Shown in pieces: positions 1 to 64,000 of a stretch of 64,000 bases of DNA. The first letter of the stretch is position 1, and the number at the start of each line of letters is the position of its first letter. Both the position numbers and the translations under genes were made by a program. Below the pieces are notes generated by a model that worked only from the letters and a program-made list of their open reading frames with translations, was not told where the DNA came from and did not search any database. Where the stretch lies: positions 1-64,000 of the forward strand of contig JAGQVE010000015.1 in assembly GCA_020438105.1 (NCBI GenBank), given 5' to 3'. The stretch comes from Bacteroidales bacterium. GTDB taxonomy: Bacteria > Bacteroidota > Bacteroidia > Bacteroidales > JAADJA01.

Positions 1-1607
1 AAATGGCGCCAGCCGTGGGTCATCAGCACGAGGTCGAGGCCGGCAGCGGCTTTGGGGTTTGCACGGTCAAAATAATCGGCAGCATGTTCCACATGGCCCC
101 GGAGTTCGGGTTTGAGGAGCAGCTCCGCCAAAATGGAAGATCGTTCAATGCCGGAAGCTTTTAACAACTGATCGTCGGTAACCGCCAGCGAAAAGGAACC
201 CTGCACCGGATTTCCATGCGGATCGGAAATATGCAGATCCATCTGCACCTTTTCAGAAGGAGCGAATACCGCTTTGCCCACATCCATTTTCACATTCAGT
301 TGCCTGTTGAGGTGCACAAAAGCGAGTCGTTCGGCCTGCGGAACAGCAGCGGCATCAAACAGCGTAAAACGGGCTACCCCCGCCGGAAACTGCGCCAGGT
401 CGATTTCAAAGGTTTGTGAACCGGCCTTTACAGTATATGCCTCCGACAGGCACAACTTGTTTCCCACATTGGCAGTAAGGAAAATTTCCTGCTCTTTATC
501 AGCAAAAACTTCCACCTGCGCCTTTTCATCCGATTTGGCATCAACCCGCATTGTCAGCCCATTATTCAGCGCTACCGGCAGTGGGAATGTCCCCGGAATA
601 CCTGCCGGACTGGTGATCACCGCGAGGTAGGTTTGGTTTACCTCGGGCTGAAGTTCAAAACTGCCCATTCCGTTTACAAAGGTTTCAAAGGTCGCAACTT
701 CGGTTCCTTTTTCATCCATGATATAGCCAGAGGCATCCATGGCTTTCCCATTAACATCGCGGATCATAAGAGCAACTCTTGCGGGATGGCCGTTTACCAG
801 GTCGCCACCTTCCGGAAAAAACCGGAGGCTTACAATTCCGGCGCTGTAAGGAACGTCAGTCTTCACCTGCTCCAGCAGCTCCTGATGATCGAACGAAAAA
901 TTAAGGACGACCCCACCCTGCGGTAAAAAGGCGGGCAGGCTGGCATCTATTTCGGTTTGGCCGTTCTCGTCGGTGGTAAAGGGAATGGTTGCGGTGCGCG
1001 TTCCGTCCACTTCCAGGGTACATTCGCCTTTTGCATGTGTTATCACCTGATGATGCCCGTCGTAGATCACGGCTTCCGCTTTAAGCTCATCGCCGCCGGC
1101 GTAGTTGGTTTGGTTGTATTTAACATCCACCATCACCCTGGGACGGACCAACTGCTCCACGCGGATGTCGCGGCGGAACATATACGGACTTTTGCCGTTT
1201 TGCTGCCAGCGCGTATATGCTGTAATTTCATAATCGCCTTCGGGGATACCGGCATCGAGGATGATGTCACCCTGCACATTTCCATTCCTGTTGAGCAACT
1301 GCATCGATTGGATGGTGCGGCCGCTTTTATCCTTCACATTCACCTGAAGCACCTCGCTGATCCCGGGCTCGGCCAGATCATCGGCTTCACGCAGGTAACC
1401 GGCAAACCAGATGGTTTCACCCGGCTGATACAGGGCTTTGTCGAGTTGCAGATACAGCCTTTCGTTGGGCGTATTTTGCGAACCGGAAGTAAAGGAGTGG
1501 TTGATTTGATCGAGGATCATGGAGTTTTGGGTTTTTCCGTCATTGATCAGCAAAAATACCAGTGCCGAAATCAATGCCCATTGAAGGTGCTTTGAAATTT
1601 TTTTCAT
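1..1607 (-). CDS. MG2-type exported protein, N-terminal part (runs off window)
   Basis: An open minus-strand frame runs without a stop from an ATG at 1607 to the window edge, giving about 535 visible residues. ATG 1613 (two codons earlier) is an alternative start. The N terminus (MKKISKHLQWALISALVFLL) is a signal peptide. The next stretch, NERLYLQLDKALYQPGETIW, is the typical opening of macroglobulin-like MG2 domains in Bacteroidota exported proteins. The visible C-terminal end, LVLMTHGWR, matches the conserved 'LLTQGWR' segment seen in that family just before a TonB-receptor-plug-like region. The missing part probably holds that plug-like domain. Such proteins are thought to sit in the envelope; their function is not established. 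Strong antisense ORFs here are shadows of high-GC coding sequence. Confidence 0.8.
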   Translation of the reverse strand, partial: MKKISKHLQWALISALVFLLINDGKTQNSMILDQINHSFTSGSQNTPNERLYLQLDKALYQPGETIWFAGYLREADDLAEPGISEVLQVNVKDKSGRTIQSMQLLNRNGNVQGDIILDAGIPEGDYEITAYTRWQQNGKSPYMFRRDIRVEQLVRPRVMVDVKYNQTNYAGGDELKAEAVIYDGHHQVITHAKGECTLEVDGTRTATIPFTTDENGQTEIDASLPAFLPQGGVVLNFSFDHQELLEQVKTDVPYSAGIVSLRFFPEGGDLVNGHPARVALMIRDVNGKAMDASGYIMDEKGTEVATFETFVNGMGSFELQPEVNQTYLAVITSPAGIPGTFPLPVALNNGLTMRVDAKSDEKAQVEVFADKEQEIFLTANVGNKLCLSEAYTVKAGSQTFEIDLAQFPAGVARFTLFDAAAVPQAERLAFVHLNRQLNVKMDVGKAVFAPSEKVQMDLHISDPHGNPVQGSFSLAVTDDQLLKASGIERSSILAELLLKPELRGHVEHAADYFDRANPKAAAGLDLVLMTHGWRH

Positions 1608-1778
1608 AAACATGGCTTTTAAAAAGTTAAAGACTAAGGTAATTGATCATTTTGGCTAAAGATACTGCCAAAGGCAGGGCTGGCGCAACTAACAATCAGT
1701 TTAGGGCAAGCATTCTGAAGTTTTCGGTTGGATAAAATCAGGGAAAGGAGATTTTATTAAAGACAAAGGCAGATCGGT

Positions 1779-3689
1779 TTAAAGATCACTGCTGGTGAGC
1801 ACCAGTTTGGCCTTGTCGGATTTTACTATTTTACTGTAAAAATCATAGAATTCGTTGTAGGTAGAAACATCGTAGCGGCCTTCCACCACCTTCAGGCAGC
1901 GGTGGTAGATCACCATCCCATTGGCCTGCTCTACCTTCGCTGAAAACTGCCCGAAGTCAGACGAGAGCTCAACCTGTGGTGGGAGGTATTCAATACGATA
2001 TCCGGCAGGCAGCTTAAATACAATAGAATCAGTGTGAATATAAGATTCCCGCAATTCTATATCAAAACGACGCTCCTCTTCCCTGGCCGGAATATCCGGG
2101 AAGGCATCCACCGGGTTAAGGGCGACGAACATCCGTTTCCCACTTTTCACACCGTAGCGGTTGATTTCAAAATTGACTTTCAATTTCGCCTGTGGTGTAA
2201 GCCCAGGTAAATTTGTTACCGCATAGTCGGTCAGCTCCGAATTGGGGATATAAAATTCATCGATCAGCCACTTTCGCTGGTTTTCAGCATCGGCATGGAT
2301 AAAACCGAAAACTTCATCATATTGCAACCCGTTGTAGCAAATATCAAAATCGGCGTTGCAATTTCCATCTGCATCAACGTGAAAAGTGGCCTTTGTACAA
2401 ATCAAATTTGAATCGGCTTCATAACTTTTCGTTCTCACCAGCACCCCGCCATTATCGGTTATGGCAAGTGCACGGCGGTTGTCGGTAAAGGTGCCGAGGT
2501 AAGCGAAAGGCATATCCTGATTGGTGCACTCCAGCCACAGGGTATCATTGGCCAGCGGAACCGATAAAATCACATGGTTAAACTGCTGCGAAGGGAAACC
2601 AGTGATGATGCGGCTTGCCTCATCGCCTGCTCTCACCAGGTTATACACGGCAGGTATCTGAACTGCCTCCATCAGCGATTTGGTGTAATTGGTCAGCGCC
2701 TTGCAATCGCCGTAGCCTACCCTATCCACCGTTTCGGCATCAAAGGGCTGGAAGCCGCCAATTCCAAGCTGAATGCTTACATAGCGGGTGTGTTGCTGCA
2801 TGTACTGGTATATCCTGCGAACCATTTCGATGGTATCTGCACTGCCTGCAATAAGCTCCCTCATTTTTATTTGGGTTTCTTCCGGCAGGTTGTTTTTCCC
2901 TTCCAGCAACTGGTTTGCCCAAAGTCCGTAACTCTCCCAGGTTTCCATGTTGCCTTTGTATCCCTCCAGGTTAAAATCAAGCGGAGCCACAAGTACAACC
3001 GGAAGCACATCTTTCATATACGGTTGCATGAATTCGGGTTTGAAAGCTGCAAGCCGGTTGATCTCCCAGGTGCAGGTAATGATCTTGCCATCACGCCTCT
3101 CCGTTCGTTCATTCGGCATATTTTTCTCCAGCCACTTTACCTGGTTTTCTTCCGGCATCGAAAGGGTGAACACCGCCTTTTCGATTGCCATATCGGGACT
3201 GCTTTGGGGCTGCCATCGCGGAAGTTGACTGTATCCATTAAGGGTATATTGATAAGAGATCACCATAGTAAACGGATACTTTCGGATACTTGGTTTGTAA
3301 TATTTAACACGGGTATCCTGATACAATGAAAATCCTGGAATTGCACTATAGTCCTGCACTTCTTTGGATTTTACATCCTCGAGAAGTTGGCCATTAGCAT
3401 CATAAATACGGATGGAAAAGGAGCTTAATTTGGCAAGTTTATCATAAGGCGCCAGAAATTCAGCGTGATCGTCTCCTCTTGAATTTAAAATGGTAACTGC
3501 ATATCTATTGGAAATATATGCATTGTAATTGTTGCTGATATCCACGCTGAAATCATCAAACCGGATCACGACATTGGCATTTTCCTTCAATGAATCAGGA
3601 ATAAGCCACACGGGATAAACAGGCTCGCTAGCAAATCCCTTACCCAATATTAAAAACAGGAATAAACCGAGGAGAAATTGAGACTTCAT
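1779..3689 (-). CDS. DUF3857 / transglutaminase-like exported protein with intact catalytic Cys
   Basis: A 636-aa protein with an N-terminal signal peptide (FLLGLFLFLILGKGFA), a DUF3857 domain over roughly residues 40-220 and a transglutaminase-like core over about 280-400. The core has YGDCKALTNY with the candidate nucleophile Cys329 and QQFNHVI with candidate His372. The acidic third member is less clear, because the segment after the His reads WLECTNQD rather than a DPT-type motif. A C-terminal domain of about 230 residues follows. The start ATG overlaps the upstream gene's stop by one base (TAATG), so the two DUF3857 genes are probably translationally coupled. By family it acts in the periplasm or at the outer surface, but the substrate is unknown. 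Confidence 0.88.
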   Translation of the reverse strand: MKSQFLLGLFLFLILGKGFASEPVYPVWLIPDSLKENANVVIRFDDFSVDISNNYNAYISNRYAVTILNSRGDDHAEFLAPYDKLAKLSSFSIRIYDANGQLLEDVKSKEVQDYSAIPGFSLYQDTRVKYYKPSIRKYPFTMVISYQYTLNGYSQLPRWQPQSSPDMAIEKAVFTLSMPEENQVKWLEKNMPNERTERRDGKIITCTWEINRLAAFKPEFMQPYMKDVLPVVLVAPLDFNLEGYKGNMETWESYGLWANQLLEGKNNLPEETQIKMRELIAGSADTIEMVRRIYQYMQQHTRYVSIQLGIGGFQPFDAETVDRVGYGDCKALTNYTKSLMEAVQIPAVYNLVRAGDEASRIITGFPSQQFNHVILSVPLANDTLWLECTNQDMPFAYLGTFTDNRRALAITDNGGVLVRTKSYEADSNLICTKATFHVDADGNCNADFDICYNGLQYDEVFGFIHADAENQRKWLIDEFYIPNSELTDYAVTNLPGLTPQAKLKVNFEINRYGVKSGKRMFVALNPVDAFPDIPAREEERRFDIELRESYIHTDSIVFKLPAGYRIEYLPPQVELSSDFGQFSAKVEQANGMVIYHRCLKVVEGRYDVSTYNEFYDFYSKIVKSDKAKLVLTSSDL

Positions 3690-5719
3690 TATATTTTTTT
3701 CAAAACAACCTGCTCGCCGTGTTTGGTGATGATGTGATCATAAAAAGCTTTGAGGAATTCGTAATCATCGGGCAAAAAGAAGTTTTTATTGATCTGTATC
3801 TTGCTCATCACCTGCAATACGTTGCCCATCTGAGTAACAGAATAAATAAACGAACCGGCCTTGTTGGGCAACTGAACCATCGCATTTTGAGGAACCTCGT
3901 CAATGGTATACCCTTCAGGAATGGTAATGGAGGCCATATAGCCCATATCCATAGTATAGGGATATTCAACAGGGTATTTACGTTCTTCTAATTTGAAAGG
4001 ATTTTCATCGATTGCCGAGGTGAACATGGGTGTAAAATAGAGGATATCACCAGCATCCACGATTTGGTCGGAAAGGGTAACCTGGAATTTCTCCTTGTAG
4101 GGTTCGTTGTAGTCTGTTCGGTTGATCAGTTCGTATTCGGTCACCTGCAGGCCAGGGTGTTTATCCTTGATAGATTGAATATAATCATCCTCCGAAGTAT
4201 AACTATTTACCTTTTTGCGTGCAGCAAGCGCAGCATAATCATTACAACCGGTTTGCATACCCCCGGTCAAAACCAAATCATCATTAATGGTAAAGGATGA
4301 CATGGTAAAATCTTTAAAAGGCCTGTCAATCATCAGATTTACCCATCCGGGGCGTTTTTTGGAGATGATCCGGCCCTGATCATTTAAATCGCGTTTGGGA
4401 AGTAATCCGAAAGGGACCATGGGATCGGTGGCATCCATCAGGTACACGGCATCGCCAATATATGCGGCAGCTATAACATAATTGAATTTTGATAAAGTTG
4501 GCTGGATTGGTGATACAATGCCATGTGCCCGCGTACTCAATACCACCGGATCGGAATCAATTTCCAGTTTATCCAGCAATAACACCAGCAATAAATTGAT
4601 ATCGGCGCTATTGCCTTTGCCGTCATTAAAAGCACCACGCAAACTTTGGCTGGTGCTCACCGAATTTATTTCCGTCCATTTCATATGGTTTTTGATGGTG
4701 TTGTAGGCTATTACCATTCGTTCCTCAGGTGTAGCTGCTGCTGCGGCAATTTCTTCCGCCATATCTTTGATAAAGCCACCCCCGTTGAGCTGCATTCCAA
4801 AATCACCATCAGAAAGCAAAAGTTCATTGATATCCTCCCAGGTTTTGGTGTAATGCTCATGCTGTCCGTATCTTGGTTCGTAGGAGGCCAGTTCAAAATC
4901 CATTTTGCTAATGTAATTTTCCACAGAAGTCAAAGGTTCTTCTTTAATGAAGGCCGGTACATCTTTGGCTACCCAGTGTTTAATATTTACCACATAGTCA
5001 TACACACCGGTCTCAAAAGCGCTCGAACGCACATACTTGTCGCCTGTACTGACCTTTTCGGTGAGCATTACTGATCTGCTTTCTGATCCAGATTCGTTAA
5101 TATACAAGGGTATGTAACCACGCATATCCATTTTATAAATCAGGAATTCAGGAATATCAATGGTATATTCGCTCCAGGCGATTGGGATATCCTTTTGAAA
5201 ATACCAGGAGTTCAGGTTGAAGAAAAATTCGGAAATAATAGAATATTCAATTTCAATAACAGAGCCTTCGCGCACCTGGGGCATAGAGAATTTTGCATAT
5301 TCACGATTTTTAGTGCGTTCTTCGTAATACACATCAGAACTTTTCAATTTCTCCTTTACAATTTTGCCGTCTTTCAGGTTATAGGTAAAGCATTTCAGCT
5401 TGCCGAGCTTTTCCTTGCTCGAAGGGGTTTTATAAAGTTCAATTTCGTGATCGGCCCAGTCGTATCCTTCGTTGGTAAAGATTTTCACCCTTAACAGACG
5501 GTCGAAATGAAGGGTCCATCCTGTGTTGCTATTATAATCGAAATACGATTTACCTTCATCACAAAGCACCATGGCGCGGGCGTTGGTATCTATTTCACAG
5601 CGCTGCAATTGCAACTCTTCCATGCTCACTTTTCCGGCTTTGATGGGCGTTTCCTGACTAAAAACAAAAATGCCGGTTAACAAAATACCGGCCAACATTA
5701 AGGAGATTCTTTTCATCAT
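3689..5719 (-). CDS. DUF3857 protein with degenerate transglutaminase core
   Basis: A DUF3857-domain protein of about 676 aa. The start is placed at ATG 5719 (5716 also possible), followed by MKRISLMLAGILLTGIFVFS, a clean signal peptide. An upstream in-frame ATG at 5752 would add only VLKQVTKLNV and would sit on a promoter-like element. DUF3857 spans roughly residues 50-260. The transglutaminase-like region contains GKGNSADINLLLV where an active enzyme has the GDC nucleophile motif, so the catalytic cysteine appears to be replaced. This form is known from Bacteroidota relatives and is probably non-catalytic. The gene is first of a coupled pair with the Cys-containing paralogue downstream (one-base TAATG overlap), which suggests the two work together. 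Confidence 0.85.
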   Translation of the reverse strand: MMKRISLMLAGILLTGIFVFSQETPIKAGKVSMEELQLQRCEIDTNARAMVLCDEGKSYFDYNSNTGWTLHFDRLLRVKIFTNEGYDWADHEIELYKTPSSKEKLGKLKCFTYNLKDGKIVKEKLKSSDVYYEERTKNREYAKFSMPQVREGSVIEIEYSIISEFFFNLNSWYFQKDIPIAWSEYTIDIPEFLIYKMDMRGYIPLYINESGSESRSVMLTEKVSTGDKYVRSSAFETGVYDYVVNIKHWVAKDVPAFIKEEPLTSVENYISKMDFELASYEPRYGQHEHYTKTWEDINELLLSDGDFGMQLNGGGFIKDMAEEIAAAAATPEERMVIAYNTIKNHMKWTEINSVSTSQSLRGAFNDGKGNSADINLLLVLLLDKLEIDSDPVVLSTRAHGIVSPIQPTLSKFNYVIAAAYIGDAVYLMDATDPMVPFGLLPKRDLNDQGRIISKKRPGWVNLMIDRPFKDFTMSSFTINDDLVLTGGMQTGCNDYAALAARKKVNSYTSEDDYIQSIKDKHPGLQVTEYELINRTDYNEPYKEKFQVTLSDQIVDAGDILYFTPMFTSAIDENPFKLEERKYPVEYPYTMDMGYMASITIPEGYTIDEVPQNAMVQLPNKAGSFIYSVTQMGNVLQVMSKIQINKNFFLPDDYEFLKAFYDHIITKHGEQVVLKKI

Positions 5720-5749
5720 GACATTTAATTTGGTTACCTGTTTAAGGAC

Positions 5750-5757
5750 CAAAAATA
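5750..5757 (-). promoter_or_regulatory. TAnnTTTG-type -7 element for the DUF3857 pair
   Basis: On the minus strand the sequence reads TATTTTTG, a full match to the Bacteroidota -7 consensus TAnnTTTG, about 30 bases before the chosen ATG at 5719. No convincing TTTG -33 element is present at the usual spacing, so this rests on the -7 match and position alone. Confidence 0.45.
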
Positions 5758-5860
5758 AGTGATCAAATAATATTAAACATCATTTGAGGCTAATTTGAAA
5801 AGATTCTAAATTCCGAAAAAAAGAAAAGAGAAAGAAAAGCAGGCTGGGACATTATAAAAA

Positions 5861-5977
5861 TGCCACTAAAACACAAACCTGTCAGCCTACTGACAGGTTC
5901 ATGAAAAAAGACAAAAGCTTCAGCCATCAGCTTTATTATTTAGTGAATTTTAGAGCCTTCGTGCTTTTGTGGCAAGC
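5861..5977. repeat. Short element with imperfect terminal inverted repeats
   Basis: The left end TGCCACTAAAACACAAA (5861-5877) matches the reverse complement of the sequence around 5956-5973 at 14 of 17 positions. A perfect 10-bp hairpin lies just inside the left end. The rest of this 269-bp intergenic stretch (5753-6021) shows no gene. Similar 'gccactaaaacacaaa' strings are, from general knowledge, common in Bacteroidota intergenic DNA. It is a small dispersed-repeat candidate without coding capacity. Confidence 0.4.
5876..5899 (-). terminator. Hairpin, possible terminator of the 6022-7026 gene
   Basis: Perfect 10-bp arms AACCTGTCAG and CTGACAGGTT flank a 4-base loop. Read on the minus strand the stem is followed by TTTGTGTTTT, a moderate U-rich tail. 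It lies about 120 bases past the stop of the SRPBCC gene, so it could end that transcript. It may instead simply be part of the surrounding repeat. Confidence 0.4.
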
Positions 5978-6021
5978 TATGAACCGAGGGATCAAACTAT
6001 TTTGAAATTCGGTTAAATCTC

Positions 6022-7026
6022 TTACTTAACTGGCCAGTACAAAGTTGTCTGCCATTTGCTTTGGTCCGGTTCGGTCATCGGATCGGTAATATATACTTCC
6101 ATCGGATCACCGTTAAGTTCTAAACCGTTATCTTTTATATAGTTTTCCAATACTCCCCATGAATACTGGGTGGTTTCGTAGCTACCAAAATGATCCACCA
6201 TGGCGGCTTTTCCACCATAGGTTGTGATCACTTTAATTGGATCGGTTACGCTGGTTACTTTGGCCACCGGAATACAATTATCAAATGAGAATTTATCGGT
6301 ATCCCAGGCATACCAGATTGCAAATGGCGCTCCGGCCATCTCCATGCCTCCGGTTTGAACAGCCTGCATGATCTGCCCGAACGCTGCTCCCATGGCATCG
6401 CCAATTTCGGCCATACCCACTTCTGAATGAATGGAGAGTGCTTGCATGGGATCAAGGTCAATGATTGAAACATCGCCTGTGCTGTATTGCGAAAGGGGCT
6501 TCATATCTTTCGTAAGGTTATCCAAATTCTCCAGGCCTTTTTCGTAAGCCATATCCACTCCCGGTTTAACCATTAATGTGCTGATCCATCGGCCTACAGG
6601 GTAAGGGGAGGCGGAACGGATATTCCAGGTAATTTTAGTTCCTTCGTCCGTTTTTTCGAGCATAAACTCTGCATCTGCTGTTCCCATTTCGCCAAAATCA
6701 AGGAAGGTCTTGATGTATTCAAAGGGTTTGGCTTCCACGATCTCCTGGCTTCCGCCGGCATCCATAGTTTTATACTTCCAAATATTTTTTGCTCCAATTC
6801 CGCAAGCCGGACCTTCATAATGGCCGACTATATTGGTATCCTGATGCCAGAAATCCCATTGCTCCCATTTTTCGAGACAAATAACCTGATCCCAGATTAC
6901 CTCAGGCTGAGCCTGCATGGTACGGGTTTTTTCAACATACATTTCAGATGGCATGAATAAAGGTGGAATTAAAAATATGCCCAGTAAAACAAAAAGGATA
7001 ATAATGATAATTTTAAGCGCTTTCAT
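6022..7026 (-). CDS. SRPBCC (polyketide cyclase-like) plus GyrI-like ligand-binding protein
   Basis: A 334-aa protein. Residues 1-25 form a hydrophobic anchor or uncleaved signal (KALKIIIIILFVLLGIFLIP). Residues about 30-175 resemble the START/SRPBCC polyketide cyclase family: a beta-rich fold beginning with VEKTRTMQAQPEVIWDQV and containing WEQWDFW. Residues about 185-334 resemble the GyrI-like/AraC-effector-binding small-molecule domain, ending PDQSKWQTTLYWPV. The same two-domain arrangement is known in Bacteroidota. Both domains bind hydrophobic small molecules in other proteins, so a membrane-anchored ligand-binding role is likely, but the ligand is unknown. The gene stands alone between a downstream hairpin and an upstream -7 element. 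Confidence 0.8.
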   Translation of the reverse strand: MKALKIIIIILFVLLGIFLIPPLFMPSEMYVEKTRTMQAQPEVIWDQVICLEKWEQWDFWHQDTNIVGHYEGPACGIGAKNIWKYKTMDAGGSQEIVEAKPFEYIKTFLDFGEMGTADAEFMLEKTDEGTKITWNIRSASPYPVGRWISTLMVKPGVDMAYEKGLENLDNLTKDMKPLSQYSTGDVSIIDLDPMQALSIHSEVGMAEIGDAMGAAFGQIMQAVQTGGMEMAGAPFAIWYAWDTDKFSFDNCIPVAKVTSVTDPIKVITTYGGKAAMVDHFGSYETTQYSWGVLENYIKDNGLELNGDPMEVYITDPMTEPDQSKWQTTLYWPVK

Positions 7027-7053
7027 TGTGATAAGATTAAGTGGTTAGAAATG

Positions 7054-7061
7054 CAAATTTA
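7054..7061 (-). promoter_or_regulatory. TAnnTTTG -7 element for the SRPBCC gene
   Basis: The minus strand reads TAAATTTG, a full consensus match, 28 bases before the ATG at 7026. A TTTG lies upstream (7086-7089), but at 24 bases it is further than the usual 19-21. Confidence 0.45.
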
Positions 7062-7098
7062 ATGAATTTAACATTTCAGATAACCCAAATCTTTTGAA

Positions 7099-7803
7099 TC
7101 ATAAAATAAAGCGATTGATCAGGGGTTGTAAAGAGTGCTGATGGATTTTACCAGAAACAATGCTTAATTGATCTATAAACTTCCGAAACCACCGTTTGAT
7201 CTGCCTGGGTTTTTCCATGGATTCACTTTCTGAATTAGCTTGCTCATTGATAGGCGCCTTTTCAAAAACCCGCATATCGTTGGTTGCCTCATCCAATTCG
7301 AGGCTGATCAGGATTTGAGACCACCATCGATTTAGTATTGCAGCAATGGCACTATCTGTTTTTCCGGTTGACCTATGATCTTTTTCAGAATAGGTATCCG
7401 GGTTTTTACGCTGCTCGCCTTTTTCATCCTCATCAAAAAGCACCACCACCCGATTATAAAATTTCTCCTGGATATTCTCAGCCTTCTCATCCAAATGCTC
7501 CTGAATGCTCTGTATGTTTTTATTGAAATATTTTCCAAAACCGAGGAGAGCTGTACCTATCCGTTTGGTTGTTTTTCCAATTCCAATTAAAACCCATTTT
7601 GCTATTTTCCCAGAATTAATTCTAATTCCTGAGGTGTCAGGAAAATGAATTTGCGGTGGCCTGGGAAACCTGAATTCAGGCAGGTTGATTTTAACTGAAG
7701 TTGTGTTTTCAGTTTGACTTGTTTCCGCAAAAACATGGTTACCGTATTCCTGGTAATAGCTTTCACGGTTCTTTTTGATCTGGTTAAAAAAATCGCTTCT
7801 CAT
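7099..7803 (-). CDS. Uncharacterised protein
   Basis: A 234-aa protein that I do not recognise. The N terminus is polar (RSDFFNQIKKNRESYYQEYG), so there is no signal peptide. A proline-rich stretch (LPEFRFPRPPQIHFPD) lies near residues 40-60, an amphipathic or weakly hydrophobic stretch (WVLIGIGKTTKRIGTALLGF) near 70-90, and the C terminus is basic. No catalytic motif stands out. It is divergently transcribed from the regulator-like gene at 8062, with a 258-bp intergenic region holding a promoter for each gene and an array of TTAAG/CTTAA pentamers. Shared regulation with that neighbour is plausible but unproven. Codon use looks like that of its neighbours. Confidence 0.65.
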   Translation of the reverse strand: MRSDFFNQIKKNRESYYQEYGNHVFAETSQTENTTSVKINLPEFRFPRPPQIHFPDTSGIRINSGKIAKWVLIGIGKTTKRIGTALLGFGKYFNKNIQSIQEHLDEKAENIQEKFYNRVVVLFDEDEKGEQRKNPDTYSEKDHRSTGKTDSAIAAILNRWWSQILISLELDEATNDMRVFEKAPINEQANSESESMEKPRQIKRWFRKFIDQLSIVSGKIHQHSLQPLINRFIL

Positions 7804-7872
7804 CTGAATTTTTTACTTAATTATTGCTTTAACTATTAACTTACGAATTGCTTTATACTGTAGTAGAAGGCA

Positions 7873-7904
7873 CAAAACTAATTCCGACTTTCAGCGTAAA
7901 ACAA
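7873..7904 (-). promoter_or_regulatory. Promoter for the unknown gene at 7099-7803
   Basis: The minus strand reads TTG (7904-7902), a 21-base spacer, then TAGTTTTG (7880-7873). The -7 element matches TAnnTTTG fully and the spacing is normal for the Bacteroidota housekeeping sigma factor. The ATG is about 70 bases downstream. Confidence 0.55.
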
Positions 7905-7909
7905 CACTT

Positions 7910-8050
7910 TTAAGTTATATTTAATTGATTAAGTGAACAATTAAGCAGACTTAACTTTCGTTTTAAGCTCCAAATTAAGCTTAATTTCTTACTTAACTTT
8001 TTTCTTAATAACACTTGACTATTCTTAAGTATTTTTATAATTTTGCTTAA
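7910..8050. promoter_or_regulatory. Array of TTAAG/CTTAA pentamers, candidate operator cluster
   Basis: TTAAG or its complement CTTAA occurs at 7910, 7929, 7941, 7950, 7963, 7975, 7980, 7992, 8004, 8024 and 8046. Several neighbouring copies are 12 bases apart (7929-7941, 7963-7975, 7980-7992, 7992-8004), close to one helical turn. The array covers the divergent intergenic region and overlaps the -33/-7 region of the plus-strand promoter. Local DNA is AT-rich, so some copies are expected by chance. The density and spacing suggest a multi-site protein-binding region. Confidence 0.45.
8015..8045 (+). promoter_or_regulatory. Promoter of the regulator-like gene
   Basis: TTG (8015-8017), a 20-base spacer and TAATTTTG (8038-8045) match the Bacteroidota promoter consensus. 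Transcription would start only about 10 bases before the GTG start codon at 8062. A CTTAAG palindrome (8024-8029) lies inside the spacer and could be an operator. Confidence 0.6.
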
Positions 8051-8061
8051 ATTTTTTTCCA

Positions 8062-9192
8062 GTGAAAACCTTTTCATTCATAACACATCCCATTGCGCAA
8101 CTGCATGATTTTATTCCTGGCATCATGCCCGGAATTGAAAAAATTGTGACTGTGTATTATGATGAAAACCAAAACATGGTGATTGGTTCACTCACTGAAA
8201 AAATTCAAAAAATCTATTCCACCAAACCATTAAAAATTGATGAGATACTGCCTTCACTGGTGAGGCTGATGGATGACAAAAGTCCGTACAGTTGGTACAG
8301 CCGTCAAAACCTTCCTTTTGAGGTTGAAAGCCGGGGAATGAACCCCACCATAACTATCTTTTCCGAACTGCAAAATATTGTTTTGCTTATCCGGGTTCCC
8401 GATAGTAAAAACGAGATGAACGATCTGATCTTTCTGTACCTGAATGAAAATCCCAGTAATTTTGGTGTTACCAACTCCATTAATCCCCTCACAACTGACA
8501 ACAAAAGTATCATTGCATTTTTGCTGAACAATACCATCCGTGCATTCCTTAATATCCAGCGAAACGATAAATCTGCGCTGAAGCAGATTAACCGGCGAAC
8601 ACGAAGTATTATTCAGCAGGCGGAAACGCTGAAAGAACAGATTGACAAAACGGCTGAAAATTATGGTGTGAGCCTGGTAAAACTTTGCCAGCATATTGTG
8701 GATGAACACCAAAATAAGAGTGGCCGGCAAATTCAGCTGAGCAGCTCTGCATTACAAAAAATCAAGGCTTACAATGGGGATATCCGGGAACTTGAAACAG
8801 TGATCCGGAATGCAATTGGTTATGCCGAGAGCCTGGTCATTGACGAATCGGAGAGCATTGAGATCAATGAATGGCACTTGTTCTCAGAACCGGTATTAAA
8901 CGTGAGCGATGCCCCACAGGAGGAAAAACTACCCCAGGAAGACAAATATTCAAGAACTGTTCAACTACTTGACAAACTGGAAAGTGCAGCGCTTATTGTT
9001 AAACAAAAACGGCTTAAGATGACGGGTACCAATGTAGGATCCTCATGCGAGGCCCCGATATCTGCACCCGCTATTTCAGATGCACTGTATAACCACAAAT
9101 CAAAAATTCAATCGCTGGTGACCATGCACCCGCATAAATGGTCGGTGCTGAAGGAAGAATTCCGGCCTTTCCAAAATATTCTGAATAAGTAA
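8062..9192 (+). CDS. Regulator-like protein with a sigma-54-activator lid-like segment
   Basis: A 376-aa protein read from a GTG start (GTG AAA ACC), favoured because it lies just after a good promoter and no in-frame ATG gives a better N terminus. No signal peptide or membrane segment is seen. Residues about 60-190 look like a mixed alpha/beta sensor-type domain. Residues about 233-263 (LSSSALQKIKAYNGDIRELE) resemble the helical lid of NtrC-type AAA+ activators, whose consensus is L..Y.WPGNVRELEN. The Walker A, GAFTGA and Walker B motifs of that family are all absent. The C-terminal 80 residues are conserved-looking and end HKWSVLKEEFRPFQNIL. I infer a DNA-associated regulator, possibly autoregulatory through the upstream TTAAG array; the function is not established. 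Confidence 0.6.
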   Translation: MKTFSFITHPIAQLHDFIPGIMPGIEKIVTVYYDENQNMVIGSLTEKIQKIYSTKPLKIDEILPSLVRLMDDKSPYSWYSRQNLPFEVESRGMNPTITIFSELQNIVLLIRVPDSKNEMNDLIFLYLNENPSNFGVTNSINPLTTDNKSIIAFLLNNTIRAFLNIQRNDKSALKQINRRTRSIIQQAETLKEQIDKTAENYGVSLVKLCQHIVDEHQNKSGRQIQLSSSALQKIKAYNGDIRELETVIRNAIGYAESLVIDESESIEINEWHLFSEPVLNVSDAPQEEKLPQEDKYSRTVQLLDKLESAALIVKQKRLKMTGTNVGSSCEAPISAPAISDALYNHKSKIQSLVTMHPHKWSVLKEEFRPFQNILNK

Positions 9193-9193
9193 A

Positions 9194-10120
9194 TCAGGGA
9201 TAGATCTGATCGATATTTTTCATCATCTCCTCAAACAAGGGCTTAGCCTCCTCCCAATCTTTTCCGGCAATGACTATAAAAAACTGCCTGTACGGTTTAA
9301 ATGAAAAGGATTTTCCGGTTTTATCCTTCACAGTAAATCCGTCTTCCATTGCCACAAAATCATCAAACTTACGGGATGAGTACATTTTCCCCTTGGCACT
9401 GGCGAACCACTCCCGGCGTTTGTGATCATCCTGGTAACCAAAAACGTAAAATGACAAATCCCCCGACCTTGCAGTTACACCCTGATCAAAGGCTGCAATA
9501 CTCCCCTGTCCGAAATTAAATATATTTCCAAGTGCTATTTGTCCACGGATGTATTTCAGGTTTTTAAGCGGATGGTTTTCCAATTGAATAATTCCGTTGA
9601 TCAGGGGCTCTTTGCCCTCCCCTATAATATTTTCCAGCACGACAGAAGCAAAAAGCTTCAGGGTATCAAGTGCTCCGGCTTCTTTGCGGGAGATGGTACA
9701 ACGGATGAAATAGCTGGTTTTCCAGACATCAAGATAATAATCGTATTGATAAGACAGATCACCTAAATCCAGCGGATGGCCTAATCCGGTACTGTTGAGC
9801 GAAAAAATGCCATATGCCGCATCCGGATCTTTCATCTGGTAAATTTCAATGTGCATCCGGTTCGCCGATGGATTTTGATATTTACAGGAGGCAACTTTTT
9901 TAAAACCATACTCAAGGTAAACATCCGCTCCACCATCAATATAAAGGTATAGGTCCTCATCGGCATAGGTTTGCACCGAATCTTTTACAGCCCAGTTTCC
10001 GCGTTGCTCATCTGTCGGCAAATACAGTTCGGGGTTACCCTGAGCCGTTAACTTCTCCATTTGAATGAATCCAACTACAAACAGCACCAACATTAATATT
10101 CTGTACATCTGACTAAACAT
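9194..10120 (-). CDS. DUF6599 family exported protein
   Basis: A 308-aa protein with an N-terminal signal peptide (MYRILMLVLFVVGFIQMEKL). It carries the hallmark LYLYIDGGADVYLEYGFKKV near residues 55-75, which fits the DUF6599 family of periplasmic proteins of unknown function. Two starts are possible: ATG 10120, overlapping the stop of the upstream DUF362 gene by 8 bases, or ATG 10108 (MYRIL), which leaves no overlap and gives a tidier signal peptide. The tight arrangement means the two genes are cotranscribed and probably functionally linked. No metal-binding or catalytic motif is evident. Confidence 0.75.
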   Translation of the reverse strand: MFSQMYRILMLVLFVVGFIQMEKLTAQGNPELYLPTDEQRGNWAVKDSVQTYADEDLYLYIDGGADVYLEYGFKKVASCKYQNPSANRMHIEIYQMKDPDAAYGIFSLNSTGLGHPLDLGDLSYQYDYYLDVWKTSYFIRCTISRKEAGALDTLKLFASVVLENIIGEGKEPLINGIIQLENHPLKNLKYIRGQIALGNIFNFGQGSIAAFDQGVTARSGDLSFYVFGYQDDHKRREWFASAKGKMYSSRKFDDFVAMEDGFTVKDKTGKSFSFKPYRQFFIVIAGKDWEEAKPLFEEMMKNIDQIYP

Positions 10121-11066
10121 TTACTTCAACAATTTTCAACTTTTGATAATCCATATCTCCAATCCCTGATTCATGGGCTTTTACCGTTGTATACACATCC
10201 TCAGGATATAAATCAAGGAATTCGGAAGTCATCGCATCCAGCGCAACCACATCGGTTCCGGCAATCACCTTGTTTAATGTTTTGATGGTACCCGGTCCGG
10301 ATGGGCCGTTATCAGTTATAAAATTTGTGCTGTCAATGATACATAGATCCGTTTTTTTCATCATATACTGATCCACGATACATTGCGCGAGGTAATCAGG
10401 ATTATTGCGTTCACCCGACCCCAAATGGAAGGTAACATTGGCCTGGCGGGTGGAAACTCCCATGATATTTTTCAGGGCACAGGTTAGCTGGGTAGTAGCA
10501 TGATGTTTTGAAACAGGGATATTGACAAACACATCGCATTCCAGCCAGCTTCTTACCACTTCGGTTTCTTTGAGTGATTTCCAGGCCGGTACATTTTTAA
10601 GTTTTATAAAATCAGTTTCGTTATATTCCGACGGAAAAGTATTGGACTCAACCTGGTCCAATTTTGAGATCAAATCTTTGTACTCCTCAAAAAGATTGCT
10701 TCTTTGCCAGTACTCCTCCTTAACTACCTGCAGACAAGTAATTTTTGTCGCTCCGGCGTCCCATAACATTTTAATAGCTGCTATTGAAATATCCGGATCT
10801 ACATAAGCGCCTTCCACATCAAAATCGCTGTTGATCAGCAAGCCCACATGGGCACCTTCATTTACAAACTTACCCATGCCCCCCAAAAGGTCAATTGCTT
10901 TGAGGGTGCTTTTGAAATAATCCGAACCATTTACCACTGCGATGTCGGCTTCCGGATCTAAAATGGAAGGAAAAGTCATCCCCTGCAATGCCACGGTGCC
11001 TGCGACAGCTGCTGTAGCCTTTCCGGTATCGGCGATGAACTTTCGGCGGGTAATTTTTTTACTCAT
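10113..11066 (-). CDS. DUF362 domain protein with Tat signal
   Basis: The start is set at ATG 11066, giving MSKKITRRKFIADTGKATAA, a twin-arginine signal. The frame extends further upstream but would overlap the neighbouring reductase gene and lose the Tat signal. The protein is 317 aa. The mature part matches DUF362 proteins: LECDVFVNIPVSKHHATTQL near the middle, then LKNIMG and a C-terminal DVVALDAMTSEFL. The 4Fe-4S ferredoxin segment found in some DUF362 proteins is absent. Tat export implies folding, perhaps with a cofactor, before secretion. It lies 46 bases after the Old Yellow Enzyme gene and overlaps the DUF6599 gene, so the three probably form one operon. The function is unknown. Confidence 0.82.
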   Translation of the reverse strand: MSKKITRRKFIADTGKATAAVAGTVALQGMTFPSILDPEADIAVVNGSDYFKSTLKAIDLLGGMGKFVNEGAHVGLLINSDFDVEGAYVDPDISIAAIKMLWDAGATKITCLQVVKEEYWQRSNLFEEYKDLISKLDQVESNTFPSEYNETDFIKLKNVPAWKSLKETEVVRSWLECDVFVNIPVSKHHATTQLTCALKNIMGVSTRQANVTFHLGSGERNNPDYLAQCIVDQYMMKKTDLCIIDSTNFITDNGPSGPGTIKTLNKVIAGTDVVALDAMTSEFLDLYPEDVYTTVKAHESGIGDMDYQKLKIVEVNV

Positions 11067-11112
11067 AACCACTTGATTGATAAGCGTCAAATTTAAGGAA
11101 TATACCGAAAGG

Positions 11113-12222
11113 TCAGGAAGTTTTTTTAGGATATGGAGGATAATCAATGTATCCTTTTTCACCACCATGGTAAAAGGTGGATTTATCCCAGTCGGCAAGT
11201 GGCCATTTATTTTTAAACCGCTCTACCAAATCAGGATTTGAAATAAACAGTTTCCCAAAGGCAACCATATCGGCATGCCCACGCTGAATGATCTGATTTC
11301 CTGTTTCATAATTAAATTCAACATTGGTGATAACCGGCCCCTCAAAAAACGGCCGAAAATACGGTGTTACGGGAACCATAAAATGTTTGTAACGCTCGGG
11401 TGGCTCCAGGGCAGCATAGGGCTCCATCAAGTGTAAATAAGCCATCTTAAACCGGTTCAGGTTTTTGATCAGGAATTCGTAAAGTGCCACCGGGTTGCTA
11501 TCGTACATACCTTTTACGATGCCGCTTGGCGATAGCCGGATACCCACTTTATCAGAACCAATGGCCTCACAACATGCTTGCGTAACTTCCAGAACAAAAC
11601 GGCACCTGTTTTCAATGCTTCCCCCATAATTATCAGTACGTTGATTGCTGCCGTCATGTAAAAACTGATCCGGCAAATATCCATTGGCACCGTGGATCTC
11701 TACACCATCAAAGCCAGCTTCAGTAGCATTTAAGGTAGCTTTTCGATAGTCTTCAACAATTCCGGCAATCTCCTCCAATTCAAGTGCGCGGGGAGTAACA
11801 TGCTTTTTATGTCCTTCAGGTGTTAAGATTATATCATCAAGATCAATGGCGGAAGCTGAAACGGGAAGCTGCCCTCCGGGTTGAACCAGTGGATGCGAAA
11901 CCCGGCCAACATGCCACAATTGTAAAAAGATAATTCCGCCTTTGTCATGAACAGCTTTGGTGACCGGTTTCCAGGCATCTATTTGTTGTTGATTATAAAT
12001 TCCCGGACTGTTCATATATCCAACTGCTTGTTGCGAAATGTTGGTTGCTTCAGCAATGATCAGCCCTGCCGACACACGCTGCTGGTAATATGTTTGCATG
12101 ATTGGGGTGGGAACATGCTCATCGGTGGCACGTCTTCGCGTTAACGGCGCCATGATCACCCTGTTATTTAATTCAAAATTTCCAACCTTTATTGGTTTAA
12201 GTAACGGAACTGTTTTATTCAT
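11113..12222 (-). CDS. Old Yellow Enzyme-type alkene reductase
   Basis: Start chosen at ATG 12222 (MNKTVPLLKPIKVGNFELNN), the normal OYE N terminus; the open frame begins 13 codons earlier without family similarity. The 369-aa protein is a TIM-barrel NADH:flavin oxidoreductase. Visible motifs are NRVIMAPLTRRRA near the N terminus, LQLWHVGRVSHP, and EIHGANGYLPDQFL with the substrate-binding His and Asn (HxxN) and the Tyr proton donor. NYGGSIENRCRF follows, with a C-terminal phosphate-binding segment VAFGKLFISNPDLVERF. It should reduce activated C=C bonds of enones or nitro compounds using FMN and NAD(P)H. It is likely cytoplasmic and the first gene of an operon with DUF362 and DUF6599. Its physiological substrate is unknown. 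Confidence 0.9.
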   Translation of the reverse strand: MNKTVPLLKPIKVGNFELNNRVIMAPLTRRRATDEHVPTPIMQTYYQQRVSAGLIIAEATNISQQAVGYMNSPGIYNQQQIDAWKPVTKAVHDKGGIIFLQLWHVGRVSHPLVQPGGQLPVSASAIDLDDIILTPEGHKKHVTPRALELEEIAGIVEDYRKATLNATEAGFDGVEIHGANGYLPDQFLHDGSNQRTDNYGGSIENRCRFVLEVTQACCEAIGSDKVGIRLSPSGIVKGMYDSNPVALYEFLIKNLNRFKMAYLHLMEPYAALEPPERYKHFMVPVTPYFRPFFEGPVITNVEFNYETGNQIIQRGHADMVAFGKLFISNPDLVERFKNKWPLADWDKSTFYHGGEKGYIDYPPYPKKTS

Positions 12223-12300
12223 TTCCCTGTAGGCTTGATGTCCAAAATTACAAATCGTCAAAACTCTTTATTTACGGCACAAAGAAATAAAATATTGTTC

Positions 12301-12308
12301 TATCTTTG
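12301..12308 (+). promoter_or_regulatory. -7 element upstream of the homogentisate operon
   Basis: TATCTTTG matches TAnnTTTG fully, about 110 bases before the hmgA ATG. The expected TTTG at -33 is not evident. The resulting leader of about 100 bases holds no recognisable riboswitch. Confidence 0.4.
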
Positions 12309-12417
12309 CTCAGTATCCGGAATGAATCTAAATAGATATTTTAAAAAATTTAAGAATCCGGTATGAACAAATGCCTGCTCTTAAACTTGTATAGGTAGAA
12401 ATTAAAATTTAAAGAAA

Positions 12418-13575
12418 ATGCCGCATTATCATCAGCTTGGTAAAATCCCTTCAAAAAGACATATTCAGTTCAGAAAACCCGATGGTGGGCTCTATTCTGA
12501 GCAACTTGTTTCAACGGAGGGCTTCTCTGACTTGTATTCATTGGTTTATCATACACACCCACCTACGCTGGTCACCGAAATTGACGAAGCCTATTCGGTG
12601 GAGCCGGAGATCGCCATCCGAAAAAATATGCAGCACAGGAGCTTCCAGGGATTTAAGGTACAGCCGAAGGATGATTACCTGGAAAGCCGGATTCCAGTTC
12701 TTGTAAATAATGACCTGCATATCAGCCTGGCTGCCCCGCGCCTATCGATGAAAGATTATTATTTTAAAAATTCGGGTGCTGATGAAATGATCTTCGTACA
12801 TAAAGGTTCGGGTAAACTCAGAACCATGTATGGAAACCTCGATTTTGAATATGGGGACCATTTGATCATCCCACGCGGCGTAATTTATCAAATGGAGTTT
12901 GATTCGACTGATAATCGTCTTTTTATTGTGGAATCATTTACCCCCATACAGTTTCCTAAAAGGTATGTAAACCGCGCAGGACAGCTGCTTGAGCATGCTC
13001 CGTTTTATGAGCGCGATATCAGAAAACCTGTTGAACTGGAAACCCATGATAAACATGGAGATTTTAAGGTACTGATCAAAAGGGATGATATGATTTTTCC
13101 TTATCACTTTGCAACACATCCTTTTGATTTGATTGGCTGGGATGGATATCATTATCCTTATGCCCTTTCGATCCATGAATTTGAGCCCATCACAGGACGC
13201 GTGCATCAGCCACCACCAGTCCATCAAACCTTTGAGGCTCACAATTTTGTTACCTGTGCTTTTGTTCCTCGTTTATACGATTATCATCCTGAAGCCATAC
13301 CGGCACCTTATAACCACAGCAATGTGGATTCGGATGAGGTGTTGTATTATGTGGATGGTGAATTTATGAGCCGTAAGCATGTTGAACAGGGAATGATCAC
13401 TCTTCATCCCATTGGTATTCCGCATGGTCCTCATCCTGGTGCTGTTGAAAAAAGCATCGGCCAGAAAGAGACCCGTGAATTAGCTGTAATGGTTGATACA
13501 TTCAAACCTTTGTTTATCACCAAGCAGGCCCTCGAAATTGAAGACAAAAACTATTATAAATCCTGGATAGATTAA
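12418..13575 (+). CDS. hmgA: Homogentisate 1,2-dioxygenase
   Basis: A 385-aa protein, first gene of the tyrosine-degradation operon. It opens the ring of homogentisate to maleylacetoacetate with Fe(II) and O2. The N terminus (MPHYHQLGKIPSKRHIQFRK) and the cupin-type metal site are typical of the shorter bacterial form of the family. The metal-binding region contains HSNVDSDEVLYYVDGEF and, about 45 residues later, HPIGIPHGPHPG. The enzyme is cytoplasmic. The HPPD gene, which makes its substrate, follows 32 bases downstream, and fumarylacetoacetase comes after that. The start ATG directly follows an A-rich stretch (AAAGAAAATG), as is usual where Shine-Dalgarno sequences are weak. Confidence 0.94.
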   Translation: MPHYHQLGKIPSKRHIQFRKPDGGLYSEQLVSTEGFSDLYSLVYHTHPPTLVTEIDEAYSVEPEIAIRKNMQHRSFQGFKVQPKDDYLESRIPVLVNNDLHISLAAPRLSMKDYYFKNSGADEMIFVHKGSGKLRTMYGNLDFEYGDHLIIPRGVIYQMEFDSTDNRLFIVESFTPIQFPKRYVNRAGQLLEHAPFYERDIRKPVELETHDKHGDFKVLIKRDDMIFPYHFATHPFDLIGWDGYHYPYALSIHEFEPITGRVHQPPPVHQTFEAHNFVTCAFVPRLYDYHPEAIPAPYNHSNVDSDEVLYYVDGEFMSRKHVEQGMITLHPIGIPHGPHPGAVEKSIGQKETRELAVMVDTFKPLFITKQALEIEDKNYYKSWID

Positions 13576-13607
13576 ACAGTTAACTTTTAAATTACAATCA
13601 ACAAATC

Positions 13608-14702
13608 ATGAAGCAAGATTTTCTTCCAATCAATGGTACTGATTTCGTAGAATTTTATGTTGGCAATGCCAAACAGGCTGCCCATTATTATCAATCGGCT
13701 TTTGGCTTTCAGCCGCTGGCATATCGCGGGCTGGAAACCGGCGATAAAGAAAAAACATCCTATGTATTGCAACAGGGAAAAGTGAGGTTTATGCTTACGA
13801 CAGCACTCACTCCTGATTCACCCATTGGCGAACATTGCAAAAAACACGGTGATGGTGTTAAAAATGTTGCTCTTTGGGTTGATGATGCCACCAAATCATT
13901 TGAAGAAACGGTAAAAAGAGGAGCCAAACCATCCATGGAACCCACCACCCTCAAGGATCAGCATGGTGAGGTGGTAATGTCGGGCATTCATACCTACGGC
14001 GAAACCATTCATTTATTTGTTGAACGAAAAAATTATAATGGTCCTTTCCTTCCGGGATTTGTAGAATGGAACCCGGAATTCAGAGCCGAAGAAGTAGGAT
14101 TTCAATACATTGATCATATGGTGGGTAATGTTGACTGGGGCCAAATGAATACCTGGGCTGAATTTTACGCCAGGGTGATGGGCTTTGACCAACTGATCTC
14201 TTTCGACGATAAAGACATTTCTACCGAATACTCAGCACTGATGAGCAAGGTGATGGCCAATGATAACATGCGCATCAAGTTCCCGATCAATGAACCTGCC
14301 AAAGGGAAGAAAAAGTCGCAGATTGAAGAATATATCGACTTCTACGGAGGTTCAGGGGTGCAACATGTGGCCCTTGCAACCAATGATATCATTCATACCG
14401 TAAGTGATCTTCGCAGGCGGGGTGTTGAATTCCTTTATGTACCGGACACCTATTATGAAACGGTAATGGATAGAGTAGGAACCATTGATGAAGATTTGAT
14501 GGAACTTAAAAAATTAAATATCCTGATTGATCGTGATGATGAAGGATATCTTTTGCAAATCTTTACCAAGCCGGTTGAAGACAGGCCCACTGTTTTTTAT
14601 GAGATCATTCAGCGGATGGGTGCAAAATCATTTGGAAAAGGCAATTTTAAAGCCCTGTTTGAATCCATCGAACGCGAACAAGAAAGAAGAGGAACCCTTT
14701 AA
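13608..14702 (+). CDS. hppD: 4-hydroxyphenylpyruvate dioxygenase
   Basis: A 364-aa enzyme converting 4-hydroxyphenylpyruvate to homogentisate. It has two vicinal-oxygen-chelate halves. The C-terminal half carries the Fe(II) facial triad: His170 in QYIDHMVGN, His253 in GVQHVALATND and Glu332 in TVFYEIIQRMG. GYLLQIFTKPVEDRPT and the C-terminal FGKGNFKALFESIE are also family signatures. It lies between homogentisate dioxygenase and fumarylacetoacetase on the same strand with short spacers, so it is part of one transcript. The 4-hydroxyphenylpyruvate would come from tyrosine by an aminotransferase not found in this window. Confidence 0.96.
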   Translation: MKQDFLPINGTDFVEFYVGNAKQAAHYYQSAFGFQPLAYRGLETGDKEKTSYVLQQGKVRFMLTTALTPDSPIGEHCKKHGDGVKNVALWVDDATKSFEETVKRGAKPSMEPTTLKDQHGEVVMSGIHTYGETIHLFVERKNYNGPFLPGFVEWNPEFRAEEVGFQYIDHMVGNVDWGQMNTWAEFYARVMGFDQLISFDDKDISTEYSALMSKVMANDNMRIKFPINEPAKGKKKSQIEEYIDFYGGSGVQHVALATNDIIHTVSDLRRRGVEFLYVPDTYYETVMDRVGTIDEDLMELKKLNILIDRDDEGYLLQIFTKPVEDRPTVFYEIIQRMGAKSFGKGNFKALFESIEREQERRGTL

Positions 14703-14715
14703 AAACCCTACAAGT

Positions 14716-15990
14716 ATGATCAAAGCGAATAACCCGGACCTCGAATCATGGATTGAGGTATCGGTTGATAGTGATTTCCCAATCCAAAATATTCCTTTTG
14801 GTGTAGCTACATTTAAAAATGGCAAAACACATTGTGCCACCCGTATCGGAGACGTTGTAATCGATCTTTATGAATTGGCCGGACTGGGATACCTTGACAA
14901 TATTGGGATCGACGACCTTCGTGTTTTCAAGCAGCCTCTGCTCAATGATTTTATTGCCTGCGGAAAAGCCGCATGGAGTGTCACCCGCGAGCGGATTTCG
15001 GAACTATTTCAAAAAGACAATCTCACCCTGAATGAGGCTGATATTGATCAATCGGTGTTTATGCATGCTACTTCGGAAGTTACGATGCAAATGCCCGTAA
15101 AGATTGGTGATTATACCGATTTTTATTCCAGCATCGAACATGCAACGAATGTTGGAACCATGTTTCGGGACCCGGATAATGCCCTGTTCCCAAACTGGAA
15201 GCATTTGCCGGTGGGATATCACGGTAGAAGTTCTTCTATCGTAATCTCAGGGACCAATATTCACCGGCCGATGGGCCAAACCAAACCCAACGATGCCGAT
15301 GTACCGGTTTACGGGCCAACACGGTTGTTTGATTTTGAGCTGGAGATGGCTTTTATCGTAGGTAAATCTACAAAGCTCGGGGATCAAATTTCAACGGAAG
15401 ATGCAGAGGATAGCATTTTCGGAATGGTGGTGTTCAATGATTTATCTGCCCGAGATATTCAGCGATGGGAGTATGTTCCGTTGGGTCCTTTTCTTGCTAA
15501 AAACTTTGGATCAATCATCAGTCCGTGGATCGTTACCCTCGAAGCGCTCGACCCTTTCAGGGTGGATACGCCCACACAAGACCCGGAGGTGCTGCCCTAC
15601 TTAAAATACACAGGTAAAAAGAGTTACGACATTCATCTTGAAGTATTGGTCCAACCTGAAAATGGATCAGAAAACAAGGTCTGCCATTCCAATTTTAAGT
15701 ATATGTACTGGAATATGGCGCAGCAACTGGCCCATCATACCGTTAATGGTTGTAACGTGAATGTGGGTGATATGATGGCCAGTGGAACCATCAGTGGTCC
15801 TACCCCCGAGTCATACGGATCGATGTTGGAACTAAGCTGGAAAGGCACCAAACCGCTTAAATTATCTGATGGATCCGAACGGAAGTTCATACTTGACAAC
15901 GACACGATCATTATGCGTGGTTACTGTAAAAATAATGTTGTTCGGATTGGTTTTGGCGATTGTATCACCAAAGTTTTACCGGCAAAATAA
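14716..15990 (+). CDS. fahA: Fumarylacetoacetase
   Basis: Start set at ATG 14716, 13 bases after the HPPD stop; the longer frame back to 14527 lies inside the HPPD gene and is rejected. The 424-aa length is normal for the family. The N-terminal FAH domain (WIEVSVDSDFPIQNIPFGVA) is followed by the catalytic hydrolase domain with DFYSSIEHATNVGTMFR, PVGYHGRSSSIVISGTNI, the metal-binding FDFELEMAFIVG and the late MMASGTISGPTPESYGSM. It cleaves fumarylacetoacetate to fumarate and acetoacetate, the last step of tyrosine breakdown, in the cytoplasm. The isomerase that should supply fumarylacetoacetate from maleylacetoacetate is not encoded here. Confidence 0.96.
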   Translation: MIKANNPDLESWIEVSVDSDFPIQNIPFGVATFKNGKTHCATRIGDVVIDLYELAGLGYLDNIGIDDLRVFKQPLLNDFIACGKAAWSVTRERISELFQKDNLTLNEADIDQSVFMHATSEVTMQMPVKIGDYTDFYSSIEHATNVGTMFRDPDNALFPNWKHLPVGYHGRSSSIVISGTNIHRPMGQTKPNDADVPVYGPTRLFDFELEMAFIVGKSTKLGDQISTEDAEDSIFGMVVFNDLSARDIQRWEYVPLGPFLAKNFGSIISPWIVTLEALDPFRVDTPTQDPEVLPYLKYTGKKSYDIHLEVLVQPENGSENKVCHSNFKYMYWNMAQQLAHHTVNGCNVNVGDMMASGTISGPTPESYGSMLELSWKGTKPLKLSDGSERKFILDNDTIIMRGYCKNNVVRIGFGDCITKVLPAK

Positions 15991-15992
15991 TT

Positions 15993-16859
15993 ATGAAGAG
16001 AATTGATCCTTATAATATTCCAAACCCTGCCGTTCACCAATATTTGCTTGGTGCTATCGGACCCAGGCCCATCGCTTTTGCGAGTACAGTTGACAAAGAC
16101 GGTAACCCCAATTTATCTCCTTTCAGTTTTTTTAATGCCTTTGGGGTAAACCCAACAACACTGATATTTTCACCTTCACGTCGAGGGAGGGATAACACCA
16201 CCAAACATACTTACGAAAACTTAAAGGAGGTTCCTGAAGTGGTGATCAATGTCGTAACATTCGCAATGGTGGAGCAAACAAGTTTGTCAAGCACCGAATA
16301 TCCCAGGGGGGTGAACGAGTTTGTTAAAGCCGGATTTACTCCTCTGCCTTCTGAAACCATAAAGCCGTTCAGGGTAAAAGAGTCGCCGGTACAGTTCGAA
16401 TGCAAGGTGAGAGACATCATTGAAACCGGAACCGGCGGTGGAGCTGCAAACCTTGTAGTTTGCGAGGTGAGTTTGATACATGTAGATGAATCTGTTCTGG
16501 ATGAAGATGGTAAAATTGATCAGCACAAAATCGACCTTGTAGGCCGCATGGGAGGGAATTTTTATTCACGCAGTTCACTTGGATTGTTTGAAGTTGAAAA
16601 ACCATTGCAAAAACTCGGCATCGGCATTGACAACCTGCCCGAAAAAATCCGGTTTTCGGACCAACTCACTGGAAACGAACTTGGAAAACTTGGAAATATT
16701 GAATCCCTTCCATCAGTTGAAGAAGCAGAAGCATATGCTACAACAAATACCGCTGTAGCCGGCCTTATCGGTAAAACAAATGTTTTAAATACGGCAAAGG
16801 AATTACTTTCAGCAGGAAAAACAAAGGAAGCCCTTATGCTACTGATGGCTCGATTCTAA
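15993..16859 (+). CDS. Flavin reductase-like (FMN-binding split barrel) protein
   Basis: Start at ATG 15993, two bases after the fumarylacetoacetase stop (MKRIDPYNIPNPAVHQYLLG); the longer frame is inside that gene. The 288-aa protein has an FMN-binding split-barrel domain over residues 1-210 with IGPRPIAFASTVDKDGNPNL and SPFSFFNAFGVNP. A C-terminal helical tail of about 70 residues follows. Proteins of this kind accompany tyrosine-degradation genes in other Bacteroidota, but their exact reaction is not clear to me; a flavin-dependent oxidoreductase role is likely. Its last 26 bases overlap the convergent aromatic amino acid hydroxylase gene (16834-16859), so the two 3' ends share DNA. Confidence 0.88.
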   Translation: MKRIDPYNIPNPAVHQYLLGAIGPRPIAFASTVDKDGNPNLSPFSFFNAFGVNPTTLIFSPSRRGRDNTTKHTYENLKEVPEVVINVVTFAMVEQTSLSSTEYPRGVNEFVKAGFTPLPSETIKPFRVKESPVQFECKVRDIIETGTGGGAANLVVCEVSLIHVDESVLDEDGKIDQHKIDLVGRMGGNFYSRSSLGLFEVEKPLQKLGIGIDNLPEKIRFSDQLTGNELGKLGNIESLPSVEEAEAYATTNTAVAGLIGKTNVLNTAKELLSAGKTKEALMLLMARF

Positions 16860-18597
16860 CATTTACAACATCATCAATCATATCAAAACCGTTTGTGATC
16901 AAAGTTTTGAGAGCAGGCCTTGTTTTTCTTAACTTTTCGAGGTGCTTGCGCAGATCATCTCTGAATTTATCAGTTCCAAACTTACTGGCTAGTTCAAGCA
17001 ATTCCATCATGATCAGCCATTCATTTGGATATGCTTTGTTAACTTGTTCATAAATTTTAAGCAGCGGTGCTTCTGTATAATTGCCTTGTCGAAGCTCCCT
17101 CACCTCTTTATAAAGGTCATGGAGCTTTTTCGCTTCTTCAGTATGATTGATTTTATGTGTTTTTTCAGCCGGAGCCTCAAAAGTCAACCCAAAAGCATCC
17201 GCATCTGCAGGCCCCTGGAATGCAGATACGATCTGGTTACCAACAGCCATGTCGTAAGTACCCCATGATGGTTCAAACAATGTTTTATCCTGATAGGTAA
17301 CAGTGCAATTATTGAAAGTCATTAATATGATTTTACCTTTTCGACGAACCACCTGCTCAAGTCTTCCTTTCAACAAAATGCCTGATTCAAATACAAGTTC
17401 AACATCCCGGCCCTCCTCGATTCCATTGCGCCGAAGATCATTATCTTTGAACATCTCAAGCGGCGTGTAAAGGTTTTTAAGTCCACCAATCGGTGATGAA
17501 AATCCATCTTTATGATATTTTTTCCCATGCCCCTCCAACTGCTCATCATAATAACTCAGGGCACTTGCACTGCCCATCCGAAACCAAATAGGTTCGCCAT
17601 TATCAGCCAGATATTCAGCAAGAGTTCCACTTACCTGCAAGCCCGAAGAATAAACGACAGTTGCCGTGGTTTTACTTTCCAGCGCTTTTTGCAATCCATA
17701 AATACCGCCTTTGCGTAAAGCCATCCTGTCGGCGAATTCATTTAAAACCGCTGTTAAATTTTCAAAATCAGGGGTTACAAATAATTGGGGCTGACGGGTA
17801 GTAATATCAAAATTATAATTTACAGCATCAATGGTATAAGGTATCTTAACAACATCCGCTTGCAGGGATGAAAAACTTTCTCCAATGCTGGATAACAAAC
17901 CGGCACCGTATATTTTAGGCTTACGCAAATCACCGATCAAACCGTACTCAACGGTCCACCAATGAAGGTTGCGGATCAATGACATCTCGGACATGGTTAT
18001 CAGGCCACCCTGCAATTCGGCCAGTTTTTTCTCGGCTTTTGAAATATCTTTCTTATTGGTATATGGATCTGCTTTTAAAATGGATAAATGACGTATTGCA
18101 CTGTAAATCTCATAATCTTTGGCAGATGAAAAAGCCCTGGCTCCTATTTTACCGAATAGTTGCAAATATTCGGCATACTGCGGGTCAGCAATGATGGGAG
18201 CATGCCCAGCAGCTTCATGAATAATATCCGGTGCCGGCGTATATTCAATTTGATCCATTGGCCTGATATCAGCTGCGATTACCAGTACGTTGTAAGCCTG
18301 AAACTCCATAAAAGCAGAAGGAGGAATAAACCCGTCCACAGCCACAGCTGCCCACCCGATCTCCTTCAAAATCCTGTTCATCCCATACATGTGTGGGATT
18401 TCATTGATACTAACACCGGTTTTTTCTAAACCTTCGGTATATGAGTGGTGGGCAACTTTGCTCAGGTACCGCACATTTTGTTTCATCACATAGCGCCACA
18501 ACGCATGATCCTGCGGTGTATAATCGTTGTAGGGCTGATCGATGACCAGGTTTAACAAGTGTTTGGGCAACTTCTCAAGAACTTCATTCATTTCCAT
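16834..18597 (-). CDS. phhA: Aromatic amino acid (phenylalanine) hydroxylase, long form
   Basis: A 587-aa pterin-dependent monooxygenase expected to turn phenylalanine into tyrosine, feeding the convergent tyrosine-degradation operon. The iron site is visible: His127 and His132 in PDIIHEAAGHAPI and Glu217 in WWTVEYGLIGD. IGWAAVAVDGFIPPSAFMEF and YGAGLLSSIGES are also family sequence. Compared with the human enzyme, about 45 extra residues (rich in Lys/Glu, around 160-205) lie between the second His and the Glu. A long C-terminal region of about 250 residues replaces the tetramerisation tail, and there is no N-terminal ACT domain. This long form is known in Bacteroidota. Phenylalanine as substrate is inferred from family and context. 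Confidence 0.9.
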   Translation of the reverse strand: MEMNEVLEKLPKHLLNLVIDQPYNDYTPQDHALWRYVMKQNVRYLSKVAHHSYTEGLEKTGVSINEIPHMYGMNRILKEIGWAAVAVDGFIPPSAFMEFQAYNVLVIAADIRPMDQIEYTPAPDIIHEAAGHAPIIADPQYAEYLQLFGKIGARAFSSAKDYEIYSAIRHLSILKADPYTNKKDISKAEKKLAELQGGLITMSEMSLIRNLHWWTVEYGLIGDLRKPKIYGAGLLSSIGESFSSLQADVVKIPYTIDAVNYNFDITTRQPQLFVTPDFENLTAVLNEFADRMALRKGGIYGLQKALESKTTATVVYSSGLQVSGTLAEYLADNGEPIWFRMGSASALSYYDEQLEGHGKKYHKDGFSSPIGGLKNLYTPLEMFKDNDLRRNGIEEGRDVELVFESGILLKGRLEQVVRRKGKIILMTFNNCTVTYQDKTLFEPSWGTYDMAVGNQIVSAFQGPADADAFGLTFEAPAEKTHKINHTEEAKKLHDLYKEVRELRQGNYTEAPLLKIYEQVNKAYPNEWLIMMELLELASKFGTDKFRDDLRKHLEKLRKTRPALKTLITNGFDMIDDVVNVRIEPSVA

Positions 18598-18625
18598 AGT
18601 AGAACCGGTGTTTTAAGTTAACACA

Positions 18626-18633
18626 CAAATATA
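18626..18633 (-). promoter_or_regulatory. -7 element for the aromatic amino acid hydroxylase gene
   Basis: The minus strand reads TATATTTG, a full TAnnTTTG match, 28 bases before the ATG at 18597. No clear TTTG -33 box is seen. Confidence 0.5.
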
Positions 18634-18714
18634 TCAATCTTTTTCAATGTGGGAATTGCTTGCTGTGAATTAATATTATTCGTTACTATACCTATTATTT
18701 AACAGTGCATTTTG

Positions 18715-18722
18715 TACTTTTG
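18715..18722 (+). promoter_or_regulatory. -7 element for the branching-enzyme gene
   Basis: TACTTTTG, a full consensus match, lies 20 bases before the ATG at 18743. The -33 region is AT-rich without a clear TTTG. Confidence 0.5.
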
Positions 18723-18742
18723 TTTACCCTAACTCATCAACT

Positions 18743-20758
18743 ATGCCCTCAAAAAAGTTAAAGCTTGTTAAGGATGACCCCTGGTTGCAACCGGTAGAAG
18801 GTCAGGTTTTGGACAGATATAACCGTTATCATCAGAAGCTTCATGAAATTAGTGACAACTTTGGTAGCATTGAGCAATTCGCCGATGGTTACATGTACTT
18901 CGGGATTAATTACGATGCAAAGCAAAAAGCATATGTCTACAGGGAGTGGGCTCCGGAAGCTTTCAACCTTTATTTGACAGGCGATTTTAACCAGTGGCAA
19001 AAACACTCTCATCCACTTAAAAAGGACAAGTATGGAGTTTGGGAAATCATGCTTCCTGAAAATGATTACAAAGAGGCTCTTACCCACGGATCAAAAGTTA
19101 AAGTGCTCGTAAATTCGCGAAAAGGAGAACAGTTCAGGATACCGGCCTACATTAAGAGGGCTGTTCAGGATGAAGATACAAAAAACTTCACCGGTCAGGT
19201 TTGGTTACCCAAACAATTTAACTGGCCAAAGCTGCAAAAGACCGATAACAAAGTTGGCGACCTGTTTATTTATGAATGCCATGTGGGAATGGCCCAGGAA
19301 AAGGAAGGAGTGGGCACCTACACCGAGTTTAAGGATAATATTTTGCCCCGTGTGAAAAAGCTTGGTTACAATGCCATTCAAATGATGGCAATTCAGGAAC
19401 ATCCCTATTATGGTTCGTTTGGTTATCATGTATCAAACTTTTTTGCTCCCTCCTCCCGCTTCGGAACGCCCGAAGAATTAAAAGAACTGATTAAAGAAGC
19501 CCACAAACTGGGGATACTGGTCATTTTGGATATTGTCCATTCGCATACAGTGAAAAATACGGTGGAGGGCATCAATGAGTTTGATGGTTCGGATGCACAA
19601 TATTTTCACCCTGGCAATCGTGGAGATCACCCGCAATGGGATTCCAAACTTTTTGATTACGGTAAAACAGAAGTGCTCCGATTTTTACTTTCCAATCTGA
19701 AATACTGGCTTAATGAATTTCATTTTGATGGATTCAGGTTTGATGGCGTCGGTTCGATGATGTACCACCACCATGGGAATGAATCCATCGACAGCCAGGA
19801 AAAATATTTCACACAGGGCGTTGAGTGGGATGCTATTACTTATCTTCAGCTCGCCAATAAGCTCATCCATGATCTCAATCCAAATGCAATTACGATTGCT
19901 GAAGATGTAACCGGAATGCCCGGACTTACAGCTCCCCTTGAGGATGGCGGACTGGGCTTCAACTTTCGATTGGGAATGGGTATCCCCGATTTCTGGATTA
20001 AAATACTGAAAGAAAGAAAAGACGAAGACTGGAATATCTATGAGCTGTGGAATACACTTAATGACCGTATACCCTTTGTAAAAACGGTTGCTTATGCTGA
20101 ATCGCATGACCAAGCCCTGGTAGGTGATAAAACGCTTGCTTTCTGGCTGATGGATAAAGAAATGTACTGGCACATGGCCAAAGATGACCCGGATCTTACC
20201 ATTGAAAGAGGAATTGCGTTGCATAAAATGATCCGCTTATTTACACTTGCCCTTGGCGGAGATGCTTACATGACTTTTATGGGCAATGAATTCGGGCATC
20301 CTGAGTGGATCGACTTCCCGCGTGAGGGCAATGGCTGGAGTTATAAGTACGCCCGTCGTCAATGGTCGCTGGTGGATAGCCCCGACTTAAAATACCAGTT
20401 TCTTTCAGCATTTGATGCTGCAATGATCAACATAATCAAAGAAAACAAGATCATGTCGGCCATGTACGGACAGCAACTTAACATGGATGAGTGGAATAAA
20501 ACCATCGTTTTTGAGCGGAACAACCTGATCTTTATTTTCAACTGGCACATCAATCATTCAGTTCCTGATTATGAATTTAGGGTTCCAAATGCCGGGACTT
20601 ATCAAATAATCCTGAATAGCGATAATGCACAATTCGGCGGACACGGCAGAATTGACGACAACCAGGAATATCATACGTTTCAAAAGGATCATGATCCTGC
20701 ATTTTATTTGAGAATATACAACACTAACCGGACTGCAATCGTATTAAAAAAGATTTAG
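18743..20758 (+). CDS. 1,4-alpha-glucan branching enzyme (eukaryote-like GH13_8 type)
   Basis: A 671-aa enzyme that makes alpha-1,6 branches in glycogen. The order is an N-terminal CBM48-like domain (about residues 50-140, with YREWAPEAFNLYLTGDFNQW), a GH13 catalytic barrel (about 160-560) and a C-terminal beta domain. The catalytic residues are visible: Asp334 in FRFDGVGSM, Glu387 in ITIAEDVTG and Asp456 in AESHDQALVG. The sequence resembles the GH13_8 branching enzymes of eukaryotes and some bacteria more than the E. coli GlgB type. No other glycogen gene is next to it; an alpha-amylase-family gene is far away at 45 kb. A VTT membrane protein follows 9 bases later and is probably cotranscribed. 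Confidence 0.92.
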   Translation: MPSKKLKLVKDDPWLQPVEGQVLDRYNRYHQKLHEISDNFGSIEQFADGYMYFGINYDAKQKAYVYREWAPEAFNLYLTGDFNQWQKHSHPLKKDKYGVWEIMLPENDYKEALTHGSKVKVLVNSRKGEQFRIPAYIKRAVQDEDTKNFTGQVWLPKQFNWPKLQKTDNKVGDLFIYECHVGMAQEKEGVGTYTEFKDNILPRVKKLGYNAIQMMAIQEHPYYGSFGYHVSNFFAPSSRFGTPEELKELIKEAHKLGILVILDIVHSHTVKNTVEGINEFDGSDAQYFHPGNRGDHPQWDSKLFDYGKTEVLRFLLSNLKYWLNEFHFDGFRFDGVGSMMYHHHGNESIDSQEKYFTQGVEWDAITYLQLANKLIHDLNPNAITIAEDVTGMPGLTAPLEDGGLGFNFRLGMGIPDFWIKILKERKDEDWNIYELWNTLNDRIPFVKTVAYAESHDQALVGDKTLAFWLMDKEMYWHMAKDDPDLTIERGIALHKMIRLFTLALGGDAYMTFMGNEFGHPEWIDFPREGNGWSYKYARRQWSLVDSPDLKYQFLSAFDAAMINIIKENKIMSAMYGQQLNMDEWNKTIVFERNNLIFIFNWHINHSVPDYEFRVPNAGTYQIILNSDNAQFGGHGRIDDNQEYHTFQKDHDPAFYLRIYNTNRTAIVLKKI

Positions 20759-20767
20759 AAAAAAGTA

Positions 20768-21349
20768 ATGAGTGCAGCAATAGTTGGTGACAAAACGGGA
20801 TTTTTCCTGAGAAACTTCGGCAAGGGACTGCTGTGGCTGGTAATACTGATTGGAGCATTCGTTTTAATAAGGCAAAATGTAGATATCAGCTTCAAAGAAA
20901 AGCTGGAACCTTTTTTTGAAAACACCTCCCTGATTTTATTAATCTATTCCCTTTCCGAAATTCTATTCGGCATTTTTCCTCCCGAGTTATTTATGCTTTG
21001 GGCTTTACGAACCGGAAACATAGTTGATTACAGTCTTTATATTTTGCTTTTTGCAACCATATCCTACATAGCCGGGTTTATTGGATACCTGTTTGGCGCT
21101 TACCTGCAAACAACCATCTATTTCCGGTATGCCCGTAAACGTTTCCTTGGGAAATATCACAGTTTATTGCAGAAATACGGAGTTTTTCTGATCCTGGTGG
21201 CAGCACTCACGCCCCTGCCCTTTTCGGCTATCAGCATGCTGGTGGGTTCATTGCATTATCCCATGCGCAGATACCTACTTTGGGCGTTATCACGTTTTTT
21301 AAGATATGCGGTTTATGCAATCATTATTTGGGAAGTGGGACTGTTTTAG
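20768..21349 (+). CDS. VTT/DedA-like small membrane protein
   Basis: A 193-aa protein with about five hydrophobic segments (roughly 15-35, 48-70, 80-110, 130-155 and 165-190). The pattern YGVFLILVAALTPLPFSAIS followed by MLVGSLHYPMRRY resembles the VTT (SNARE-associated/DedA/YqaA) fold, whose members act in membrane-lipid or envelope homeostasis. It lacks further recognisable domains. It follows the branching enzyme by 9 bases and converges on the thioredoxin-like gene with only 6 bases between them. The function is inferred from the fold only. Confidence 0.75.
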   Translation: MSAAIVGDKTGFFLRNFGKGLLWLVILIGAFVLIRQNVDISFKEKLEPFFENTSLILLIYSLSEILFGIFPPELFMLWALRTGNIVDYSLYILLFATISYIAGFIGYLFGAYLQTTIYFRYARKRFLGKYHSLLQKYGVFLILVAALTPLPFSAISMLVGSLHYPMRRYLLWALSRFLRYAVYAIIIWEVGLF

Positions 21350-21355
21350 TCTATT

Positions 21356-21847
21356 TTAGTAGTTTTCCGGGTCAATAGCTGCAGGCGACCAATGTTTTAA
21401 AAAATCCAGTACTTTTTTCTCATCATAACCCTCTCCCTTTTCAACATAGGCGCTGTTTTGGGTGTGTATCCGGTTTCCATCAGCATCCAGAATCACAAAA
21501 ACAGGAAATCCAAATCGTTGCGGGTAATCCAGGTCGGCCAAAATATCGAGGTTTTTATTTTCGCGGCTGTAATTCAGTAAAACAAAAACATAATCAGCAT
21601 GAAGTGTTGAATCGATTGCTGCATTTTCGTGTATGAATTTATGAAAACTCATGCACCATTTGCACCAATTTCCACCAATCATCAAAAAAACATGTTTATC
21701 CTCTGCTTTGGCTTTGGCAACGGCATCGTTTATTTGTTTATGACCGTCGAGGGCCGGATCATAAGGCTGCTCCGATTGGGCAAACAGCCTCCCTGAAACT
21801 ATCGATAGAGTAAGGGCTATCATTAACAGATTTACTTTTAACTTCAT
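21356..21847 (-). CDS. Exported thioredoxin-fold protein
   Basis: A 163-aa protein with a signal peptide (KLKVNLLMIALTLSIVSGRL) and a thioredoxin fold. The redox motif NWCKWC holds Cys62 and Cys65, and FGFPVFVILDADGNRI supplies the cis-proline region. The Trp preceding Cys65 differs from the usual CGPC or CxHC, as in Bacteroidota 'thioredoxin family' proteins of the DUF255/YyaL-like side. It should act as a periplasmic thiol oxidoreductase or reductase; partners are unknown. Only one base separates it from the upstream zinc-ribbon gene, so the two are cotranscribed. Confidence 0.85.
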   Translation of the reverse strand: MKLKVNLLMIALTLSIVSGRLFAQSEQPYDPALDGHKQINDAVAKAKAEDKHVFLMIGGNWCKWCMSFHKFIHENAAIDSTLHADYVFVLLNYSRENKNLDILADLDYPQRFGFPVFVILDADGNRIHTQNSAYVEKGEGYDEKKVLDFLKHWSPAAIDPENY

Positions 21848-21848
21848 T

Positions 21849-22094
21849 TTATTCAGTTTGATTTACTTTACTTTCATATTCGAAACGTGATAATTTTTTA
21901 CCTTGTTTACATATGGGGCACATTTCACCAAATTCAGTTTTAACGGGCACCACCGGAATAAAAAACAGGGAAAACCAGGTAGTAACTTTACTTAATATCC
22001 AGCGGGAGCTGTTATGACAATGAAAACAATAGCCTGCATTCGAAAATGAGCGATTATTATATGATTTATGTCCTACTCCAAAAATGATCAGCAT
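21849..22094 (-). CDS. Small zinc-ribbon protein
   Basis: Start set at ATG 22094 (MLIIFGVGHKSYN), which matches the family opening 'iiFG'; the longer frame from 22124 adds ISSINLHIS without similarity. The 81-aa protein has two cysteine pairs, CFHCH near residue 24 and CPICKQGKK near residue 59. These flank the conserved WILSKVTTWFSLFFIPVVPV segment, typical of a zinc-ribbon family widespread in bacteria. It is probably membrane-associated through that hydrophobic segment. The function is unknown. It shares an operon with the thioredoxin-like gene. Confidence 0.8.
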   Translation of the reverse strand: MLIIFGVGHKSYNNRSFSNAGYCFHCHNSSRWILSKVTTWFSLFFIPVVPVKTEFGEMCPICKQGKKLSRFEYESKVNQTE

Positions 22095-22211
22095 TGAGAT
22101 GTGTAAATTTATTGAACTAATCATTAAAACAGCATTTGCAGGATTTAGTTTGAAACAATCTTTTATAAAAATCGCTGTTATTATTATTTGATCAAAATTT
22201 AAAACTTGCCC

Positions 22212-22772
22212 ATGAAGAAAACTATTCTTTTTATTTTCATGACGCTTTCCATATTATCTTGCAAATCGCAGCAATTTAAAAATTACAACAAACCCCTTGC
22301 TGAGCTATTATCAGATAGTCTTTTTTTAAATAAACCAGTAATAGTATGTGTTGAGAAATCAAAATACAAATTATCGATTATGATTGATTCAATCACTGTT
22401 AAGGCTTATCCTGTAGTATTTGGTGGCAATCCGATTGATGACAAATTGAAGCAGGGAGATAAATGCACACCGGAAGGCAAATTTAAAATTAGAACCAAAT
22501 ATCCTCACCAATCCTGGTCGAAATTTATCTGGATTGATTATCCAAATGAGGATTCGTGGGCAAAGCACAAACAGGCAAAAGCAGTCAACAAAATCCCGGA
22601 AAATGCAAATATTGGCGGAGAAATTGGTATTCATGGAGTTCCGGAAGGGATGGATTATTTAATTGACAATCGGATAAACTGGACCCTGGGTTGCATTTCA
22701 ATGAAGAATATTGATGTGGAGGAAATTTATCCATATTTGAATGAAAATACGGAAGTAAAAATAGTTCACTAA
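22212..22772 (+). CDS. L,D-transpeptidase (YkuD-like) lipoprotein
   Basis: Start at ATG 22212 (MKKTILFIFMTLSILSCKSQ); an upstream TTG at 22206 is rejected. The N terminus is a lipoprotein signal with lipobox Cys17, so it should be anchored in the envelope. The catalytic pattern is visible: EIGIHGVPEG with His141 and WTLGCISM with the nucleophile Cys161. By family it crosslinks peptidoglycan stem peptides or attaches proteins to them, though many Bacteroidota YkuD proteins are uncharacterised. It lies 26 bases before three overlapping lipid-enzyme genes on the same strand, so it is probably in their operon. Confidence 0.88.
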   Translation: MKKTILFIFMTLSILSCKSQQFKNYNKPLAELLSDSLFLNKPVIVCVEKSKYKLSIMIDSITVKAYPVVFGGNPIDDKLKQGDKCTPEGKFKIRTKYPHQSWSKFIWIDYPNEDSWAKHKQAKAVNKIPENANIGGEIGIHGVPEGMDYLIDNRINWTLGCISMKNIDVEEIYPYLNENTEVKIVH

Positions 22773-22798
22773 TTTTAGCTCAAATTTCCGCTGAAAAC

Positions 22799-23368
22799 AT
22801 GCCTGTAAATAAAAACCTACCCAATATTATTTCCTCCTATCGTTTGGTGGCATTTCCATTTTTGATCTTTTTTGCAATTCAAAGGATGGAAGTAATATTT
22901 GCATGGCTTCTTATAATCAACCTGTTGTCTGATATTCTGGATGGATATATAGCCAGGAAATTTAAATTAACAACTCAGCTAGGTGCCCGACTTGACTCAA
23001 TTGCTGATATCGGTACATACATCGCGGCTTTTTGTGGTGTTTTCGTATTTAAACTGGATGTATTCAGTGACCATTTATTAAGCTTTGGAATATTTATAAC
23101 ATTATTTATTTTATCAAATATTTTATCATTTGTAAAATTTGGCAGATTGCCCAGTCTGCATCTGTATTCATGGAAAATCGGTGGGTATATTCAGGGTGCA
23201 TTTTTTATATGGCTTTTTGCTGTAGGTTTTAACTTGCCATTTTATTTCTTTATGATTTCATGGGGTATACTTGCTTTTACAGAGCACATAATTATTCAAT
23301 TAATAATTGACGAAATGAAATCAAATGCAAAAGGACTGTATTGGATTTTAAAAGATAAAAAGCATTGA
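22799..23368 (+). CDS. CDP-alcohol phosphatidyltransferase
   Basis: A 189-aa membrane enzyme with about five hydrophobic segments. The family signature DxxDGxxAR-x8-GxxxDxxxD is complete: Asp45, Asp48, Gly49, Ala52, Arg53, Gly62, Asp66 and Asp70 (SDILDGYIARKFK, then LGARLDSIAD). It transfers a phosphatidyl-type group from a CDP-lipid to an alcohol acceptor. The acceptor cannot be read from sequence; glycerol phosphate, inositol phosphate or another alcohol is possible. Its stop overlaps a TTG start of the CdsA-like gene, followed by an ATGA-coupled kinase-like gene. The order suggests a three-enzyme lipid pathway at the inner membrane. Confidence 0.92.
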   Translation: MPVNKNLPNIISSYRLVAFPFLIFFAIQRMEVIFAWLLIINLLSDILDGYIARKFKLTTQLGARLDSIADIGTYIAAFCGVFVFKLDVFSDHLLSFGIFITLFILSNILSFVKFGRLPSLHLYSWKIGGYIQGAFFIWLFAVGFNLPFYFFMISWGILAFTEHIIIQLIIDEMKSNAKGLYWILKDKKH

Positions 23369-24087
23369 TATTACAATTGTACATATTGGTGGCGCTTTAC
23401 TTTTTAGCAGGTGCAATTGCTATTATAAAATTAAATGGAGGAAAATCTGGTGATTTAAAAAAGTTGGCCTGGTTAAAATACCTGGTTTATCTGATAATAG
23501 TGGTATCTGTACTTTCGCTAATTATTTTCACAGTGTGGGGATTTTTCCTTCTTGCACTTTTTATTATAATTGGTGGTTCGGTTGAGATTATTTCAATGTT
23601 CGGCAAAATAAAAACACCACTGACTTTCATAATGATTTTTATGTTTTATCTGTTAATCAGTTTTTGTTTTTTACTTTTTACAAAAATTGATTACCAATAC
23701 AGCGTGCTGGTTTATTTGGTAGTTGCGATTTTTGATGGCATGAGTCAAGTTGGTGGACAAATGTTTGGTAATCGAAAATTAGTTCCTTCAATTAGCCCTC
23801 AAAAAACTGTTTCCGGATTAATAAGCGGAATAATATTTAGCGGGATTACGATTATAATTCTAGCAAAAATCCTCCATTTAAATTTTGGGCTATTGCCATT
23901 CTTTTATTTAATCATAGTCGGCCCTGCTTTTATCGGCGATTTGTTGGCCTCTTTGCTGAAAAGAAAAACTAATATTAAAGATTTCAGTTCAGTTATTCCT
24001 GGTCATGGAGGAATACTCGACAGGTTTGATAGTTTACTAATGAGTGGAGCATTATTTTATGTGGCTTTCAAATTAATGGAAATATGA
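23365..24087 (+). CDS. CdsA-type phosphatidate cytidylyltransferase
   Basis: A 240-aa multi-spanning protein (about seven or eight hydrophobic segments). The full cytidylyltransferase signature lies at residues 196-222 (SLLKRKTNIKDFSSVIPGHG then GILDRFD) and includes the metal-binding Asp residues. It activates a phosphorylated lipid with CTP to a CDP-lipid, the donor needed by the enzyme encoded just upstream. No in-frame ATG exists near the 5' end. Start candidates are TTG 23365 (overlapping the preceding TGA), TTG 23377, TTG 23386 and GTG 23389; TTG 23365 is taken because of the coupling geometry. It is shorter than housekeeping CdsA (about 270-285 aa) and is probably a paralogue. Confidence 0.88.
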   Translation: MILQLYILVALYFLAGAIAIIKLNGGKSGDLKKLAWLKYLVYLIIVVSVLSLIIFTVWGFFLLALFIIIGGSVEIISMFGKIKTPLTFIMIFMFYLLISFCFLLFTKIDYQYSVLVYLVVAIFDGMSQVGGQMFGNRKLVPSISPQKTVSGLISGIIFSGITIIILAKILHLNFGLLPFFYLIIVGPAFIGDLLASLLKRKTNIKDFSSVIPGHGGILDRFDSLLMSGALFYVAFKLMEI

Positions 24088-24758
24088 AAATAGAAATATT
24101 ATATGTGATCATTTATGTTTTCTACTTTTGTGGATTACTTCTTATCACTGAATATTTGCATAAAAAATGGATTAAAAATCCTGAAATAACAAGAAAGCTG
24201 GCTCATGTAACCTCAACCTTAAGCTGCATTTTATTCCCGCTTCTTTTTAAACAACATTGGTGGGTGCTGATTTTAGGAATAATTTTCACATTGTTGCTTT
24301 ATATTGCGAAAAAAAGAAAATTATTTTCCTCCATCGAAAATGTTGGGAGGATAACAATTGGCTCCGTTCTCCTGCCTGTATCAATCTATCTTATTTTTTT
24401 AATCTCTGTGCAATTAAGGGATTTTTTACTTTTTATTATTCCTTTGCTAATTTTGGGCATTAGCGACCCACTTGCTGGTTTAGCTGCAATATTACCCGGC
24501 ACAAGCCGAAAAAAAGTCAGGCTGGGAAATTTGGAATTGAACAAAACATATCTTGGATCAATCCTGTTTTTTTCATCATCGTTTGCTATTGGGCTTTTGG
24601 TATTTCTGGTAAATGATTTCCGATTTCAATATGCATTTATTTATGCATTTGCCATCGCCGCTATCAGTTCATTAGCGGAAGTATTGAGCGGCAGAGGACT
24701 GGATAACCTGACTATTCCTGTAAGTATTGAAATCCTTCTGGTTCTTTTCATTATATGA
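24084..24758 (+). CDS. Dolichol/phytol-kinase-like (CTP-dependent lipid kinase) protein
   Basis: A 224-aa protein with six or seven membrane segments. NPEITRKLAHVTSTLSCILF and ISDPLAGLAAILPG match the SEC59/VTE5/DGK1 family of CTP-dependent kinases that phosphorylate dolichol, phytol or diacylglycerol. LNKTYLGSILFFSSSF and the late AEVLSGRGLDNLTIPV also fit that family. The substrate here is unknown. The ATG overlaps the CdsA-like stop (ATGA), so translation is coupled. In reaction order this enzyme would come first: lipid alcohol to lipid phosphate, then CdsA-like activation, then head-group transfer. Confidence 0.82.
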   Translation: MKIEILYVIIYVFYFCGLLLITEYLHKKWIKNPEITRKLAHVTSTLSCILFPLLFKQHWWVLILGIIFTLLLYIAKKRKLFSSIENVGRITIGSVLLPVSIYLIFLISVQLRDFLLFIIPLLILGISDPLAGLAAILPGTSRKKVRLGNLELNKTYLGSILFFSSSFAIGLLVFLVNDFRFQYAFIYAFAIAAISSLAEVLSGRGLDNLTIPVSIEILLVLFII

Positions 24759-24824
24759 AGCAGTTACAGTATTTAAACAATCTTATTGATTTGCCGTTAT
24801 TTAAAAAAACCAACTTATTTTTTT

Positions 24825-25490
24825 ATGTCAAAATTCAATTTGCTAATTATTGCATGGATTTCATTATCTCCGTTGTTTCCATTTAATGCAAATGTTTCGC
24901 CACAACCGACAATGCAGCTCTCGCAAGAAGCAGCGCCCGGGCTTGGAATGTTCAAACCCGATTTTTTTAATAACCATAAACTGGGATTTTACGGAAAACC
25001 AAATTTTGAAAAGGCACCGGATGAGCATGTGCCATATGACAGCTTACTTTTCGAAAAGACCGAAACAGGCCTTAATATTGCTTATGCCCCACCCTATTTT
25101 GTGCCTGCAATTATGAAGCTGGATTACGAAGTATTGTACCTCCGTGTCGTTTCTGTGAAAAGAGATTTTTACGAAGTGGTTGTAAACGAAATAACCGGAC
25201 AAACCTCATATATTGATAAATACAGCGGGGAAATATTTTATTGGCCTGATTTTCTGCTACAGGTGAACAGTGTGATACAAATATTCCCTGAAAATAACCC
25301 GGTAAGGACCAAAGGACTTGCCGCTGCTTCAGAAGTAAATACAAACTACTCTTTTCTACATCCCATTAGTATTAAAAACGATTGGATGGAAGTGGAGCTA
25401 CTGGATGACAGTTTTCAAAGATTGGAAACAGGTTGGATTCGTTGGCAGGAATGCGGTGAATTATTAATAACATTCAGTTTATTTAGCTAA
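24825..25490 (+). CDS. Exported protein of unknown function
   Basis: Start at ATG 24825 (MSKFNLLIIAWISLSPLFPF), a signal peptide; a TTG at 24786 is rejected. The 221-aa protein is not recognised. The mature part is beta-rich and acidic, with YLRVVSVKRDFYEVVVNEIT and VELLDDSFQRLETGWIRW, which might form SH3-like strands, but this is weak. It follows the kinase-like gene by 66 bases on the same strand and ends at a shared hairpin terminator. It may therefore belong to the lipid operon as an exported partner. Confidence 0.6.
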   Translation: MSKFNLLIIAWISLSPLFPFNANVSPQPTMQLSQEAAPGLGMFKPDFFNNHKLGFYGKPNFEKAPDEHVPYDSLLFEKTETGLNIAYAPPYFVPAIMKLDYEVLYLRVVSVKRDFYEVVVNEITGQTSYIDKYSGEIFYWPDFLLQVNSVIQIFPENNPVRTKGLAAASEVNTNYSFLHPISIKNDWMEVELLDDSFQRLETGWIRWQECGELLITFSLFS

Positions 25491-25530
25491 CAAAAAAAAT
25501 CCCGGTAATTTTCATCACCGGGATATTCTT
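25491..25530 (-). terminator. Rho-independent terminator of eno (bidirectional)
   Basis: Perfect 8-bp arms ATCCCGGT and ACCGGGAT (25499-25506 and 25517-25524) with a 10-base loop. On the minus strand the stem is followed by an uninterrupted T run, making a strong terminator for eno. On the plus strand the tail (ATTCTTAT) is weaker but can serve the convergent gene. Confidence 0.88.
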
Positions 25531-25546
25531 ATACTCAAGGAATTTT

Positions 25547-26848
<1,302 letters not shown>

Positions 26849-26884
26849 TTATGTTTATAAATCATAATCGTTTTCGGTAGCAAC

Positions 26885-26925
26885 AAAAATAAAAAAAAGG
26901 ATAAAGCTTAGTGCCTTATCCTTGT
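26885..26925 (-). terminator. Terminator at the end of the ribosomal supercluster
   Basis: Arms AAGGATAA (26897-26904) and TTATCCTT (26916-26923) form an 8-bp stem. On the minus strand it is followed by an 8-base T run and further T-rich sequence. It stands just after the rplQ stop and should end the long ribosomal transcript before eno. Confidence 0.88.
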
Positions 26926-26948
26926 TAATATAACTTAAACTTAACGTT

Positions 26949-27665
26949 TTACTTTGTTGCTTCGTCCTTTTTGTCCTCGGCACCATCTTCCCTGGCCTCT
27001 TCGGCTTCAGCAGCAGGTTCCTCAGCTTTTGCTTCAGGCTCAGCAGGAGTTTCAACTTTGGGTTCTTCAACTTCAACCACAGCCTCAGGCTCTGCTGGAG
27101 CTTCAGCTACTTCAGCTTCTGCTACCACTTCAACCTGTTCTTCAGCAACTGCTTCCGGTTCTTCTACTTTTTCAGGAGCTGATTCTTTTTTTGTTTCAGT
27201 TGCAGCAGGTGCGGCAACTTCTTCTTTCTTAGCTCCGGCAGCACCACCCCTCCTTCTTCTGCGGCTTGCTGATTTTTGAGCACCTCCTTTGTCAGAGAGC
27301 AGGTTTTCATTATAATCTACAAGCTCCATCATACACATTTCAGCGTTGTCACCTAAACGTGCACCAATTTTAATAATACGGGTATAACCACCCGGACGAT
27401 CAGCAATTTTCACAGATATTTCGCGGAATAATTCCGTAACAGCATCTTTATTTTGCAGATATCCAAAAACAATCCTTCTTGAATGCGTACTATCTTCCTT
27501 GGCTTTAGTGAGCAAAGGTTCAACATACACTTTCAAAGCTTTGGCTTTAGCTAAGGTAGTATGGATACGCTTATGCATGATCAGGGAAGTTGCCATATTT
27601 GCCAACATTGCTTTCCTGTGGGCACTCTTCCTCGATAAATGATTTATTTTTTTCCTGTGTCTCAT
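26949..27665 (-). CDS. rplQ: Ribosomal protein L17 with long Ala/Glu-rich C-terminal extension
   Basis: Residues 1-122 are normal L17 ([20 protein letters not shown], with [20 protein letters not shown]). A basic stretch [10 protein letters not shown] at about 132-141 is followed by about 100 residues of Ala, Glu, Val and Pro repeats ending in [13 protein letters not shown]. The total length of 238 aa is twice that of E. coli L17 (127 aa). Extended L17 proteins occur in Bacteroidota, but the tail is very low in complexity and probably disordered. It is the last gene of the ribosomal cluster, 5 bases after rpoA. Confidence 0.96.
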
Positions 27666-27670
27666 CTCAA

Positions 27671-28663
27671 TTATTCCTTATCTAATTTATACTTCGAGAT
27701 ATTCATGCCGAATTCCAGGCCCTTTGATTTAACAAGCTCTTCAAGCTCAGTTAATGATTTTTTACCAAAATTCCTGAATTTGAGCAAATCGTTTTTATTA
27801 AACTGAACCAGATCTCCCAGTGAATCCACATCAGCGGCTTTCAAACAATTAAGTGCTCTTACTGAAAGGTCGAGGTCAACCAGTTTTGTTTTCAGGAGTT
27901 GACGGGTATGCAAAGAGCTTTCGTCAAATTCTTCCGTAACGGTTTTCTCTTCTGAATCCAGCGTAATGCGTTCATCACTGAAAAGCATAAAGTGGTGAAT
28001 CAGGATCTTGGCAGCTTCTTTTAATGCTTCTTTTGGATGAATTGATCCATCTGTTTCCAGATCAAGCAGAAGTTTTTCATAGTCGGTTTTTTGTTCAACC
28101 CGAAAATCTTCAACCTTGAAAGTTACATTTTTGATTGGGGTATGGATCGAATCCATGAAAATAGTACCCACCGAAGCGTTCAAAGTTTTGTTTTCCTCAG
28201 CAGGAACATATCCCCTGCCTTTCTCAATGTTAACCTCAATGGAGAGTTTTACATTGGATTCCATGTGGCAGATTTCCACCTCTGGGTTAAGCACCTGGAA
28301 TACGGATAAAAACTTATTGATATCACCAGCTTTGAAAGTTTCCTGGTCACCAATTACGATATGTACTTTTTCACTGCTTTCGCTATCGATTTGCCTTCTG
28401 AACCTGATCTTTTTTAAGTTCAGGATAATTTCAGATACATCTTCAACAACACCTTTGATTGTAGCAAACTCCTGATCTACACCTTCGATTTTCACAGAAG
28501 TAATTGCGAAACCTTCGAGTGATGACAGAAGAATACGACGAAGTGCGTTTCCAATGGTAATCCCAAATCCTGGTTCAAGCGGACGAAATTCAAAGATACC
28601 TTTGAATTCATCGGCTTCAATCATGATAACTTTATCAGGTTTTTGAAATGCTAAAATTGCCAT
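27671..28663 (-). CDS. rpoA: RNA polymerase alpha subunit
   Basis: A 330-aa protein with the N-terminal assembly domain (residues 1-230, [20 protein letters not shown]) and the C-terminal DNA/activator-binding domain (about 255-320, [20 protein letters not shown] and [16 protein letters not shown]). It lies between rpsD and rplQ as in most bacteria. Confidence 0.98.
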
Positions 28664-28710
28664 TTTCAGCTATTTATATTATTATTTCGATTTAAATTCG
28701 TTGTTAATTT

Positions 28711-29316
28711 TTATTTGGAGTACAACTCAACGATAAGTTGTTCCTTAATATTTTCAGGAATTTCTGCCCTTTCAGGATAATTCAGGAATCTGCCAGACAA
28801 TTTCTCATCATTCCATTCGAGCCATGAGAAACTGTGTGAACTACCGGCCAATGAATTGGTGATAGCTTCGAGTGATTTAGATTTTTCACGAACACCTACT
28901 ACGTCGCCCGGACGAACCGAATAAGAAGGGATGTTCACGATTTCGCCGTTAACAGTAATATGGCGATGTGTTACAAACTGACGGGCAGCAGCTCTTGAAG
29001 GAGCAATTCCAAGGCGGAAAACAACATTATCCAATCGGGCTTCGATCAACTGCAGCAATACCGTACCGGTAATTCCTTTTTTGTGCGAAGCTTTGATAAA
29101 GATGTTTCTGAACTGACGTTCAAGAATTCCATAAGTATATTTTGCCTTTTGTTTCTCCATTAACTGGATGCTGTACTCCGACTGTTTCCGTCGGCGTTTT
29201 GAAGCACCGTGTTGTCCCGGAGGATAGTTTTTACGCTCGTAACTTTTATCCGGACCGTAGATCGGATCTCTAAATTTCCTGGCAATTTTTGTTTTTGGAC
29301 CAATATATCTAGCCAT
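28711..29316 (-). CDS. rpsD: Ribosomal protein S4
   Basis: A 201-aa 16S rRNA-binding assembly protein. The S4 RNA-binding domain spans about residues 90-155 ([33 protein letters not shown]). The N terminus lacks zinc-binding cysteines, so it is the cysteine-free type. It lies 35 bases after rpsK. Confidence 0.98.
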
Positions 29317-29351
29317 GTCTCTCTATTTACTTTAAAACAATTATCGTTTGA

Positions 29352-29741
29352 TTAAACCCTACGACGTTTCGGAGGCCTGCAGCCATTATGTGGCAATGGA
29401 GTTACGTCAACAATTTCCATTACTTCAATTCCGGCTGAGTGAATGGTTCTGATGGCGGACTCACGTCCTGAACCAGGCCCTTTAACAAATACTTTTACTT
29501 TACGTAATCCGAGGTCATAAGCCACTTTGGCACAATCTTCGGCAGCCATTTGAGCTGCATACGGGGTATTCTTTTTTGATCCCCGAAATCCCATTTTGCC
29601 GGCAGAAGCCCAGGATATTACCTGGCCACTATTGTTGGTCAGTGTAATAATGATATTGTTAAAAGAAGCGGAAACAAATGCTTTTCCGATTGCTTCTACT
29701 TTAACAACCCTCTTCTTTGATGTTTTTACTTTTTTAGCCAT
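29352..29741 (-). CDS. rpsK: Ribosomal protein S11
   Basis: A 129-aa platform protein of the 30S subunit. [20 protein letters not shown], then [18 protein letters not shown] and the C-terminal [12 protein letters not shown], are diagnostic. It sits between rpsM and rpsD. Confidence 0.98.
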
Positions 29742-29775
29742 ATAAAATTATTATTCTAAATGTATTACTACATCA

Positions 29776-30156
29776 TTAACCTGTTGGTGCTTTCTTTTTA
29801 TTTGCAACAGTTTTTTTACGACCTTTCCTTGTACGGGCATTGTTTTTAGTACTTTGTCCGCGCAGAGGCAGTCCGATACGATGACGGATACCACGGTAAG
29901 TTCCAATATCCTGTAAACGTTTTATGTTCATTTGAACCTGTGAACGAAGTTCACCTTCTACCTTATATTTTTCGGCAATGATGGTACGGATTGCTCCTTG
30001 TTCATCATCAGTCCAATCCTGAACACGTTTATTCAAATCAATTCCAGCTTCCGTCAGAATTTTTTGAGCAGTTGATCTGCCGATACCGAAAATATAAGTC
30101 AAGGCAATTTCGCCTCTTTTATTTTTCGGGATGTCAATTCCTGCTATACGAGCCAT
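29776..30156 (-). CDS. rpsM: Ribosomal protein S13
   Basis: A 126-aa 30S head protein contacting the 50S subunit and tRNA. It starts [20 protein letters not shown], with the [10 protein letters not shown] helix-two-turn-helix and [20 protein letters not shown]. The basic tail ends [13 protein letters not shown]. Confidence 0.98.
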
Positions 30157-30185
30157 ATTCTCTGATTATTATTATTAATGAATGA

Positions 30186-30302
30186 TTATCCTTGACGTTG
30201 TTTGTACTTCGGATTTTTTTTGTTGATCACATACAACCGTCCTTTTCTGCGAACGATTTTACAATCCGGTGTTCTTTTTTTTACAGATGCCCTGACTTTC
30301 AT
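30186..30302 (-). CDS. rpmJ: Ribosomal protein L36
   Basis: A 38-aa gene between infA and rpsM, read from ATG 30302 to TAA at 30186. It begins [20 protein letters not shown] and ends [12 protein letters not shown]. Only one cysteine is present, so the zinc ribbon of Cys-rich L36 is missing; this form is usual in Bacteroidota. It is 12 bases after the infA stop. Confidence 0.96.
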
Positions 30303-30314
30303 ATTATCAATCTT

Positions 30315-30533
30315 TTATTTGTATCTGAATGTAATTCGTCCTTTGGTCAAATCATAAGGCGACATTTCAAGCTTCACCTTGTCACCAGGAAGAATTTTGA
30401 TGTAATGCATTCTCATTTTACCTGAAATATGAGCTGTGATCACATGCCCGTTTTCAAGTTCAACCCGAAACATTGCATTACCCAGTGATTCTATCACGGT
30501 GCCATCTTGTTCAATGGATGCTTGTTTTGCCAT
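30315..30533 (-). CDS. infA: Translation initiation factor IF-1
   Basis: A 72-aa S1/OB-fold protein that binds the 30S A site. [20 protein letters not shown] and [20 protein letters not shown] are family sequence. It lies between map and rpmJ. Confidence 0.98.
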
Positions 30534-30551
30534 AAATACGAATTTCTATTC

Positions 30552-31331
30552 CTAATTTTTATTGTTTAATACTTCTTCAACAAAATCAAATGTCGACAAA
30601 ATCTCTGCTTTCCCTTTCCTTATCACCACATCATGTTCAAAGTGCGCGGATGGTTGCCGGTCGATGGTCCTGAATGTCCATCCATCGCTCTCCTGCACCA
30701 CTTTTCTTGAACCCAGGTTGATCATCGGTTCAATGGCCAGCACCATTCCTTCCAGCAACTTTGGTCCTGTGCCTCTCCTGCCAAAATTTGGAACTTCCGG
30801 TTTTTCATGGAGATTTCTTCCCAATCCATGACCTACAAGATCACGAACGACTGAATAACCAAAACTTTCCACATAAGACTGAATGGCATAACCAATATCC
30901 CCAATCCTGTTTCCGGCTCCGGCTGCTTCAATTCCTCTATACAAGGAGGCTTTGGTCCGTTCCATCAGCAACAATATATCTTCCTTCACTTCACCAACTG
31001 CAAAGGTATATGCTGAATCGCCGTAAAATCCATTTTTCACTACACCGCAATCAACAGAAACAATATCACCATCTTTCAATTCCCTATCAGAGGGAAAACC
31101 GTGTACAACATTTTCATTGATTGAAATACAAAGTGTATATGGAAAACCATTATAACCTTTGAAACCCGGAATCGCTTTATGATCCCTGATAAAGGTTTCA
31201 GCCCTCTTATCGAGGTCGATGGTTTTAACACCAGGTTCAATTAATCTGGCCACTTCTGCCAGTGTTTTGCCAACAAGCAAAGAACTTTCTCTTATTAATT
31301 CAATTTCTTCTTCGGTCTTAATCAAAATCAT
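30552..31331 (-). CDS. map: Methionine aminopeptidase type I
   Basis: A 259-aa enzyme removing N-terminal Met from nascent proteins. All five metal ligands can be placed: Asp in SVDCGV, Asp in GFYGDSAYTF, His in VGHGLGRNLHEKPEVPNFG, Glu in AIEPMINLG and Glu in the C-terminal HFEHDVVI segment. It follows secY directly (10-base gap). The adk gene, which stands between secY and map in E. coli relatives and many Firmicutes, is absent here. Confidence 0.98.
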   Translation of the reverse strand: MILIKTEEEIELIRESSLLVGKTLAEVARLIEPGVKTIDLDKRAETFIRDHKAIPGFKGYNGFPYTLCISINENVVHGFPSDRELKDGDIVSVDCGVVKNGFYGDSAYTFAVGEVKEDILLLMERTKASLYRGIEAAGAGNRIGDIGYAIQSYVESFGYSVVRDLVGHGLGRNLHEKPEVPNFGRRGTGPKLLEGMVLAIEPMINLGSRKVVQESDGWTFRTIDRQPSAHFEHDVVIRKGKAEILSTFDFVEEVLNNKN

Positions 31332-31341
31332 AATCGGTTTT

Positions 31342-32709
31342 TTATCCGGTCATACTAAAAGATGACCGGCCTTTAATACGTCCTGATTTTGTTAAACCAT
31401 CGTAATGGCGCATAAGCAGGTGGCTTTCTATTTGCTGCAATGTATCCAGAACCACACCTACTAAAATGAGCAGTGAAGTTCCGCCATAAAACTGAGCAAA
31501 TTGAGTACTTACACCCAGCAACCTAACCAGTGCGGGCAAAATAGCCACGAATCCCAGGAAAATAGATCCGGGTAAAGTAATCCGCGACATTACATTATCG
31601 ATAAACTCTGCTGTTTTCCGTCCCGGTTTCACTCCCGGAATAAATCCTCCGTTCTTTTTCATATCATCCGCCATTTGATTCGGATTAACCGTAATGGCTG
31701 TATAGAAATAGGTAAACAGGATGATCATGATAAAGAAAGTGAAATTATACCAGAAACCATTGATATTTGAAAATGCTGAAGCAAATCCACTCATGGCTTC
31801 TGATTGTGTAAATCCAGCAAGGGTAATAGGCAAAAACATAATTGCCTGTGCAAAAATGATTGGCATTACACCGGCAGCATTCACTTTTAAAGGAATATAC
31901 TGGCGTACACCACCATATTGTTTATTACCAACGATCCTCTTGGCATATTGTACAGGAATTCTCCTGGTCCCCTGAACCAATAATATTGACAACAGGATAA
32001 CTAAGATTAAAATTGCAATCTCCAGAACAAAGTATACAAGTCCGCCACCTTTTTCTTCCATACGGGCTACAAACTCACCAAAAAGTGCAAATGGCAATCG
32101 GGCAATAATACCGATCATAATGATCAATGATATACCATTACCAATACCTTTATCTGTAATCTTTTCACCTAACCACATAATGAACATCGATCCGGCAGTT
32201 AGAATTATGATGGATGATATTCCGAAAAATGAAAAGATGCTGTGTGAGGTCATATTTGGATCAAACGGGTAGATTCCATCAGCGGGTAACTGTCGTACCA
32301 GGTTACCAATGTAAGCAGGTGACTGGAAAATAAGAATGATTACTGTTAAATAACGTGTAATCTGATTGATTTTCCTTCTGCCGCTTTCGCCTTCTTTCTG
32401 CAGTTTTTGGAAGTATGGAATCGCCATACCCAGCAACTGAACAACAATAGAAGCGGAGATATAAGGCATAATTCCAAGCGCAAAAACACTGGCATTGGAA
32501 AATGCGCCCCCTGAAAACATATTGAGCAATCCTAACAATCCATCGCTGGCCTGACTTTGCAATGCATCAAGCTTATGTGGATCAACTCCCGGAAGAACTA
32601 CGTAAGAACCCAACCTGTAAATTAAAATAATTCCAAGTGTGTAAAGGATTCTGTTGCGCAGGTCCTCAATTTTAGATATATTTCGTATTGTTTCTATTAA
32701 CCTTTTCAT
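31342..32709 (-). CDS. secY: Protein translocase subunit SecY
   Basis: A 455-aa inner-membrane channel of the Sec system with about ten membrane segments. Landmarks are the N-terminal LRNRILYTLGIILIYRLGSY, GIMPYISASIVVQLLGM, LGEKITDKGIGNGISL and the cytoplasmic loop GTRRIPVQYAKRIVG. KKNGGFIPGVKPGRKTAEFI comes before the last segments. It is transcribed with the ribosomal genes, six bases after rplO. Confidence 0.98.
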   Translation of the reverse strand: MKRLIETIRNISKIEDLRNRILYTLGIILIYRLGSYVVLPGVDPHKLDALQSQASDGLLGLLNMFSGGAFSNASVFALGIMPYISASIVVQLLGMAIPYFQKLQKEGESGRRKINQITRYLTVIILIFQSPAYIGNLVRQLPADGIYPFDPNMTSHSIFSFFGISSIIILTAGSMFIMWLGEKITDKGIGNGISLIIMIGIIARLPFALFGEFVARMEEKGGGLVYFVLEIAILILVILLSILLVQGTRRIPVQYAKRIVGNKQYGGVRQYIPLKVNAAGVMPIIFAQAIMFLPITLAGFTQSEAMSGFASAFSNINGFWYNFTFFIMIILFTYFYTAITVNPNQMADDMKKNGGFIPGVKPGRKTAEFIDNVMSRITLPGSIFLGFVAILPALVRLLGVSTQFAQFYGGTSLLILVGVVLDTLQQIESHLLMRHYDGLTKSGRIKGRSSFSMTG

Positions 32710-32715
32710 TCAGTG

Positions 32716-33162
32716 TTAAATTTTTGTAGCAACACCACCCTGTGCTTCAATGGCGGCTATTGCGGATTTTGAAAATGCGTGTGCTTTAACTTCCAGTTTA
32801 GCTTTCAGCTCTCCTCTACCCAGAATTTTAACCAGGTCTTTTTTGGAGGCCAATCCATTTTCAACGAGGGTATCAACATCAATGGCAGTTAATTTCTTTT
32901 CATCTGCCAGTTTTTGCAATACATCGATATTGATTCCATGATATTCAACACGGTTGATATTTTTAAATCCGAATTTAGGAACGCGACGATGCAATGGCAT
33001 CTGTCCACCTTCAAATCCAGGCTTGCTGCTATAACCCGAGCGGGATTTTGCGCCTTTATGACCACGAGTTGATGTTCCACCATGTCCTGATCCCTGTCCG
33101 CGACCAATACGCTTTTTGCTCTTCGTTGAACCTTTTGCTGGTTTTAAATTACTTAAATCCAT
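32716..33162 (-). CDS. rplO: Ribosomal protein L15
   Basis: A 148-aa 50S protein. The Gly/Arg-rich N terminus ([20 protein letters not shown]) and [17 protein letters not shown] are diagnostic, followed by the globular C-terminal domain. It lies between rpmD and secY. Confidence 0.98.
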
Positions 33163-33183
33163 TACGTTGTTATTGAAAGGTTA

Positions 33184-33363
33184 TTAAATTTCTTCTACTT
33201 TAAGTAAATGCTTCACTTTATCAATCATACCTTCCACTGAAGGGCTTCCTTCAATTTCGCGTGTTTGATTGAGTTTTTTCAATCCAAGTGCTTCAAGTGT
33301 TGCCTTTTGTCTTTTCGTTTGGCCAATACCACTTTTCACCTGTGTAATTTTATACTTCTTCAT
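33184..33363 (-). CDS. rpmD: Ribosomal protein L30
   Basis: A 59-aa protein from ATG 33363 (MKKYKITQVKSGIGQTKRQK). An in-frame ATG four codons upstream gives MKDTMKK and is less likely from family length. GLKKLNQTREIEGSPSVEGM is family sequence. Confidence 0.95.
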   Translation of the reverse strand: MKKYKITQVKSGIGQTKRQKATLEALGLKKLNQTREIEGSPSVEGMIDKVKHLLKVEEI

Positions 33364-33383
33364 TGTATCTTTCATTTTTGAAA

Positions 33384-33902
33384 TTAACCATTAAAAACCC
33401 TGTCGAGATCCATACCACGCAATTGTGCGATTGTATGGGGATCACGTAATTGTACGAGGGCATTGATGGTAGCTTTAACCACACTGTGAGGATTTGAAGA
33501 ACCTTTAGATTTTGCAAGTACGTCGGTTACTCCAACGCTCTCCAGAACAGCACGCATGGCACCACCTGCAATTACACCAGTACCAGGAGCAGCTGGTTTA
33601 ATAAATACGCGGGCTCCGCTATATTTACCTTCTTGCTCATGAGGAAGGGTTCCGTTAAGGATGGGAACTTTGACCAGGTTTTTCTTGGCATCATCAATCC
33701 CTTTGGCAATTGCTGAGGTAACCTCTTTGGCTTTACCAAGACCGTATCCAACAACACCCTTTTCGTTTCCTACTATCACGATAGCTGAAAAGCTGAAGGT
33801 ACGTCCACCTTTGGTCACTTTGGTCACACGCTGAATGCTTACCAGCCTGTCCTTGAATTCAATATCGCTTGATTTAACTCTTTTAATGTTAACGTCTGTC
33901 AT
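33384..33902 (-). CDS. rpsE: Ribosomal protein S5
   Basis: A 172-aa 30S protein important for decoding accuracy. The S5 double-stranded-RNA-binding domain ([33 protein letters not shown]) is followed by the [17 protein letters not shown] domain and a C-terminal [11 protein letters not shown]. It lies between rplR and rpmD. Confidence 0.98.
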
Positions 33903-33907
33903 GATAA

Positions 33908-34264
33908 TTAAAATTTAAGTCCTCCTTCTCTGGCAGCTTCTGCTAAAGCTTTCACTCTGCCGTGATATAAATAACCATTTCTGTCGAAAACCACTGTTTC
34001 AATGCCGGCTGATTTTGCTTTTTCGGCAATTGCAGCACCTACTTTTTTTGCCTGTTCAATTTTATTGCCTTTGGCATCGGATTCAACAGATGAGGAAGCG
34101 GATAACATTGTGGTACCTGCATTATCGTCGATCAATTGCACGTAAATTTGTTTATTACTGCGATAAACCGACATTCTTGGACGCTCATTGCTTCCAATAA
34201 TGGATTTTCTGAGCCTCATTTTTATTCTGTTCCTTCTGAACTGCTTTTTATTTTTTGTAGCCAT
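33908..34264 (-). CDS. rplR: Ribosomal protein L18
   Basis: A 118-aa 5S rRNA-binding protein. [20 protein letters not shown] and the C-terminal [20 protein letters not shown] are diagnostic. It is five bases upstream of rpsE. Confidence 0.98.
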
Positions 34265-34286
34265 TCTTTTCTGATTTTACTTATTT

Positions 34287-34844
34287 CTATTTATCAGCAG
34301 AAGTTTTACCAGCTTTCTTACGAACAACTTCACCTTTATACCTGATCCCTTTTCCTTTATAGGGTTCGGGTTTACGAAGTGACCTTATTTTTGCGGCCAC
34401 CTGACCTATCAATTGTTTATCAATTGATTTTAGTGTTATGGTTGGGTTTTTACCCCTTTCAGTTACGGCTTCAGCTTTAACTTCTTCAGGCATTTCGAAA
34501 ACCACGTTGTGTGAAAAACCAAGGGATAATTCGAGATTTTGACCTTTAACTTCAGCTTTATAACCAACACCAACAAGCTCCTGAATAATGGTAAATCCAT
34601 CAGTTACTCCGGTTACCATATTAGAAATGAGTGCCCGGTACAAACCATGTTTTGATTTTACCTCTTTGGATTCATTGTTTCTTTCCAGGATGATATTTCC
34701 ATCTTCGGTTTTCACCTGAATATTTGGATCAATTGCCTGATGTAGCTCACCCAGTTTTCCTTTAACCGAAACAACATTTTCATCAGAAACGCTGATTTGA
34801 ACGCCGTCAGGTAATGCTATGGGTAATTTTCCTATACGTGACAT
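34287..34844 (-). CDS. rplF: Ribosomal protein L6
   Basis: A 185-aa 50S protein built of two similar domains. It starts SRIGKLPIALPDGVQISVSD, and the conserved C-terminal RSLRKPEPYKGKGIRYKGE precedes a Lys-rich tail. Confidence 0.98.
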   Translation of the reverse strand: MSRIGKLPIALPDGVQISVSDENVVSVKGKLGELHQAIDPNIQVKTEDGNIILERNNESKEVKSKHGLYRALISNMVTGVTDGFTIIQELVGVGYKAEVKGQNLELSLGFSHNVVFEMPEEVKAEAVTERGKNPTITLKSIDKQLIGQVAAKIRSLRKPEPYKGKGIRYKGEVVRKKAGKTSADK

Positions 34845-34864
34845 ATCTTTCTAAATTCAAAAAA

Positions 34865-35263
34865 TTAACTAACGTAACACAATACTTCACCACCAATGTT
34901 CAATTTGCGCGCCTCTTTATCGGTCATCACTCCTTGCGATGTAGAAATTATCGCAATTCCTAATCCGTTTAAAACTCGTGGTAATGATTTTGAATCAACG
35001 TATCTCCTGAGTCCGGGTGAACTAACACGCTCCAATTTACTAATTGCCGGTAATTTGTTTTCCGGATGGTACTTCAAAGCTATTTTGATAATACCGGGTT
35101 TTGATTCATCTTCAAATTTATAATTAAGAATATAACCTTTTTCGAACAAGATTTTGGTAATATCCTTTTTAATACTTGAAGCGGGTACTTCAACCAATCT
35201 GTGCTTTGCCATAACGGCATTGCGAACTCTAGTTAAATAATCTGCTATCGGATCTGTTATCAT
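34865..35263 (-). CDS. rpsH: Ribosomal protein S8
   Basis: A 132-aa 30S assembly protein. It starts [20 protein letters not shown]; the rRNA-binding [20 protein letters not shown] and the end EVLCYVS are canonical. In other bacteria S8 also represses its own operon; no binding site was identified here. Confidence 0.98.
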
Positions 35264-35282
35264 TTCTTTATCATTAAATTAT

Positions 35283-35552
35283 TTACCAACTCGCTTTTTT
35301 AACACCGGGGATTTGACCTCTGAGTGCCATTTCCCTGAAATTGATACGCGAAATTCCGAACTGGCGCATAAATCCTTTAGGTCTTCCTGAAAGGTTGCAA
35401 CGATTGTGCAAACGAACCTTGCTGGAGTTTTTCGGAAGTTTTTGCAGTGCTTCGTAATCGCCTTCTGCTTTGAGTGCAGCGCGTTTTTCAGCATAATGCT
35501 CTACCATTTTGCGACGCTTAACTTCCCGCGCTTTCATTGATTCTTTAGCCAT
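35283..35552 (-). CDS. rpsN: Ribosomal protein S14
   Basis: An 89-aa protein of the longer, zinc-free S14 type. It starts [20 protein letters not shown], with [20 protein letters not shown] and only one Cys. It sits between rplE and rpsH. Confidence 0.97.
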
Positions 35553-35555
35553 CTT

Positions 35556-36113
35556 TTATGCTTTTTGATTTTTAAATGGTAATCCAAATTCTTTAAGCAA
35601 TGCCAAACATTCTTTATCTGTTTTGGCCGAGGTAACAAAAGTTACATCCATCCCGTTAATGTTGGCTACTTTGTCGATATCGATTTCAGGAAAAATGATT
35701 TGCTCGGGAACTCCGAATGTATAGTTTCCTCTTCCATCGAATCCTTTATCGTTAATCCCCCTGAAATCACGGATACGGGGAATAGCAACAGAAACCAAAC
35801 GATCAAGGAATTCATACATTTTTTCACCTCTCAGCGTAACACGAACACCCACAGGCATTCCTTTACGTAATTTGAAGTTCGAAATATCCTTTTTAGATTT
35901 GGTTGAAACGGCACGCTGACCGGTGATTGCTGACATTTCCTCAATGCCCTGATCAATCATTTTTTTGTCGGTTATTGCCTGGCCTAAACCCTGGTTTACG
36001 CTAATCTTGAGCAATCTTGGAATTTCCATGGTGCTTTTATAACCAAACTGTTCCTTGAGAGCTGGTGCAATTTCTGCAGCGTATTTTGTCTTTAATCTTG
36101 GTATGTAATCCAT
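35556..36113 (-). CDS. rplE: Ribosomal protein L5
   Basis: A 185-aa 5S rRNA-binding protein ([58 protein letters not shown]). Its ATG shares one base with the rplX stop (TAATG), so translation is coupled. Confidence 0.98.
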
Positions 36114-36436
36114 TACTTAATTACCTCCCCGCTCTTTTTTGAATAACGAACTGATTTATTTGTTTTATCGTCCATTTTGCGACCAACACGGGTAGCTTTG
36201 CCTGAACCTTCGGCAATCATCAGGTTGGAAACATGAATATAACCTTCCTTCTGAACGATACCGCCTTTTGGATTTTCAGCGTTTGGTTTTGAATGCTTCG
36301 AAACCATATTCACGCCTTCCACAATGGCCCTTTGTTTTTCAACATCAACGAACAACACCTTTCCTTTATCTCCTTTTGAGTTTCCGGAGATCACAATGAC
36401 ATTGTCGCCTTTTTTGATATGCAATTTATTACGCAT
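36113..36436 (-). CDS. rplX: Ribosomal protein L24
   Basis: A 107-aa early-assembly 50S protein with a KOW motif near the N terminus ([20 protein letters not shown]) and [20 protein letters not shown]. It lies 14 bases after rplN and is coupled to rplE. Confidence 0.98.
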
Positions 36437-36450
36437 GGTATCACTTCTTT

Positions 36451-36819
36451 TTAAAGCACCTCAGGTGCCAGTGAAACAATTTTCATATATTGTTTTTCAC
36501 GCAGTTCCCTGGCAACCGGACCGAAAATACGGGTGCCGATCATCTCGCCTGAATTATTTAATAATACAACTGCGTTGTCGTCGAAGCGGATATAAGATCC
36601 GTCAGGACGCCTGTTTTCTTTTTTAGTTCTGACAACCACTGCTTTGGCAACGGTTCCTTTTTTGATATTGCCTGAAGGAATTGTATTTTTTACGGTAACA
36701 ATAATTTTGTCACCGATCCTGGCATATCGTTTCCCTGTTCCGCCGAGCACCCTGATGCAGAGTACTTCTTTTGCGCCGCTGTTATCAGCTACTTTGAGTC
36801 TAGATTCTTGTTGTATCAT
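36451..36819 (-). CDS. rplN: Ribosomal protein L14
   Basis: A 122-aa 50S protein ([35 protein letters not shown], with [18 protein letters not shown] at the end). Its start overlaps the rpsQ stop by one base (TAATG). Confidence 0.98.
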
Positions 36820-37079
36820 TATTTAGCCCTTTCAACGATTTCAACTAACCTCCAACATTTATTTTTACTCAACGGCCGGGTTTCCATGATCCGAACCGTG
36901 TCACCCACATTGCAGTCATTTTTTTCATCATGAGCGATGAACTTGGTAGTTTTTTTAACAAACTTACCATAGATAGGGTGCTTAACTTTACGCTCAACAA
37001 CTACCACGATGGATTTGTCCATCTTGTCGCTGACGACCAGTCCTGTTCTTTCCTTTCTAAGTTTCCTGGTTTCCATCAT
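36819..37079 (-). CDS. rpsQ: Ribosomal protein S17
   Basis: An 86-aa OB-fold protein binding 16S rRNA ([40 protein letters not shown]). Two adjacent start codons, 37079 and 37076, are possible; the first overlaps the rpmC stop as TAATG. Confidence 0.97.
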
Positions 37080-37288
37080 TACTGCTTTTTATTTGATTCT
37101 TCAAGCTCGCGTTTGCGCAGTTCAGTTTTAATGCGCGCGATGATCTTTCTGTAAGCTTTTAATTTATTAGGGTTTTCCAGTGGAGATACGGCATGATTAA
37201 TCCGCAATTTAACCAGTTGTTTGGTTTCATCTTCCAGGCGATCCCTGAGGTCAGCTGTCGAAAGCTCTTTTATAACATTTTGATCCAT
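37079..37288 (-). CDS. rpmC: Ribosomal protein L29
   Basis: A 69-aa helical-hairpin protein near the peptide exit tunnel ([40 protein letters not shown]). It lies 13 bases after rplP and is coupled to rpsQ. Confidence 0.97.
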
Positions 37289-37301
37289 TGCTCTCTATTT
37301 T

Positions 37302-37724
37302 TTATTCTTCAACATAATCACGACGAACAACAAACTTAGTGGTAACCGGAAGTTTTTGGGCTGCAAGACGCAATGCCTCGCGAGCGATATCCAACGGCAC
37401 TCCACCAGCTTCAAATAACATTCTTCCCGGGCTTACCCTTGCAACAAACATTTCGGGTGCACCTTTACCTTTACCCATACGAACCTCTGCAGGTTTTTTG
37501 GTAATGGGTTTATCTGGGAAAATTCGAATCCAGAGTTGTCCTTCACGTTTCATATGACGGGTAACAGCCTGACGTGCAGCTTCTATTTGCCTTCCTGTTA
37601 ACCAGGCTTCCTGCAGCGATTTAATTCCAAAAGATCCAAATGCCAGTTGATTTCCTCGCATGGCGTTGCCTTTCATCTTTCCTTTTTGCTGTTTCCTGTA
37701 TTTTGTTTTCCTTGGCTGTAACAT
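37302..37724 (-). CDS. rplP: Ribosomal protein L16
   Basis: A 140-aa 50S protein near the A site ([60 protein letters not shown]). It precedes rpmC. Confidence 0.98.
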
Positions 37725-37755
37725 TATTATCTGTTATTATGATGATCCAATTCTA

Positions 37756-38469
37756 TTATCTACGTCTTCTTGGTTTTCCGGCAGGAGCAGCTCCTCTAAC
37801 AGGTTTTTTCTTATCCTGAATAAAATGAGCTGATAAATCACGTTTACCGAAAACTTCTCCTTTACAAATCCAAACCTTAACACCGATGCGGCCATAAGTG
37901 GTATGTGCTTCTACCAGTGCATAATCAATGTCGGCACGGAGTGTATGCAAAGGAATACGTCCTTCTTTATATATTTCGCCGCGGGCCATTTCAGCTCCAC
38001 CCAAACGACCGGATATTAAAACTTTGATACCTTCAGCACCGATCCTCATGGTGGAAGCAATACCGGTTTTAATAGCACGACGATAGGATACACGACCTTC
38101 AATTTGTTTTGCAATGGTATTGGCTACTATCATTGCATCAAGCTCAGGACGTTTAATTTCAGAAATATTAATCTGAATCTCTTTACCTGTAAGCTTTTTT
38201 AACTCTTCCTTTAGTTTATCTACTTCCTGTCCACCTTTTCCAATGATAATACCCGGACGGGCGGTAAAGATGGTAACAGTAACGAGTTTCAGTGTCCTTT
38301 CAATCAGGATTTTTGAAATACCAGCCTTTGAAAGACGAGCATTCAAATATTTTCTAATGCGGTCGTCTTCAACGATCTTTTGATCGTATTTTTTGCCACC
38401 GTACCAGCTTGAATCCCATCCACGGATGATTCCTAATCTAAGGCCTATCGGATTTGTTTTTTGTCCCAT
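37756..38469 (-). CDS. rpsC: Ribosomal protein S3
   Basis: A 237-aa 30S protein at the mRNA entry. The KH domain is visible ([20 protein letters not shown]), followed by the S3 C-terminal domain ([20 protein letters not shown]). A short basic tail ends in KPRRRR. Confidence 0.98.
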
Positions 38470-38487
38470 TATAATATTCGTTAAATC

Positions 38488-38892
38488 TTAAACTTCAACA
38501 TTTTTATCATCCACGATCAACGTCACATGATTAGAGCGCTTCCGAACCCTGTAAGCTCTCCCTTGCGGAGCTGTTTGAACACGCTTTAACATCCTGCCAC
38601 TGTCAACCGAAACTTCTTTGACGTACAAATTGGCATCTTCAATCCTGACACCTTCATTTTTAGCCTGCCAGTTAGCAACTGCTGAAAGCAGTAATTTGTG
38701 CAGTCGGCCAGCGGCTTCCATGGGTGAGTGCTTTAAAATGTGCAAAGCTTTCTCAACTTCCATGCCACGTACCAATCCGGCAGCTAACCGCATTTTTCGC
38801 GGTGATGTGGGAACATTATTCAATTTGGCAAAAGCCACTTTTTTATTTTCCCTTTGTAATGCCTCGGCACTTATTCTTTTTCTGGATCCCAT
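38488..38892 (-). CDS. rplV: Ribosomal protein L22
   Basis: A 134-aa exit-tunnel protein (KLNNVPTSPRKMRLAAGLVR, VSVDSGRMLKRVQTAPQGRA). A basic N-terminal extension of about 20 residues precedes the core. Confidence 0.97.
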   Translation of the reverse strand: MGSRKRISAEALQRENKKVAFAKLNNVPTSPRKMRLAAGLVRGMEVEKALHILKHSPMEAAGRLHKLLLSAVANWQAKNEGVRIEDANLYVKEVSVDSGRMLKRVQTAPQGRAYRVRKRSNHVTLIVDDKNVEV

Positions 38893-38927
38893 TTTCAGAT
38901 TATTTCTAAGTTAACAATATGACGATT

Positions 38928-39206
38928 CTATCGCTTTCCTTTATCTTTTGAACCGGCATGTCCCCTGAATATACGGGTTGGAGCAAATTCTCCAAGCTTG
39001 TGACCTACCATATTCTCAGTAACATACACCGGGATAAATTTATTTCCATTATGCACAGCAATCGTTTGACCAACAAAATCGGGTGAAATTACCGAAGCCC
39101 TTGACCATGTCTTAATGACGGTCTTTTTGTTAGACTCCACGTTTTGGAGTACTTTCTTTTCCAGTTTATAGTGGATATATGGTCCTTTTTTAAGTGATCT
39201 ACTCAT
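38928..39206 (-). CDS. rpsS: Ribosomal protein S19
   Basis: A 92-aa 30S head protein ([40 protein letters not shown]). It lies between rplB and rplV. Confidence 0.98.
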
Positions 39207-39215
39207 GACTACCGA

Positions 39216-40040
39216 TTATTTTTTCCTTCTTTCAATGATGTATTTGCTTGACGCTTTTTTCTTTGAGCGTGTTTTGTATCCTTTGGCTGGTAAACCCTTA
39301 CGTGAACGTGGATGCCCACCTGATGAACGACCTTCACCACCACCCATTGGGTGATCTACTGGATTCATAACAACACCACGGGTTCTTGGCCTGCGGCCCA
39401 ACCAACGACTTCTTCCGGCTTTACCTGAAACTTCAAGACTGTGGTCAGGATTTGACACCATACCAACAGTAGCTTTACAAGTATTAAGAATCATCCTGGT
39501 TTCGCCTGAAGGTAATTTAATGATAGCAAATTTGCCTTCACGGGATACCAGTTGTGCATAAGATCCTGCACTGCGTGCCATCTTGGCACCTTGTCCCGGA
39601 CGTAACTCAATATTGTGAATGATAGTTCCGAATGGGATTTCACTCAAATACATTGAATTTCCTACCTCAGGACTTACACCTTTACCGGCAATAACTTCCT
39701 GGTCAACTTTTAAACCATGAGGAGCAACGATATAACGTTTTTCACCGTCGGTATAAACCAGCAAGGCTATTCTTGCAGTACGATTTGGATCATACTCAAT
39801 GGTTTTAACCTTGGCAGGCATACCCTCTTTATCGCGTTTAAAATCAATGATTCTATATTTTTGCTTATGACCACCACCCATATATCGCATGGTCATTTTA
39901 CCTTCGTTATTCCTACCACCAGATTTCTTCATAGGAGCAAGCAAACTCTTCTCTGGTTTTGAGGTAGTCACTTCATCAAACGCACTAATTATCTTAAAGC
40001 GTTGACTGGATGTTGTCGGTTTGAATTTTTTTAAAGCCAT
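39216..40040 (-). CDS. rplB: Ribosomal protein L2
   Basis: A 274-aa peptidyl-transferase-centre protein. The conserved core [20 protein letters not shown] carries the functionally important His, followed by [20 protein letters not shown]. The length is normal. Confidence 0.98.
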
Positions 40041-40045
40041 TTATC

Positions 40046-40336
40046 TTAAATATTGCTGTAAAAATCAATAGTTTCTCCTTCAGCTAACGTAACGATAGCT
40101 TTTTTAACTGCGCTGGTACGACCGGCAATAACTCCGGCTTTGGTAAACCGTGACTTTTCTTTACCTGAATAATTCATGGTATTAACAGCCACTACATCTA
40201 CACCGTAAAAATCCTCAACTGCATTTTTAATCTGGATCTTATTGGCTTTTTTATGCACAATAAATCCATAGCGGTTAAGTTTTTCACCAAGCGCTGTCAT
40301 TTTCTCTGTAATTACCGGTTTTACTAATATTTCCAT
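40046..40336 (-). CDS. rplW: Ribosomal protein L23
   Basis: A 96-aa exit-tunnel protein and docking site for trigger factor (EILVKPVITEKMTALGEKLN, IKNAVEDFYGVDVVAVNTMN). It lies five bases before rplB. Confidence 0.97.
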   Translation of the reverse strand: MEILVKPVITEKMTALGEKLNRYGFIVHKKANKIQIKNAVEDFYGVDVVAVNTMNYSGKEKSRFTKAGVIAGRTSAVKKAIVTLAEGETIDFYSNI

Positions 40337-40349
40337 CGTATCCGTTAAT

Positions 40350-40982
40350 TTAATTTACCGAATGTAACTTTTCAATTTCTTTGATCGAACTTTCGGCAAT
40401 CAGAATGTTATTTGCATTCAAAATGTCGTAAGTGTTGATGGCATTTGCACTGATCACTTTGGTTTTTTGCAGATTTCTTGATGACAGATAAACATTTTTA
40501 TCGGATTTATCCATGATCAATAATACCTTTTTACCCTGCAACTCAAAGCTGTTGATCATTTCAACAAAACTTTTGGTTTTGGGAGCATCAAAGGTGAAAT
40601 CTTCAAGAACGATCATATTGTTTTCTTTCACTTTGTAAGCAAGTGCTGATAACCGTGCAAGTCGTTTCAGTTTTTTGTTCAATTTAAAACCGTAATCTCT
40701 GGGTTGGGGACCAAAAATACGTCCTCCGCCTCTGAAAACCGGGTTTTTAATATCACCAAAACGGGCTGTTCCGGTACCTTTCTGACGTTTGATCTTACGG
40801 GTACTTCCAGCTACTTCGCCGCGTTCTTTTGATTTGTGCGTGCCCTGCCTTTTATTGGCCATGTGTTGTTTAACATCCAGGTAAATAGCATGGTCATTCG
40901 GTTCAATTCCGAAAACTCCCTCATCAAGTTTTACCTTTTTTGATGTTTTCTGGCCGCTGATGTTATATACTTCTAACTCCAT
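40350..40982 (-). CDS. rplD: Ribosomal protein L4
   Basis: A 210-aa protein with the tunnel loop [20 protein letters not shown] and [20 protein letters not shown]. In E. coli L4 represses its own operon; nothing in this sequence tests that. The start overlaps the rplC 3' end by 10 bases. Confidence 0.98.
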
Positions 40983-41602
40983 CTTTCAAGAATTACATAT
41001 GAACCATTTGGACCTGGAACAGATCCTTTTATTAAAACAAGGTTTTTGTCAGGATAGATTTTGACAACCTGAAGATTGATCATCTTAACACGTGTTCCAC
41101 CAGTACGACCAGCCATACGCATTCCTTTAAATACCCTTGATGGCCAACTGGAAGCTCCAATTGAACCGGGTGCACGCATACGATTGTGCTGTCCGTGAGT
41201 GGCATCATTTACACCTGCAAATCCATGACGTTTTACAACCCCTTGGAATCCTTTACCTTTTGAAATTCCTACCACATCGATATACTCACCTTCTTCAAAA
41301 ATGTCGGCTTTCAATATATCTCCAAACTTTTTGGTATGACCTACTTCGAAACGTGTAAATTCAGCTACTACTTTTTTAGGAGAAACACCTGCCTTTGCAA
41401 AATGTCCTTTTAATGCCTTGCTAGTATGCTTGTCCTTTTTATCGTCAAAAGCTATCTGAATTGCTTCGTAGCCATCGGTTTTTTTGGTTTTGACCTGGGT
41501 AACCACGCATGGCCCCGCCTCTATGACCGTACAGGGAATATTTTTCCCTTCCTGATCGAAGATGCTGGTCATTCCGATTTTTTTACCAATAATTCCTGAC
41601 AT
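40973..41602 (-). CDS. rplC: Ribosomal protein L3
   Basis: A 209-aa 50S protein ([60 protein letters not shown]). Its 3' end overlaps rplD by 10 bases. Confidence 0.98.
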
Positions 41603-41642
41603 CGTTTATCTTTTTTAAAAATCTTAACTTTCTAAATTCAAA

Positions 41643-41948
41643 TCAAACCTTGATTTCAACCTCTACACCACTGGGAAGCTCGAGCTTCATTAATGCATCA
41701 ATGGTTTTTGTTGTAGAACTGTAAATATCAAGCAATCGTTTGTATGAGCTTAATTGGAATTGCTCACGCGACTTTTTATTTACAAAGGTCGACCTGTTAA
41801 CGGTAAAAATCTTTTTGTTGGTTGGCAATGGAATAGGTCCGTTGACAACAGCACCGGTCGATTTAATCGTCTTAACGATCTTTTCAGCTGATTTATCAAC
41901 CAGGTTGTGATCGTACGATTTCAATTTAATTCTAATTCTCTGACTCAC
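41643..41948 (-). CDS. rpsJ: Ribosomal protein S10
   Basis: A 101-aa 30S protein and, in other bacteria, the NusB partner in antitermination ([39 protein letters not shown]). It lies directly after fusA with no tuf gene between them. Confidence 0.98.
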
Positions 41949-41968
41949 TGTAATAAATTTATTAATTA

Positions 41969-44074
41969 TCAGATTGTTACCAAATATCCTTTAATTTTAT
42001 ACATTACATTTTCTGTAATGTCCCTGGGAGCTAATGCATAATGCGAAAACTCCATGCTGGATTGCGCCCTGCCTGATGAAAGGGTACGTAATGAAGTTAC
42101 ATAACCAAACATTTCAGCAAGCGGAACTTTAGCTTTTACAATTTGACGACCTACCTTTGATTCAACATCTTCAACATGTCCTCTCCGTTTATTTAAATCA
42201 CCGGTAATATCGCCTACATACTCATCGGGTGTTACTACTTCAAGGCGCATGATGGGTTCATAAAGAACCGGTCCGGCAGCTTTACAAGCTTCCTTAAACG
42301 ACCTTGCTGCTGCGGCCTCAAATGCAAGTGAATCACTATCCACACTGTGATATGATCCGTCAACCAACTTCACTTTCAGATTCAGCATTGGGAAACCAAG
42401 CAAAACACCATTTGACATGGCTGATTCAAATCCCTTTTTAACCGCAGGGATAAATTCTTTTGGAATGGCATTTCCACGAATCTCGTTGATAAACTCAAGT
42501 CCTTTAACCTCATCAGAGGCCGGTCCAACTTCAACAACGATCTCAGCAAATTTCCCTTTTCCTCCAGTTTGTTTTTTGTAAACTTCCGTATGAATAACTG
42601 TTTTTTCAACTCCTTCACGATAAGCCACAGATGGCTTTCCTTTATTGCAGAAGAGATTAAATTCCCGTTGCAACCTGTCTAGGATAATCTCCAAATGAAG
42701 TTCGCCCATGCCACTAATTACCGTTTGACCAGTTTCCTCATCAATTGCAACCGTGAAAGTGGGATCTTCTTCAGCCATTTTTTTCAATGAACCGAAAAGC
42801 TTGTCAACATCATCCTGAGTTTTTGGCTCAACGGCCATTCTGATAACCGGTTCAGGAAACTGCATGGTTTCGAGAACAACAGGATGTTTTGGATCGCAAA
42901 GCGTGTCTCCAGTTCTGATCTCTTTAAATCCTATCGCAACTGCAATATCACCGGCTTCGATGGTTTTGATGGCCTTTTGCTTATTGGCATGTACCTGCAT
43001 CAACCGCATGATTCGCTCCTTTTTATCGGTACCGGAATTTAATACCTGTTGACCGGCATCCATTTTCCCGGAATAAACCCTGAAGAATGCTACTCTTCCA
43101 ACAAAAGGATCAGTAGCAATTTTAAAAGCAAGCGCAGCAAATGGTTCGTTTTCATCTGCATGGCGTTCAACTTCTTTTTGAGTGTAGGGGTTAATACCTG
43201 AGATGGAAGGAATATCAGTTGGGTTTGGAAGGAAATTTACAACAGCATCCAGTAATAACTGAACACCTTTATTTTTAAAACTTGAACCACACAAAACAGG
43301 AGTAACTCGCATTTCCAGAACTGCTTTCCGGAGTGTGGCAATAATTTCTTCTTCAGAAATAGCATTGGGATCAACTAAAAATTTGGTAAAGAGCTCTTCA
43401 TTTTCTTCAGCAGCACCTTCAATAAGATGTGTGCGATACTCTTCTACCATTTCTTTCATGTCCTCCGGAATGGGAATTTCATGAAATTCTTTTCCCAGGG
43501 AGGCATTATCCCATTCGTATGCTTTATTTGAAATAAGGTCAACAATTCCGGTAAAATCATCTTCAGCGCCTATGGGTAACTGAATTGGGACAGGAACAGC
43601 AACCAGTTTTTCTTTAATTTCGGTAACTACCTTGAAAAAGTCAGCACCGGCACGATCCATTTTGTTAACATAACAAATTCGTGGAACATGATACCGGTTT
43701 GCCTGATTCCAGACAGTTTCAGATTGAGGTTCAACACCACCAACAGCACAGAAAATGGCAATAGCACCATCCAATACCCGCAATGAGCGTTCTACTTCAA
43801 CAGTAAAATCAACATGCCCGGGAGTATCAATGATATTGATGCGATAATCCTGCTCATTCTTTTTCCAGAAAACCGTTGTGGCAGCTGAGGTGATGGTAAT
43901 TCCGCGCTCCTGCTCTTGTTGCATCCAATCCATGGTTGCAGCACCATCATGAACCTCTCCTATTCGGTAATTAACGCCGGTATAGTACAAAATACGCTCG
44001 GTCGTCGTGGTTTTACCCGCGTCGATGTGCGCCATAATGCCAATGTTTCTTGTATGTTTCAGTCTGTCTGACAT
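41969..44074 (-). CDS. fusA: Elongation factor G
   Basis: A 701-aa translocation GTPase. The Walker A motif lies at residues 15-22 (AHIDAGKT), with switch [10 protein letters not shown] and the NKMD specificity motif in [12 protein letters not shown]. Domains II-V follow, with domain IV containing [20 protein letters not shown]. Length and motifs are those of canonical EF-G rather than the EF-G2 paralogue. It lies between rpsG and rpsJ. Confidence 0.98.
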
Positions 44075-44100
44075 TGCTTGTACTATCCCTGCCCTAAAAA

Positions 44101-44568
44101 TTAAAATCTAAAGTGAGAGAAAGCTTTATTTGCATCGGCCATACGGTGAGTATCTTCCTTACGTTTAAAAGCACCACCCTCTTCTTTATAACCAGCCATG
44201 ATCTCACCGGCTAGCTTTTGAGCCATTGATTTCTCATGACGTTTGCGTGCATATCCGATCAGGTTTTTCATTCCGATTGACATTTTCCTACCGGGACGAA
44301 TTTCTGAAGGGATCTGGAAGGTTGCACCACCAATACGACGACTCCTAACCTCAACGGATGGAGTAACATTGGCCAGCGCTTTTTTCCATACTTCAACACC
44401 ATTTTCTTTTGTTTTTTCTTCAACAATATCCATGGCATCATAGAAGATCTTATAAGCAAGGCCCTTCTTTCCTTCTAACATAATGTTGTTCACGAACTTG
44501 GTTACAAGAACATCATTGAATTTTGGATCCGGAAGTATGATTCGCTTTTTTGGCTTCGCTTTCCTCAT
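44101..44568 (-). CDS. rpsG: Ribosomal protein S7
   Basis: A 155-aa 16S rRNA-binding protein ([40 protein letters not shown]). It lies between rpsL and fusA. Confidence 0.98.
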
Positions 44569-44601
44569 AATATATATGTATTAAATCTTTATAATCAGTT
44601 T

Positions 44602-44976
44602 CTATTTCTTAGGTCTTTTGGTTCCGTACTTCGACCTGCGCTGTGTTCTTCCTTCAACACCTGAAGTATCTAACGCACCACGAATGATGTGATAACGAAC
44701 ACCCGGAAGGTCTTTCACCCTGCCACCGCGAATCAGTACGATACTGTGTTCCTGCAGATTGTGACCTTCACCCGGAATGTAGGCATTCACCTCTTTCTGG
44801 TTGGTAAGCCTTACCCTGGCAACTTTACGCATTGCTGAGTTTGGTTTTTTAGGGGTAGTTGTGTAAACCCTAACGCAAACACCACGACGCTGCGGACATG
44901 AATCCAATGCCGGCGACTTACTTTTGTCTGTCAATTTTTTTCTACCTTTTCTTACTAATTGTTGTATTGTAGGCAT
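44602..44976 (-). CDS. rpsL: Ribosomal protein S12
   Basis: A 124-aa decoding-site protein, first gene of the ribosomal supercluster ([20 protein letters not shown]). The two lysines whose change gives streptomycin resistance in other bacteria are present ([12 protein letters not shown] and [13 protein letters not shown]), so the sequence is the sensitive type. A 430-base upstream region with promoters and palindromes precedes it. Confidence 0.98.
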
Positions 44977-45033
44977 ATTAAACTAATTAAATCAACTAAA
45001 TCTTTATTTACAAAGCCCTCTTTTTGGGGAGCG

Positions 45034-45041
45034 CAAAAGTA
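45034..45041 (-). promoter_or_regulatory. Proximal -7 element upstream of rpsL
   Basis: The minus strand reads TACTTTTG followed by CGC, a full TAnnTTTG match, 58 bases before the rpsL ATG. No TTTG is found at -33, so activity is less certain than for the distal site. Confidence 0.5.
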
Positions 45042-45168
45042 CGATTATTTATTTATCATTTTACCGGCCAATTAAAATAAATTAATTAACAGGCAATTAT
45101 TTAAACTCGTAAGAAATATGGAAATACAATTAAGGCGGGGTATCCAGACGACCAGTTGACGTTATTTG

Positions 45169-45186
45169 AAGAAACATATGTTTCTT
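45169..45186. repeat. 18-bp perfect palindrome in the rpsL leader
   Basis: AAGAAACATATGTTTCTT is its own reverse complement. It is adjacent to the 8-bp palindrome TTGATCAA (45186-45193). It could be a binding site for a dimeric regulator or a short hairpin in leader RNA. Confidence 0.55.
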
Positions 45187-45286
45187 TGATCAACCGTTGG
45201 AACCTTTATTTGTCTTAATTTGTCAGGTTTCCTAATTTCTTTAAATATCAATAAATTAAATACTGAACGTTCATCTAAAGCGGGTG

Positions 45287-45318
45287 CAAAAGTATGAATT
45301 TTTTAATAAAAACAAACT
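45287..45318 (-). promoter_or_regulatory. Main promoter of the ribosomal supercluster
   Basis: On the minus strand TTTG (45318-45315), a 20-base A/T-rich spacer and TACTTTTG (45294-45287) match both boxes of the Bacteroidota consensus at normal spacing. The rpsL ATG is about 310 bases downstream. Confidence 0.7.
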
Positions 45319-45403
45319 TTTTTTAATAAAAATTTAAGAGTAACGAAAGTAATTATTTGAAACTACCTGAATATCCACGGGAAAACCATGCCAAATAAAT
45401 AAA

Positions 45404-45430
45404 CGCTGAACCCGATAAGTTGATTCAGCG
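45404..45430 (-). terminator. Terminator of the alpha-amylase gene
   Basis: Arms CGCTGAA (45404-45410) and TTCAGCG (45424-45430) form a 7-bp stem. On the minus strand it is followed by TTTATTTATTT. It lies 25 bases past the amylase stop. Confidence 0.75.
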
Positions 45431-45454
45431 CTTATAAATTTTTTCCTGATTTTT

Positions 45455-46861
45455 TTATTTTTTCAGGAGGAAATACCCCCAGGGCTCCATGATCATCTCT
45501 TCTTTTTCATTTAATTGTGCCGGCTCACCGGTTTCTATATTAACAAGGTCGGTTTCCATAATCGGTTGAGCAAATTGAAAACTTACAGGCTCATTTGAAA
45601 GATTTGCAATAACAATGATCGCATCATTTCCTTTTACCCTTTTAAAGGCAATCACCTTTTCGTCAGCAGTTGTATGAATCCGTTCAAAAGGTGCTCCGTA
45701 ACCTCCATTCCACAAAACTTTGTTATTATGCTTTAAGGCAATCATTTTTGTATAAAATGGCAACCAGGGCGAGTCAAAATTCCAATTGATCTCATCCTTT
45801 TCAAAAAACTCAAGCCTTTTATCAAGGCCCACTTCCTGACCGCTATATATCAAAGGCATTCCGGGAAGTGTATACGTGAGCATGGCAAATACTTGTGCAC
45901 CTTTGCCCATACGCTCGGTTACCGTCCCGTTCCATGAATTTTCATCGTGGTTGGTGATAAAATTCATCCTATATGCATTTAAAGTATCATAGGTGGTATC
46001 CATTTTCTGGTAATAAGCATCAATATCATTGGCATTCATTTTCCCTTTGGCGATCTCATTATATATATGGTGTAATTCCCAGGCATAACTCATATCAAAT
46101 GCCATTTGGTGATGATCAAGCTTTTCAGCTTCAGCCAACATAAACACAGGTTTTACTACATCCAGTTGAACGCGTGCCGAATCCCAAAAATCGGTAGGAA
46201 CTTCGGCGGCTACATCACACCGGTAGCCATCAATATCAGCTTCTTCAACCCAAAATTTCAGCGCATCGATCATGGCTGCGCGCATATCAGGATTATCATA
46301 ATTCAATTTTGCAACATCAGTCCAGTCAAAAGGTGAGATCATTTGTCCGGTTGAATCAGTAGCATAATATTCAGGATGATTATAAATCCAGGGATTATCC
46401 CAGGCAGAATGGTTAGCCACCCAGTCAAGTATTACTTTAAATCCCATATTATGTGCTTTTTGCACAAACGTTTTGAAGTCATCCATTGACCCATACTCCG
46501 GATTAACTTTTTTATAATCCTGAACTGCATAATAACTTCCCAGGGTGCCTTTCCTGTTTTTTTCGCCAATTGGATGGATTGGCATCAGCCATAAAATATC
46601 AACACCCATTTCACGGAGCCGGGGTAAATGATCTTCAAATGCCCTTAGAGTTCCTTCGGGGGTATATTGCCTTATATTGACTTCATAAATGTTGGCATTT
46701 TTACTCCACTCGGGATGTTTGACTCCAATCTGAACTTCCTCTTCTGCTTGCTCAGAAACCTTTATTTCCTGATTGCAGGCAATCAAGCTAATGACAGCGA
46801 TAACAATAAAAATATTGAAACCCAACCTGAAAGGGTTAACTTTTCTAGTGTTTAGATTCAT
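45455..46861 (-). CDS. GH13 alpha-amylase-type lipoprotein
   Basis: A 468-aa enzyme with a lipoprotein signal; lipobox ISLIAC holds Cys29, so it is anchored in the envelope. The GH13 barrel starts at about residue 50 (WSKNANIYEVNIRQYTPEGT). DWVANHS is conserved region I; the nucleophile Asp lies in DGYRCDVAAE, the acid/base Glu in MLAEAEKLD and the third Asp in ITNHDENSW. It should hydrolyse alpha-1,4 glucans or maltodextrins outside the cytoplasm. It follows a HAD phosphatase/phosphoglucomutase-like gene by 30 bases, consistent with joint starch or maltose use. No SusC/SusD pair is in the window. Confidence 0.9.
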   Translation of the reverse strand: MNLNTRKVNPFRLGFNIFIVIAVISLIACNQEIKVSEQAEEEVQIGVKHPEWSKNANIYEVNIRQYTPEGTLRAFEDHLPRLREMGVDILWLMPIHPIGEKNRKGTLGSYYAVQDYKKVNPEYGSMDDFKTFVQKAHNMGFKVILDWVANHSAWDNPWIYNHPEYYATDSTGQMISPFDWTDVAKLNYDNPDMRAAMIDALKFWVEEADIDGYRCDVAAEVPTDFWDSARVQLDVVKPVFMLAEAEKLDHHQMAFDMSYAWELHHIYNEIAKGKMNANDIDAYYQKMDTTYDTLNAYRMNFITNHDENSWNGTVTERMGKGAQVFAMLTYTLPGMPLIYSGQEVGLDKRLEFFEKDEINWNFDSPWLPFYTKMIALKHNNKVLWNGGYGAPFERIHTTADEKVIAFKRVKGNDAIIVIANLSNEPVSFQFAQPIMETDLVNIETGEPAQLNEKEEMIMEPWGYFLLKK

Positions 46862-46890
46862 GATCTGTGAAATTTATTTTGGCGTCAAAA

Positions 46891-47541
46891 TTAAATAAGT
46901 TTTTCCAATTCTTTTAGCCCTATTGAGCTGAAATCAGGAATTATAAGGTCAACCGGAGGAAGGGCCTTTGCTGAGTGAGTTGTTGTTAAAGCCACCACCT
47001 TCATTCCAGCATTTTTAGCCGCATTGATCCCATTAATGGAGTCTTCAAAGACGATACAATTTTGGGATGCGGTTTGCAAGGCATCCGCAGATTTGAGAAA
47101 AATTTCAGGATTTGGCTTTCCTATTGCAATATCCGAAGCGTCCAGAATGGTTGTGAAAAATTCAGCAGTACCGGTATTTCGAAGTACAAACTCAACATTT
47201 ATCGGAGGAGATGATGTTGCCAGGGCAATTTTAATATTGGCATTTCTGAGTTCTAATAGGAATTCAACAAGTCCATTAACAGGTTCAATAAAGGGTTGAT
47301 AAAGCTCTCTGTAGATGGCTTCCTTTTCCGACTCAAATTTTTTTATTTCGTTATCAGACAGCTCCATTTGGAAAAATGCCTGAAGATGATCCCTGTTTGT
47401 GCCGCCAAAAATACCTGAGCGAAAGGCTTCACCAAAATCTAACTGGTGAATGGTGCAGAATTGTTGCCATGCTTTTTCATGATAGGTAAAATTATCAACA
47501 ATCACTCCGTCCATATCAAAGATTACAGCAAAGGCCATCAT
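46891..47541 (-). CDS. HAD-family hydrolase, beta-phosphoglucomutase-like
   Basis: A 216-aa HAD protein with the nucleophile motif FDMDGVIVDN (Asp9, Asp11), LATSSPP (motif II), the Lys in IGKPNPEIF and VFEDSINGINAAKNAGM (motifs III/IV). The C1-type cap between residues 15 and 85 and the VIVDN-type start resemble beta-phosphoglucomutase and sugar phosphatases of subfamily IA. Lying in front of an exported amylase, it may handle maltose-derived beta-glucose-1-phosphate, but no maltose phosphorylase gene is adjacent. The exact substrate is uncertain. Confidence 0.85.
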   Translation of the reverse strand: MMAFAVIFDMDGVIVDNFTYHEKAWQQFCTIHQLDFGEAFRSGIFGGTNRDHLQAFFQMELSDNEIKKFESEKEAIYRELYQPFIEPVNGLVEFLLELRNANIKIALATSSPPINVEFVLRNTGTAEFFTTILDASDIAIGKPNPEIFLKSADALQTASQNCIVFEDSINGINAAKNAGMKVVALTTTHSAKALPPVDLIIPDFSSIGLKELEKLI

Positions 47542-47556
47542 ATTAGTTATTAACAG

Positions 47557-47590
47557 TTGATCATGTAAAATTAATTATTATCTACTTTTG
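47557..47590 (+). promoter_or_regulatory. Promoter of the membrane-domain gene at 47605
   Basis: TTG (47557-47559), a 23-base spacer and TACTTTTG (47583-47590). The -7 box is a full consensus match; the spacer is slightly long. Transcription would begin only about 8 bases before the GTG start. Confidence 0.55.
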
Positions 47591-47604
47591 TTTTTCGATA
47601 AACT

Positions 47605-48225
47605 GTGAAGAAAATCCATTTAGAAATAGTCGTATTTTTTTGCGGAGCCGTAGTAATGGCCTACGAAATTGTCGGATCACGCATGCTGGGTCCTTATGTA
47701 GGGACCTCATATCCGGTGTGGACCGCCATTATTGGGATCATTCTTACAAGCCTGAGTGCCGGGTATTATTTTGGCGGAAAGTATGCTGATCGCATACCCA
47801 GAATCCTGATTCTTTCGTGGATTATTTTACTTGCCGGGCTCTATATGCTCCTTGCAGTAGTGATTAAAGATATGTTACTGGCTTTTCTGCTTAACACCGT
47901 TCAAAACCTTAACTGGGTATCGATATTATCATCCATCCTGTTATTTTCAGTTCCATCATTATTACTTGGGATGGTATCACCGTTTGCAGCCAGGCTTAAA
48001 ATTTCTTCTGTTCAATCAAGTGGTAGAACCGTTGGCAACCTTTATGCCTTATCCACTTTTGGAAGTATCATTGGGGTATTTTTAGCGGGCTTTTTTCTAA
48101 TTCCAACCTTCAGGATAAGTATAATACTTATTTTATTTTCGGTGGTATTAATTTCTATTTCATTATTTTTGAACCTTGTTTTAAGGATTCCCCTCAAGCA
48201 ATCTTTCAATGAACTTAAAAAATGA
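47605..48225 (+). CDS. Spermidine-synthase-type membrane domain without the enzyme domain
   Basis: A 206-aa protein from a GTG start (GTG AAG AAA), chosen because it lies just after the promoter. It has about six membrane segments. EIVGSRMLGPYVGTSYPVWT and GYYFGGKYADR are hallmarks of the N-terminal transmembrane half of 'fused MFS/spermidine synthase' proteins. The C-terminal methyltransferase-like aminopropyl-transferase half is missing; the protein ends soon after the last segment (RIPLKQSFNELKK). Membrane-only forms are known, but their function is not clear. Its stop overlaps the start of the next gene (ATGA), so it is coupled to an exported glutamine amidotransferase. Confidence 0.82.
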   Translation: MKKIHLEIVVFFCGAVVMAYEIVGSRMLGPYVGTSYPVWTAIIGIILTSLSAGYYFGGKYADRIPRILILSWIILLAGLYMLLAVVIKDMLLAFLLNTVQNLNWVSILSSILLFSVPSLLLGMVSPFAARLKISSVQSSGRTVGNLYALSTFGSIIGVFLAGFFLIPTFRISIILILFSVVLISISLFLNLVLRIPLKQSFNELKK

Positions 48226-49010
48226 GAATTAGGCTAATAATCATATTCGCAGCATCCGTTATTTTGCTTTCATGCGAACGAAAAGCAGTTATCCGGGAGC
48301 CTTTGCGAATCGCCGTGTCCAAAGCCACGCCTAATGATATCTCAAACAGTTACTTTAACTGGTTGTGGGCGTTGGATTCAACTGTTCAGGTGGAAGAAAT
48401 GTATCATTACAACAATTTGGACTCTGCAATACTGATTTTACAAAATTGTGACGGCTTGTTATTAACAGGAGGAACTGATATTTATCCCGGCAAATATGGG
48501 AAAGAAGCTGATACTGCGAGGTGCTGGGAACCCGATTTTAAAAGGGACACCCTGGAAGCTTTGCTGATTAATAAAGCAATTGAATACAACTTACCCATCC
48601 TGGGCATTTGCCGTGGGCACCAAAACCTGAATGTTTATTTTGGAGGAACATTGTATATTGATATTCCAACAGATTTTGATCCTACTGTTAACCACCGTGT
48701 GGAGGATGGATATGCTTGTTATCATGAATTAATTTTGGCAGGGGGTTCACTTTTAGAATCAATTTCAGGAATTCATCAGGGTGAGGTGAACAGTGCACAC
48801 CATCAAGCTGTTGAAATAGTTGCTGACGATCTTATTCCAATTGCATATGCACCAGATGGATTAATTGAGTCAGTAACATATAAAGATACTACCGGAAAAC
48901 CATTTTTGCTTGGTGTTCAGTGGCACCCGGAACGATTGGATTTCAATAACCCCTTATCAGGAAACATTGGCCGGTACTTTTTAAATGAAGTTCGAAAAAC
49001 TAAAAAATAG
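48222..49010 (+). CDS. Exported class I glutamine amidotransferase (peptidase C26) lipoprotein
   Basis: A 262-aa protein with a lipoprotein signal (lipobox LLSC, Cys18) and a complete class I amidotransferase triad. The nucleophile Cys130 is in LGICRGHQNLN, His235 in GVQWHPE and Glu237 in the same motif. LLTGGTDIYPGKY and NVYFGGTLYIDIP place it with the gamma-glutamyl-GABA hydrolase (PuuD-like, C26) group. Most relatives are cytoplasmic, so an envelope-anchored form is unusual. It should cleave gamma-glutamyl bonds of a small peptide or amide; the substrate is unknown. It is translationally coupled to the upstream membrane-domain gene. Confidence 0.86.
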   Translation: MRIRLIIIFAASVILLSCERKAVIREPLRIAVSKATPNDISNSYFNWLWALDSTVQVEEMYHYNNLDSAILILQNCDGLLLTGGTDIYPGKYGKEADTARCWEPDFKRDTLEALLINKAIEYNLPILGICRGHQNLNVYFGGTLYIDIPTDFDPTVNHRVEDGYACYHELILAGGSLLESISGIHQGEVNSAHHQAVEIVADDLIPIAYAPDGLIESVTYKDTTGKPFLLGVQWHPERLDFNNPLSGNIGRYFLNEVRKTKK

Positions 49011-49022
49011 ATCAATGACGGC

Positions 49023-49051
49023 GTTTTATCTACAGGGAGATTTGATAAAAC
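49023..49051. repeat. 8-bp inverted repeat between two genes
   Basis: GTTTTATC and GATAAAAC are separated by 13 bases. There is no T run after the stem, so it is not a clear terminator. It could be a weak hairpin or an operator before the epimerase gene. Confidence 0.3.
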
Positions 49052-49098
49052 AGCTCATAAAAACACAGTTATAAGAGGATACAAAAACAGACGACAAA

Positions 49099-50133
49099 AT
49101 GGAAATCGCTAAAGAACTTTTCGGTAAAATCGACGGGACCGATGTTTTTTTATTCACCCTGGTGAATAAATCGGGAATGCAGTTGCAGGTCACCAATTAT
49201 GGAGGAATAGTTACCTCCATTAAGGTTCCGGATAAAAACGGGAAGTTTGATGATATCGTGCTTGGGTACGACAGCCTGAAAGGTTACCTGATTGAAACAC
49301 CCTATTTTGGTGCCATTGTGGGCAGGTGTGCCAACCGGATATCCTACGGGAAATTTACCCTTGATGGTAAAGACTATACCCTGTCGCTTAATGAAGGCCC
49401 CCACCATTTGCATGGCGGAACAGTTGGCTTTGATAAAAAGATCTGGCAGGCCACACCTATGACCGACGACAGCTCTTCAAGCCTGAAGCTTCAGTATACA
49501 TCTCCTGACGGCGAGGAAGGTTATCCTGGCAATTTGGATGTAACTGTGGTGTATACCCTAACTAACGACAACAAATTTCAAATAGAATACACCGCCAAAA
49601 CCGATAAGGCCACTCCCATCAACCTGACCCATCATACCTATTTTAACCTGGCCGGCACCAGCGGAAGAAATATCCTGGATCACATCATCCAGATCAATGC
49701 TGACCGGTATTGTTCAACCAATCCTGACCTTACTCCCACCGGTGAAATTTTAAACGTTGAAGGTACCAATATGGATTTCAGAACACCCTTACCAATTGGT
49801 GCCCGCATTGGAATGGTACGTGGTGGTTACGATCACAATTATATTCTAAATACCAAAGGTCAATTCGGCAAAGCTGCTGAACTTTATGATGAAAAATCGG
49901 GGCGCGTAATTGAAGTATTTACTACAGAACCGGGAATGCAATTTTATTCAGGCAATTTCCTTGATGGAAGCATTGTGGGCGAATACGGATTGGTCTACCA
50001 AAAAAATTACGGCCTGTGCCTCGAAACGCAGCGCTTTCCCGATGCTATCAATCAACCCAATTTCCCGGACAACATCCTCCGGCCGGGCGAAACCTACAAA
50101 CAATTAACCATTTATAAGTTTGGGGTGAGGTAG
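49099..50133 (+). CDS. galM: Aldose 1-epimerase (mutarotase)
   Basis: A 344-aa enzyme interconverting alpha and beta anomers of glucose or galactose. Diagnostic segments are VTNYGGIVTSIKVPDKNGKF, GAIVGRCANRISYGKFTLDG, HHLHGG, the catalytic-His region INLTHHTYFNLAGTSG, DHNYIL, and a C-terminal TTEPGMQFYSGN and CLETQRFPDAINQPNFP. There is no signal peptide, so it is probably cytoplasmic. It stands alone on the plus strand between the amidotransferase gene and the convergent PPK2 gene. Confidence 0.95.
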   Translation: MEIAKELFGKIDGTDVFLFTLVNKSGMQLQVTNYGGIVTSIKVPDKNGKFDDIVLGYDSLKGYLIETPYFGAIVGRCANRISYGKFTLDGKDYTLSLNEGPHHLHGGTVGFDKKIWQATPMTDDSSSSLKLQYTSPDGEEGYPGNLDVTVVYTLTNDNKFQIEYTAKTDKATPINLTHHTYFNLAGTSGRNILDHIIQINADRYCSTNPDLTPTGEILNVEGTNMDFRTPLPIGARIGMVRGGYDHNYILNTKGQFGKAAELYDEKSGRVIEVFTTEPGMQFYSGNFLDGSIVGEYGLVYQKNYGLCLETQRFPDAINQPNFPDNILRPGETYKQLTIYKFGVR

Positions 50134-50135
50134 AA

Positions 50136-50181
50136 GAAGTTTGAAGTTTGAAGTTTGAAGTTTGAAGTTCGAAGTTTGAAG
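50136..50181. repeat. 7-bp tandem repeat (gaagttt)
   Basis: Six copies of GAAGTTT (the fifth is GAAGTTC) plus a partial seventh lie immediately after galM. The following 75 bases are GC-richer filler, partly similar to that after 56800. No gene or terminator was recognised in this spacer. Confidence 0.85.
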
Positions 50182-50259
50182 CCCGCCTGACGGACTAGCT
50201 GGTTCGGAGTTCAGAGTTCCGGGTTCTAAGACTGCCATACTTCCCTGGCCAATGTTCTA

Positions 50260-51063
50260 TCAATAAATCTCAGGCACAAATGTCTGCTCCGAAATAGGCG
50301 TACGGACATATCCCGTCCGGTTTTCGCGATCAGGTAGTTCAATTTCTTCCTGCTCAATATACTCATAAGGGATCATTGATAAAAGGTGCGAAATGCAATT
50401 CAATCTTGCACGCTTTTTATCATCGGCATTCACCACATACCAGGGCGATTGTTTGGTATCGGTATAATTGAACATTTCGTCTTTGGCGCGACTGTAGTCG
50501 TCCCACATCGTGTAAGAGCGCAAGTCGATATCACTGAATTTCCAGCGTTTGGTCGGATCACTTATCCTTGATCGAAACCGCTTTTCCTGTTCCACATCAC
50601 TCACCGAAAACCAGTACTTAAGCAGAATAACTTCAGAGCGGATCAGCATTCGCTCAAAATTCGGACATGACCTCAGGAACTCCCAGTATTCCTCATCGGT
50701 ACAAAATCCCATCACCCGTTCAACCACAGCACGGTTATACCAGCTGCGATCAAAAAGAATCATTTCTCCGGCTGCAGGTAAATGAGAAACATAGCGCTGA
50801 AAATACCACTGGGTCCGCTCCCTTTCGGTGGGTTTGGCTAGCGCGGATATCCTGCAGATCCGGGGATTCAATTTTTCGGTGATTCGCTTGATGGTTCCAC
50901 CTTTACCGGCAGCATCGCGTCCTTCAAAGATCACCACCACCTTCAGTCCCTTTTCACGTATCCACTCCTGTAGTTTAACAAGTTCCAGTTGCAGGCGTTC
51001 AAGCTCCGATTCATAGATTTTATCGTTCAGCTTTTCTTTCTTTTTTTCGTTTTCGTCCGACAT
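50260..51063 (-). CDS. ppk2: Polyphosphate kinase 2
   Basis: A 267-aa single-domain PPK2. The Walker A motif is at residues 48-56 (GRDAAGKGG), the lid/arginine region is in KPTERERTQWYFQRYVSHLP, and Walker B is in MILFDRSWYNRAVVERVMGF. KYWFSVSDVEQEKRFRSRI and the SPWYVVNADDKKRARLN segment fit one-domain class I PPK2. The family transfers phosphate between polyphosphate and nucleotides; whether ADP or GDP is preferred cannot be read reliably here. It lies 34 bases after an SDR gene on the same strand. Confidence 0.92.
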   Translation of the reverse strand: MSDENEKKKEKLNDKIYESELERLQLELVKLQEWIREKGLKVVVIFEGRDAAGKGGTIKRITEKLNPRICRISALAKPTERERTQWYFQRYVSHLPAAGEMILFDRSWYNRAVVERVMGFCTDEEYWEFLRSCPNFERMLIRSEVILLKYWFSVSDVEQEKRFRSRISDPTKRWKFSDIDLRSYTMWDDYSRAKDEMFNYTDTKQSPWYVVNADDKKRARLNCISHLLSMIPYEYIEQEEIELPDRENRTGYVRTPISEQTFVPEIY

Positions 51064-51097
51064 TTTTGTGGTATTTATTTTTTTACAGTTTTAACGA

Positions 51098-51880
51098 TTA
51101 TCCCATTACGCCCAAAATATTACCTCCATCCACACTGATGGTTTGCCCGGTTACGTAACCCGAACGAGGCGACAGCAACCATGCTCCTATCATCCCAAAC
51201 TCTTCTGTATCGCCCATACGGCCTACAGCAATTTCATTTTCATATTGATGTTTGGCTGTTTCCAGCGATATGCCTTCCTTTTCACTCCTGTTTTTATAAA
51301 GTCTCGCAGCAGCGGGTGTATCATGAAATCCCGGCGCCAAAACATTCAACGTGATCCCCTCTTTGGCCACTTCCTGCGAAAGCGTTTTAACAAACCCAAC
51401 CACCGCCATTCGAACGGAATTACTCAACACCAGGTTTTTAACAGGCTGCTTAACCGACATGCTTTCAACGTAGACCATCCGGCCATACTTTTGTTTTCTG
51501 AAAACAGGTAACAATAGTTGGGTAAGCTGCACCTTCCAGCGAAGCACATTTTGATAGGCCGTATCCCAGTTCTCCAGGCTGGTTTCCAAAAAAGAACCTG
51601 CGGGCGGTCCACCGGCATTCACGAGTAATCCAGACAGTTCCCTGCCTTTTAATGCTTCAGGGATACCCTTTATAAACTCAGGATCAAAAGCGTCACCGGC
51701 ATGAACTTCCACCTGTCCGGGAAACTCATTTTCCAATGTTTTTAATTTTTCAGGATCACGGCCAACGGCGATCACTTTAGCGCCATCTTTCAGGAGATTT
51801 ATTGCAACCCCTTTACCCAGGCCGCTGCTGGCGCCCATCACAATAAACAGTTTATCTTTAATTTGTAAATCCATAATCAA
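51098..51880 (-). CDS. SDR-fold protein lacking the catalytic Tyr and Lys
   Basis: A 260-aa short-chain dehydrogenase/reductase-fold protein. The N-terminal nucleotide-binding MGASSGLGKG and LLVNAGGP are intact. At the YxxxK catalytic position the sequence reads NLVLSNSVRMAVVGF, with Leu and Val in place of Tyr and Lys. The preceding Ser is in VESMSVKQP. The C-terminal VTGQTISVDGGN is normal SDR sequence. Relatives with this LSNSVR pattern exist, so it is a recognised atypical branch whose activity is unclear. The start is ATG 51880 or ATG 51874. Only 5 bases separate it from the upstream radical SAM gene. Confidence 0.85.
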   Translation of the reverse strand: MIMDLQIKDKLFIVMGASSGLGKGVAINLLKDGAKVIAVGRDPEKLKTLENEFPGQVEVHAGDAFDPEFIKGIPEALKGRELSGLLVNAGGPPAGSFLETSLENWDTAYQNVLRWKVQLTQLLLPVFRKQKYGRMVYVESMSVKQPVKNLVLSNSVRMAVVGFVKTLSQEVAKEGITLNVLAPGFHDTPAAARLYKNRSEKEGISLETAKHQYENEIAVGRMGDTEEFGMIGAWLLSPRSGYVTGQTISVDGGNILGVMG

Positions 51881-51885
51881 TTAAT

Positions 51886-52776
51886 TTAAAGACCACGTTG
51901 CCATTCCTTTCTCAAACCTGCTTCACTGGGTTTTTGAATGGCTGTTTCAAGTTCCTTCAACAAACGGCTTTTATCTCTGTTCAAAATGCCCTTGAGCGGT
52001 TTATAATTGGATGCATGATCGCTGCGGTAAATCGAATTTTGAAGATCGGTGTTTTGAATGAATAAATGCTGCTCTTCCAGTAAGTCTTGTGGACTCATAG
52101 GCTCATACAACCCTTTGAACCTTTTTTCATAATGCTCCTGCCCAAAAGGAAAACTCAACACCAGAGTCGACAGGAAATCAGGATTGATTTCATTGACCAC
52201 GCGAGCCGAATTGATGGCATGTTGGCGGCTGTACTTTTTGCCGCCCAGGCCGATAATGATCATCACCGAAGATTGAATGCCAGCCCTTTTTGCCTTGTTT
52301 AAATGATGCGGCATCATGTCCGGAATTTCACCCTTATTGACAAGTTTCAGAAGCTCCGGGTCACCACTTTCAATTCCAACATAAATTAATTTTAGCCCGG
52401 CCTCCCTCAACGATTTCAATTCCTCTTCACTTTTATGCTCCAGGTCGCGGGGCATGGCATAAGCCGAAATGCGGTTCAATTGAGGGAAAACAGTTTTCAA
52501 TTTTTGCAAAATTTCCATAAGTCGGTGGGTACTTAAAACCATGGCGTTTCCATCTGCCAGAAATACTTTACGAACGTTTGGATTAAATGAAGCAGCCTTT
52601 TCGATTTCCTGCAAAACCTCTTCAGAACTGCGCACCCGGAATGATTTTGTGGTGTACATTTCACAGAAAGCGCAACGATTCCACGAACAGCCCAGGGTTA
52701 CCTGCAATATCAATGAATACGCCTCACTGGGTGGGCGAAACAGGGGTTCATCATATTCAAAGGGGTAATAAAACAT
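51886..52776 (-). CDS. Radical SAM protein with CX4CX2C cluster motif
   Basis: A 296-aa protein with a radical SAM barrel. The iron-sulfur cysteines are Cys30, Cys35 and Cys38 (LGCSWNRCAFCEMYTTKSFR), giving CX4CX2C instead of the usual CX3CX2C. Downstream are the SAM-binding region VFLADGNAMVLS, LIYVGIESGDPELLKLVNKG and MIIIGLGGKKYSRQH. It fits the Elp3/MiaB-like (HemN-related) set of uncharacterised radical SAM proteins. The substrate is unknown. It is first in an operon with the atypical SDR and PPK2 genes. Confidence 0.87.
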   Translation of the reverse strand: MFYYPFEYDEPLFRPPSEAYSLILQVTLGCSWNRCAFCEMYTTKSFRVRSSEEVLQEIEKAASFNPNVRKVFLADGNAMVLSTHRLMEILQKLKTVFPQLNRISAYAMPRDLEHKSEEELKSLREAGLKLIYVGIESGDPELLKLVNKGEIPDMMPHHLNKAKRAGIQSSVMIIIGLGGKKYSRQHAINSARVVNEINPDFLSTLVLSFPFGQEHYEKRFKGLYEPMSPQDLLEEQHLFIQNTDLQNSIYRSDHASNYKPLKGILNRDKSRLLKELETAIQKPSEAGLRKEWQRGL

Positions 52777-52836
52777 TCGATAATCCGCTGAGCTATATCT
52801 TGAATTACTATTTTAGCAACATCAATTAACAAAAGT

Positions 52837-55065
52837 ATGAAAAATATATCCGCACTTAAAGGAACACTGTTATTTGTCGTTTTACTGATGACACCAACCC
52901 TGTTGTTAACTGCTCAAAACAGCAGGCTGCCAAAGAACCTGTCCTTGTCGTTTAACGGAACATTTACCAATGAGCTTACCAATTTCATCGATCAGAAAGC
53001 TTCTGATAACGGGATATACCTGGCAAAATATGATGTTGGAGAAGTAACCGACGAAAATCGGGAAATTAAAAATTTCAGATTATATAAAAACAATACCTTG
53101 CTCTATTCCAAAAAGCGAATTCCGGGAGCAGATTTTTATATTTCGAATGCGGGTTTTGTGGCTGTGATGGACCACGATATGCATTTCAAACAAGAACTTT
53201 CCGTTCATATTTTTGACCCTTCCGGCGTGGAAGTTTTATCAGAAACTTTCCGTTATGCATCAGTTTTCGGGTTTTCACCTTTAGGAAAACAATTTGTTTG
53301 CGGAACTGACAAATTCCTGGAAGTGATCAATTGTGAAACAAAACAATCCTATAAAGCCACACATGCATCTGAGTTTGCCTTTTCAGAAAACGAAACATTA
53401 CTTGCTGTTGCTTTTGAGAACGAATTGCATATTTATAAAAACGGTGCGAAAATTCAAACTATTAACACAGGGTTTACCTATCCCCGCGCAATTGCAATTT
53501 CGGAGAAATCCAATTTTGTAAGTATCATTGATAAAAAGAATTTACAGACCTGGTCGCTGCAGAACTACCAATTGATCGACCATTCCGTAATATCAGGACC
53601 TCTTTCCTACCGCGACCTTCGGATCATAAACGGGAAAATTATGGCAGGAGTCCATTTCAGGTTCCAAGGAGTTTCAAAAGGGCTGCTATACCAATATGCT
53701 GAAACGGGATTGGAAAAGACTGAAGAAATTGCCGAAAAAAAGTTTCAAACATTTGACAACAATTACAAATCCTCCAAAAACAGCTTAAACTACGAAACCA
53801 TCCCCTGGCCTTTCGTTCCGTTTAACGAAGTACACAAGGTATGGAACCATTACGAGCAACACATGGGTGATGGCAGCGGTGATTGGGCGTACCTGCATCA
53901 GGGTCTCGACCTTGAAACCCCAATTGCAGAGCCAACCTATGCTGTTCAACCGGGAGTTGTGAAGCTGGTATTGACACTGGGCGGTGATATTTACTGGCGA
54001 TTAGCTGTTGCACCTGAACAATCTTCAGGATATTCGGATGGCTGGCTTTATGCGCATTTGATAGAATCCAGTATTCAGGTGGATGTTGGAGATGAAGTGG
54101 AGCTTCATGATTACCTGGGAGATATCATTGCATGGACTTCCACCTGGGGTCATATTCATTTCGTGAATATTCATGATCATGGAACTGTTTGGTACTACGA
54201 CGATGATGAATGGGGCATCAATTTTAATCCGCTGCTGGCTCTCGACCCCATCACAGATGCATCAGCTCCGGTTATAGATGATTTTTCGGGTTCATCCAAA
54301 TTTGGGTTTATTGCAAATCAGACTACTGCCATTCTTGATCCCACAAATCTGTCAGGCGATGTGGATATCATTGCCCGCATCAGCGATTTTTATGGAACCT
54401 CAGAATGGGAACAACCGGCATTTGTAACTTATTACTGGCTAAATAAGCTGCCCGATAACACTACGGTTTTCCCAAAAACCCTCGGGCAAATCCTGAATCA
54501 CAGCTACCCCATGTACAACAGCAGCTTTTATGAAAGTTATGCATCTATTTTATACTTTAAGGACAATTCACACCCATCGCCCCCCTGGATGAATTTTACA
54601 CGGGATTATTATCAGATTTTAACCAATAACAACGGCGATTCCACTATTGACCTTTCTGAAGCAAACCTTGCATTTAAAACGGCTGACTTTGCTGATGGAA
54701 TGTATCGTCTTTACGTAGAAGCCTGGGATGAATTTGGCAATATGGCGGTGGATAGTCAGGATATTGTGTTTGATAATTTTAATACAGGGATTATTCTGAA
54801 GGAAACAACTATAAATGAATTGATCTGCTACCCAAATCCTGTTAAAAACAGGATAATAATTAGCCTTCCTGATGATGTTAATGAGGAAGATGTAAATGTT
54901 TCAGTATTTAATTCTCAAAATGAAAGAAAATTGGAAATGGAATTAAATTGTGAACCTTCATCAAGAACACTAAACTTGGATGTCCAAAATTTAACACCGG
55001 GCATGTATTTTATTAAAACGTCAACGAATAACGCTTATTTCACGGCGCGATTCATTAAATTGTAA
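52837..55065 (+). CDS. Secreted M23/LytM-type metallopeptidase with T9SS sorting domain
   Basis: A 742-aa protein. A signal peptide (FVVLLMTPTLLLTAQN) is followed by about 300 residues of beta-rich, propeller-like sequence. A LytM-type domain then carries complete zinc ligands: His354 and Asp358 in LHQGLDLETP, with His439 and His441 in GHIHF, plus His407 in WLYAHL. A further beta domain follows. The C-terminal 80 residues (LICYPNPVKNRIIISLPD ... GMYFIKTSTN) are a T9SS type A sorting domain, so the protein is exported across the outer membrane and probably surface-attached. LytM peptidases cut peptidoglycan or glycine-rich peptides; the target here is unknown. Confidence 0.85.
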   Translation: MKNISALKGTLLFVVLLMTPTLLLTAQNSRLPKNLSLSFNGTFTNELTNFIDQKASDNGIYLAKYDVGEVTDENREIKNFRLYKNNTLLYSKKRIPGADFYISNAGFVAVMDHDMHFKQELSVHIFDPSGVEVLSETFRYASVFGFSPLGKQFVCGTDKFLEVINCETKQSYKATHASEFAFSENETLLAVAFENELHIYKNGAKIQTINTGFTYPRAIAISEKSNFVSIIDKKNLQTWSLQNYQLIDHSVISGPLSYRDLRIINGKIMAGVHFRFQGVSKGLLYQYAETGLEKTEEIAEKKFQTFDNNYKSSKNSLNYETIPWPFVPFNEVHKVWNHYEQHMGDGSGDWAYLHQGLDLETPIAEPTYAVQPGVVKLVLTLGGDIYWRLAVAPEQSSGYSDGWLYAHLIESSIQVDVGDEVELHDYLGDIIAWTSTWGHIHFVNIHDHGTVWYYDDDEWGINFNPLLALDPITDASAPVIDDFSGSSKFGFIANQTTAILDPTNLSGDVDIIARISDFYGTSEWEQPAFVTYYWLNKLPDNTTVFPKTLGQILNHSYPMYNSSFYESYASILYFKDNSHPSPPWMNFTRDYYQILTNNNGDSTIDLSEANLAFKTADFADGMYRLYVEAWDEFGNMAVDSQDIVFDNFNTGIILKETTINELICYPNPVKNRIIISLPDDVNEEDVNVSVFNSQNERKLEMELNCEPSSRTLNLDVQNLTPGMYFIKTSTNNAYFTARFIKL

Positions 55066-55153
55066 TTTTCAATAAATGATGGCAGATTGTTCTATTTTGG
55101 TTTACCTGAATTACCTTCTATTCGGGCTTAATATATTGATATCAAGCTAATAA

Positions 55154-55181
55154 TTGCATTAAATCCTTTTTCTTATTTTTG
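55154..55181 (+). promoter_or_regulatory. Promoter of the second T9SS cargo gene
   Basis: TTG (55154-55156), a 17-base spacer and TATTTTTG (55174-55181), with a full -7 match. The ATG is 28 bases further on. Confidence 0.5.
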
Positions 55182-55209
55182 TGGTATTCAACTAAATCTA
55201 AACTATCAC

Positions 55210-56790
55210 ATGAAATACGCTTTACTGTTTTTACTCCTCTTCCCTATTGCTGGAAGTACACAGGTATTATTTCAAAAGGAACTGACATATCCTTATCACA
55301 TAAACATTGAAGATTTCGCCATTCTCCCCGACAAAGGATATCTGATATGTGGCGGCATTCAGGCCTCAACACCCGATTCGAGTTATGCAATAATTATGCG
55401 CGTAGATTCATTAATGCAAGTGCAATGGTCCAGGAAATATGTTGCACTGGCAAGGGATTATTTCAAATGTATTACTCCTTTGTATGATGGAAATTTTGCT
55501 GTTGGAGGAGCAATCAAACAAAATTTCTCAAATTTTTATGGAAGTACTTTGTATAAAATTGATGAAAATGGTGACGTATTTTGGTGTAAAAACTATGCAA
55601 AAAACTTTGACGATGTCATTTATGAGGTTGTGGAACAGTCGGATAATACCCTGTTGCTGATCATTCGGCATGGTGTTTCAGGTCAGCCATCAAAAATTTT
55701 AAAGGTGGATGGTTCAGGCGCTATACTCAGTCAATATTCGATTAGTACCACCAATACCTTACCCGGCGTTGTTTTGGATCATGCGAAAGGCAATAGTTTT
55801 GGTGATGTTTTTATTGGAGGTTTGGTTTTAAATAATGCAACTGGCAAATACATGTTTTTTTTAGCTAAACTAAATACCAGCGATGTGTTATGGTATCGAG
55901 AATATGATTTTGGAAGAGCATCTAGTTTACTAAATGATATTGTTGTTTTAGACGACGGAAATATAGCCGTAACGGGTAGTGTTAGAGATGGTAATTTAAC
56001 AGATATTTCAAACGCCTATTTGATGAAAATCAGTCAGGGAAGTGGTGATATTATTTGGGCCAGGGAGATAAAACAAGAAAATGGGTTTTACGCTGCAGGT
56101 TTTGGACTTGCTGCCGCTGAAAATAATAATATTGTTTTATGTGGAATTGCTAATTCAGAAGAAGGCTACAAGGCAATTGCAACAAAACATGACGAATCCG
56201 GACAAATTATCTGGGAGAAAAATTATGGTGAAGGCGATTATGGATACCTTACTTCCGTTTTAAACATTGATAACAACGCCTTTCTTTTTAGCGGATTTAT
56301 GTCGTTGTCGGGAGGGAACTATTTAATAAAATCAGACTTGAATGGATCTTCATCATGTTTGACCAATAATTTTGATTTTGTTTTAAATGATCTGAATACC
56401 AGTTATTACACTCCCGACATTATCTTAAATGACCTGGAATTTGATCTGCTGAGTCCTTCATTTTCAATTGTCCCTATAAATTTGGATGAAAACCTCATTT
56501 GCGAAGGAACCGTGAATATTAATAAAAAACCCTTTACACCTTCGCCAATTATTTATCCAAATCCGGCCAGCGATATGGTTTCAATTCAGCTTCCTGCAGA
56601 AAATTTAAATACGGAGGTATCTGTCGCAGTTTTTAATTCACAATTGAAATTGATCCATACAGATAATTTATCCATTGAAATCAATGATAAGCTGATCAAA
56701 CTAAACACAGAAAACTTCAAACCCGGATTGTACATTTTTGAAGTGAAAACAGAAAAGGGCCTGTTTAGCGGAAAGTTTGTTAAGAAATAG
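55210..56790 (+). CDS. Secreted propeller-like protein with T9SS sorting domain
   Basis: A 526-aa protein with a signal peptide (KYALLFLLLFPIAGSTQ). The body (about residues 25-420) is a series of repeats with a common plan, such as GDVFWCKNYAKNFDDVIYEV and GQIIWEKNYGEGDYGYLTSV. This implies a beta-propeller of the kind found in Bacteroidota T9SS cargo. The C-terminal domain (PSPIIYPNPASDMVSIQLP ... PGLYIFEVKTEKGLFSGKF) is a T9SS type A sorting domain. No enzyme motif was seen; a binding or adhesion role is likely but unproven. It lies 144 bases after the other T9SS gene and has its own promoter-like sequence. Confidence 0.82.
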   Translation: MKYALLFLLLFPIAGSTQVLFQKELTYPYHINIEDFAILPDKGYLICGGIQASTPDSSYAIIMRVDSLMQVQWSRKYVALARDYFKCITPLYDGNFAVGGAIKQNFSNFYGSTLYKIDENGDVFWCKNYAKNFDDVIYEVVEQSDNTLLLIIRHGVSGQPSKILKVDGSGAILSQYSISTTNTLPGVVLDHAKGNSFGDVFIGGLVLNNATGKYMFFLAKLNTSDVLWYREYDFGRASSLLNDIVVLDDGNIAVTGSVRDGNLTDISNAYLMKISQGSGDIIWAREIKQENGFYAAGFGLAAAENNNIVLCGIANSEEGYKAIATKHDESGQIIWEKNYGEGDYGYLTSVLNIDNNAFLFSGFMSLSGGNYLIKSDLNGSSSCLTNNFDFVLNDLNTSYYTPDIILNDLEFDLLSPSFSIVPINLDENLICEGTVNINKKPFTPSPIIYPNPASDMVSIQLPAENLNTEVSVAVFNSQLKLIHTDNLSIEINDKLIKLNTENFKPGLYIFEVKTEKGLFSGKFVKK

Positions 56791-57028
56791 GTGGAGTAGT
56801 TGCTACTGCCCGCCTCCGCCGGTTGGCGGATTCGGACGGGCCCGCCCGGACGGTTCCGGTCGGACGGGATTGCTTGTTTCTTGCTGCTTTACGCTGGTTG
56901 CTGGTTGCTGCCCGCCATTCAACAAAGTCATCTTCCCGATTAGCCTAAGGCTATAATAATTTCACCCAATTAACTCAATCCACCCAATTAAACCAATTCA
57001 ACTAATTTACCTGATTCAACCTCCCGAT

Positions 57029-57044
57029 CCCGATAGCTATCGGG
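57029..57044. repeat. Palindrome CCCGATAGCTATCGGG, copy 1
   Basis: A 16-bp perfect palindrome (18 bp counting the flanking T and A). Extra half-sites CCCGAT on the left and ATCGGGAT on the right allow a larger stem. An identical core recurs 42 bases later. Confidence 0.85.
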
Positions 57045-57070
57045 ACTATCGGGATCAACCAATTCAACCT

Positions 57071-57086
57071 CCCGATAGCTATCGGG
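57071..57086. repeat. Palindrome CCCGATAGCTATCGGG, copy 2
   Basis: Identical 16-bp core to copy 1, flanked by CCAATTCAA-type units on both sides. Confidence 0.85.
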
Positions 57087-57160
57087 ATCAACCAATTCAA
57101 CCAATTTAACCAATTCAACCAATTTTACCAATTCAACCACTCCTATGTTTAAAACTAAAT

Positions 57161-57191
57161 TTTGACAAAAACCTCAGTAGCACTAATTTTG
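57161..57191 (+). promoter_or_regulatory. Promoter of guaA
   Basis: TTTG (57161-57164), a 19-base spacer and TAATTTTG (57184-57191): both boxes fit the Bacteroidota consensus at the expected distance. The ATG is 18 bases downstream. This is the clearest promoter in the window. Confidence 0.8.
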
Positions 57192-57209
57192 CGCCCCAAA
57201 AATAAGTTC

Positions 57210-58739
57210 ATGCAAGAAACCATCCTCATTCTTGATTTCGGATCACAGTATACGCAGCTGATAGCGCGCAGGGTAAGGGAACTAAATGTATATTGCGAGA
57301 TCCATCCATTCAATGATTTCCCGAAGATTAATGAATATATTAAAGGAGTGATCCTTTCCGGCAGCCCGTTTTCGGTTTTGGATCAAAACGCTCCTGTTCC
57401 AGATCTGACCGACATTCGCAAAAAAGTACCCCTATTGGGAGTTTGCTACGGAGCGCAGTTTCTTGCAAAACTGGATGGTGGCAAGGTTGAGCCTTCTTCA
57501 ATACGCGAGTATGGCAGGGCCAATTTATCTTTTATCAACCATCACAACGAGCTCATGCGCGGCATGACCGACGATTGCCAGGTATGGATGTCGCATGGCG
57601 ATACTATATTGCAAATCCCGGAGGCTTTTGAAATTATTACCAGCACCGGAGATGTGGAAGTAGGCGGTTACCAGGTTAAAGGCGAAAAAACTTATGGCAT
57701 ACAGTTTCACCCTGAAGTTTATCACACGACGGAAGGAATGACCCTTTTGCGGAATTTTGTGGTTGATATTTGCGGATGCTCCCAGGAGTGGACGCCCGAG
57801 TCGTTTATTGAAGCCACTATTGAAAACCTTCGGCAAAAGCTTGGAAATGACAAGGTGGTTTTGGGATTATCAGGAGGCGTTGATTCTTCAGTATCTGCAG
57901 TTTTACTTGATAAAGCCATTGGTAAAAACCTTCATTGCATATTTGTGGATAACGGCCTGTTGCGGAAAAACGAGTTTGAAACCGTTCTGGATTCTTACCA
58001 GCATATGGGATTGAACGTTATTGGCGTAGATGCTAAGGAACGGTTCTACAAAGCACTTGGAGGCGAGACCGATCCGGAAAAGAAAAGAAAGATCATCGGA
58101 GGTACTTTTATCGAAGTATTTGATGAAGAAGCCCATAAAATTCAGGATGTTAAGTGGCTGGCACAGGGAACCATCTACCCTGACGTGATCGAATCCAAAT
58201 CGGTGAAAGGGCCGTCGGCAACGATCAAGTCGCATCACAATGTAGGAGGGTTACCCGATTACATGAAGCTAAAAATCGTGGAACCGCTGAACACCCTGTT
58301 TAAAGATGAGGTGCGCAGGATTGGCCGTAAGTTGAAAATGGATCCGAACCTGATCAATAGGCATCCTTTTCCGGGGCCGGGATTGGGCATCCGTATTCTC
58401 GGAGACATCACCCGCGAAAAGGTGCGCATACTTCAGGAAGCCGATCATATTTACATCGAAGGATTAAAAAATTGGAACTTGTATGATAAAGTGTGGCAAG
58501 CCGGCGTTATCTTACTTCCGATACAAAGCGTCGGTGTTATGGGCGACGAACGTACTTACGAAAATGTTGTAGCTTTGCGGGCGGTAATTTCAACCGATGG
58601 CATGACCGCCGATTGGTCGCAGTTGCCCTATGATTTTTTAGCAAAGGTATCCAACGATATAATTAATAAGGTTAAGGGGGTTAACCGGGTGGTTTATGAT
58701 ATCAGCTCAAAGCCGCCGGCAACTATTGAGTGGGAATAA
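57210..58739 (+). CDS. guaA: GMP synthase (glutamine-hydrolysing)
   Basis: Start at ATG 57210 ([20 protein letters not shown]); an upstream TTG at 57162 lies inside the promoter and is rejected. The 509-aa enzyme makes GMP from XMP, ATP and glutamine. The N-terminal glutaminase domain has nucleophile Cys79 in GVCYGAQF and His167/Glu169 in GIQFHPEV. The ATP-pyrophosphatase domain has SGGVDSS at 221-227. The C-terminal dimerisation domain carries [15 protein letters not shown] and the end [18 protein letters not shown]. The LysM protein gene follows 15 bases later and is probably cotranscribed. Confidence 0.97.
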
Positions 58740-58754
58740 CCTTAACGTTTGACT

Positions 58755-61103
58755 ATGAAGAATTGGAAATTTCAGGTTTTTATTGCAGCATTTTTTGCAA
58801 TCATTTTAAATACTTCACTGTCGGCATCCGGCCAGCAAGTTGAAAAGTCGCAAATCAAAGAAACCATCGATGGAAAGGAGTATTATCTCCATTTTGTAAA
58901 ACAGGGCGAAACGCTTTATAATATCGCCAGGGCTTACAACATTACCGTTGATGATATTTTCAAATCCAATGAAGCCTCACGCGACGGTATCAGACCAGGG
59001 AACGTATTAAAAATCCCTGTTGACCTTAAGAACACCGGGCCCGAAAAGCAGCCGGAAAAGCCCAAAGAAGCATTTTTCTATCACATCGTAAAAAAGCAGG
59101 AAACCTTGTATGGCCTCTCCAAACAATACAATGTTAAGATTGAAGCCATTCAGAACCTGAACCCGGATATTTCCGGCGACCTGAGAGAAGGCGAAACTAT
59201 AAAAATCCCCGAGGCAACTGAAGTTACTAAAGTAACATCAACACCAGTTCCTGAAAATACTGCGATCCATATAATTTTGGAGGGTGAAACGCTTTATGCC
59301 ATCGCCCGCGAATACAATGTAACCACCGGAGAGATTATCAATGCCAATCCCGGAATTAATGCCCAGGATTTAGACATCGGACAAAAAATCGTGATCCCAA
59401 ATCAAAACCAGGCAGTAAAGGCTGAAGAGGAAACTACAATTGACAAATTGGATCCATTTAAAACACATACCGTCGAAAAAGGAGAAACCTTGTATAGCAT
59501 TGCCCGCGAGCATGCAGTTTCAGTTGATACCCTGAAGAAATACAACGATGGGCTGACCGTTAACCTCTATATTGGTCAAAAAATAAGTATACCGCAAAGC
59601 ACCACCGACAAAAGCTACCTCATTTACACACCCGACCGCAAAGAAGAACTGGAAGAAATAGCCAGTAAATACAGGATCGATAGCAAGGAGGTAAGTGAGA
59701 TCAATCCGGGAATTTCGAAAAAAGTGAAGAAAGGACAGGTAGTTAAAATTCCAGTAGAAGTACAGGAACCGGAAAAAAATGAGCCCCTAAAGAACGAAGA
59801 AGAACAATTCACATTGCAGAACGATTTTCCATGCCCCATTCATCCTTCGGCCCGGCTCAGGACTTACAATATTGCGCTTATGATCCCCCTTTTCCTTCAG
59901 GAAGTTGATAGCCTGGAGAAATATCGTGAGCGTGGTCTTGAATCCACTTCGGATATGATCTCCTTTCGCTTTCTGAATTTTTATGCCGGCTTTAAAATGG
60001 CCGTTGACTCTATGGAAAGTGCCGGCATGAAGATCAACCTGTTTGTTTACGATGTGGATAATGACCTTTCGAAAGTAAGCCAGGTTTTGCAAAAATCAGA
60101 ATTAAGTAGCATGGACCTCATCGTAGGCCCTTTGTATGCAAAGAGTTTTGCCCGGGTAGCGAATTTTGCCAAAACATTTCAGATTCCCATCGTAAATCCC
60201 CTATCAACGCGGGAAGAGATCATTGGCAACAACCCATATGTTTACAAAATAAAACCTGCTGAGGAAGTACAAACCGATCTGATGGTTAATTACCTCCTCG
60301 AAAACTATCCTAAAAGCAACATTGTGCTGGTAAGGCATAACAAATACAAATACCAACCTACGATTTCTTATATCAGAAATAACCTGAATGCAAAACGGCC
60401 GGGGCATGTGATGGTTCCAAATTCAAAAATTGCAGCGCTGATTAAAAAGTCCGAGCAAAACTCCATTTTTACGGAAAATAAACTTTTTGAAAAAGAACAG
60501 ATCAACCACAGCCTGACGGACAGTTCATGGATTAGCAACCTGGTGAAAGAAGTTATTTATGTCGACGACAGTCTTCCGGGACTTGAAATGAACCTTTCAA
60601 AAATCAGGAATAATATCGTCGTGGCGATTAGTGATGACCTCGTATTCACAAAGGATTTAATGTCGCAGTTAAACAAATTGCACCTCGATCATCAAATTAC
60701 CGTTTTCGGGTTACCCGACTGGAATAGCTTTCAGGATATGGAAACCAATCAGTTATTGAACCTGCATGTGCATACTTTTACAGCATCCATAGTCGATTAT
60801 TCCGATCATAATATTGTCCGGTGGATTGAGATATACCGAAAACAATTCCACACCGAGCCTACCGCAGGAAATTTTGCATTCGACGGCTTTGACACAGGCT
60901 GGTATTTTTTAAATGCACTATACCGGTATGGTACCGGATTCAGGGAATGCACCCGAAATTTCAACCCTAATCTTATTCAAAGCAAATTCCGTTTCGAATC
61001 AAAGGAGGGTAACGGATTTCAAAATGTATACTGGAATATGGGTAAGTACGAGGATTACTCCTACAAAAGGGTAACCCTCCAGCATTTTATCAGTGATAAT
61101 TAA
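58755..61103 (+). CDS. LysM protein fused to a periplasmic-binding-like domain
   Basis: Start at ATG 58755 (MKNWKFQVFIAAFFAIILNT), a signal peptide; a TTG two codons earlier is rejected. The protein is 782 aa. Four clear LysM repeats lie at about residues 44-88, 108-152, 171-215 and 236-280, each with the GETLYxIA pattern and ending in IP. A degenerate fifth lies at 288-334. From about 370 to the end the sequence resembles type I periplasmic ligand-binding domains (YNIALMIPLFLQEVDSLEKY, MDLIVGPLYAKSFARVANFA). LysM repeats bind peptidoglycan, so it should be an envelope protein; the architecture is known in Bacteroidota but the ligand is not. Confidence 0.87.
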   Translation: MKNWKFQVFIAAFFAIILNTSLSASGQQVEKSQIKETIDGKEYYLHFVKQGETLYNIARAYNITVDDIFKSNEASRDGIRPGNVLKIPVDLKNTGPEKQPEKPKEAFFYHIVKKQETLYGLSKQYNVKIEAIQNLNPDISGDLREGETIKIPEATEVTKVTSTPVPENTAIHIILEGETLYAIAREYNVTTGEIINANPGINAQDLDIGQKIVIPNQNQAVKAEEETTIDKLDPFKTHTVEKGETLYSIAREHAVSVDTLKKYNDGLTVNLYIGQKISIPQSTTDKSYLIYTPDRKEELEEIASKYRIDSKEVSEINPGISKKVKKGQVVKIPVEVQEPEKNEPLKNEEEQFTLQNDFPCPIHPSARLRTYNIALMIPLFLQEVDSLEKYRERGLESTSDMISFRFLNFYAGFKMAVDSMESAGMKINLFVYDVDNDLSKVSQVLQKSELSSMDLIVGPLYAKSFARVANFAKTFQIPIVNPLSTREEIIGNNPYVYKIKPAEEVQTDLMVNYLLENYPKSNIVLVRHNKYKYQPTISYIRNNLNAKRPGHVMVPNSKIAALIKKSEQNSIFTENKLFEKEQINHSLTDSSWISNLVKEVIYVDDSLPGLEMNLSKIRNNIVVAISDDLVFTKDLMSQLNKLHLDHQITVFGLPDWNSFQDMETNQLLNLHVHTFTASIVDYSDHNIVRWIEIYRKQFHTEPTAGNFAFDGFDTGWYFLNALYRYGTGFRECTRNFNPNLIQSKFRFESKEGNGFQNVYWNMGKYEDYSYKRVTLQHFISDN

Positions 61104-61127
61104 TCCACCCATTTTAAGTTAATTCTA

Positions 61128-61135
61128 TATCTTTG
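61128..61135 (+). promoter_or_regulatory. -7 element before nusB
   Basis: TATCTTTG, a full TAnnTTTG match, 20 bases before the ATG at 61156. The -33 region has no clear TTTG. Confidence 0.45.
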
Positions 61136-61155
61136 CAAAAATTCTTTGAAATACT

Positions 61156-62121
61156 ATGCTAAGCAGAAGGCATTTGCGGATAAAAGTTTTACTGGCACTC
61201 TATGCGTTTTTTCAATCTCAAACCGAAAGTATTGCAGCCGGTGAAAAAGAGCTATTTAAAAGCATAAATAAATTGTATGAGATATTCATTTATCAACTTT
61301 CGTTACTCATCGAAATAGTTGAATATGCTCACAAGCGACTTGAAGAAAACAAATTGAAATTTTTCCCCACCGAAGAAGATCTCAATCCCAACACCCGGTT
61401 TACTGAAAATAAGGTCATCAAATTACTGGATGCCAATAAGGATTTCAGAAAGCATTATGACTTATATAAAATCAACTGGGTAGATGAAGAGGAAATGATC
61501 CGAAAACTTTGGGTGGAAGTTAGGGAAAGCCAGGATTTTAAAGATTATATGGCTTCAGAAACCAACACTTTCAACGACGACCGGGAAATACTTATCAGGA
61601 TCGTAAAAAAACAAATCACCGCCTCGGAAATTCTCCACTTTTACTATGAAGAGAAAAACATCCATTGGAGCGATGATTTTTTTACAGCTAACATGCTGGT
61701 TATAAAAACCCTGAAAGCATTAAAACCTACCTGGGGTGAGTCGCATCCACTACCTGAGTTATTTAAGGAAACGGTGGATGATGATGCCAATGAAGATCGT
61801 GAGTTTGTGAAGGATCTTTTCAGAAAAACAGTGGTTCATAGCGATGAATATGAGGCCCTGATTGCTGAAAAGGTAAAAAACTGGGAAATGGACAGGATTG
61901 CTGTTATGGATATTTTACTGATCAAAATGGCCCTGGCTGAGCTCATTGAATTCCCGTCGATTCCAATAAAAGTAACGCTTAACGAATACATCGAACTGGC
62001 CAAAATGTACAGCACTCCTAAAAGTAAAGTATTCGTAAATGGTATTTTGGACAAACTCATTATTGATCTGAAAAACTCCAAAAAGATCAAAAAAACCGGC
62101 AGAGGATTGCTGGAGAATTAA
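61156..62121 (+). CDS. nusB: Transcription antitermination protein NusB, long Bacteroidota form
   Basis: A 321-aa protein, about twice the length of E. coli NusB. It starts LSRRHLRIKVLLALYAFFQS, the usual N-terminal helix. An insertion or helical extension occupies about residues 60-215. The C-terminal NusB half (about 216-308) reads EDREFVKDLFRKTVVHSDEY, with IAVMDILLIKMALAELIEFP and NEYIELAKMYSTPKSKVFVN. NusB with S10 binds BoxA in rRNA leaders and supports rRNA transcription. Long NusB is common in Bacteroidota. Confidence 0.92.
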   Translation: MLSRRHLRIKVLLALYAFFQSQTESIAAGEKELFKSINKLYEIFIYQLSLLIEIVEYAHKRLEENKLKFFPTEEDLNPNTRFTENKVIKLLDANKDFRKHYDLYKINWVDEEEMIRKLWVEVRESQDFKDYMASETNTFNDDREILIRIVKKQITASEILHFYYEEKNIHWSDDFFTANMLVIKTLKALKPTWGESHPLPELFKETVDDDANEDREFVKDLFRKTVVHSDEYEALIAEKVKNWEMDRIAVMDILLIKMALAELIEFPSIPIKVTLNEYIELAKMYSTPKSKVFVNGILDKLIIDLKNSKKIKKTGRGLLEN

Positions 62122-62174
62122 TAAAAATTAACAGTCGGATGTAATAGTCAAAATAGGAATTTCCGAAATTTGCA

Positions 62175-62846
62175 ATGAAAGCAAAAATTACACTTATGAA
62201 GGCAGGTAAGATTTTACAATTTATTCTTGTAATAACAATTATAGCTGGTTTGGTTAGCTGTGATGGCAATAAAAGTAAAGCTAAAAAAGCGGATAAAGAT
62301 AAAAACACCGAATCAACTGCAAAGCAAGCAAACAAGCAGGAACCCGAATTAGTATACGATTCAAAAGGTAATATAACCGAGCGGCACGCCTATTCGTACC
62401 GCAAGGCCGACGGATCGGTGCGTTCATTTGATAGTTATTACTACACTTACGATGATCGTGGAAATGTTGTTAAAGAGGTAAAGGAGTCATACAAACCCGA
62501 CGGTACACTCAGTTATAAAAATATAAACTACTATACCTGGAACGATGATAACCTGCAGGTTGAACTGGTATTTGAATCTTACAATGCGGAAGATGAACTT
62601 CAGCGGAAAGCCCGGCATACCTACAAATATAACGAGCGTGGTCATAAAATTGAAGACCTTGGTTACTTTGATGATGGTTCAATCAGTTCGAAAATTGTGC
62701 TTGATCCTGATGAAAAAGGTGCTTTACGATCAGAAGAATTCATTCATTACAATGAGGATGGCAGCAAAAAGGACCACAAAAAATATTACTACACCGAATA
62801 TGGTCTCGATCGCACTGTTGATCTCATGGAACAAAAAGACAAATAA
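62175..62846 (+). CDS. Lipoprotein with YD-type repeats
   Basis: A 223-aa protein with a lipoprotein signal (LVSC, Cys29 from ATG 62175; an alternative ATG lies at 62196). A Lys-rich spacer follows. The mature part has short repeats such as YYYTYDDRGNVVKEV, YYTWNDDNLQ and HTYKYNERGHKIEDLGYFDD, like the YD/MORN-type repeats of secreted and antigenic proteins. No enzyme motif is evident. Its stop shares one base with the start of the AMMECR1 gene (TAATG). The function is unknown. Confidence 0.75.
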   Translation: MKAKITLMKAGKILQFILVITIIAGLVSCDGNKSKAKKADKDKNTESTAKQANKQEPELVYDSKGNITERHAYSYRKADGSVRSFDSYYYTYDDRGNVVKEVKESYKPDGTLSYKNINYYTWNDDNLQVELVFESYNAEDELQRKARHTYKYNERGHKIEDLGYFDDGSISSKIVLDPDEKGALRSEEFIHYNEDGSKKDHKKYYYTEYGLDRTVDLMEQKDK

Positions 62847-63382
62847 TGTATCAACCCAAGTCAGTATATACTGATATTGCGCTTAAAGCACTGATTCATT
62901 ACCTTGAATTTGGTGATACCCGAAATTTGGTTTTTGACAATATTCCTGAGGAGTTATATCAAACACAGCGGGCCTGTTTTGTAAGCCTTCATCTGGATGA
63001 TGGCGAGCTCAGAGGTTGTATTGGTACCATTGATCCTCAGGAAGAAAATCTGGTTAAAGAAATCACCCGAAATGCAGTTTCAGCCGCCATTAACGATAGC
63101 CGCTTTCATGCGCTTGAACCCGAAGAACTGGAGGATATAACCATATCGGTGGATGTGCTTACCAAAGCCACCGAAATTACCGCACTTGATGAGCTTGATC
63201 CCCGGATTTTTGGGATTGTTGTTACCGACGGTAGTTTCCGGCGAGGTGTTTTATTGCCCGGCCTTGAAGGCATCGACACCGCTGAAAAACAGATTGAAAT
63301 TGCCAAATGCAAAGCCGGACTTAACAGGACCGAGCTTGAAGATTTAACTATTTACAGGTTTACTTCCAATCGTTATCATTAA
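62846..63382 (+). CDS. amrA: AMMECR1 family protein
   Basis: A 178-aa protein with the AMMECR1 signature LRGCIGT at residues 55-61 and AAINDSRFHALEPEELEDIT. The family is often encoded with a Memo-like protein and a radical SAM protein (AmmeMemoRadiSam system), but neither partner is adjacent here. The radical SAM gene at 51.9 kb is of a different type and 10 kb away. The biochemical role of the family is unresolved. Translation is coupled to the preceding lipoprotein gene. Confidence 0.9.
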   Translation: MYQPKSVYTDIALKALIHYLEFGDTRNLVFDNIPEELYQTQRACFVSLHLDDGELRGCIGTIDPQEENLVKEITRNAVSAAINDSRFHALEPEELEDITISVDVLTKATEITALDELDPRIFGIVVTDGSFRRGVLLPGLEGIDTAEKQIEIAKCKAGLNRTELEDLTIYRFTSNRYH

Positions 63383-63509
63383 TCCCCGCTTAATTATATC
63401 AAGTATAAATTAGCCTTAATTTATGTAATTCAGGGTAAATTTTGGTTCACGGTTTCTTTTTTTTTCTTTATTTGCATTCAGCACAAATGCACCTGAAATA
63501 AAAAAGCAT

Positions 63510-64000
63510 ATGACCAAAATCATCTCCACATTAAAAATACTGTTCCCTGCATTTATATTTCTGTTTTCTGCGATGGATTCATTTGCCGGCAAAGAGGAAG
63601 ATCCATGTGCAAAAACAAATAAAATAATCGAGTTTATAAATACATTCCATATCAACCCACCAGCCATTGACGAGGCATTTAATAATCAGGTAAAAAAAAC
63701 GCTGCTTGAGCAACTTGATCCGGCTGGATATCTTTTAACAAAAGATGATGTAGATGCCATCTTTGCTGTTTGCCCTTCCCTTCCGGTAGCCGATTGCAAA
63801 TCCCATCAAAATTTTATTGACCGGATAACCACCATTTACGCAAACCGGTTAACAGCCATCGACAGCATGGTTAAAAGTACATTTGCAACACCCCTTGATT
63901 TTACAAAATCAGACTCCCTGCATTTTGATGGTTTAAAAAATGCGAATTACAATAAATCTGAATCAGAACTATATGCGTTTTGGGAGCAATATATGAGATT
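63510..64000 (+). CDS. Probable S41 (tail-specific/C-terminal processing) protease, N-terminal part
   Basis: An open frame from ATG 63510 runs off the window (163 residues seen). A signal peptide (TLKILFPAFIFLFSAMDSFA) is followed by helical sequence with FHINPPAIDEAFNNQVKKTL and LLEQLDPAGYLLTKDDVDAI. The latter resembles the N-terminal domain of Prc/CtpA-like proteases, where 'LDp...yl...D' precedes the PDZ domain. PDZ and catalytic Ser/Lys domains would lie beyond the edge, so the call is provisional. It should act in the periplasm. Confidence 0.55.
   Translation, partial: MTKIISTLKILFPAFIFLFSAMDSFAGKEEDPCAKTNKIIEFINTFHINPPAIDEAFNNQVKKTLLEQLDPAGYLLTKDDVDAIFAVCPSLPVADCKSHQNFIDRITTIYANRLTAIDSMVKSTFATPLDFTKSDSLHFDGLKNANYNKSESELYAFWEQYMR

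Follow-up and report, generated by a model that had tools for sequence, protein, structure and literature searches.

An accessory three-gene lipid cassette of Bacteroidota and its possible role in making isoprenoid-containing lipids

Gene content of the cassette

The window, the whole 64,000-nucleotide stretch analyzed here, comes from a Bacteroidales genome (4.3 Mb, 143 contigs, 90.6% complete) and carries three genes on its + strand at positions 22799-24758, neighbors sharing 4 bases each. They encode a CDP-alcohol phosphatidyltransferase (PT; 22799-23368, 189 aa), a CdsA-like cytidylyltransferase (23365-24087, 240 aa, TTG start), and a dolichol/phytol-kinase-like membrane protein (KIN; 24084-24758, 224 aa). 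An earlier note, made from the sequence alone, had described three overlapping open reading frames, which were recovered with exactly these coordinates. As it also described, the trio is flanked on the same strand by genes for an L,D-transpeptidase-family lipoprotein (YkuD; PF03734, E = 3e-19; 22212-22772, + strand, 26 bases upstream of PT) and for an exported protein. Elsewhere in the window, a 587-aa open reading frame (16834-18597) resembles, by eye, an aromatic amino acid hydroxylase extended at its C-terminus.

PT matches Pfam PF01066 (E = 1e-18, above the cut-off) and carries the complete DxxDGxxARx8GxxxDxxxD motif (DILDGYIARKFKLTTQLGARLDSIAD), which makes it a member of the CDP-alcohol phosphatidyltransferase superfamily. 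Likewise, the CdsA-like protein belongs to the CDP-diglyceride synthetase family, with a match to PF01148 (E = 5e-35, 122 bits against a cut-off of 24) and a CDS signature (SLLKRKTNIKDFSSVIPGHGGILDRFD) at residue 196. Both motifs had been called beforehand and proved intact on a residue check.

KIN matched no Pfam or NCBIfam model, curated kinase families included, and no PDB entry by sequence or by fold; its AlphaFold model has a mean pLDDT of 92.6. Homology links it, at 26-33% identity and with E values as low as 5e-20, to the N-terminal half of proteins of ~500 aa, whose C-terminal half is DUF92 (PF01940) in the one scanned. KIN also retains the TRKxAH, DxxAG, KTxxGS, and GxDNxxxP blocks. 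These blocks, which we take to be the pattern of CTP-dependent dolichol/phytol/diacylglycerol kinases, and the homology to the kinase-like half of the DUF92 fusions uphold the kinase-like label given to KIN from the outset. For a KIN homologue in genome G482, the match to PF01148 is no better than E = 0.017. KIN thus shares size, all-helical membrane architecture, and the pattern of conserved blocks with SEC59/VTE5/DGK1-type enzymes, but differs from them in matching no curated model and in the separate grouping of the trio KINs, 12 of 13 sampled, the window's included, forming a single clade with 100/99 support. The remaining one, from Phaeocystidibacter luteus (L100), groups with KINs adjoining genes of the BtaA-like DUF3419 family.

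Proteins of ~500 aa whose N-terminal half resembles KIN are also encoded by numerous genomes from other classes of the phylum (at most loci of L012-L030 and L032-L040). DUF92 is the VTE6 family, and plants use the corresponding pair, VTE5 and VTE6, for two successive phosphorylations of phytol. The domain composition of these KIN-DUF92-type proteins suggests a role in isoprenoid-alcohol salvage.

Following the established chemistry of the three families, KIN would phosphorylate a lipid alcohol to a lipid phosphate, with CTP as the probable donor, the CdsA-like enzyme would convert this product to a CDP-lipid, and PT would replace CMP with a polar alcohol to give a head-grouped lipid (lipid-P-X). 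With the predicted kinase step first, the gene order PT-CdsA-KIN is the reverse of the reaction order, an earlier point that stands. We consider such a three-step route, taken on its own, quite likely.

The AlphaFold model of PT (mean pLDDT 92.4) has PGP synthase 7drj as its nearest solved fold (TM 0.65) and lies further from PSS (TM 0.39-0.45) and PIPS (0.45-0.53), so that a phosphorylated small alcohol of the glycerol-phosphate type is weakly favored as the acceptor. The best NCBIfam model is likewise PgsA (TIGR00560), at 48.3 bits against a curated cut-off of 109, which sets PT outside that equivalog; the match spans residues 5-86 only, the N-terminal catalytic half, and leaves the conserved C-terminal half of PT (PSLHLYSWKIGGYIQG...) uncovered. 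Proximity to PgsA in both comparisons (48 bits against 109 for the model, and the closest fold) would suit a salvage of diacylglycerol, in which KIN would be a Dgk1-like CTP kinase, the CdsA-like enzyme would form CDP-diacylglycerol, and PT would act as a PGP-synthase-like enzyme leading to phosphatidylglycerol. We regard this reading as rather unlikely, and further evidence on it is given below.

Accessory status of the cassette

The trio had been proposed to be separate from housekeeping phospholipid synthesis, and the same genome indeed encodes other copies of both enzymes. A further CdsA (C60:19435-20220) scores 204 bits, and the trio copy, at 121 bits, is therefore neither the sole nor the best CdsA of the genome; the two align over the C-terminal half only, at 38% identity. 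A further CDP-alcohol transferase on contig C81 is PssA-like, its 102 bits falling slightly short of the PssA cut-off of 107. It is the only other CDP-alcohol transferase, and most relatives that have only PssA lack a PGP-synthase-like gene, a gap that diacylglycerol salvage would fill; since the housekeeping CdsA already makes CDP-diacylglycerol, the extra CdsA would be superfluous in such a salvage.

The PT subfamily is rare, being found in 4 of 119 relatives (the window's genome, G048 with two copies, G054, and G519) at 294-310 bits, and all remaining matches score at most 77 bits. Within the genus, one genome of 17, that of the window, carries it. A search of 60 relatives, a set without G519, found KIN in three, precisely those in which PT is also present. 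With another CdsA and a PssA-type transferase present and the PT subfamily rare in relatives, a housekeeping role for the trio was ruled out.

At the matching site of the congener G009 (L200), the exported gene and zinc-ribbon/thioredoxin genes lie ~100 bases apart without the trio between them. A blastn alignment of this locus with the window jumps from window position 22120 to 24938, and the segment without a counterpart (22121-24937) comprises the trio with the L,D-transpeptidase gene and reaches into the exported gene, whose start is poorly conserved; the 2.7 kb interval with the L,D-transpeptidase and trio is missing there. The GC content of these four genes is 0.32-0.35, against 0.41 for the window. 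Either the window's lineage gained the interval or that of G009 lost it, and the low GC and the rarity in the genus favor a gain. This site comparison covers one genome, G009, as the exported-gene marker was found in 2 of 16 other genus members and the contig of the second, G006, is too short to span the site. The cassette is probably an accessory, laterally moving unit.

The exported neighbor was rejected as a member of the cassette: it occupies the same site in G009 without the trio and hence belongs to the ancestral site. The L,D-transpeptidase gene is not adjacent to the trio in the other loci surveyed; here it moved, or was lost, together with the trio, and it shows no sign of a role in the pathway.

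Conservation of the trio in Bacteroidota

A scan with the PT alignment, taking one genome per species, yielded 75 loci, almost all of which carry a Bacteroidota label; viral copies of the cassette were looked for and none was found. PT, CdsA, and KIN occur together in 39 Bacteroidota loci (the window, G048, and G054 counted), so the neighborhood, whose conservation in relatives had been set as a check, recurs in dozens of loci. Pairwise distances are correlated at 0.86 for CdsA-KIN (shuffle maximum 0.28), 0.66 for PT-KIN (0.24), and 0.59 for PT-CdsA (0.39). CdsA and KIN are the tightest pair, PT being swapped more freely. Overall, these sequence comparisons support the earlier interpretation of the trio.

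Some loci hold two PTs. In five genomes whose fetched PT locus is without KIN (G458, G469, G473, G480, and G487), CdsA-KIN cassettes are found elsewhere, and in a sixth (G489) PT, KIN, and TauE were seen elsewhere. PT relatives away from any KIN/CdsA pair could draw CDP-lipids from other synthases. For the isolated PTs without KIN in Flavobacteriales, ordinary CDP-diacylglycerol is the obvious donor, another point on the side of diacylglycerol salvage.

A TauE/SafE-family transporter gene lies between PT and CdsA at L080:8570-9367 and at about 20 further trio loci, and a further TauE-like gene was seen upstream at L083:3615-4382. In CSSed sediment lineages, efflux genes are found repeatedly around the trio, as is a gene for a ~1190-aa protein; these were set aside as a vertically inherited neighborhood.

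Linkage with HMG-CoA reductase genes

An additional, unfused class I HMG-CoA reductase (HMGR) was found in 18 of 34 KIN-bearing genomes and in none of 10 PT genomes without KIN (Fisher 0.003, shared ancestry ignored), the KIN label of some genomes meaning a trio at the fetched locus, not the result of a whole-genome search. Among the relatives, it was present in two of the three KIN-bearing genomes and in none of 116 others (Fisher 4e-4, shared ancestry ignored). HMGR genes also lie within ~8 kb of PT at 7 of the 75 loci (L050, L056, L061, L078, L085, L100, and L103), inside the trio at L100 and divergent from it at L078 and L085, which is above chance (6e-6 when all seven are treated as independent, 0.005 when only four are, shared ancestry again ignored).

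For the unfused additional HMGRs, the class I NADPH model is by far a better match than the class II model, the two examples tested both scoring below the class I cut-off. In the HMGR tree, they form three clades together with HMGRs fused to an APH-type phosphotransferase domain; a further clade of 516-aa HMGRs, from four relatives, was placed separately and left out of the counts. HMGR was detected in 45 of the 119 relatives and not in the others, and none was detected in several trio genomes. The window genome's own HMGR is of class II type and lies in a run of mevalonate-pathway genes (G000:C53, L167:6639-12419). This run adjoins a gene for a geranylgeranyl-reductase-like FAD protein.

The association could also mean that the additional HMGR supplies mevalonate as the head group, PT then producing a lipid-phospho-mevalonate. 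Three separate HMGR clades are found repeatedly alongside PT or KIN, one of these clades has the APH fusion, and the additional HMGR is the sole HMGR in several KIN genomes, all of which would fit. Genomes with the additional HMGR as their sole copy are G463, G468, G469, G470, G475, G479, and G488. Some PT genomes, by contrast, have no HMGR yet carry UbiA and CarS-like genes (L055/G461), and to our knowledge no such lipid has been described; we hold this reading to be very improbable.

Linkage with other isoprenoid genes

PT loci without KIN (L050, L054, L055, L056, L061, and L106) hold mixes of UbiA-like, PPDK/PEP-utilizer-type, CarS-like, ICMT-like methyltransferase, and HMGR genes. The CarS-like calls (20.3 and 19.5 bits) fall below the Pfam cut-off of 22 and the UbiA call at L106 (125 bits) below the NCBIfam cut-off of 443, so these names are tentative. 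At L056:1015-8573, L055, L061, and L106, UbiA-like, PPDK-type, CarS-like, and ICMT-like genes and an HMGR-APH fusion lie beside the KIN-less PT, and such genes might feed this transferase by another route. The HMGR, UbiA, and CarS-like linkage is left unexplained by diacylglycerol salvage.

A large cluster, lipid-like in its gene content, was assembled from two contigs of G488 (L103:565-3384 and L170:373-8641), a join inferred from a ~40-base overlap with one mismatch, and reads HMGR-PT-CdsA-UbiA-PPDK-DUF3419-KIN-GNAT-SRPBCC-AMP-ligase. G482 (L164:242-9300) repeats this order, minus PT-CdsA and minus SRPBCC. The DUF3419 protein of these clusters could add an aminocarboxypropyl group. Their acyl-CoA-ligase-type gene is in keeping with a different substrate, a ceramide or long-chain fatty alcohol, from which the trio would make a ceramide-phosphate- or alkyl-phosphate-linked lipid. 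Sphingolipids are typical of Bacteroidota, and Mangrovibacterium lignilyticum (L203) has a fatty-acyl-CoA-reductase-type gene (PF07993) between KIN and PT. This reductase was seen at that one locus only, and the survey of neighbors, which were annotated in part, recognized no sphingolipid gene beside any trio locus. We judge a ceramide or fatty alcohol substrate improbable.

In two trio genomes, G048 (L169:6769-12987) and G478 (L171), an MMPL exporter gene shares a cluster with genes for PcrB, a DGGGP-synthase-like UbiA, and an FAD protein resembling geranylgeranyl reductase, the G048 cluster additionally holding a LolA-like protein; this amounts to an archaea-like ether-lipid gene set in Bacteroidales. 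A distant MMPL/LolA-like pair (25% and 21% identity) adjoins the M. lignilyticum trio and gives a lead only toward a link with the PcrB clusters. Across genomes, PcrB was not associated with PT (31 of 44 PT genomes, 82 of 119 relatives), a result that speaks against a simple archaeal-type pathway for the trio.

Such HMGR, UbiA, and CarS-like genes at PT loci of relatives have no counterpart at the window's locus, and both the additional HMGR and the cluster UbiA are absent from its genome.

Proposed pathway

Our main reading is that the cassette would form an accessory three-enzyme route, running from KIN through the CdsA-like enzyme to PT, on a non-housekeeping lipid alcohol that most likely bears isoprenoid chains. 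We put the probability of this reading as a whole at about 0.5; granted the three-step route, an isoprenoid-containing substrate seems probable. Counted in its favor were family membership with intact motifs, the separate housekeeping enzymes, the 39 loci, the co-variation of the trio, the DUF92 fusions, the HMGR, UbiA, PPDK, and CarS-like linkage in relatives, and the G488 cluster. Counted against it were the window genome without additional HMGR or UbiA, the trio genomes that lack HMGR, the PcrB null result, and the reductase of L203.

More tentatively, and as a proposal that we rate somewhat unlikely, the trio may belong to an undescribed, laterally moving pathway of Bacteroidota that makes isoprenoid phospholipids by phosphorylating an isoprenoid alcohol, thereby bypassing GGGP synthase, with the additional class I HMGR supplying many of its carriers.

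Relation to known systems and significance

No paper describing the trio was found in the literature searched. The closest characterized gene pair found was ynbA-ynbB of E. coli, where a PT and a CdsA-like gene are also adjacent and non-housekeeping but where the kinase is absent and ynbC and ynbD follow. YnbB is a non-essential CdsA paralogue with a conserved C-terminal half and does not replace CdsA (PMC6362211). The trio PT profile scored PgsA at 50 bits, PssA at 46, and YnbA at 25, and the trio CdsA profile scored YnbB no better than CdsA. The resemblance to a ynbAB-type pair is therefore not a particularly close one, YnbA being the weakest of the three references and YnbB not exceeding CdsA.

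The closest conceptual relative is the proposal of archaeal-type ether lipids in the FCB group, which does without CarS and assigns the last steps to CDP-diacylglycerol synthase and PGP synthase of bacterial type (PMC7852524). Bacterial isoprenoid lipid genes and the kinds of last-step enzymes are common to that proposal and the cassette; there, however, glycerol-1-phosphate enters via GGGP synthase, whereas in the trio a kinase would put the phosphate on the lipid alcohol. New here are the frequent additional class I HMGR in KIN genomes, the HMGR genes near PT loci, and the G488 cluster.

The cassette is an uncommon supplement to the ordinary membrane-lipid genes in part of the Bacteroidota, a phylum in which extra cdsA and CDP-alcohol transferase genes are easily mistaken for housekeeping copies. 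In relatives, its position beside isoprenoid-making genes hints at an undescribed, possibly archaea-like membrane lipid. It is a compact, testable unit, present in the cultured M. lignilyticum and P. luteus. Were the lipid based on diacylglycerol, the cassette would be a transferable means of adding an acidic phospholipid. If it is isoprenoid, the cassette would represent a kinase-based bacterial route to archaea-like phospholipids; by phosphorylating an isoprenoid alcohol, bacteria would then arrive independently at polar lipids like those of archaea, with a direct bearing on the lipid divide.
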